NCBI GenBank assembly: GCA_025935415.1
Contig: JAICVI010000005.1
Span: 1 to 35,452, forward strand
From: Chloroflexota bacterium
Lineage (GTDB): Bacteria > Chloroflexota > Limnocylindria > Limnocylindrales > CSP1-4
Direction: 5' to 3'
Length of the DNA: 35,452 nucleotides
Under the pieces are notes generated by a model. That model did no database searches. It saw only the letters and a list, made by a program, of their open reading frames with translations, and was not told where the DNA came from. A program made the position numbers and the translations under genes. Of the stretch, positions 1-35,452 are shown piece by piece. Position 1 is the stretch's first letter. Every line of letters starts with the position of its first letter.

Positions 1-132
1 ACCAGTCCGTCACGCCGGGCGTATGACCCAGACGAGTAACGGCCTCTCGCGCGGCGCGACGAGCAATCTCTTACGCCCGGCGCAATCCGGCCATTGGGAA
101 CCCGTCACGGGCATCCCGGTAGGCCTGACCCC

Positions 133-702
133 GCGCGACCCGGGCGCAATGGGGCGCAACCCGGCGCAGCCCCGCGCAACCCGGCGCAGCCCCGCGCGAC
201 CCGCGCGCCCGGCGCGCAACCCGGCGCGACCTAACGCAACTCGGCGCGACCCAACGCAATCGGGCGCGACCCCGCGCAACCCGGCGCAGCCCCGCGCGAC
301 CCGGCGCAATCGGGCGCGACCCGGCGCGACCCGGCGCAGCCCCGCGCAACCCGGCGCGACCTAACGCAACCCGCGCGACCCGGGCGCAATGGGGCGCAAC
401 CCGGCGCGACCCAACGCAACCCCGCGCGACCCGGCGCAATGGGGCGCAACCCGGCGCAATCCGGCCAGCCCGGCGGACCCTGGCCCAGCCCGGCGGACCC
501 TCGCCCAGCCCGGCGGACCCTGGCCCAGCCCGGCGGAACCTGGCGCAACCCGGCGGAACCTGGCGCAACCCGGCGCGACCCAACGCAACCCAACGCAATC
601 GGGCGCCACCCCGCGCGACCCGGCGCGACCCAACGCAATCGGGCGCGACTCGGCGCGACTCGGCGCGACCCGGCGCGACCCGGCGCAACCCGACGGAACC
701 TA
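133..702. repeat. Degenerate decanucleotide tandem array, about 57 units of 10 bp, consensus GCGCRACCCG
   Basis: Read directly: units such as gcgcaacccg / gcgcgacccg / gcgcagcccc / acgcaatcgg / gcgcaatggg follow each other in 10-bp register. Only a few units are 8, 9, 11 or 12 bp, and total length is exactly 570 bp. Confidence 0.95.
466..565. repeat. Higher-order 20-bp sub-array inside the decanucleotide array (cagcccggcggaccctggcc x5, near identical)
   Basis: 466-485, 486-505, 506-525, 526-545 and 546-565 differ from each other at only 1-3 positions. Confidence 0.9.
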
Positions 703-783
703 GCCAGTCGAAACCCGCTGCGTGGCGCACAACCAGGGGCAACGCAGCGGTTCGGAACGCTGCGCGGCCCGACCCGTGCGATC

Positions 784-2010
784 TCAGGCGGCGGGAACGG
801 CCTCGGGCATGCGGATCCCCGCCTCGGAGGCGAGCGCCTCCGCTTTCTCCGTGCGCTCCCAGGGAAGGTCGAGATCGAGCCGGCCGAAGTGGCCGTACGC
901 GGCGGTCTGGCGGTAGATCGGTCGACGGAGGTCGAGCGCGGCGATGATCGAGGCGGGCCGCAGGTCGAAATGCGCGTTGATGAGCTTGAGGATGTCCTCG
1001 TCGGGGATCCGGCCCGTCCCGAAGGACTCGATCGAGACGGACAACGGCCGCGCGATGCCGATGGCGTAGGCGACCTCGATCTCGAACCGGTCGGCCAGGC
1101 CGGCCGCGACGACGTTCTTCGCCACCCAGCGCGCCGCATACGCCCCCGAGCGATCGACCTTCGTCGGGTCCTTGCCCGAGAAGCAGCCGCCACCGTGGCG
1201 GGCCATCCCGCCGTACGAGTCGACGATGATCTTGCGTCCCGTCAGCCCGGCATCGCCCATCGGCCCGCCGACGACGAACCGGCCCGTCGGGTTGACGTGC
1301 ATGACGGGATCCTCGTCCCGCAGCTCGCGCGGGATGGACGGCAGGATGACCGCCTCGGTGAGGTCGTCCTGGAGGCGGTCGATCCGGACGTCGGGATCGT
1401 GCTGGGCCGAGACCACGACCGTTCGAACGTGCTTCGGCACGCCGTTGGCGTATTCGACGGTGACCTGCGTCTTGCCATCCGGCCGGAGGTACGGCAGCTG
1501 GCCGGACTTGCGCGCCTCTGCGAGGCGGCGAGCCATCCGATGCGCAAGCGCGATCGGCATGGGCATGAGCTCCGGGGTCTCGCGGCAGGCGAACCCGAAC
1601 ATCATCCCCTGGTCGCCGGCGCCGAGCTCCCCGAGATCGACCTTCTCGCCGCGGGTCTCCAGCGCCGCATCGACGCCCTGGGCGATGTCCGGCGACTGCT
1701 CCTTGACGGAGATCAGGGTCCCGCAGGTCTCGTAGTCGAAGCCGTAGTCCGACCGGGTGTAGCCGATCTCCCGAACCGTTTCGCGGACGACCTGCTGGAA
1801 GTCGATGTAGGTCGAGGTCGAGATCTCGCCGAGGACGATCACGAGCCCCGTCGTCGTTGCCGTCTCGCAGGCGACGCGGGCGCCTGGGTCCTCCCGGATG
1901 ATCGCGTCGAGGATCGCATCGCTGACCTGGTCGCAGAGCTTGTCCGGGTGGCCCTCGGTGACCGATTCGGACGTGAACAGGTACTCGGGCGCGTCGACGA
2001 TGCTGGTCAA
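784..2010 (-). CDS. metK: S-adenosylmethionine synthetase
   Basis: [29 protein letters not shown]-terminus and [27 protein letters not shown] motif. Start assigned to TTG at 2010 preceded by gagga; the listed ORF runs on into antisense of kynU. Confidence 0.95.
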
Positions 2011-2115
2011 GAAGTCCTCGAAGCTGGGCCGGTGTGTCGCCCGGGACTCTACCACCGGACCAGCGCCACCTCCGTTGGCACGAACGTCCCGGTCTCGACG
2101 GCTAGGATCGCGCAG

Positions 2116-3351
2116 ATGGCGATCGCCGGCCGGGACCCCGCGGCGCTCGAGGCGCGGGCGTCCGCCCTCGATGCCGCGGACCCGCTCGCCCCGTTCCGCG
2201 AGCGGTTCGAGCCGGCGGAGCCGGGCCTCGTCTACCTCGACGGCAACTCGCTGGGGCGGCCCCCGAAGGCATCGATCCAGCGGCTCCGGGCGCTCACGGA
2301 GGAGTGGTCCAAGCGACTCATCCGCGGCTGGGACGAGGGCTGGATCGACCTGCCGATGCGCGTCGGCGACCTGCTGGCGACGCAGATCCTCGGCGCGAGG
2401 CCAGGCGAGGTCGTCGTGACCGACTCGACCACGGTCAACCTCTACCGCCTCGCGAGCGCCGCGCTGGATGCGCGAGCGGACCGGCGGGCCGTCCTGATCG
2501 AGCGCTCGGAGTTCCCCACGGACCGCTACATCCTCGAGGGGCTGGCACGGGAGCGAGACCTCGAGATCCGCTGGCTGGAGGGCGATCCCGTCGAGGGCCT
2601 CGCCACGGCCCAGGTCGCAGCGGCGCTGGATGCACGAACCGCGCTCGTGATCCTGTCGGCGGTCAACTACCGCTCCTCGGCGATCGCCGACATCACGGCC
2701 ATCACGGCATCCACCCGCGCCGCCGGCGCGCTCGTCCTGTGGGATCTCTCGCATGCGGCCGGTTCCGTGCCCGTCAAGCTCAACGAGCACGGCGTCGACC
2801 TCGCCGTCGGCTGCACCTACAAGTACCTCAACGGCGGCCCCGGCTCACCGGCGTTCCTGTACGTTCGGCACGAGCTCCAGCCTGCGCTCAGGCCGCCGAT
2901 CCAGGGCTGGATGGCGCAGACCGACCAGTTCGAGATGGGCCCGGCGTTCCGCCCGCGCGACGGCATCGAGGGCTGGCTCGTCGGGACGCCCGGCATCCTC
3001 GGCCTTGCGGCACTGGAGCCCGCCGTGGCGCTCGTCGCGGAGGCAGGCATCGAGGCAATCCGCGCGAAGAGCATCGCGCTCTCCACGTACGCCGCCGAGC
3101 TCGTGGATGCGTGGCTCGTACCGCTCGGTTGCTCGCTCGGGTCCCCGAGAGAGCCCGCGCGCCGCGGTGGCGCGATCGCGATCCGGCACCCGGACGCCCG
3201 CCGCGTCACCTCCAGCCTCGCGCAACGCCACGTCATCACGGACTTCCGCGCGCCCGACTCCATCCGGATCGGGATGTCGCCACTGACGACCTCCTTCGAT
3301 GACGTCCACCAGGGCCTGAAGGCGGTCCGTGACGTGCTGGCGGCCGCATGA
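2116..3351 (+). CDS. kynU: Kynureninase (PLP-dependent)
   Basis: [24 protein letters not shown] and [16 protein letters not shown] (PLP lysine) motifs. ATG at 2116; the upstream part of the listed 970-aa ORF is antisense to metK. Confidence 0.93.
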
Positions 3352-3385
3352 CGCGCGAACGGCGCCTGACGGCGCGAGGCTCCGC

Positions 3386-3838
3386 CTAGCCGAACGAGTA
3401 CTCCAGCTGCACCGCGTCGGACGGCATCGGCCGCGCGAGGTGAAGGACCAGCCTCCGGTTCACGCCCACGGCCATGCACCCGAGCATTCCGCCGAGCGAG
3501 CGCTCTTCCGAGAGGCGGAGTCGCAGGCCGGCGCCGATTGGCTTCACGAGCACCCGGATGCGTGCGAGGCACGCACCCCCCAGCCAGTCGATCACCAGGT
3601 CATTCGGTGGCTCGCCGGAATGGCTGACGATCCAGGGGGCGCCGCCCGGACCGGGCCCCGCCATCACCTCGATGCCCTCGACCAACCCGCTGACGTCCTG
3701 GAGCCGGACAGGGAGCATGCTGGAGTAGCTGTCCGGATTCGTCGGAAAGGTCGAGGTCAGCGTTCGCCCGACCGGTGGATCGAAGCCGAACGCCACCCGG
3801 GCGACCAGGACTGCGACGAAGAGCAGCGCCAGGCGCAT
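3386..3838 (-). CDS. Hypothetical secreted protein (N-terminal signal-like segment)
   Basis: MRLALLFVAVLVARVAFG hydrophobic N-terminus; in line with the minus-strand gene run. Confidence 0.6.
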   Translation of the reverse strand: MRLALLFVAVLVARVAFGFDPPVGRTLTSTFPTNPDSYSSMLPVRLQDVSGLVEGIEVMAGPGPGGAPWIVSHSGEPPNDLVIDWLGGACLARIRVLVKPIGAGLRLRLSEERSLGGMLGCMAVGVNRRLVLHLARPMPSDAVQLEYSFG

Positions 3839-3878
3839 GGCCGGAGTCTAGGAACCAGCGCAAGGCGACCGGGGAGCG

Positions 3879-4427
3879 CTAGTCGTCGTGCTCCGGCGGG
3901 CCGTGCTTCGCGGCCTTGAGGTTCGGGACGGCCGCCATCATCACGCGGAGCAGGTCATGGAGCTGCTCCTTCTGGGCCGCGGTCAGCGGCTGGGTGTAGC
4001 CCATCTCGCGGCGAGCGGCGGCGCCGACTGTCTTGTCCCACATGGAGTTTCCGAGCTCGGTCGGTTCCACGATCGTCCCGCGGCGGTCGTTCGGATCGGG
4101 GAGACGCCGGATCAGGCCGGCGGCCTCGAGGCGGTCGAGCCGGTTCGTGAGCGCGCCACTCGACAGCCGCAGGTCCGCCGCGAGCTTGCCGGCAGAGGCG
4201 CGATAGGGCTTGCCGATTCGCCGGAGCTTCCCGAGCAGCGCGAATGAGCGTCGATCGAGCTCGTACTCCTCGAGCGTCTGCTCCATGCCGAGGTTGATGT
4301 TGTAGTTGAGGATGCCGATCCGCTCGATGATCCCCTCCGTCAACCGGTCGAGGTCGGGGATCTCGCGGACCCAGACATCGAGCTGCTCGTCGATCTCGTC
4401 GCGCGCAGGCTCCTTCTTGGCCGCCAC
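3879..4427 (-). CDS. MarR-family transcriptional regulator
   Basis: Winged-helix region KLAADLRLSSGALTNRLDRLEAAGLIRRLPDPNDRRGTIVEPTELG; GTG start at 4427. Confidence 0.9.
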   Translation of the reverse strand: MAAKKEPARDEIDEQLDVWVREIPDLDRLTEGIIERIGILNYNINLGMEQTLEEYELDRRSFALLGKLRRIGKPYRASAGKLAADLRLSSGALTNRLDRLEAAGLIRRLPDPNDRRGTIVEPTELGNSMWDKTVGAAARREMGYTQPLTAAQKEQLHDLLRVMMAAVPNLKAAKHGPPEHDD

Positions 4428-4434
4428 GTCCGGG

Positions 4435-4464
4435 AGTCTGCGCCGGGTTCCTCCTCGATGTCAA
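4435..4464 (-). promoter_or_regulatory. Promoter of the MarR gene: TTGACA-18 bp-CAGACT, 7 nt before the GTG start
   Basis: Minus strand reads TTGACAtcgaggaggaacccggcgCAGACTcccggacGTG. Confidence 0.7.
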
Positions 4465-4528
4465 GCCTGTTCATATCAAGCCTCTTGACATCAAATTAGT
4501 TGCCCATTATTCTTTCGACATCAAGAGG
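4454..4528. promoter_or_regulatory. Operator array: 15-bp-spaced boxes related to CTTGACATCAAG (4454, 4469, 4484, a weak one at 4499, and 4514)
   Basis: CTCGATGTCAAGCCT / GTTCATATCAAGCCT / CTTGACATCAAATTA / GTTGCCCATTATTCT / TTCGACATCAAGAGG. The boxes overlap the -35 elements of both divergent promoters. Confidence 0.75.
4485..4513 (+). promoter_or_regulatory. Strong sigma70-type promoter TTGACA-17 bp-TATTCT
   Basis: Read directly: TTGACA 4485-4490, 17-bp spacer, TATTCT 4508-4513, divergent from the MarR gene. Confidence 0.75.
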
Positions 4529-4570
4529 TTCGAGACCGAATGGCTCGATGGACGGGAGAGGTGGAACAGC

Positions 4571-4777
4571 ATGACGACGATGACGAGGGGCCTCGCGGCT
4601 CCGCGGCGGGCCGTACACGCGGCCACCCCCTGCGTCGACACCGCCAGGACGGCGCGTGTCGAGCAGATGGATGGTCGTACGGCGATCGACGCCGGTCGTG
4701 ACGAGCGAACCGCGCTCCGGCGCGAGTACGCCTGGATCGATGCCGCCGCGAACGCGGCATTCCGCGCACGCGTCTAG
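4571..4777 (+). CDS. Small ORF (68 aa), unknown function, divergent from marR
   Basis: ATG preceded by gggagagg with 9-nt spacing; lies downstream of a strong promoter and upstream of an intrinsic terminator. Confidence 0.5.
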   Translation: MTTMTRGLAAPRRAVHAATPCVDTARTARVEQMDGRTAIDAGRDERTALRREYAWIDAAANAAFRARV

Positions 4778-4805
4778 CCGACGCGAGAGGGAAACGAGGG
4801 AACAC

Positions 4806-4862
4806 GTGAACGCGAGCACATCCGAGCTCGAAGCCGCACGCCGGTGGATGGTGGTCCGCTAG
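4806..4862 (+). CDS. Possible 18-aa micro-ORF VNASTSELEAARRWMVVR
   Basis: GTG preceded by gaggg at 5 nt; same transcript as the 68-aa ORF, 28 nt downstream of its stop. Confidence 0.3.
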   Translation: MNASTSELEAARRWMVVR

Positions 4863-4905
4863 CTGCGGTCATGCAGTCGCCGATCGGCTGCGTCGAGCGT
4901 TGACG

Positions 4906-4942
4906 ACGGCCGGGGAGGAGCAATCCTCCTCGGCCGTTTGAT
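4906..4942 (+). terminator. Intrinsic terminator: 14-bp stem, GCAA tetraloop, short T-rich tail
   Basis: acggccggggagga-gcaa-tcctcctcggccgt followed by ttgatt; one G-U wobble in the stem. Confidence 0.75.
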
Positions 4943-4966
4943 TCTGGCCCGGCACGTGTGCCTGAT

Positions 4967-5005
4967 GCGAGTGCCGGACGCGAGTACCGGGCGCGAGTAC
5001 CGGGC
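4967..5005. repeat. 13-bp tandem repeat x3 (gcgagtrccggrc)
   Basis: gcgagtgccggac / gcgagtaccgggc / gcgagtaccgggc. Confidence 0.9.
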
Positions 5006-5020
5006 GCGCGCCGACCGCGG

Positions 5021-7033
5021 TCAGGCGGTGCGGGTTGCCCCGATCCGGTCGCGAGCCTCGTCCAGGAATCGGATCTCGAGCCGCTCGATGTCGTCCGCCG
5101 GCTCGAACCCGAACACCTGCGCATAGAACGAGAGCTCGCCGCCAAACGAATGGATGATCGAGTCCTTCGCCCGGAAGCCGTGATCCTCGCCGGGATACAG
5201 CAGGTAGGCGTGCGGCACGCGCCGCTCGAACAGCGCATCCACGATGCGCTCCGCCTCCTCGACGGGCACGATCTTGTCCTCGCCGCCCTGCTGGACCAGG
5301 ACCGGGGAGGTGATGTTCTCGGCGTGGAGGCTCGGCGAGCGGTCGAGGTACTTCTGCTGCTCCGCCGGCCACGGGCCGACGAGGCTCTCGAGGTAGCGCG
5401 ACTCGAACTTGTGGGTGTCCTTCACGAAGGCGCGCAGGTCGCCGATCCCGAAGGACGTGCAGCCGGCGTCGAACTGCTTCCGGAAGGCCAGGGCGGCGAG
5501 CGTGGTGAAACCCGAGGCGCTGGCGCCGCGGATGGCCTGGCGCTTGCCATCCACGACACCCTGCTCGGCGAGGTATTTCGCCCCGGCGACGCAGTCGTCC
5601 ACGTCGACGATCCCCCACTCGCCGATGAGGCGCTCGCGGTACTCGCGCCCGTAGCCGGTCGAGCCGCCATAGTCGACGTCGAGCACGGCATAGCCCCGGC
5701 TGGTGAACAGCTGGAATCCGGTCGCGAACCCGGAGAAGGCCTGGGCGGTCGGGCCACCGTGGCTGGTCACGATGAGCGGCGGCAGCTCGCCCTCGGGGGC
5801 GCGGTAGGACCGGTTGGTCGGGGGGTAGAAGTTGCCGTAGGCGCTGCGACCGCGGGTCGTCGGGAACTCGATGTGGCGCGGGAGGGACACGTCCTCCGGC
5901 TCCGGCACGTTCGGCGAGGCGACACGGAGGATCGTGACGCCGCCATCGAGCGTGACCTCCGCGATGACGGCCGGCTGGGTCGGCCCCGCGGCACGGACGA
6001 TGAGGGTGTCGCCGTCGATCGCGAGCGAGCTGATCTCGGTGAACTGCGGCAGGTCGATGGCGGCGATCGAGCCGTCCGCGGAGCGCCGGAGCAGCTGGTC
6101 TCGCCCACCCGACCGCGCGGAGATGAGAATCTCGCCCCCGCTCCCGAAGACATAGGTGCAGTACCCGAACTGCCAGTCCGGCCCGACGACCTCCGCCTCG
6201 AGGTCCGTGACCTGCTCGATGCGGCCGTCGATCCAGCGATAGAGGTTCATCCAGCCGGTCGGCTCGGCGGCGAAGTGGAGCACGCCCTCCGGCGACCAGC
6301 GGGGCTGGCTGATCCAGTCCCGACGGCTCCCGGCGATCGTTCGCGCCTCTCCGAGCGAGCCATCGGCGTTGACGGCGGCGAGCCGGAGCTCCGTGCCGTC
6401 CCAGGGCAGGTTGGGGTGGTGCCACTCGAGCCAGACGAGCGTGCTGCCGTCCGGCGAGAGCCGCGGGGCGGCATAGAAGTCGGCCCCTTCGACGAGGACC
6501 TGGACGTCGCCGGAGTCGAGATCGACGGTGACGAGGTCGTTGCCCCATTCGCCGTGCTTCTCGACGAAGTCCGGCTCGTGGTCCTCGCGCACGGCGATCA
6601 GGCGGTTGTGCGCGGCGTCCAGGATCACGTCGGCGTAGCGCCAGGCCCGCTCCGGCGTGAGCGGCACGACCTCGCCCGGGCTGACGACGCGATTGAGCCG
6701 GCCGGTGACGAAGTCGGACACCACGATCAGGTCGCCGGAGACGAACGCCGCCGTGCCACCGTACTCGTGCACCCGGGACCGAGCGTTGAAGCCCTCCGGC
6801 GTCATCCGGGTCAGGGTCCCATCGAGCTCGCGACGCACCAGGACCTGGCGACCACCCTCGTCCGGGCGTCCCTCGAGCCACCAGCGGACGCCGTCCACGC
6901 CGTCCGGCTCGGTCAGGAAGACGACGCGATCCGTCAGCCGCTCGATCTTGAACGGCGACACCCAGGCCCCATAGGGCGCGATCGTCTTCTCGGCGAGCGG
7001 CTCGCCCGCCTCGGTCTCCATGGTGGTGCTCAA
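5021..7033 (-). CDS. S9-family prolyl oligopeptidase-like serine peptidase
   Basis: HGGPTAQAF, GYAVLDVDYGGSTGYGREYRERL, RGASASGFTTL nucleophile region and GEDHGF motif. TTG start at 7033 preceded by AAGGAG at 6 nt; ATG at 7021 is an alternative. Confidence 0.88.
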   Translation of the reverse strand: MSTTMETEAGEPLAEKTIAPYGAWVSPFKIERLTDRVVFLTEPDGVDGVRWWLEGRPDEGGRQVLVRRELDGTLTRMTPEGFNARSRVHEYGGTAAFVSGDLIVVSDFVTGRLNRVVSPGEVVPLTPERAWRYADVILDAAHNRLIAVREDHEPDFVEKHGEWGNDLVTVDLDSGDVQVLVEGADFYAAPRLSPDGSTLVWLEWHHPNLPWDGTELRLAAVNADGSLGEARTIAGSRRDWISQPRWSPEGVLHFAAEPTGWMNLYRWIDGRIEQVTDLEAEVVGPDWQFGYCTYVFGSGGEILISARSGGRDQLLRRSADGSIAAIDLPQFTEISSLAIDGDTLIVRAAGPTQPAVIAEVTLDGGVTILRVASPNVPEPEDVSLPRHIEFPTTRGRSAYGNFYPPTNRSYRAPEGELPPLIVTSHGGPTAQAFSGFATGFQLFTSRGYAVLDVDYGGSTGYGREYRERLIGEWGIVDVDDCVAGAKYLAEQGVVDGKRQAIRGASASGFTTLAALAFRKQFDAGCTSFGIGDLRAFVKDTHKFESRYLESLVGPWPAEQQKYLDRSPSLHAENITSPVLVQQGGEDKIVPVEEAERIVDALFERRVPHAYLLYPGEDHGFRAKDSIIHSFGGELSFYAQVFGFEPADDIERLEIRFLDEARDRIGATRTA

Positions 7034-7053
7034 GTGCGACTCCTTGAGTGCCC

Positions 7054-8355
7054 TCAGGTCCCGTGCTTCCAGGATGCGACGTACTCGGCCTGCTCGGCCG
7101 TCATCGGCTCGATGTCGATCCCGAACGACAGCAGCTTGAGACGCGCCACCTCCGCGTCCATCGAGGCCGGAACCCCGTAGACCCGCTTCTCCAGCTCGCC
7201 GTGGTGCTTGACGACGTACTCGGCGGCCAGTGCCTGGTTGGCGAAGCTCATGTCCATGACGGCGGCCGGATGCCCCTCGGCGGCGCCGAGGTTGACGAGC
7301 CGTCCCTCGGCGATCAGGTGCAGGCGCTTCCCGCCGATGTCGAACTCCTGGACGTTGTTGCGGACCTCCCGGACATGGCCCTCGGCCATCTGGCGAAGGG
7401 CCTGGAGGTCCAGCTCGGCGTCGAAGTGGCCGGAGTTCGCCATCACCGCGCCGTCCTTCATCGCCTCGAAGTGCTCGCGTCGGAAGACGTTGACGTTGCC
7501 CGTGGCCGTGATGAACAGGTCGCCCCACGCGGCGGCGTCGCCGGCGGTCATGACCTGGTAGCCGTCCATGAGCGCCTCGAGGGCGCGGATCGGATCCACC
7601 TCGACGATCGTCACGTGCCCCCCATGGCCGGCCATCCGCATCGCGATCCCGCGCCCGACCCAGCCGTACCCGGCGATCACGACGTTCCGCCCGGCGATCA
7701 GGAGGTTCGTCGCGCGGAGGATGCCGTCCAGGGTGGACTGGCCGGTCCCGTAGCGGTTGTCGAAGAGGTGCTTGGTCTGGGCCTCGTTGACGGCGATGAC
7801 GGGGTAGCCCAGGGCGCCGTCCGCGGCCATGGCCCGGAGGCGGATCACGCCCGTGGTGGTCTCCTCCGTGCCCGCGAGAACGTCCTTGACCTGCGAAGCT
7901 CGCTCCTGGTGGAGCAGCGACACGAGGTCGCAGCCGTCGTCCATCGTGAGCTGGGGAAGGCTGTCCGCGACCGAGTTCAGGTGGGCGTAGTAGGTGTCCC
8001 GATCCTCGCCCCGGCGAGCATGCACCGGGATCCCGTACTCGCTGACCAGCGCCGCGGCGACATCGTCCTGCGTCGACAGGGGGTTGCTCGCCGCCAGGAC
8101 GACTTCCGCGCCACCGGCCTGGAGGGTCCGCATCAGGTTGGCGGTCTCGGTGGTGACGTGGAGGCAGGCGCCGATGCGGAGGCCGTCGAGCGGCCGCTCC
8201 TGCGCGAATCGCTCGCGGATCGATCGCAGGACGGGCATCTCGCGCTCGGCCCACTCGACCCTGCGAACCCCCTCGCCCGCGAGGCCCAGGTCGGTGACGT
8301 CGTGGGCCGCCCGGGTGATCGTCATCGTCTCGCGCTCATCGTGCTGGTCCCTCAT
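7054..8355 (-). CDS. ahcY: Adenosylhomocysteinase, short archaeal/Thermotoga-like form
   Basis: [32 protein letters not shown] and [36 protein letters not shown] overlaps the stop of the upstream GNAT gene (ATGA). Confidence 0.92.
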
Positions 8356-9224
8356 CGATCGTTGCGTTCCCGGCTCCGTGCAAAGCGGCGGAGCGCCCCC
8401 GCGAGATCGGCCCACAGCGAGCCGATCCGATGGCCGAGCCGCTCCTCGAACCGCACGTGCTCGACGTACCCGAGCTTGCGATAGGCGTTCAGCGCCGGCG
8501 GATTGTCCGAGCGGACGTTCAGCACGACATGGTCGCAGAACTCGAGGAGGCGGGCCGTGACCGCGGCCGTCGTCGCCTGGGCGTAGCCGCGGCCGCGGAA
8601 CTCCGGCTGCGTCAGCACGTTGCCGACGACCGCGATCCTCGCGGACCGGCCGATCACGTGGGTGCCGGCCGCGGCCACCAGGCGCCCGTTGACGCGGATC
8701 CCGTAGTAGATGCCCTCCGCGATCGACTGGGGCGCGAGCCAGCTCCCGAAGCCGAGCCGGTAGAGGCGGTTCAGCTCGCCGGCGTCCGATGGCGAGAGCG
8801 TCTCGACGCCAGGATCCTCCGCGGGGCGAAAGGTCGACCGGTCGACCCACATCCGGACCATCGGCGGGCCGGGCTCGATCCGGTAGCGGCTGGCCACGGC
8901 CGCCTCGGTCGGCGGCAGGTACGAGAGGTACGCGATCGAGGGCTTGATGACGTCCCGGAGGATCTCGCCGATGCCATCGTCGCGGCCGGCGATGAACAGC
9001 GGCTGCGGGGCGGGTCCGCCGTACTCGAGCACGAGCGCGACGACCTCGTTGCCCGCCCGCGCGATGCCCCAGCGGGCCCGACCGGCGACACGATCCTCGA
9101 GGTCGGCGAGCGCGTACGCGGCGTAGATGCGGTCCCGCTCGAGGAAGCGCCTGATGACGGCGTGGTCGGTCGTGGCCTCGACGACGAGCTTCGCGGCGGC
9201 GCGGTCGAGCGCGACCGTTGCCAT
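8352..9224 (-). CDS. GNAT-family N-acetyltransferase
   Basis: [30 protein letters not shown] ... [19 protein letters not shown] acetyl-CoA-binding signature. Confidence 0.85.
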
Positions 9225-9246
9225 CAGGACCCGACCCGGCGCGACA

Positions 9247-10734
9247 TCAGAACGCGGCGCCGACGGGCTTGGCCGGCTCCAGGGCATACGGCCGTCGCGG
9301 CTCCCGGCGGCCGTTTCGTCGAGTCATCGCGTCCTGGAGCGACCGGTCATACGGCGCTCGGAGGACGCCCTCCTCCGTCACGATCGCGGTGATCAGGCCC
9401 GCGGGCGTGACGTCGAACGCGGGGTTCCTGACGTTCGTCCCCTCCGGTGCGATCCGCACGCCGCGCAGCTCGGTGACCTCGATCGCCGGGCGGTCCTCGA
9501 TGGGGATCGCCGCGCCGTCGGCCGTCGAGAGGTCGACCGACGACAGTGGCGCCGCAACGACGAACGGGATTCCGTGCCGCTGCGCCAGCACGGCCAGCGT
9601 GAACGTCCCGAGCTTGTTCGCGGTGTCCCCGTTCGCCGCGACCCGGTCCGCGCCGACGATGACCACGTCGACCTGGCCCTGGGCCATGAGCGGCCCCGCA
9701 GCCATGTCCGGGATCAGCGTGTGCTCGACGCCTGCCTGGCGGAGCTCCCACGCGGTGAGACGGGCGCCCTGGAGATACGGGCGGGTCTCGTCCACCCAGA
9801 CGTGCAGCGGACGCTCGCGCGCGTGGGCTGCCTGCACGATCCCGAGCGCCGTCCCGAACTGGCCGCAGGCCAGCGGGCCCGTGTTGCAGTGGGTCAGCAC
9901 GCGCAGTGGCCGGCCCTCGGGAGCCGGGAGGATCGACTGGCCGGCTTCGGCGAGACGCCCGTGGTCGTCCGTGGCCTCGTCGACGATCGCCATCGCCTCC
10001 GACCACAGCGCGTCGGCGATCTCGCGGCCCTGGTCCGACAGCTTCCCGATCTCCTCGTAGCGGGCCATCAGCCGATCGACCGCCCAGCCGAGGTTCACCG
10101 CCGTCGGGCGGGAGGTCCGGAGGATGTTCGCGGCGCCATCGAGGATCGCTCTCCGGGCGTGGGCCTGGGCCTTCGCGGCCCGTTTCGCGGTGAGCGCCAG
10201 CCCGATCGCCGCGACCTGGCCGATGGCGGGCGCGCCCCGGACGACCATGTCGCGAATCGCGCGGGCAGCGTCGTTGGCCGAGCGAACCGGCACCTCCACG
10301 AGCTGGTCCGGCAGGCGGCGCTGATCGATCAGGAGCAGGACGTCGTCGGATTCGAACCGGAAGGGCGTGCGGAATCCCGCGGGCGTGACGGCCTCGGCCC
10401 CAGCCTCGTCGAGGCTGTCTGCGCCGGCACCGGCCGATGGCACGCCCGACTTCACCACGGTGGCGCCACTGCCGGTCGGCTGTCCCAGGAGCGCCGAGGC
10501 CTCAGCCGCCGAGCGGTCGCGCAGCTCCGTGACGACACCGACGACCTGCCCGGCGCCGGTCAGCAGCTCCCCCGCAAAGCGCCGGAAGAACTGGCGCCGG
10601 TCCGTGTCGAACCCAGGCCCGCCGGGCGAGGCTTGCGCGACGTCGGGGGAGCCGACTTCCTCGCCGGGCGTCGCCGGGTCGGGCTCGGTGGAGGCCGGCG
10701 CGACTGGCTCGATCGGGTTCGAGGTGTCGGTCAT
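9247..10734 (-). CDS. mtnA: S-methyl-5-thioribose-1-phosphate isomerase with N-terminal extension of about 120 aa
   Basis: LLIDQRRLPDQ, DMVVRGAPAIGQVAA, THCNTGPLA and GADRVAANGDTANKLGTF motifs. Confidence 0.9.
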   Translation of the reverse strand: MTDTSNPIEPVAPASTEPDPATPGEEVGSPDVAQASPGGPGFDTDRRQFFRRFAGELLTGAGQVVGVVTELRDRSAAEASALLGQPTGSGATVVKSGVPSAGAGADSLDEAGAEAVTPAGFRTPFRFESDDVLLLIDQRRLPDQLVEVPVRSANDAARAIRDMVVRGAPAIGQVAAIGLALTAKRAAKAQAHARRAILDGAANILRTSRPTAVNLGWAVDRLMARYEEIGKLSDQGREIADALWSEAMAIVDEATDDHGRLAEAGQSILPAPEGRPLRVLTHCNTGPLACGQFGTALGIVQAAHARERPLHVWVDETRPYLQGARLTAWELRQAGVEHTLIPDMAAGPLMAQGQVDVVIVGADRVAANGDTANKLGTFTLAVLAQRHGIPFVVAAPLSSVDLSTADGAAIPIEDRPAIEVTELRGVRIAPEGTNVRNPAFDVTPAGLITAIVTEEGVLRAPYDRSLQDAMTRRNGRREPRRPYALEPAKPVGAAF

Positions 10735-10762
10735 GGGCGCGCGTCGCTTCGGGGCGCGACCG

Positions 10763-11284
10763 TCAATACCGGATCACGCTCGTGACACGCCGGCCGCCGA
10801 GGCGCTCGCGCCCGTGGAGGAACTCGAGCTCGACAAGGAACGCGAGGCCGACAATCTCGCCCTTGAGGCGCTCCACGAGCTCGATCGTCCCCTGCACCGT
10901 GCCGCCGGTCGCGAGGAGGTCGTCGACGATCAGGACCTTCTGGCCCGGCTGGATTGCGTCGCGGTGGATCTCGAGGGTGTTCGAGCCGTACTCGAGCGCG
11001 TACTCGACCGAGAGGGTCTCGGCGGGCAGCTTGCCGAGCTTCCGCACGGGGACGAGGCCCGCGCCGAGCTCGTAGGCCATCGGGGCGCTGAAGATGAAGC
11101 CGCGCGACTCCATGCCGATGACGATGTCCAGCTGGTCGCCGCGGTACGGCTCGAGCATGAGCCGGATCGACTCGCGGTACGCGTCGGCGTCCTTCAGGAC
11201 GGTCGTGATGTCGTAGAAGAGGATGCCCGGCTTGGGAAAGTCCGGGACCTCGCGGATCTTCGCTCGAAGCTCCTCGGCGGACAC
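10763..11284 (-). CDS. apt: Adenine phosphoribosyltransferase
   Basis: IREVPDFPKPGILFYDITTVL, GMESRGFIFSAPMA and PRPP loop VLIVDDLLATGGTV; GTG start with AAGGAGG. Confidence 0.93.
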   Translation of the reverse strand: MSAEELRAKIREVPDFPKPGILFYDITTVLKDADAYRESIRLMLEPYRGDQLDIVIGMESRGFIFSAPMAYELGAGLVPVRKLGKLPAETLSVEYALEYGSNTLEIHRDAIQPGQKVLIVDDLLATGGTVQGTIELVERLKGEIVGLAFLVELEFLHGRERLGGRRVTSVIRY

Positions 11285-11305
11285 GAAGCGTGATCCTCCT
11301 TCGTG
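11282..11305 (-). promoter_or_regulatory. Hairpin sequestering the apt start codon and part of the Shine-Dalgarno
   Basis: mRNA sense CACGAAG-GAGGATCACG-CTTCGTG: perfect 7-bp stem, with the GTG start in the 3' arm. Confidence 0.55.
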
Positions 11306-11351
11306 AAGTTCGCGCTCGTAATGCGCGCGCGTGCGCGAGCGGGGCCCGAGT

Positions 11352-12899
11352 CTACCGCACGGACCCGACCGCACCCGCTCGACCGCCGACCGGAGCGCGC
11401 TCCGGCACCGCCAGCCGGGGCGAGAGGAAGAAGCCGATCCACGCGGCGACGGAGCCGATCGCGATGGCCACGGCCAGCCCGGGTGCGGGCCCGGACCCGG
11501 AAGCCACGGCGGTGTGGACGAGGGCCGCGGCGACGCTGGTGCCGAGCGCCGTGCCGACGGAGTCGGAGAGCGTCAGCGCCGCGGTCACGCTGCCCTGGTC
11601 CTCGCGCGGAACGTCGCGCAGGACGATGAGCGCGAACTGGGCGTAGGTCAGGCCCATGCCGAACCCGGCAAACCCGAAGATCGGGACGGCGAGAACGGCG
11701 GGCACCTGGTCCAGGAGGATCAGGCCCAAGCCGGCGATCCCGATCGCCACGATCGGGAAGCCGATGCGGACGAACCACTCGTGCGGGAAGCGGTCGGACA
11801 GGCGGGCCTGGGTCCACGAGCCGGCGGTCCACGACACGGTGGCAGCCGTGATCGCGATCCCGGCCGCGAACGCCGACCACCCGCGCACGTCCTCGAGGAG
11901 CAGGGCGACGTACACGTCGACGGCGAAGAACGCGAAGGTCAGGACGCCTCGAAGGAGGATCGCCGCGGGATAGCCACGGGCCGCCCGGAGCGTCCCCGGC
12001 GGCACGATCCGGGAGAACGCGAAGAACGCGATCGCGAGCCCGACGATGGCGAAGAGCGCCAGCTGCGGGCCCGGCTCGCCCGCGAGGCCGACGGTCACGA
12101 GCCCGATCCCGGCGGCGACCAGCACGCCGAAGAAGATCCGGCTGCGCTGGACGCCGGCCGCGGTCTCGGCTGCGGCGGCGTTGGCCGCAGGCGCGGCGCG
12201 GCCCTGGTCCCGGGGGTGCATCCCGGACAGCCCTCGATAGGCGAGGAAGCCCGAGACAGCCAGCAGCGGTAGCAGCCCGAAGAAGATCAACCGCCAGTTG
12301 AGCGCCTCCGCGACCGCGCCCGCGATCCCGGGTCCGAGGACGCCGGGCAGGATCCACGCGGTCGAGAGCGTGGCGAACATCCGCGGCCGCAGGTGCTCGG
12401 GCAGCGTCCGGCCGATCGCGACGTAGGCGATGGGCGGGATCGCGCCACCGCCGAGGCCCTGGATGAACCGCGCTCCGATGAGCATCTCCATCGAGGTCGC
12501 AGAGCCGGCAATCGCCAGCCCCGCGGCGAACAGGCCGATGCCGAGCAGGAACGGCAGCACCACGCCCCGCCGGTCGATCAGCGTCCCGGCAATCACGATC
12601 CCCAGCAGCGAGGCAACGAGGAACGCCGTGAACACGAGCCCGTAGAGCTCCAGCCCGCCGAGCTCCGCGGCGACGACCGGCATGGCCGTCGCGACCGCCA
12701 AGGCTTCCGCGGCAACGAGAGTGATCGTCAGGACAAGGCCGATCGTCAGCGGCCGGCGCTTCGGCGACCACAGCCCGTCGCCCTCGGGGGTGGCGACGCG
12801 GGCCTGTCCGGCGAGGCTCTCGGGGTGCGCGAGCTCTTCCGGCGTGACCTCGGCATGGTCGTGATCGTGCTCGCCGTGGGCGTGGGGGTCGGTGGGCAT
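11352..12899 (-). CDS. MFS multidrug-type transporter with His-rich N-terminus
   Basis: Many hydrophobic helices, GARFIQGLGGGAIPPIAYVAIG motif; N-terminus MPTDPHAHGEHDHDHAE. Confidence 0.88.
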   Translation of the reverse strand: MPTDPHAHGEHDHDHAEVTPEELAHPESLAGQARVATPEGDGLWSPKRRPLTIGLVLTITLVAAEALAVATAMPVVAAELGGLELYGLVFTAFLVASLLGIVIAGTLIDRRGVVLPFLLGIGLFAAGLAIAGSATSMEMLIGARFIQGLGGGAIPPIAYVAIGRTLPEHLRPRMFATLSTAWILPGVLGPGIAGAVAEALNWRLIFFGLLPLLAVSGFLAYRGLSGMHPRDQGRAAPAANAAAAETAAGVQRSRIFFGVLVAAGIGLVTVGLAGEPGPQLALFAIVGLAIAFFAFSRIVPPGTLRAARGYPAAILLRGVLTFAFFAVDVYVALLLEDVRGWSAFAAGIAITAATVSWTAGSWTQARLSDRFPHEWFVRIGFPIVAIGIAGLGLILLDQVPAVLAVPIFGFAGFGMGLTYAQFALIVLRDVPREDQGSVTAALTLSDSVGTALGTSVAAALVHTAVASGSGPAPGLAVAIAIGSVAAWIGFFLSPRLAVPERAPVGGRAGAVGSVR

Positions 12900-12918
12900 C
12901 GGCGGAGTATGGCGGCGA

Positions 12919-13338
12919 CTACGGAAGGACGACGTCGCCCTCGTCCGTCACGGTCCAGAAGGGGTTGTGGGCGATCTCCCAGGGATGGCCGTCCGGGTCG
13001 ATGAAGATGCCGTTGTAGCCGCCCCAGAACGTCTCGGCGCCGGTCCTGGCGATCCGCGCTCCAGCTTGCGCGGCTCGCTCGAGGAAGGCGTCGACCTCGG
13101 CCGGCGAGCGCAGGTTGCAGGCGAGGGTCACCCCTCCCCAACCGCCGCTGTCCTCGACCTCGCTGTCCTTCCGGAGCTCCTCACGGCCCCAGAGCGCGAA
13201 GACCATGGAGCCCGACTGGAAGAACACGACGCCGTCCTCGGGCTTCGAGGTGCTCCGCCAGCCGAGGGCCTCGTAGAAGGTCCGCGACCGTTCGAGGTCG
13301 GCCACGCCGATGGTGATCAGGCTGACGCGTGGTTCCAT
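12919..13338 (-). CDS. VOC/glyoxalase-family protein
   Basis: ITIGVADLERSRTFYEALGW ... GYNGIFIDPDGHPWEIAHNPFW. Confidence 0.88.
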   Translation of the reverse strand: MEPRVSLITIGVADLERSRTFYEALGWRSTSKPEDGVVFFQSGSMVFALWGREELRKDSEVEDSGGWGGVTLACNLRSPAEVDAFLERAAQAGARIARTGAETFWGGYNGIFIDPDGHPWEIAHNPFWTVTDEGDVVLP

Positions 13339-13362
13339 GCGACCGAATGGCGAGCGGAGGCC

Positions 13363-13704
13363 CTAGGGCAGGATGCCGACGGCGAGGAGGATGACGCCGG
13401 CGATCACGAGCAGCCAGACCCAGTACTTCATCGGGATGAAGAACAGCGTGTGCGCACCGCGCATCTCGACTTCCTGGCCCGTGGCCTTGTCGATCATCGT
13501 TCGGGCGGGACGCGCTGCGAGGCGCTTGTCGAGCAGGTAGACCAGCGGCGCGCTCACGAGGGCGGCGATCGCGAGGATCAGGGTCGAGTCACGCTCGGTC
13601 GGGGTGCTGGTCCCAGTGATCGCGCCCCAGAGGACGGTCACCACCACGATCAACGCGACAGGGATCAACACGGCCAGGATCCCGAACCCTTGCCAGACGA
13701 TCAT
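13363..13704 (-). CDS. Small membrane protein, unknown function
   Basis: Three hydrophobic segments; GGGAGGT Shine-Dalgarno 4 nt before ATG. Confidence 0.65.
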   Translation of the reverse strand: MIVWQGFGILAVLIPVALIVVVTVLWGAITGTSTPTERDSTLILAIAALVSAPLVYLLDKRLAARPARTMIDKATGQEVEMRGAHTLFFIPMKYWVWLLVIAGVILLAVGILP

Positions 13705-13741
13705 CTCGACCTCCCAATCGAGCGGCGACGACCACGGGAGA

Positions 13742-13969
13742 TTACGCCTTCGGGATCGCCTCGATCAGGCGGTCCAGCTGCTCGATCCGGGATCGATGGT
13801 GCGCGACCTCGGCGGACATGCCTTCCAGCGCGGAGTCGGAACCCTTCCCGTAGGAGCGGCGGAACCCGCGCCGGTTCGCCTCCGCGAGCTCCGCGGCACG
13901 AGCGGCGAGGAGCGCGCCGCGGAGGATGCGGGCCTCCTCGTCGGCGAGGTCGAGCTGCAGCCGCGCCAT
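13742..13969 (-). CDS. Small hypothetical protein (75 aa), translationally coupled to mfd
   Basis: MARLQLDLADEEARILRGALLAARAAEL...; start overlaps the mfd stop (TGATG). Confidence 0.6.
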   Translation of the reverse strand: MARLQLDLADEEARILRGALLAARAAELAEANRRGFRRSYGKGSDSALEGMSAEVAHHRSRIEQLDRLIEAIPKA

Positions 13970-16900
13970 CAGATCGGATCCTCGAAGCCGGGCCGCTCGG
14001 ATGGCCCGTAGGGGTTGGCTCGCGACGACGGCTCCGGCCGGTCCGGGCGCATCGTCGAGAGCACGGCGGGATCGACGTGGGCCGTCTCCGTCGAGAGCCG
14101 CGCGACGATCGCCTGCGTCAGCGACCAAGCCTTGAGCGGGTCCTTCGGGAGGCGGATCCGCACCTGGTTGGACGCGAACGTCACGTCCGCATGTCGCACG
14201 CCCGGCAGCGAGCCCGGCGTCAGCAGGCGCATCGCCGTGGCGCGCGACAAGCCGGCGCCAAAGCGCACGACGAGGTTGCCCTCCTCGCGCGACATCGAGG
14301 CGACGCCCACCGCCTCGGCTGCGAGCCGCAGCTCGGCGACCTCGGCGAGCCGCTGGACCGGAAGCGGCATCGGGCCGAAGCGGTCCGTGACCTCCTGCCG
14401 GAACGCGGCCACGTCGCCCTGGGTGCGGGCGCGCGCGAGCCGCCGGTACAGCTCCAGCTTCTGGGCCTCTTCGGGGACGTAGTCGTCGGGCAGGTGCGCC
14501 TCCAGCGGCAGGTCGATCGTCGCCTGCTGCGGCACCAGCACGGGAGCGCGATTCTCTCGGGACGCCTTGCGCTCCTCCACGGCCTCCGCGAGCAGGCGCG
14601 AATAGAGGTCGAACCCGACCGCGGCCATGTGGCCCGATTGCTCCCCGCCGAGGATGTTCCCTGCGCCGCGGATCTCGAGGTCCGACAACGCGATCTGGAA
14701 CCCGGCGCCCAGCTCGGAGGCGTTGAAGATCGCCTGCAGCCGCTTGCGTGCGTCTTCGCTCATCCGCTCGCGCCGCCGGTACAGCAGGTACGCGTAGGCG
14801 CGCCGCGACGACCGGCCGACGCGACCGCGGAGCTGGTAGAGCTGCGCCAGCCCGAGGGTGTCCGCCCGATCGATGATGATCGTGTTGGCGTTCGGGATGT
14901 CGAGGCCGGACTCGATGATCGTCGTGCACACGAGGACGTCCGCCGCGCCCTCCGCGAACTTCAGCATCACGCTCTCGAGATGGCCCTCGGCCATCTGCCC
15001 GTGCCCGACGACGATCCGCGCGTCGGGCAGGAGCTTCCGGAGCTGCTCGGCCTGGGCCTCGATCGTCTCGACGCGGTTGTGGACGTAGAACACCTGCCCG
15101 CCCCGATCGAGCTCGCGCAAGATCGCGTCGCGCACGAGCCCGGCGCTCGCCTCCGCGACCCGGGTCTGGATCGGCAGCCGGTCCTCCGGCGGCGTCTCGA
15201 TCACCGACATGTCCCGGACCCCGGCGAGCGCGAGGTTGAGCGTCCGCGGGATGGGCGTCGCGGAGAGCGTGAGGACGTCGACCTCGCGCTTGAGCTGCTT
15301 GAGACGCTCCTTCGCCGCGACCCCGAAGCGCTGCTCCTCGTCGACCACCACGAGCCCGAGGTCCTTGAAGCGGACGTCCTTCGACAGCAGCCGATGCGTT
15401 CCGATGACCATGTCGACCGAGCCGTCGGCGAGCCCCTGCACGGCCCTGTCCTGCTCGGTCTTGGAGACATAGCGGCTGAGCAGCGCGACCTTGACCGGGA
15501 ACGGCCCGAAGCGCGACCCGAACGTGGCGTGGTGCTGCGCGGCCAGGACCGTCGTCGGGACGAGCACCGCGACCTGCTTGCCGTCCTGCGTCGCCTTGAA
15601 CGCGGCCCGGATCGCGATCTCGGTCTTGCCGTAGCCGACATCGCCGACGACAAGGCGGTCCATCGGCCGGACGGCCTCCATGTCGTGCTTGACCTCGACG
15701 GCGGCGCGGGCCTGGTCGACCGTTTCCTCGTAGGGGAACGCGGCTTCCATCTCCGCTTGCCACGGCGAGTCGCCGGGGTAGGCGTGACCCGGCGCGTCCG
15801 CGCGAGCGGCGTAGAGCGCGAGCAGCTCCTCGGCGAGATCGCCAACCGCCTTCGCGACGCGCTGCTTGGTCCGCAGCCACTCCGTGCCGCCCAGCTTCGA
15901 GAGGTGCGGGCTCTCGCCGCCGGAATAGCGCGAGATCCGCCCGATCTGCTCGACCGGGACGTAGATCCGGTCCTGCCCCTGGAACGCGAGCTCCAGGAAG
16001 TCGCGTTCGTCACCCGTCCCCGAGCTGCGCCGGAGCATCCGCTCGTAGCGGGCGATGCCGTGATCGATGTGGACGACGAGGTCGCCCGGCGTCAGGCGCT
16101 CGAGGATGTCGCGGGGCACCACGCGGCGCATGGCCTTGGGTCGCCGGACGCGGACGTTCCCGAACAGCTCGCGGTCCGTGACGAAGACGAGCCCGTCGGG
16201 GCCACCGGCGAACCCGCCGTTGAGGCTGCGGTCCACGACCGTCACGGTGCCGGGTGGCGGCGGTGTCACGATCGAGTCGGTCACGCCGGTCGCGTGGCCG
16301 CCGTCGTCGAGGAGCTCGGAGAGGCGCGGCGCCTGGTCCGACGCGATGACGATCCGGGGGCGAGATTCGTCGCTCCCCTCGCCGGCCTCGCCGAGCCACC
16401 GATCCACGGCCTCCGCGATCCGTCCGCCGCGTCCCGGCGGGAGCACCGGCTCGCGCCACCCGAAAAGGTCGCCGGAGGACTTGCCGCCACCCGCGATCGC
16501 GTTCCCGGCCTCGGATTCCCACGTCAGCTCCAGCGTCCGCGCCGCCAGCAGCCGGCGCTTCCAGTCGCGCGGCCCGAGGAGGGTCGCGGGCCAGTCGCGG
16601 GGCAGCTCCCCAGCGCCGAGCAGGTCCGCCCGCCGCTCGTCGGCCTGGCGCCACAGGAACGTCGCAGCCTCACCGATGTCGCCCGGCTCGTCGAGCACCA
16701 GGAGCGTCGCCGGGTCGATGTGGTCGAGCGCGGTCGAGGGGGCGAGCAGCGCCGCCCAGACCTCCGCCGCGTCGCCGACGGCGGCGGCACGCGTCTCGGT
16801 GGCGTCGCGCGACGCGCCACGGGTGCGAGATTCGCCACGGACCGGCGCTCGCTCCGGGTCCGCCGCTCCCGCCAGGCGTTCCAGGTCCTGCGCGAGCCGC

Positions 16901-17886
16901 TCCGGCAGCTTCCGGGCGATCGTCCCGACGCGTTCCCGGAGCTCCGCCGGCCCGCCCGACGGCACGAGGAACTCGGAGGCCGGGAGGAGGGCCACGCGCT
17001 CGACCTTGCCGGTCGTGCGCTGATCGGTCGGGTCGAATGCCCGCAGCGAGTCGACCTCGTCGCCGAACGACTCGATCCGGACGGGCAGCTCCGCCGAGGG
17101 CGGAAAGACGTCGACGATGCCGCCGCGGCGCGCGAACTCGCCGCGCCCCGCGACCTCCAGGACCGGCGTGTAGCCGAGGTCCAGCAGCTCGCGCAGCAGG
17201 GCCGACTGGGCGATCCGGGCACCGACTTCGAGCTCGACTGGCTGTTCGGGCAGGTCCGACGGCGCGAGGGTGTGCTGGATCAGTGCCTGGACGCTCGCCA
17301 CCAGGATCCGCGCGCGTCCGCTTCGCCAGGCGCTGAGCGCCGCGACGCGCGCCGCCGTCTCGTCGGCGACGAGCTCACTCCGCTCATAGGCGAGCGCGGT
17401 TCGGGGCTCCAGCACCGCCACGGCCGCCGGATCGCCGACCCACGCCGCCAGCTCCTCCGCGACCCGATCGCCGATCTCCGAATCGCGCGCCACCCAGACG
17501 ATCCGCTCGCCAGCCACCACCGCGAGCGCGGCCGCGAGATAGCTCTTCGCGCCGTGCGGCACGGAGGTCACGCCGGCATGCCGGCCGGCATTCGACGCGG
17601 GCGCCTCGCTGGGCCCGAGCCGCTCGCGCAGCGCCTGGAACCCACCCGTGCCCTCGAGCAGGCGAGGCAAGGCGGCGAGATTCGGGATCCGCCGTCCCGC
17701 GCCCTGCCGCTTCGGCGGGCTCGCGGCTTCGGCCAGTCGCGTCTGCGCGGCCTGATGTGCCTCGATCTCCGCCTCCGCGGAATCGAATGCTGGTCGCTCC
17801 GTCTCGACCTGGTTCGGCAGCGGATCGCTCGCAGCGAGCCGCCGCTCCCACCCGCGGCGTCCGCGCATCGGGGGGCTGCTGCTCAC
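13969..17886 (-). CDS. mfd: Transcription-repair coupling factor
   Basis: GDVGYGKTEIAIRAAFKA, DEEQRFGV, LTLSATPIPRTLNLAL and QLRGRVGRSSRRAYAYLLY; 1305 aa. Confidence 0.96.
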   Translation of the reverse strand: MSSSPPMRGRRGWERRLAASDPLPNQVETERPAFDSAEAEIEAHQAAQTRLAEAASPPKRQGAGRRIPNLAALPRLLEGTGGFQALRERLGPSEAPASNAGRHAGVTSVPHGAKSYLAAALAVVAGERIVWVARDSEIGDRVAEELAAWVGDPAAVAVLEPRTALAYERSELVADETAARVAALSAWRSGRARILVASVQALIQHTLAPSDLPEQPVELEVGARIAQSALLRELLDLGYTPVLEVAGRGEFARRGGIVDVFPPSAELPVRIESFGDEVDSLRAFDPTDQRTTGKVERVALLPASEFLVPSGGPAELRERVGTIARKLPERLAQDLERLAGAADPERAPVRGESRTRGASRDATETRAAAVGDAAEVWAALLAPSTALDHIDPATLLVLDEPGDIGEAATFLWRQADERRADLLGAGELPRDWPATLLGPRDWKRRLLAARTLELTWESEAGNAIAGGGKSSGDLFGWREPVLPPGRGGRIAEAVDRWLGEAGEGSDESRPRIVIASDQAPRLSELLDDGGHATGVTDSIVTPPPPGTVTVVDRSLNGGFAGGPDGLVFVTDRELFGNVRVRRPKAMRRVVPRDILERLTPGDLVVHIDHGIARYERMLRRSSGTGDERDFLELAFQGQDRIYVPVEQIGRISRYSGGESPHLSKLGGTEWLRTKQRVAKAVGDLAEELLALYAARADAPGHAYPGDSPWQAEMEAAFPYEETVDQARAAVEVKHDMEAVRPMDRLVVGDVGYGKTEIAIRAAFKATQDGKQVAVLVPTTVLAAQHHATFGSRFGPFPVKVALLSRYVSKTEQDRAVQGLADGSVDMVIGTHRLLSKDVRFKDLGLVVVDEEQRFGVAAKERLKQLKREVDVLTLSATPIPRTLNLALAGVRDMSVIETPPEDRLPIQTRVAEASAGLVRDAILRELDRGGQVFYVHNRVETIEAQAEQLRKLLPDARIVVGHGQMAEGHLESVMLKFAEGAADVLVCTTIIESGLDIPNANTIIIDRADTLGLAQLYQLRGRVGRSSRRAYAYLLYRRRERMSEDARKRLQAIFNASELGAGFQIALSDLEIRGAGNILGGEQSGHMAAVGFDLYSRLLAEAVEERKASRENRAPVLVPQQATIDLPLEAHLPDDYVPEEAQKLELYRRLARARTQGDVAAFRQEVTDRFGPMPLPVQRLAEVAELRLAAEAVGVASMSREEGNLVVRFGAGLSRATAMRLLTPGSLPGVRHADVTFASNQVRIRLPKDPLKAWSLTQAIVARLSTETAHVDPAVLSTMRPDRPEPSSRANPYGPSERPGFEDPI

Positions 17887-18602
17887 CTTGCGCCCTCGTC
17901 GGCAGCGTCGTCGTCGCGCTTCCGCGACAGTGCCCGGCGCCAGCCGGTCTTCGTTCGTCGGATCCCGTCGGGCCCCGGCGGCCCGTCGACCTCGCCGGCG
18001 GGCGCGAGCCGGTCCTCGTCCGCCGGGCGCAGCTCGAACGAGTTGAACCGGTTCGCGGCCTTGTTCGTGCCCTCGCGCGCCCAGGCCTCGACCGCATCCG
18101 CCGCGGCATCGAGGAGCTCGTCCAGCCGCTGCCGCTCCTCAGGCCCGAACGTCGTCAGGACGTGGTCGATGAACCGACCGCCAGGCGCGCCGATGCCGAC
18201 CCGCAGCCGGCTGAACGCCTCGGAGCCCATCTCGCCGATGATCGAGCGCAGCCCGTTGTGGCCGCCCGGGCCGCCGCCCTCGCGGAACCGCAGCTTGCCG
18301 AACGGCAGCGAGAAGTCGTCGACGACGACGAGCATCTCGGTGAGCGGAGCGCGCTCCCGCGCCAGCACCTTTCGAACGGCGATGCCCGACTCGTTCATGT
18401 AGGTCTGCGGCTTCACGAGCAGCAGGTCCGTTCCTCGGAACCGGCCGCCCACGACGCTGGACGCGTCCTTGCTCCGCCCGCGGCCGTCCCACCCGGCGCG
18501 ATCCGCGAGGCGGTCGAGGACCATCCAGCCGATGTTGTGGCGGGTCTGGCGATACTGCTCGCCGGGGTTTCCCAGCCCGACGACGATCTTGTTGATGCGC
18601 AC
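17883..18602 (-). CDS. pth: Peptidyl-tRNA hydrolase
   Basis: VVGLGNPGEQYRQTRHNIGWMVLD, VKPQTYMNESG and GGGPGGHNGLRSI; GTG start at 18602. Confidence 0.94.
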   Translation of the reverse strand: MRINKIVVGLGNPGEQYRQTRHNIGWMVLDRLADRAGWDGRGRSKDASSVVGGRFRGTDLLLVKPQTYMNESGIAVRKVLARERAPLTEMLVVVDDFSLPFGKLRFREGGGPGGHNGLRSIIGEMGSEAFSRLRVGIGAPGGRFIDHVLTTFGPEERQRLDELLDAAADAVEAWAREGTNKAANRFNSFELRPADEDRLAPAGEVDGPPGPDGIRRTKTGWRRALSRKRDDDAADEGAR

Positions 18603-18641
18603 CTCCGGGTACCGATGCGGGCGGCGCAGACAGCACGAACG

Positions 18642-18665
18642 GCCCCGGGACACGTGTCCGGGGGC
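18642..18665. repeat. 24-bp palindrome in the pth-ybeY intergenic region (one mismatched pair)
   Basis: gccccgggacacgtgtccgggggc with perfect 12-bp core ggacacgtgtcc. Confidence 0.7.
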
Positions 18666-18990
18666 TCGAAGGAATGGTATCGCGACGCCGCGCGACGCCC
18701 CTCGGAGCTTTGTTCCTGCTGTGCTTGGCGCTCGTTGAAGCGGTGGGATCGCTGTCGGGGGGCTTTGGAGCTCGTGGAGGTCCTCGGTCTCGGCCGGCCT
18801 CGATGGGCGCGCCCGAGTTGTTCGCAACGGCAGCGGCCCCATCAGCGTCGTGTGGCACAGCGGGCCGGTATCGACGCACCGCGCTGCCCTGGCCGATTGC
18901 AAGACCGTTTCACAGCGATCCCAGTGCTCCGGGGGTGGTCAGCGGAGCCCGCAAGGGCCGGCACCTCGGCCGCCGCCGGAGACCGACGTC

Positions 18991-19563
18991 CTACGTGGCG
19001 TCCAGCAGCTTCCTCTCCAACGCGCGCATCTCGGCCTCCTCGGCGGGCTCGGCGTGGTCCCAGCCGCAGAGGTGCAGCGTGCCGTGGGTCACGAGCAGCC
19101 GGAGCTCGTCGGCTGGGGACCATCGAACGTCGTTCGTGTGACCGCCGCGGCCTTCAACCGCCTGCTCGATCGCCCGTTCGACGGAGATTGCGATGTCGCC
19201 AATGTGGGTCCGCGGCGACGATGGCGGCGCGTTCAGGTGCTGTGGGTCGCGCCTGCCACGAGCCTTCGGCCGCCCCCGTCGGAAGACATCCGGTTCGAGC
19301 ATTGGGAACGAGAGCACATCGGTGGGCCCGTCGTGGCCCATGTGCTCGCGGTTGAGCGCCGCGAGCTCCTCGTCGTCGGTGAGGACCACGGTGACGGCGC
19401 CGGGCGACGGCGCATCTGCCGCCTCGAGCGCGTGCGCCACCGCCCGTGCGATCTCGACCTGGGGCAACGGGAGAACCTCCGCTGCCGAGCGAACGACGTC
19501 GACCCGCCAGGGCCCGACATACACGCGAGGCCCGCCGCGCGGCACAGCCCTACTGACGCCCAC
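18991..19563 (-). CDS. ybeY: Endoribonuclease YbeY
   Basis: NREHMGHDGPTDVLSFP and LVTHGTLHLCGWDHAEPAEEAEM (HxxxHxxxxxH). Confidence 0.93.
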   Translation of the reverse strand: MGVSRAVPRGGPRVYVGPWRVDVVRSAAEVLPLPQVEIARAVAHALEAADAPSPGAVTVVLTDDEELAALNREHMGHDGPTDVLSFPMLEPDVFRRGRPKARGRRDPQHLNAPPSSPRTHIGDIAISVERAIEQAVEGRGGHTNDVRWSPADELRLLVTHGTLHLCGWDHAEPAEEAEMRALERKLLDAT

Positions 19564-20068
19564 TCGACGCCCATCGATTCTCGCCGGGCATCGGCTCAGT
19601 CCGCGTGAACCCGAGCTTCTCGAGCACCCGCTCGGACGCGCCGTTACCGGGAACCGTCCCCGCGACGACTTTGGTGACGCCGGGCTGCGCCAGGACCCAC
19701 CGCGTCAGCCCTCCGACAGCCTCGCTGGCGTAGCCGCGGCCCCGACGACTCGGCACGACGCTGTAGCCGATCTCCACGACGCCGTGGTCGTCGGGCGGGC
19801 CGTGGAAGCCGACGTCGCCGACCACGATGGGCGAGGCCTGTTCGACCATGGTCCAGATTCCGAACGGCGCGGCGCCAGGAGTCGAGACCGCCTGGCGAGC
19901 CAGGACGCCGCGGACGTCCGGCAGCGGCCAGGCGTCGTCGAGGACCGCCCCGATCAGATCCGCGCAGGCGGCTCGTTGCCCTGGCAAGAGCGCCGCGGCG
20001 GCCGGCGGCATCGGACGCAGCGTCAGCCGATCAGTCAGCACCTCAATGGCCTCGCCGTCCGTGACCAC
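19550..20068 (-). CDS. GNAT/RimJ-type acetyltransferase
   Basis: LTDRLTLRPM, GYSVVPSRRGRGYASEAVGGLTRWVL and GNGASERVLEKLGFTR. Confidence 0.85.
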   Translation of the reverse strand: MVTDGEAIEVLTDRLTLRPMPPAAAALLPGQRAACADLIGAVLDDAWPLPDVRGVLARQAVSTPGAAPFGIWTMVEQASPIVVGDVGFHGPPDDHGVVEIGYSVVPSRRGRGYASEAVGGLTRWVLAQPGVTKVVAGTVPGNGASERVLEKLGFTRTEPMPGENRWASSGRQ

Positions 20069-20121
20069 CGTCAGTCAGTGTTGGGAAATTTCACTTGAAA
20101 GCAGCGTTCACAGCAGGACTC

Positions 20122-20373
20122 CTAGCTGCGTCCCCATCGTCGATACGCGAGAACTCCAAGGCCAGCGGCGAGAACGATGACTCCGATTAGGCGGCTGAAG
20201 TCCGCCTTGGCTTCGCCCCAGACCCCGGGAGGAAACAGGGCGACGACCGCCAGCGCCAGCAGAAGGTACGGCGCCAGATGGCGGATCGCCGGATCGATCG
20301 AGTTGAATCTCGCGGGCTGAAGACGTCGGCGCGGCACTTCCGGAGTCACCGGCTCAGCGGGATCTTCGTTCAT
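20122..20373 (-). CDS. Small membrane protein
   Basis: HLAPYLLLALAVVALFP and LIGVIVLAAGLGVLAYRRWG hydrophobic segments. Confidence 0.55.
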   Translation of the reverse strand: MNEDPAEPVTPEVPRRRLQPARFNSIDPAIRHLAPYLLLALAVVALFPPGVWGEAKADFSRLIGVIVLAAGLGVLAYRRWGRS

Positions 20374-20397
20374 GCGGCTGGCTCAGTCAGCGGGATG

Positions 20398-22560
20398 TCA
20401 CGCGGGGGTACCGCCGCCTCCGGCGGCGCGGCGGGATTCGAGCTCCACGACCTTGTTCGTCGGGTAGGCGACGCGCTGGTGGTACATGCCGAGGAGCTGC
20501 GAGACGAAGGCTTCCTGCACGAGCCCGATGTCTCGCAGCGTCAGGTCGCACTCGTCGAACTGGCCGTCCTCCATCCGGTCATTGATGATCCGGGCGACCA
20601 TCGAGCGGATTGCCGGCTCGTCGCGCGATGACAGCGATCGAACGGACGCCTCGACCCCGTCCGCCAGCATCAACAGCGCGGCTTCGCGGGACTGTGGCTT
20701 CGGGCCGGCGTGGCGGTAGCGGCGGATGTCGACCGCGTCGGCGGCGCGCTTGCCGTCCTCGGTCTCGAGCCCGCCGTACGGCGCGGCAGCCTCTTCGCGG
20801 GCCTTCGCGTAGAAGTAGGCCATGACCGAGGTCCCGTGGTGCTGCGGGATGAACGCGATGAGCGTCTTCGGGAGCTTCGACTGGTAGGCCACGTCGATGC
20901 CGTCGGCGACGTGCTGCTTCAGGATCTGGGCCGACTCTTCGGGCTCGAGGACATCGTGGACGTTCTCGCCGCCGGACTGGTTCTCGATGAAGGCCATCGG
21001 GTTCGCGAGCTTGCCGACGTCGTGGTAGTACGCCGCGACGCGGGTGATCAACGGGTCCGCGCCGATCGCCTCGGCGGCCCGCTCGGCCAGGTTCCCGACC
21101 ATCAGCGAGTGGTGGTACGTGCCCGGCGTCTCGACCAGCAGGCGCCGCAGCAGCGGCTGCGACGGGTTCGCGAGCTCGAGATGGGGGGCCACGGGGAGCA
21201 GCCCGAACACGTTGCCGAGCACGGCGAACGAGCCGACTGCCGCCACGGAGGCGCCACCGGCTGACAGTCCCGCCGCACCGATCAGCTGCACCACGCCGGT
21301 GAGATCCCGCTCGCCGAGGAGCGAGAACGCGGTCACGACGACGGCCTGCACCACGAAGATCGCGGCGCCCGCCTGGATGAACGCCTGGAGCTTGTCGCCG
21401 CGACGGATCGCGAGGATGCCGGCCAGCCCGCCGAGAAGCGCATACGAGCCGAGCTCGAGGGACGGACCGTTCACCGCACCTGCCACGATGGCAACCACGG
21501 AGGTGACGACCACCGCGGTCTCGGCGTCGAGGAGCACGGCCACGAGCACGCCGACGGCCGCGATCGGGAGGATGAACGGCAGCGCTGCGCGGCCGGCCGT
21601 GAGCTGGAGCGCGAAGGTCGCGATGGTGATGAGCAACCAGAGCAGCAGGACCACGTTGTTCCGATGCCAGAAGGCGGGACGGAAGATCCGGAGCCACGAG
21701 ATGACCATCGCGACCAGGAGGCCGGACAGCAGGAACCAGCCACCGAGCGCGGCAACGTCCGGGCGGGTCGAGTCGAGCGCGAGGGCGTGGATCCGCGCGA
21801 GATCCGCCTCGGTCACCTTGGAGCCGTTCCGGACGATGACCTGACCCTGCAGGATCTGCTCGACCACGGGCTGGACGGCCGCCGCCTGCCGGTCACGCTC
21901 CTGGTCGGTCAGCGTCTGGCTGAACGAGCTGTTCGGCACGACGAGCGGGCTGATCAGCTCGGCGGCCAGCGTGCGCTCGTCGTCGCTGAGGCCGCCGGCC
22001 ATCTGGGCGGAGAGCCGCGCCTTGGCCTCGGCGGTCTCGGTGTCGCGAAGCTCGTTGCGCTCCGTGACGTCGAGCACGCGAGCCGCCTCCGTCCGCACGG
22101 CCGCCCAGCGTTCCGATTTGAGGCCCTCGAGGATTGCGCGAGCGCCGTCCGAGAGCTCCGGCAGGACGGTCTGGAGGAAGGCCTCCCGTTCCGCCTTGGT
22201 GGTCTCCGGCGCGAACGCGGTGTCGAGCGGCGTCACCCGGCGGCTGAAGGCGGCCAGCTGATCTGCCGCGATCGTGATGGCGCGCTCAGAGGTGTAGTCG
22301 TACTGCGGCAGGACCGCTTGCCGTGCCTGCTGGCGCGCCTCCTGCGTGAGGACGTCGTTGGTGTAGTTGAGGGCGCGCGGCGCGCGGATGTCGGTGGGCG
22401 CGAGCTCGCCGACCTTGAGGTCGATGCCGGGCGACAGGTCGAACCCGAGCGTGATCGTCATCACCGCGACCAGGGCCGCCGCGGCCGTGGCGATGCGCGC
22501 GAGCTCCCGGCGGCTCGGGAGGCGGAGCGGCTCTGGCGCGGCCTGCGCAGCGGTCGTCAT
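20398..22560 (-). CDS. 7TM-HD family phosphohydrolase (PgpH-like, putative cyclic-di-AMP phosphodiesterase)
   Basis: HHSLMVGNLAERAAEAIGADPLITRVAAYYHDVGKLANPMAFIENQ plus extracellular region and seven hydrophobic segments. Confidence 0.9.
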   Translation of the reverse strand: MTTAAQAAPEPLRLPSRRELARIATAAAALVAVMTITLGFDLSPGIDLKVGELAPTDIRAPRALNYTNDVLTQEARQQARQAVLPQYDYTSERAITIAADQLAAFSRRVTPLDTAFAPETTKAEREAFLQTVLPELSDGARAILEGLKSERWAAVRTEAARVLDVTERNELRDTETAEAKARLSAQMAGGLSDDERTLAAELISPLVVPNSSFSQTLTDQERDRQAAAVQPVVEQILQGQVIVRNGSKVTEADLARIHALALDSTRPDVAALGGWFLLSGLLVAMVISWLRIFRPAFWHRNNVVLLLWLLITIATFALQLTAGRAALPFILPIAAVGVLVAVLLDAETAVVVTSVVAIVAGAVNGPSLELGSYALLGGLAGILAIRRGDKLQAFIQAGAAIFVVQAVVVTAFSLLGERDLTGVVQLIGAAGLSAGGASVAAVGSFAVLGNVFGLLPVAPHLELANPSQPLLRRLLVETPGTYHHSLMVGNLAERAAEAIGADPLITRVAAYYHDVGKLANPMAFIENQSGGENVHDVLEPEESAQILKQHVADGIDVAYQSKLPKTLIAFIPQHHGTSVMAYFYAKAREEAAAPYGGLETEDGKRAADAVDIRRYRHAGPKPQSREAALLMLADGVEASVRSLSSRDEPAIRSMVARIINDRMEDGQFDECDLTLRDIGLVQEAFVSQLLGMYHQRVAYPTNKVVELESRRAAGGGGTPA

Positions 22561-22576
22561 CGATCCCTGGCCCTCG

Positions 22577-23044
22577 TCAGCCCGCGAGCTTCACGAGCGC
22601 CTGGCCGACCATCTGGCTCACCACGCGGCCGTCCGCTCGACCCCTGGTCTTCGGCGACAGCCAGCCCATGACCTTGCCCATGTCGCGCGGGCCGGCGGCA
22701 CCGGTGGTCGCGACCGCCTCGTCCACGAGAGCCGCGATCTCGTCCTCCGAGAGCTGCTCGGGGAGATACGCACCGAGGATCGCGATCTCCGACTCTTCCT
22801 TCGCCGCGAGATCCTCGCGGCCGCCCTTCCGGAAAGCCTCGACCGACTCGCGGCGCGTCTTCACCTCACGCACGATCAGCGCCGCCACCTCGTCATCCGT
22901 GAGCTCCCGGCGGTCGCGCTTCTCGGCGTTGTACAGCGCGCTCTCGGCCATTCGGAGGGTGTCGCGGCGCAGCACCTCGCCCGACCGCATGGCGGTCGTG
23001 ATGTCGGACTGGATTCGCTCTCGGAGAGACACCGGTATCGGCAC
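22577..23044 (-). CDS. yqeY: GatB/YqeY domain protein
   Basis: SLRERIQSDITTAMRSGEVLRRDTLRMAESALYNAE ... AYLPEQLSEDEI ... MGKVMGWLSPKTRGRADGRVVSQMV. Confidence 0.9.
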   Translation of the reverse strand: MPIPVSLRERIQSDITTAMRSGEVLRRDTLRMAESALYNAEKRDRRELTDDEVAALIVREVKTRRESVEAFRKGGREDLAAKEESEIAILGAYLPEQLSEDEIAALVDEAVATTGAAGPRDMGKVMGWLSPKTRGRADGRVVSQMVGQALVKLAG

Positions 23045-23147
23045 CTCGGGTGCGCGGGTCGCGGGCGAATCTCGCTCGCGTGTCGCTTGCCCGGGTTGTC
23101 GGTGGCGGTGGGCCGTCAGCTGCCTCGCGTGGCACGCGCGATGGTCA

Positions 23148-23169
23148 TCGGACGGTCCCGGCCGTCCGA
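23148..23169 (-). terminator. Hairpin just after the rpsU stop (8-bp perfect stem, no T-tract); possible attenuator or processing site
   Basis: tcggacgg-tcccgg-ccgtccga. Confidence 0.4.
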
Positions 23170-23173
23170 CCGA

Positions 23174-23359
23174 TCAGCCCTGCGGCGTTCGTGCGTTCTT
23201 CTTGCGCTTCGCTTCCTTGCGCTTCCGCTTCACACTCGGCTTCTCGTAGTGCTCGCGACGGCGGGCCTCGGCGAGGATGCCGGACTGCTGGATCTTCTTG
23301 TTGAAGCGGCGGAGGGCGCTCTCGAACGTCTCGTTCTCACCCACTCGGACTTCTGCCAA
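23174..23359 (-). CDS. rpsU: Ribosomal protein bS21
   Basis: [54 protein letters not shown] start with GAGGAGGTGA Shine-Dalgarno. Confidence 0.93.
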
Positions 23360-23436
23360 TCCGGGATTCACCTCCTCGGGCTCAGGTGTCTTGCTCTCGC
23401 ACCGGGCTCGTGGCCCAACGGCTCCGGGCTTGCCTC

Positions 23437-23452
23437 GCCGCCAGCTGGCGGC
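23437..23452. promoter_or_regulatory. Perfect 16-bp palindrome at the predicted rpsU transcription start
   Basis: gccgccagctggcggc equals its own reverse complement. Confidence 0.6.
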
Positions 23453-23463
23453 AGGGCCGCCGG

Positions 23464-23492
23464 AGTGTGGCACAGGGTCCTGAGAGGGTCAA
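23464..23492 (-). promoter_or_regulatory. Candidate rpsU promoter TTGACC-17 bp-CACACT
   Basis: Minus strand reads TTGACCctctcaggaccctgtgcCACACT. Confidence 0.55.
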
Positions 23493-23519
23493 ACACCCTC
23501 GCCGGGCGCGGACGGGACC

Positions 23520-24398
23520 TCAGCCGGCGGCCTCGCGCAGCTGGGCCACGACTTCGGGCCAGGGCAGGACGATGGAGCCGTGCCCGGCGTCCTGATAGAA
23601 CACGCCGCGGGCATTGGGGATGTTTGCCGCGAGCCACGCGCCCTGCACGGCCGGAACCAGCTTGTCCAGCGCGCCATGCCGCACCACCACGGGCACCCGG
23701 ATGTCAGCGACCCGAAAGCCCCAGTCACGTGCCTGCGCGAGGTTGTCGTCGAGGTAGCCGTAGTAACCGTGCGACACGGCACGGCGCATCCCGCGGACGA
23801 GGTCGGGCTGGACCTCCGCCACGATGTCGTTCGCGAGCCCGCGCGCGTCCGGTGGGCCGCCGATCCCGGCAAGGCGCTTGACGGTCATGCGGCGGAACAT
23901 CGGGATCGCTTCGGCGTACTCCGACTCGACCTCGGCAGCCTCGCGGGTCGCGAGGTCCTCCCACTCCTTCCGTTGCTCGGGGTTCCAGAACGTCTCCCAA
24001 GCGGAGCCACTCTCGCTCCGCGGCGCGATCCCGGCGAGCGTCGCGGCCGCCCGGACGCGGTCGGGGAGGAGGGCTGCACACGCAAGCGCGACCGGACCGC
24101 CCCCCGACCAGCCGATCGTGAAGAACCGCTCGTGGCCGAGGCGTTCGACGATCGCCGTGGAGATGGCGGCCTCGTCAGCCACCGATCGGCCGGGCAGACG
24201 AGTTGAGCCACCGTAGCCGCCCCGCGAGTAGGCGGCGACACGCATCCCGGCGGCCCCGGCCGCTCTCGCCAGGCCGGCGTGCGGGACGGCGGCAGCCGGC
24301 GTCCCGGCATGGAACAGGAGCAGGTCCCGCGCATCCTCCGGCCCGTCGACGACGTACTCGATCGACCCATCGCGCCACGGCATCCGGCGGTAGCCCAC
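23520..24398 (-). CDS. Alpha/beta hydrolase
   Basis: GWSGGGPVALACAALLPDRV nucleophile elbow, VPVVVRHGALDKLVP and DAGHGS. GTG at 24398 or ATG at 24383. Confidence 0.88.
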   Translation of the reverse strand: MGYRRMPWRDGSIEYVVDGPEDARDLLLFHAGTPAAAVPHAGLARAAGAAGMRVAAYSRGGYGGSTRLPGRSVADEAAISTAIVERLGHERFFTIGWSGGGPVALACAALLPDRVRAAATLAGIAPRSESGSAWETFWNPEQRKEWEDLATREAAEVESEYAEAIPMFRRMTVKRLAGIGGPPDARGLANDIVAEVQPDLVRGMRRAVSHGYYGYLDDNLAQARDWGFRVADIRVPVVVRHGALDKLVPAVQGAWLAANIPNARGVFYQDAGHGSIVLPWPEVVAQLREAAG

Positions 24399-24467
24399 GG
24401 CGGGAGGGTAGCCCGTCGCTCGTACGGCGAGCGCGGAGCGCACCCGGGATGGGACGATGGTCGACCG

Positions 24468-26153
24468 ATGGAGACCACGGCACCACGGCGAGATTCCGTG
24501 CAGACGATCGCGACGCTCCTCGATCTGCTCGACCACGCGGTGGCGAGATTCGGCGATCGGCCGGTCGTCGCGATCCGGCGCGACGACGACACGATCGACG
24601 CCTGGACCTATCGCGATCTCCAGCGCCGCACCAAGGTCGCTGCATTCCGGCTGCGCGCCCTCGGCCTCCAGCCCGGCGACCGCGTCCTGACCTGGAGCCC
24701 GTCGACGCCGGAGCTGCCGGCGACGTACCTCGGTGCCATGCGCGCGGGCGTGGTCTACGTCCCGCTCGATCTGCGGATGTCCAGGGACGCGGTCGCGGGC
24801 ATCGCCGCGGCCTCGGGTGCGAAGCGGCTCATCGCGGGGACCGGCCGCGACATGCCGGACCCGACCGCGTTCGGTCTCGAGGCGTTTCCCACCACGAATG
24901 TCGAGTACCTGGGAGGCCCGCCCGAAGACGACGCCAGCCTCCCGCCGGACTGGGAGGCCCAGGTCGATGCCTGGCCACGGCCCGGACCGGCTGACCTGGT
25001 GCAGCTGATCTTCACCTCCGGCACGACCGGCGCGCCGAAGGGCGTGATGCTCGCCCACGACAACCTGCTCGCCGCGAACCGCAGCTTCCACAACATCGTG
25101 CCGCCGATGGAGCACCGGATCGTCTCGCTGCTGCCGCTCTCGCACCTCCTGGAGCAGGCGGTCGGCGTCTTCTATGCGATCTCGGTCGGCGCCTCGGTGC
25201 TGTACGTGCGCAGCCGCAACCCGCGGGTCATCTTCGATGCGCTGCGCGAGCATCGCGTGACCTCGATGGTCGTCGTCCCGCAGGTCCTCGACCTGTTCTG
25301 GAGCGCCATCGAGCGCGAGGTCGAGAAGCAGGGCCGCGCGAAGGCCTTCGAACGCCTGCGGTCGATCGCGCGACACCTGCCGATGTCCGCCCGCCGCCTG
25401 GTCTTCCGGCGAGTGCACGCCCAGCTCGGGGGCTCGTTCCGGCTCTTCATGTCCGCCGGCGCCTTCCTGCCGCCCGCGCTGCAGCAGGCCTGGGAGGACC
25501 TGGGCGTCACGGTCCTGCAGGGCTACGGCGCCACCGAGACCGGCACGGGCTCGTCGACGACCCTCACCGACCATGGCCTCGGGACCGTGGGGTATGCGCC
25601 CGAGGGCATCGAGATGCGCCTCGCCGCGGACGGCGAGGTCCAGTTCCGGGGCCCGTCGCTCTTCAAGGGCTACTGGCTGGCGCCCGACCAGACTGCCGCT
25701 GCCTACACCGATGACGGCTGGTACATGACCGGCGACGTGGGGCATCTCGACGCGCGCGGACGCCTCATCCTCTCCGGCCGCAAGCGCGACATGATCGTGC
25801 TGCCGAACGGATTCAACGTCTACCCCGAGGACATCGAGAACGCCCTCCGGATCGCGGGGCTCCGCGACACGGTCGCGCTCGAGACGAAGCCCGGCCGGAT
25901 CGAGGCGATTGTCCTGGCGCCGTCCGCTTCGCCCGTCCGCAATCCCGGCGAAGCGCTCGGTTTCGACCCGGCCGAACCGCCGCCGGCTTTGCGTTCGATG
26001 CTCGATGCCGCGATCAAGGCGGCGAACGCATCGCTCGGCGCGAACCAGCACATCGCCGCCTGGCGCCTCTGGCCCGAGTCGGACTTTCCGCGCACGCACA
26101 CCCTCAAGGTCAAGCGCGACCTCGTTCGCGAGTGGGTGGACGGCCGGGCGTAG
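24468..26153 (+). CDS. AMP-binding long-chain acyl-CoA synthetase
   Basis: LIFTSGTTGAPKGVMLAHDNLL, QGYGATETGTGSS and YMTGDVGHLDARGRLILSGRKRDMIVLPNGFNVYPEDIEN. Confidence 0.94.
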   Translation: METTAPRRDSVQTIATLLDLLDHAVARFGDRPVVAIRRDDDTIDAWTYRDLQRRTKVAAFRLRALGLQPGDRVLTWSPSTPELPATYLGAMRAGVVYVPLDLRMSRDAVAGIAAASGAKRLIAGTGRDMPDPTAFGLEAFPTTNVEYLGGPPEDDASLPPDWEAQVDAWPRPGPADLVQLIFTSGTTGAPKGVMLAHDNLLAANRSFHNIVPPMEHRIVSLLPLSHLLEQAVGVFYAISVGASVLYVRSRNPRVIFDALREHRVTSMVVVPQVLDLFWSAIEREVEKQGRAKAFERLRSIARHLPMSARRLVFRRVHAQLGGSFRLFMSAGAFLPPALQQAWEDLGVTVLQGYGATETGTGSSTTLTDHGLGTVGYAPEGIEMRLAADGEVQFRGPSLFKGYWLAPDQTAAAYTDDGWYMTGDVGHLDARGRLILSGRKRDMIVLPNGFNVYPEDIENALRIAGLRDTVALETKPGRIEAIVLAPSASPVRNPGEALGFDPAEPPPALRSMLDAAIKAANASLGANQHIAAWRLWPESDFPRTHTLKVKRDLVREWVDGRA

Positions 26154-26159
26154 GCGCCG

Positions 26160-26714
26160 CTACGGGGTGACCGGTACCGGCTCCCCGATCTTCGACAGCG
26201 CCTGGGCGATCGTTGCGGTCGCCGGATCCGGCGAGTCGGCCGGGAGCCAGCTGAAGAAGATCACGTTCGATCCGACGACCTGGAGCACGACCTGCGTCCC
26301 GGGAGCGACCTGGATGCCCCCGGTATTGCTGCGCAGGTAGTCCGCATCATCCTTCGCGGCGGCCAGCGCGGCGTCCGGGGAGGCGAGGGCGTAGATCACG
26401 ACCAGCGCCGGGTCCGGGTCCCGCTGGAGCGGCGCCTCGATGACCGACCGAGGTGCCGCGGCAAGCAACGGCCCCTCCGCCGGTCGGTACGGGCGGACCG
26501 AGTCCTGGGGCTGGAGGCCGACCGCACCGAGCGCCTGGACGACCTGTTGCCTCGCCGCCGCGGTGGCGTCACCGGCGGGCTGCGGCGTCGAGCCGATCGG
26601 CGGGAACGTCGTCGTCACGCCGGCGCAGCCGCTCAGCAGCGCTGCGGCGGCGAGGATGGCCGCCAGGAGCGCTCGCCGCTCGCCGCTCGCTGGTGCGCCC
26701 GGCGTGGGGATCAT
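26160..26714 (-). CDS. Putative lipoprotein, unknown function
   Basis: Lipobox-like AALLSGC after a hydrophobic stretch; ATGA overlap with the HIT gene stop. Confidence 0.65.
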   Translation of the reverse strand: MIPTPGAPASGERRALLAAILAAAALLSGCAGVTTTFPPIGSTPQPAGDATAAARQQVVQALGAVGLQPQDSVRPYRPAEGPLLAAAPRSVIEAPLQRDPDPALVVIYALASPDAALAAAKDDADYLRSNTGGIQVAPGTQVVLQVVGSNVIFFSWLPADSPDPATATIAQALSKIGEPVPVTP

Positions 26715-27073
26715 CCCGGCGGCCAGCTGAAGCGCCGCCCGCCCATCAGGTGGAAGTGCAGGTGGTCGACCGACTGCCCGCCCCACTCGCCGATGTTCGT
26801 GACGATGCGGTAGCCGCCGTCGGCGATGCCCTCGGATCTCGCGATCTCCGCGGCGCTGGCAAAGATCCGGCCGAGCAGCCCGGCGTCGTCCTCGGTGAGC
26901 TTCGCGGCCGACGCGATGTGGTCGCGCGGTACGAGCAGGACGTGGGTTGGCGAGCGCGGCGCGATGTCCCGGAAGGCGATCAGGAGGTCGTCCTCGAAGA
27001 CCCGCGTCGATGGGATCTCGTCCGCGACGATCCGGCAGAACAGGCAGCTCGGATCTCGCGGCCGGCTGCTCAC
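26711..27073 (-). CDS. HIT-family hydrolase
   Basis: CLFCRIVADEIPSTRVFEDD ... QSVDHLHFHLMGGRRF. Confidence 0.93.
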   Translation of the reverse strand: MSSRPRDPSCLFCRIVADEIPSTRVFEDDLLIAFRDIAPRSPTHVLLVPRDHIASAAKLTEDDAGLLGRIFASAAEIARSEGIADGGYRIVTNIGEWGGQSVDHLHFHLMGGRRFSWPPG

Positions 27074-27534
27074 CAGAGGGCCGGCTTCGTGCTCATGAGG
27101 AAGCCGATGGTACCGACGAGCCCGGCCATGACGTACGAGATGTAGCGCTGCCGGCGGGCCAGCAGCGGCCACCGCGGATCGCTCTCCGCGCGGAGCCCGA
27201 TGAGGCCACGGAGGCGCGGCACCTGCACGAAGTACGCGAGGCCGAGGTTGAGGGCGTAGATGACCAGGGCCACCACGAGCCAGGGCTGCTCCAGCATCCG
27301 GAACCCGACGCTGCCCAGCAGTCCCAGACCCGTGATCGCGAGCCCGACGCCGATCCAGAGCGTCCCTCGCGACTGCAGCGCGAGCAGGAACCGGACGAGC
27401 CGACCCGAGCCGTCCGGCCTGAGCGAGCCGCGCCGCGAGCGGAAGGCAAAGGGCAGCAGGAACGACGGCAGGAACAGTGCGAGCGCCAGCGCGATGTGCG
27501 CGATGAGCAGGATCGGGAAAAGAACGGGAGGCAC
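27070..27534 (-). CDS. DUF2269-like membrane protein
   Basis: Four hydrophobic segments with length and topology typical of such proteins; GTG start. Confidence 0.6.
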   Translation of the reverse strand: MPPVLFPILLIAHIALALALFLPSFLLPFAFRSRRGSLRPDGSGRLVRFLLALQSRGTLWIGVGLAITGLGLLGSVGFRMLEQPWLVVALVIYALNLGLAYFVQVPRLRGLIGLRAESDPRWPLLARRQRYISYVMAGLVGTIGFLMSTKPALW

Positions 27535-27578
27535 GTCGAAATTGTAGGTGGGGAGGTGGGACTTCCCGAATCCCGGGG

Positions 27579-28535
27579 CTACTCCCGCACGCCCTCCAGC
27601 GCGACCCAGTCGGACTCCTGCCAGCGACCGAACAGCCGGACGCCGGCGGCCTCGAGGGCCGCTCGCACATCGGCCTCGCGATCCTTGAAGATCCCCGAGG
27701 CGAGGAGCGTGCCGCCCGGGGCCAGCTCGTCGACGATCGGCCGGGCCAGCTCGACCAGGATCCCGGCGATGAGGTTGCCGACGACGGTGTCGAACGGGCC
27801 TTCATCGGTGGGCACGGAGCCTTCACGGGCCCGGATGCGCTTGCCGACCCGGTTGTGCCGGGCATTGGCCTCGGTCGCCTCGATCGCGATCGGGTCGATG
27901 TCAACGCCGAGGACCCGCGTGGCCCCGAGCTTGATTGCAGCGATGGCCAGGATTCCCGAGCCGACGCCGACGTCGAGCATCCGCCCGAGCGGCCCGCGCT
28001 CTGCCCGGGCCTCGATCGCCTCGAGCGCCAGCCGTGTCGTCGGGTGGAGGCCCGTGCCGAAGGCCATCCCCGGGTCCAGGTCGATGACCACCTCGTCGCC
28101 GGTGCGATGGTGCTTCCGCCAGGACGGCTTCACGACGAGGCGCCTGCCGAGATGGAGCACGTGGAAATGCTCCTTCCACGATTCCGCCCAGTCCGCCTCG
28201 TCGACCTCGCGTGTCCGGAGCTCGCCGATCGGGCGCAGGCCGAAGGCCTGCAGGTGACCGAGCGCCTCGGAGGCGGTCGCCGCCGCTCGCGCGCCCTCGG
28301 CGGCGTCGCGAGCCGGCACGTAGGCGCGAATCGTCGCTGGCCGGCTCGGATCCACACGCGCGCCGAGCCCATCCTCGACCAGCTCGAAGCCGGGTTCCAC
28401 GCTCACGCCTCCCGGCGCGACCCGGTTGAGAATCTCGCTGATCGCCTCGACGGCCTCGGTGTCGGCCTCGACGGAGAGCTCGAGCCAGACAGCCCCGCGC
28501 TGGCGCTTCGGTGGCGGTGGCGGTCTCGGGATCAA
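27579..28535 (-). CDS. prmA: Ribosomal protein L11 methyltransferase
   Basis: [26 protein letters not shown] and [32 protein letters not shown]. Confidence 0.93.
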
Positions 28536-29788
28536 GCCGCGGTGCCGTCCTCGACGTTGCCCGAGGCGGGGGTGCCGGCACCGGGGGCGGCGGCACCGGG
28601 CGTGCCCGCGGTGGTGGTGCCCGCGGTGGTGGTGCCCGCGATCGCGCCGCCGTCAGAATCCGCGGAAGCCGCGCGGCGGCCCTTGGCGCGCTTCGGCGGC
28701 GGCTTCTTGCCGATGACGCGGTCGAAGATCCCCGCCTGCGCGGAGACGATCTCATCGGAGGCGTCGGCATACGCCTCGAGTGCGGCGCGCTGCTCCCGCG
28801 AGAGTCGCTGCGGGACCTCGATGTCGACGAGGACATGGAGATCCCCGCGCTGACCGGAGCGCCGCAGGTACGGCACGCCACGCCCGCGAAGCCGGATCTC
28901 GGTGCCGGGCTGCGTGCCCGCCTTGACCTCGACGGACTCCTCGCCCTCGACGGTCGGCACGAGGATGGTCGTGCCGAGCGCCGCCTGCGCGATGCCCACC
29001 GAGGCCTCGTAGATGAGCTCCGTCCCCTCGCGCTTGAGCGCCGGGTGCGGTGCGACGTGGACGGCGACGTAGAGCGACCCGGCGGGTCCACCCCGCGGAC
29101 CCGCCTCGCCCTCGTTCGCGAGCCTGATCTGGTGCCCCTCATCGATCCCGGCCGGGATCGTCACCTGCAGGGTCCGTCGCCGCTCGACACGGCCCTCGCC
29201 CCGACACGTGTCGCACGGGCTCTCGACGATCTTGCCGTCGCCGCGACAGCGCGGGCACGTCGTGACGTTGATCATCTGGCCGAGCATCGTCTGGCGGACG
29301 CCCCGGACCTCGCCGCGGCCGTTGCACTGCGGGCAGGTGATCGGGGTGGTGCCGGGCTTCGCCCCGTTCCCGCCGCAGGTGTCGCACCGGGCAAGCACCG
29401 GGAACTCGATCTCCTTCATCGTCCCGAGGATCGCCTCCTCGAAGGTGATGCGGAGGTCGTACCGGAGATCGGAGCCCGCCGCCGGCCGCCCGCGCCGCCC
29501 GGCGCCCGCGGCGGCAGCGCCGAAGAACGCGTCGAAGATGTCCGCGAACCCGCCGAATCCCGGGCCGCCCTCGGCGCCGACCGTCCCGAACAGGTCATAG
29601 CGCTGCCGCCGTTCGGGATCGGACAGCACCTGGTAGGCCTCGTTGATCTCCTTGAAGCGCACGGCCGCGTCCGGCTCCTGGTTGACGTCCGGATGCCACT
29701 GCTGCGCCAGGCGCCGGTAGGCCTTCTTGATGTCGGAATCCGAGGCGCCGCGCTCGACCCCGAGCGTGACGTAGTAGTCGACTGCCAT
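28532..29788 (-). CDS. dnaJ: Molecular chaperone DnaJ with low-complexity C-terminal tail
   Basis: J-domain with HPDVN, four CxxCxGxG zinc motifs; tail [27 protein letters not shown]. Confidence 0.94.
28602..28640. repeat. 15-bp tandem repeat (2.6 copies) within the dnaJ 3' end
   Basis: gtgcccgcggtggtg gtgcccgcggtggtg gtgcccgcg. Confidence 0.85.
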
Positions 29789-29829
29789 CGACCCGGAAGT
29801 CTACGGTCGAACCGCCGTACGATGGCCGC

Positions 29830-30675
29830 ATGGGCGATCCCGAAGCTGCTCCCCTGCCCCGCCTGACCGTCGCGCTCACGTTCGACCACGACTCGCTCTC
29901 CGACGGCATCCGGCGCGGCGACTCGCTGGTGAAGCTCTCGCATGCCGAGTTCGGGCATCGGGTGGGCGTGCCGCGGATCCTCGAGCTGCTGGCCCGGGAG
30001 GGCATCCCGGCGAGCTGGTTCGTGCCCGGCGCGACGCTCGATCTCTACCCGGAGGATGCCGAGGCGATTCTCGCGGCAGGCCACGAGCTCGCGAGCCATG
30101 GCTGGTATCACGAGGACTTCGCGGAGCTCTCCCCGGACGAGCAGCGCGGGATTCTTGATCGCTCGGTTGCGGCCGTTCGCAGGATCACCGGCGCGGCACC
30201 GCGAGGGTTCCGGGCGCCGTACTGGGCCCTCGGGAGCGAGACCCTGGGGCTGGTCGAGGACGCGGGCTACGACTACGACTCGTCGCTGCAGGCGGACGAC
30301 TACCGCGTCTACCGCGTCCGGCGCGGGGATCGCCACTCCATGACGGAGGGCTCGACCTTCGGCCCGGAGGGCCGCCTCCTCGAGGTACCGGGCTACTGGG
30401 CGATGGACGACTGGCCCTACTTCGAGCCAGGAGATGCCGGCCGGGACGGCCTCTCGGCGCCCTCGCGCGTGCTGGAGATCTGGACCGCCGAGCTTCGCTA
30501 CGCCTACGCCCATGCGCCGGGCGGCCTGGTCACGATCACGATGCACCCCGAGTGCATCGGACGCGGCCATCGGATGGCCATGCTCGAGCAGCTCATCGCC
30601 GAGGCGAAGTCCCTGGAGGGCGTCGCGTTCGACCGCCTGGACCGGTACCTCGACCGCTGGAGCGCGATCGCCTAG
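29830..30675 (+). CDS. Polysaccharide deacetylase family protein
   Basis: [27 protein letters not shown] and [11 protein letters not shown]. Confidence 0.9.
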
Positions 30676-31436
30676 CCCGGCTGGTCGCCGGCCAGCGCGG
30701 TTGCGCGACGGAAGATCGCGTCGAGCATCTCCCGCGTGAGCCGCCCGGTGAAGGTGTTCTGCTGACTCACGTGGTAGCTGCCGAGGAGCGTCCAGCGGTC
30801 GATCCGGACCTCGGCCCCGTGCCCGAACCTCGGCTGCGGCCGTGGAATCTCCGCCCCGAGCGCGGCGAACGTCCGCAGCGCGGATGCCCAGGCGAAGCCG
30901 CCGAGCGCCACGACGACGCGAAGCCGATCCAGTGCCGCAACTTCGCGGACGAGGTACGGGAAGCAGTTGTCCCGTTCCGATGGCAGCGGCTTGTTGTCAG
31001 GAGGCGCGGACTTCACCGGCGCTGTCACCCAGAGGTCGATCGCCTCGAGCCCATCGCCGCGGCGCTCGCTCGTGGACCGGTTTGCCAGCCCGGCGGCGTG
31101 CAGCGCCGGCCACAGGAAGTCGCCGCTCGCGTCGCCCGTGAAGACGCGTCCCGTGCGGTTGCCACCGTTGGCAGCGGGCGCGAGCCCGAGCAGCAGGATC
31201 CGGGCCTCGGGATCGCCGAACCCCGGCACGGCCCGGCCCCAGTAGTCCTGGTCACGAAATCGCGCGACCTTTTCGCGCGCGACCCGCTCGCGCCACTCGA
31301 CCAGCCGCGGGCAGCGCCGACACTCGATGACATCGGCCTCGATCGCGGCCAACGCCGCAGCTCGGGCCGCGCTGGCGATCGGTAGCCTCGACTCGTCAGC
31401 AACAGCGGCGCTGGCTCCGATCCTGCGAGGTCGCAC
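30672..31436 (-). CDS. Type-5 (UDGb-like) uracil-DNA glycosylase
   Basis: [40 protein letters not shown] and [19 protein letters not shown] start. Confidence 0.88.
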
Positions 31437-31462
31437 GTCCCCCCAGCCTGCGGTAGCCGGCG

Positions 31463-32263
31463 CTACTTGAGCAGCAGCTTGTCGAGCCGCCTGGACACGA
31501 TCGACAGCCCCACCAGCCCCATCACGAGCAGATAGGCCACGTGGACGACCGTCTCCGGGCCGATCACGCCGACGGTCAGACCTCGGAGGAGGTCCACGCC
31601 CTGGTAGAGCGGCGTGAGCTGGACGACGATGCGAAGGCCCTCGGGCAGCGAGTCGAGCGGGAAGAACGTGCCGCTGAACAGGAACATCGGCAGGATCACG
31701 AGCTGGATCAGGTCGAAGTCCTGCCAGGTCTTCATGAACGAGGTCGCTGCCATGCCGACGGCAGCGAAGGCGAAGCCGATCAGCAGCGCGCCCGGCAGCG
31801 TGAGCAGGATCAACGGCGACCGGGCGAGCCCGAAGAGGACCATCACCACGAGAAACCCGATCGTGTACAGCGCGCCGCGGATCAGCGCCCATCCGAGCTC
31901 GCCGAGGGAGATGTCGCCGGGCGACATCGGCGTCGTGAGGATCGAGGCGAAGGTCTTGTCGTAGTTGAGCTTGAAGAAGAAGTTGAAGGTGCTCTCGGTG
32001 ATCGCGCCGTTCATCGAAGACGCGGCGAGCAGCGCGGGCGCCACGAACAGGGCGTACGGGATGGTCTGGCCGCCCGGCCCGACCACGTCGCCGACCAGCC
32101 GGCCGAGCCCGAACCCGATCGAGAGCAGGTAGAAGAACGGCTCGAAGAAGCCCGAGAAGAGCATCAGCCAGCCGTGCTTGTACACGAGCAGGTTGCGCTC
32201 GATCATCCGGAGCGCTCGCCGGCTCCCGAAGGCGAAGAGCGGCGTGATCCGCAGCGCCATCAC
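31463..32263 (-). CDS. ABC-2 type transporter permease (NodJ-like)
   Basis: [39 protein letters not shown] and six hydrophobic segments. Confidence 0.88.
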
Positions 32264-32276
32264 CGTCGCACCGCCT

Positions 32277-33122
32277 CTAGCCCCGCACCAACCGGGCCTC
32301 GAACGTGCGCGCCGCGAAGGCCGCGCCGGTGCCCGCCAACGCGACCAGCACGCCGATGTGGATGGTGAACAGCAGCGGGTCGCGCCCGACCGTATCCAGC
32401 ATCAGCATCCGGCAGGCATCGACCCCATGCCACAACGGCGAGACCCAGGCGATCGGACGGACGATCTCCGGCAGGTTCTCGATCGGGTAGAAGGTGCCGC
32501 TGAACAGGAACAGCGGCGTGATCCCGAATCGGAAGATCGCGGCGAACTTGTCCGGTGTGCGCTGCGTCGCCGTGAACGCCATGAGCGGGGTGGAGAAGCT
32601 CAGGCCCGTCAGCACGGCGACCGGGATCGCGAGCACCAGCAGCGGCGATCGGGATGCGCCAAAGCCGACGATGACGATCGCGAAGACCGTCGCGATCAGC
32701 GTCAGGCGGAGCGCGATCCAGACGATGTTGCCGTAGGCGATGTCGGCGGCACGGATCGGCGTGGCGAACATCGCGTGGAAGATCTTGTTCCACTGCAGCC
32801 CGCCGAGGATGGGGAAGGCCGCCTCGAACGAGCCGGCCTGCATGACCGTCGCGGCCAACAGTCCCGGCGCCAGGAACTGGAGATAGGTGAGCCCCTCCAG
32901 GGTCGGGTCAGGGTTCTGGTCGACGTAGCCGCCGAGCCCGAGGCCCATGGCCGTCAGGAACAGCAGGGGCACGCCGAAGCTCGCGAACAGGCTCGCCCGG
33001 AAGGTCCGGCGGTAGAGCATCGCCCGGTGCTCGATGACCCGGCCGATCGTCGACCAGCTCGGCGCGAGCGGCGGCACGCGACCAATGCCGGCAGGCTCCC
33101 GCGCATCCAGGAACGACGACAC
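32277..33122 (-). CDS. ABC-2 type transporter permease (NodJ-like), paralogue of the adjacent permease
   Basis: FLFSGTFYPIENLPEIVRPIAWVSPLWHGVDACRMLMLD and hydrophobic segments. Confidence 0.88.
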   Translation of the reverse strand: MSSFLDAREPAGIGRVPPLAPSWSTIGRVIEHRAMLYRRTFRASLFASFGVPLLFLTAMGLGLGGYVDQNPDPTLEGLTYLQFLAPGLLAATVMQAGSFEAAFPILGGLQWNKIFHAMFATPIRAADIAYGNIVWIALRLTLIATVFAIVIVGFGASRSPLLVLAIPVAVLTGLSFSTPLMAFTATQRTPDKFAAIFRFGITPLFLFSGTFYPIENLPEIVRPIAWVSPLWHGVDACRMLMLDTVGRDPLLFTIHIGVLVALAGTGAAFAARTFEARLVRG

Positions 33123-33134
33123 TCGATCGATTTC

Positions 33135-34139
33135 CTAGTCGACCAGCGAGCGGCCGGTCAGCCGGAGGAACACGTCTTCCAGGGTCGAGCGGCGAACGAG
33201 GACCGCCTCCGGATGGATCCCGCGCTCCCGAGCTGCCATCACCACCTCCTCGCCGTCGTCGGCGTAGAGCAGCACGCGATCCGGAAGCTTCTCGATCCTC
33301 GAGGCCAGACCGTCCAGCTTCCCGTCCAGCGTCTCCTGGACGCCCGGCAGGAAGCGGAACTCCGCCACTTCCCTGGTGGAATAGCGCTGGATGAGCTGCT
33401 GCGGCGAGCCCTCGGCGACGATCTTCGCCTTGTCCATGACCACGAGCCGGTCGCAGAGCTGCTCCGCCTCGTCCATGTAGTGGGTCGTCAGGACGAGGGT
33501 CACGCCGCGCTGCTTGAGGCGGTAGAGGCGATCCCAGAGCAGGTGGCGGGCCTGCGGGTCCAGGCCCGTGGTCGGCTCGTCGAGGAGCATCAGGCTCGGC
33601 TCGTTGATGAGCGACCGGGCGATGGTGAGGCGCCGCTTCATGCCGCCGCTGAGCGGCTCCACGAGATCCTTGCCCCGATCCGCGAGCTGCACGAAGTCCA
33701 GGAGCTCGTCGGCGCGGCGGGCGCATTCCTCGCGGGGCAGCCCGAAGTACCGGCCGTAGATCAGGAGGTTTTCCCGGACCGTCAGCTCGTTGTCGAGGGT
33801 GTCCTGCTGCGGCACGACCCCGAGCCGTGACCGGATCTGCGGCCCCTGCCGCCGTGGGTCCATGTCGAGGATCCGCAGCTCGCCATCGCTCACCGGTGAG
33901 GTGCAGCCGATCATCCGCATGGTCGACGTCTTCCCTGCGCCGTTCGGGCCGAGGAAGCCGAAGGCCTCGCCGGGCGCGACCTCGAAATCGATGCCGTCCA
34001 CGGCGGTGAAGTCGTCGAACCGCTTCGTCAGGCCGCGCGCGGAGATGAGCGGTGGGGCGCTCGCGCGGGCTGCGGGCCTGGACGCGCCGAGCGCCTCCTC
34101 GACCGCCGGCGTGGGCTCGGTCGCGAGGGAGTCGTGCAT
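33135..34139 (-). CDS. ABC transporter ATP-binding protein (NodI/DrrA-like)
   Basis: FLGPNGAGKTSTMRM Walker A, LSGGMKRRLTIARSL signature and LMLLDEPTTGLDP Walker B. Confidence 0.93.
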   Translation of the reverse strand: MHDSLATEPTPAVEEALGASRPAARASAPPLISARGLTKRFDDFTAVDGIDFEVAPGEAFGFLGPNGAGKTSTMRMIGCTSPVSDGELRILDMDPRRQGPQIRSRLGVVPQQDTLDNELTVRENLLIYGRYFGLPREECARRADELLDFVQLADRGKDLVEPLSGGMKRRLTIARSLINEPSLMLLDEPTTGLDPQARHLLWDRLYRLKQRGVTLVLTTHYMDEAEQLCDRLVVMDKAKIVAEGSPQQLIQRYSTREVAEFRFLPGVQETLDGKLDGLASRIEKLPDRVLLYADDGEEVVMAARERGIHPEAVLVRRSTLEDVFLRLTGRSLVD

Positions 34140-34163
34140 GGGCGGCGAATCCTAGCCGCGACC

Positions 34164-34182
34164 GTGACAGGTCGCCTGTCAC
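34164..34182. promoter_or_regulatory. Perfect 8-3-8 inverted repeat between divergent ABC exporter and deaminase genes (putative operator)
   Basis: GTGACAGG-TCG-CCTGTCAC. Confidence 0.7.
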
Positions 34183-34191
34183 CATATCGGG

Positions 34192-34665
34192 ATGTGCGTT
34201 GCGCCGACGCCGGACCAGCTCGTCGAGGCCGCGATGACCCTCGCCTCCGAGGCGATCGCACGCGGCGACCCGCCCTTCGGCGCGCTCCTCGTGTCCCCGC
34301 ACGGCGAGGTCGTCGCGATGGCGTCGAACCGCCAGGTCTCGGGCGACGACCCGACGGCGCATGCGGAGATCGAGCTCCTGCGCGCGGCCGCCCGTGCCGG
34401 GCATCGGCCGCCGCTCAGCGCGTACACCATGGCGATCAACGCCGAACCGTGCTCGATGTGCGCCTCGGCGCTGGTCAAGGCGGGCCTCGGCGCGCTGGTG
34501 TTCGGCGCGCGGCACGAGCCGCACATGGATCCGGACGTCGGGTCGGACGAGGTCTTTGCCCGCTCGGCGCGGCCGCCCCGGGTCCTGGCCGGGGTGCGGG
34601 CCGAGGAGGCCCGCGCCCAGATCGCCGCAGCGCGACTGGCGGCGGGGACGCAGCCGCCCGATTGA
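34192..34665 (+). CDS. Nucleoside/CMP deaminase-family zinc hydrolase
   Basis: DPTAHAEIELLRAA and INAEPCSMCASALVKAG zinc motifs. Confidence 0.9.
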   Translation: MCVAPTPDQLVEAAMTLASEAIARGDPPFGALLVSPHGEVVAMASNRQVSGDDPTAHAEIELLRAAARAGHRPPLSAYTMAINAEPCSMCASALVKAGLGALVFGARHEPHMDPDVGSDEVFARSARPPRVLAGVRAEEARAQIAAARLAAGTQPPD

Positions 34666-34679
34666 CCGCTTGTAAACCC

Positions 34680-34695
34680 GCTATCTTCAGATAGC
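34680..34695. promoter_or_regulatory. Perfect 7-2-7 inverted repeat abutting the DUF2071 start codon
   Basis: GCTATCT-TC-AGATAGC directly followed by ATG. Confidence 0.7.
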
Positions 34696-35452
34696 ATGAA
34701 TGAGCTCGCGGTCGACACTCCGGGAACGTTCACCCGCCCGCGACCGCGACCCCGCTGGTCCGATGCCATGACCCTGCTGCGCCATTTCGCGCTGGTGACA
34801 TTCGACGTCGACCCGGATGCGCTCGTGCGGACGCTGCCGACTGGCCTGAGGCCGGAGCTCCGGACGCTCGACGACGGCCGCCTGCGCGGGTTCGTCTCGG
34901 CCGTGTCCTTCCGCGACATCGACTTTCGCTTCCATGGCGCCGAGCTCGTGCGCGCGACGTTCGACCAGACCAACTACCGCGCGTACGTCTTCGGGCCCGA
35001 CGGGAAGCGCGCGGTCTTCTTCTTCGAGACGACGCTCGATTCGCGGCTCGCGCTCATCCCGCGGCGACTGTGGGGGATGCCCTGGTACGGTGGTCGAACC
35101 ACGATCGAGGCCGAGTGGGACGGCGATCGCTGCCTGTCGTATCGCCACGTCTGCAGCGGCTCGCGCAACGCCGTGGACGCCGCCTTCATCGGCACGACCG
35201 CACTGGCGGGACGGCTCGACGGGTTCGCGGATGCGGACGAAACCTTCGCCGTCCTGACCCACCCGCTGGACGGCTTCTACCGGCATCCCGACGGCCGCAT
35301 CGGCCGGTACTCGGTGTGGCATCCACGGCTCCGGCCGACGCTCGGCACCGCGGTCCGGGCGCAGTACGCCGCCTTCGGGCGCCTTGGCCTCGTCGCGGCG
35401 GACAGCGCTCCCCACTCGATCCTGCTCCAGCCCTCCATCGAGTTCGACGTCC
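34696..35452 (+). CDS. DUF2071 (YqjF-like) protein, truncated by window end
   Basis: LLRHFALVTFDVDPDALVRTLPTGLRPE ... RRLWGMPWYGGRTTIE; open frame from ATG 34696 to the window edge. Confidence 0.75.
   Translation, partial: MNELAVDTPGTFTRPRPRPRWSDAMTLLRHFALVTFDVDPDALVRTLPTGLRPELRTLDDGRLRGFVSAVSFRDIDFRFHGAELVRATFDQTNYRAYVFGPDGKRAVFFFETTLDSRLALIPRRLWGMPWYGGRTTIEAEWDGDRCLSYRHVCSGSRNAVDAAFIGTTALAGRLDGFADADETFAVLTHPLDGFYRHPDGRIGRYSVWHPRLRPTLGTAVRAQYAAFGRLGLVAADSAPHSILLQPSIEFDV

Follow-up and report, generated by a model that had tools for sequence, protein, structure and literature searches.

A decanucleotide array that is probably a variable minisatellite of the metK-manC spacer in a Chloroflexota bacterium

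The decanucleotide array that lies beside metK in the window (the whole stretch of 35,452 nucleotides that was analysed) is, with good probability, a GC-rich intergenic minisatellite (VNTR) of the metK-manC spacer of one species, subject to turnover by slippage, recombination and conversion. Its 570 bp are made up of 57 head-to-tail units, and a second version with a different number of units was assembled at the end of another contig of the same genome. A slippage or recombination mechanism, a seeding of the array from its flank, the reading of the second version as an allele and not a paralogue, and the lack of a selected function are all inferred, and variability of the array from strain to strain would be expected from the two versions.

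Architecture of the array

A dynamic-programming parse of positions 133-702 resolves 55 ten-base units alongside a single 11-bp unit (unit 1) and a single 9-bp unit (unit 34), and TRF calls essentially the same tract (128-700, period 10, 57.3 copies, score 433), which outscores every other array in the window by a wide margin. Autocorrelation yields an identity of 0.66 at lag 10 (z = 13.8) and 0.72 at lag 20 (z = 15.7), where first-order Markov simulations give 0.36, and nowhere outside the array does the window exceed 0.35 at lag 10. The original prediction, which described a 10-bp-unit array with a total length of 570 bp on the 3′ side of metK, is thus borne out: TRF and the parse agree on 57 units, the identity of metK is confirmed by Pfam, and two of the checks proposed with it, a tandem-repeat finder and a search for a 10-bp peak in excess of base composition, both gave the expected result. 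The register is not continuous, however: midway, unit 34 with its 9 bp displaces it by one base, so that the array consists of two in-register blocks of approximately 330 and 230 bp, within each of which the spacing is near-exactly 10 bp. Owing to this same shift, long exact repeats are also found at lags of 169, 349 and 379. The positions of the array, its parts and associated features are collected in Table 1.

Table 1. Coordinates of the array, its segments and associated features (window positions unless a locus is named)
Feature	Position	Strand	Evidence
Decanucleotide minisatellite, consensus GCGCRACCCG, 57 units	133..702	.	TRF, autocorrelation, unit parse
Left flank common to C16	1..132	.	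Alignment, pattern search, direct reading
Hypervariable half: 30 units in the window, 16 unalignable units in C16	133..433	.	Unit-level alignment
Shared core of 13 units (31-43, includes the 9-bp unit 34), 2 substitutions relative to C16	434..562	.	Unit-level alignment
12-unit segment present in the window and missing from C16, preceding the shared last two units	563..682	.	Unit-level alignment
metK (S-adenosylmethionine synthetase), 3′ end towards the array	784..2040	-	Pfam; tblastn in congeners
Array unit considered for quadruplex formation: GGGTTGCGCC			
Inverted-motif clusters	window 13-26 and 69-82; L008 4066-4292; L187 8026-8226; L188 1068-1277		
Gene-bearing metK-manC spacers	L027 1806-6394; L028 2158-6148; L032 1812-5535; L036 2523-7570		

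Among the units a small set of types recurs, namely GCGCAACCCG (ten copies), GCGCGACCCG (eight), GCGCAGCCCC and GCGCGACCCA (four each), and GCGCAATGGG, ACGCAATCGG and GCCCAGCCCG (three each), and the recurrence of these variants resembles a minisatellite variant-repeat map (MVR-like). Exact duplications of 24-35 bp are found within the array at separations of 20 to 379 bp, for instance 35 bp repeated after 240 bp, 34 bp after 100 bp and 33 bp after 40 bp. There is, moreover, a higher-order period of 20 bp, in that the observed identity at lag 20 was reached by only 1 of 1000 unit-order shuffles, and pairs of units have therefore been copied together.

The plus strand of the array is almost devoid of T (19 of 575 bases), which is why open frames run through it on both strands; a protein-coding repeat was rejected, since differences by whole 10-bp units would break the reading frame. 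A CRISPR array was rejected as well, in keeping with the original prediction, as the parsed units are contiguous and no unique spacers separate them.

A second version of the array

The source genome assembly (G000) comprises 260 contigs and is 81% complete, with the window situated on contig C11. It holds one other real match to the array, a run of 31 units that terminates contig C16 on the right and whose flank is 99% identical to window positions 1-135 (1 mismatch over 135 bp); a third match, on contig C24, was rejected as a 21-bp repeat distinct from the decamer array. Array and flank occur in the source genome only at these two places, and a dispersed repeat of the REP or MITE kind was rejected on this basis, the short motif within the flank being considered separately. 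A plasmid or phage origin was also rejected, no match having been found.

Unit-level alignment pairs 15 units of the two versions with 3 mismatches in 150 bases, comprising the 13-unit core and the last two units. The left halves of the two arrays do not align, and their unit types are largely drawn from the same set. The C16 array carries unit variants of its own that do not appear in the window array (e.g., GAGCAGCCCC and GCGCTACCCG) and is therefore not a collapsed copy of it. The two versions thus differ by whole units, 57 as compared to 31, which contradicts the earlier impression that the array does not look like a VNTR, with the proviso that this difference is allelic only by way of the synteny argument that follows.

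The array is intergenic, facing the 3′ end of metK at 784 in the window and the 5′ end of manC on C16, where manC (a nucleotidyl transferase) and pmm, both assigned by Pfam, adjoin it. In 10 of 14 other congeners, metK and manC are neighbours on the same contig, followed by pmm in 8 of these 10 (tblastn), and the metK-manC-pmm order is co-directional. Given this adjacency, C11 and C16 are most simply read as a pair of haplotypes of the same metK-array-manC junction, where assembly would have been interrupted. The C16 contig stops within the last unit of its array, the right flank of which is unseen, and for this reason the C16 array could be a second, paralogous copy or an artefact of assembly. 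That flank and array constitute a dispersed element, with one copy beside metK and another beside manC, is nonetheless improbable: two contigs do carry both parts, and the short inverted motifs of the flank do recur at two other intergenic-looking sites, but the adjacency of metK and manC in congeners allows both contigs to fit a single junction, and flank and array are matched nowhere else in the source genome.

Two further features of this neighbourhood were recorded. Just upstream of manC, in the spacer of the decamer array, lies a perfect 16-bp tandem repeat of 3.8 copies, GCGGCCGGTGTCGAGG (L008 3988-4048). The metK of congener G003 was matched by tblastn as two separate pieces (L035 9405-10782), which points to a frameshift or insertion, or else to an error in sequencing.

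The left flank and the proposed growth of the array

An 18-base string, CCCGGCGCAATCCGGCCA, is present in the left flank and, on direct reading, again within the array, which suggests that the array may have been seeded from its flank. A decamer near CCCGGCGCAA, also found in the adjacent flank, would have been tandemly duplicated, and the array would have grown and turned over through slipped-strand synthesis and, where repeats were misaligned, through unequal exchange or conversion between them. Point mutations would have given rise to a few unit types, which later duplications would have spread through the array.

The left flank also holds an inverted motif, TCATACGCCCGGCG / TCTTACGCCCGGCG, located by pattern search on the minus strand at 13-26 and on the plus strand at 69-82. 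The form TC[AT]TACG ... CGTA[AT]GA is clustered in three intergenic-looking stretches of the source genome, two of which adjoin a tandem array. The motif pair gave three matches in 387 kb of this genome, whereas four control word pairs gave 0, and none was found in 60 relatives. These clusters could represent a REP-like element or an operator.

Conservation of the spacer and occurrence of the unit elsewhere

As delimited by tblastn ends, the metK-manC spacer falls into two size classes of five congeners each, approximately 45-80 bp and 1.5-5 kb. TRF detected no 10-bp array in the spacer of the 10 congeners in which it was fully read; the array is therefore not conserved and is particular to one species among the genomes compared. 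Within the genus, genes have been gained or lost at this spacer, with ABC-transporter-like genes in four congeners and lengths of only about 45-80 bp in five. Judging the translations by eye, the long spacers of G010, G006 and G004 contain polyamine-type ABC transporter-like genes, along with an XRE-cupin-like regulator in G010 and G006, while that of G001 contains a related transport gene set and that of G012 a single large gene.

The array scan covered about 387 kb of the source genome, within which the window array is the only 10-bp array with a score of at least 100; the scanned portion also has arrays with periods of 9, 16, 17, 24 and 30 bp, the majority of them away from likely genes. 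Beyond the source genome, an exact 24-base pattern (approximately 2.4 units) occurs in 51 stretches of the genome_contigs collection, belonging to many phyla. Runs of roughly 5-15 units are found at twenty loci (19 of the 51, plus one from a family member), most of which lie outside likely coding frames by an approximate judgement from codon-position GC. Among 400 Chloroflexota, the unit pattern occurs in 4 genomes besides the source genome and a reversed control pattern in 2, and in viral contigs the corresponding counts are 3 and 5 matches. A special, widespread unit was accordingly rejected, as the pattern is not clearly enriched over its reversed control in either set, and because the control does about as well, these counts do not support the existence of a dedicated element. 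Decamers of this kind may simply arise time and again in GC-rich genomes. The literature on decanucleotide arrays yielded nothing specific.

Two related arrangements were seen in the same family. One genome has a degenerate 10-bp / 41-bp array (L090 1390-1660) with a unit near GGGGTTGTGC, close to the reverse complement of the window decamer. Another, G033, has two GCGCGACCCG units at a contig start (L010 1-42), just upstream of a purE-like gene, and these may be the margin of a longer array at which assembly failed.

Structural potential and possible functions

Five G3N1-7 quadruplex motifs occur in the array, all on the metK/manC coding strand, and span 213 bp compared to 15 in Markov simulations. 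At least as much potential is, however, seen in 19 of 60 column-permuted arrays, and a G3 or C3 run is present in 61% of random decamers of the unit's composition, from which it follows that the quadruplex potential is a consequence of repetition. A G-quadruplex array as the defining feature was therefore rejected, the signal being strong against the Markov model and ordinary against column permutation. With respect to folding, every dinucleotide shuffle (100 for the RNA) does better than the minus-strand RNA and the plus-strand DNA of the array, whereas 58 of 60 column-permuted arrays show weaker self-pairing than the unit itself. Column permutation preserves repetition and is the fairer control, and the disagreement of the two indicates that shuffle z-scores mislead for repeats; the self-complementarity above 58 of 60 permuted arrays leaves some room for selection on structure. 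A structured RNA was rejected, given that Rfam covariance models gave no match to positions 1-2400 up to E = 1 and that every dinucleotide shuffle folds better.

These properties bear on an alternative that we regard as unlikely, namely a regulatory VNTR in which the number of units would tune read-through or initiation into manC by means of RNA hairpins, G-quadruplexes or R-loops and produce phase-variation-like differences between strains. The co-directional metK-manC-pmm order with G-tracts on the coding strand, the five quadruplex motifs, the different length of the C16 version and the strong self-pairing of the unit are all consistent with such a role, but the quadruplex potential is attained by about a third of column permutations, the RNA folds worse than its shuffles, and the array is not kept in congeners. 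Still more doubtful is the specific proposal that unit number and composition control the transcriptional coupling of metK (SAM supply) to the manC-pmm mannose pathway, in which case strains would differ in surface-sugar output according to array length; a regulatory role in this coupling is possible but unsupported.

The original prediction also raised a phased protein-binding or nucleoid-organising tract, built on a GCGC palindrome carried by most units and recurring on roughly one face of the helix. GCGC does occupy unit positions 1-4 in 37 of the 55 ten-base units, but it is missing over 89 bp (454 to 543) and is not the best-conserved tetramer, CGCR being found in 43 of 55. Across the unit, GCGCRA on the left shows somewhat better preservation than CCCG, a point against the favoured minisatellite reading. 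B-DNA has about 10.5 bp per turn, such that a spacing of 10.0 bp rotates by approximately 17 degrees per unit, and the 57 units therefore do not share one face of the DNA, contrary to what had been supposed. That a protein occupies GCGC once in every helical turn, so as to coat or bend the spacer, is thus very improbable: near-exact spacing over the two blocks and GCGC in about two thirds of the units would favour it, but the drift around B-DNA, the weaknesses of GCGC just described, the absence of the array from the 10 congener spacers, the unrelated, non-helical periods of other arrays in the source genome, and identified neighbour genes (Pfam) that are metabolic or encode a MarR regulator, with no partition or nucleoid protein among them, all argue against it. 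The reading of an expanding repeat, put forward in the same prediction, stands.

Relation to known repeat systems

The array is best regarded as a degenerate variable minisatellite of a common type, albeit an unusually long one, and not as a new DNA element. It provides, for an uncultured lineage, a clear case in which a single metagenomic assembly yielded a long bacterial minisatellite in two versions that agree in one half and are scrambled in the other, and offers both a strain marker and a site at which to study the turnover of long GC-rich repeats in bacteria. It also illustrates that a period close to the helical turn need not by itself imply a protein-binding platform.

Bacterial minisatellite or VNTR loci have units of 10-300 bp and are used in MLVA, and those of Xanthomonas include intergenic loci with 10-, 11- and 16-bp units (PMC12654951). 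Like the minisatellites described there, the window array has head-to-tail units of at least 10 bp and an intergenic location; variation by whole units between strains would be a further common trait, judging from the two assembled versions. It differs from the Xanthomonas loci listed there, which have 0-12 copies, in its 57 copies and more degenerate units, and its variation is deduced from the two assembled versions instead of genotyped as in MLVA (PMC12654951).

The GGGNATC heptamer repeats of Xanthomonas and Nostoc are G-quadruplex repeats that are mostly intergenic and often lie between co-directional genes (PMC4692102). The window array likewise has a G3 tract once per unit and an intergenic position between co-directional genes, but whereas those repeats have a 7-bp unit and are distributed genome-wide, it has a 10-bp unit, 7-base loops and a single locus, and its quadruplex potential consists of sequence motifs that do not exceed column-permuted controls (PMC4692102). 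Membership in this group was rejected, as the unit is the decamer GCGCRACCCG and not the heptamer. A further parallel is MSY1, a haploid minisatellite of the human Y chromosome whose mutation process was measured in single molecules (PMC2599865). MSY1 turns over in a haploid context, as the window array would, with blocks of unit types that vary in number and order between alleles, although MSY1 is eukaryotic and its mutation was measured, whereas turnover of the window array is deduced from comparison (PMC2599865). The nearest described relatives of the window array are the MLVA minisatellites (PMC12654951) and, on account of a G-tract in every unit, the GGGNATC repeats (PMC4692102).
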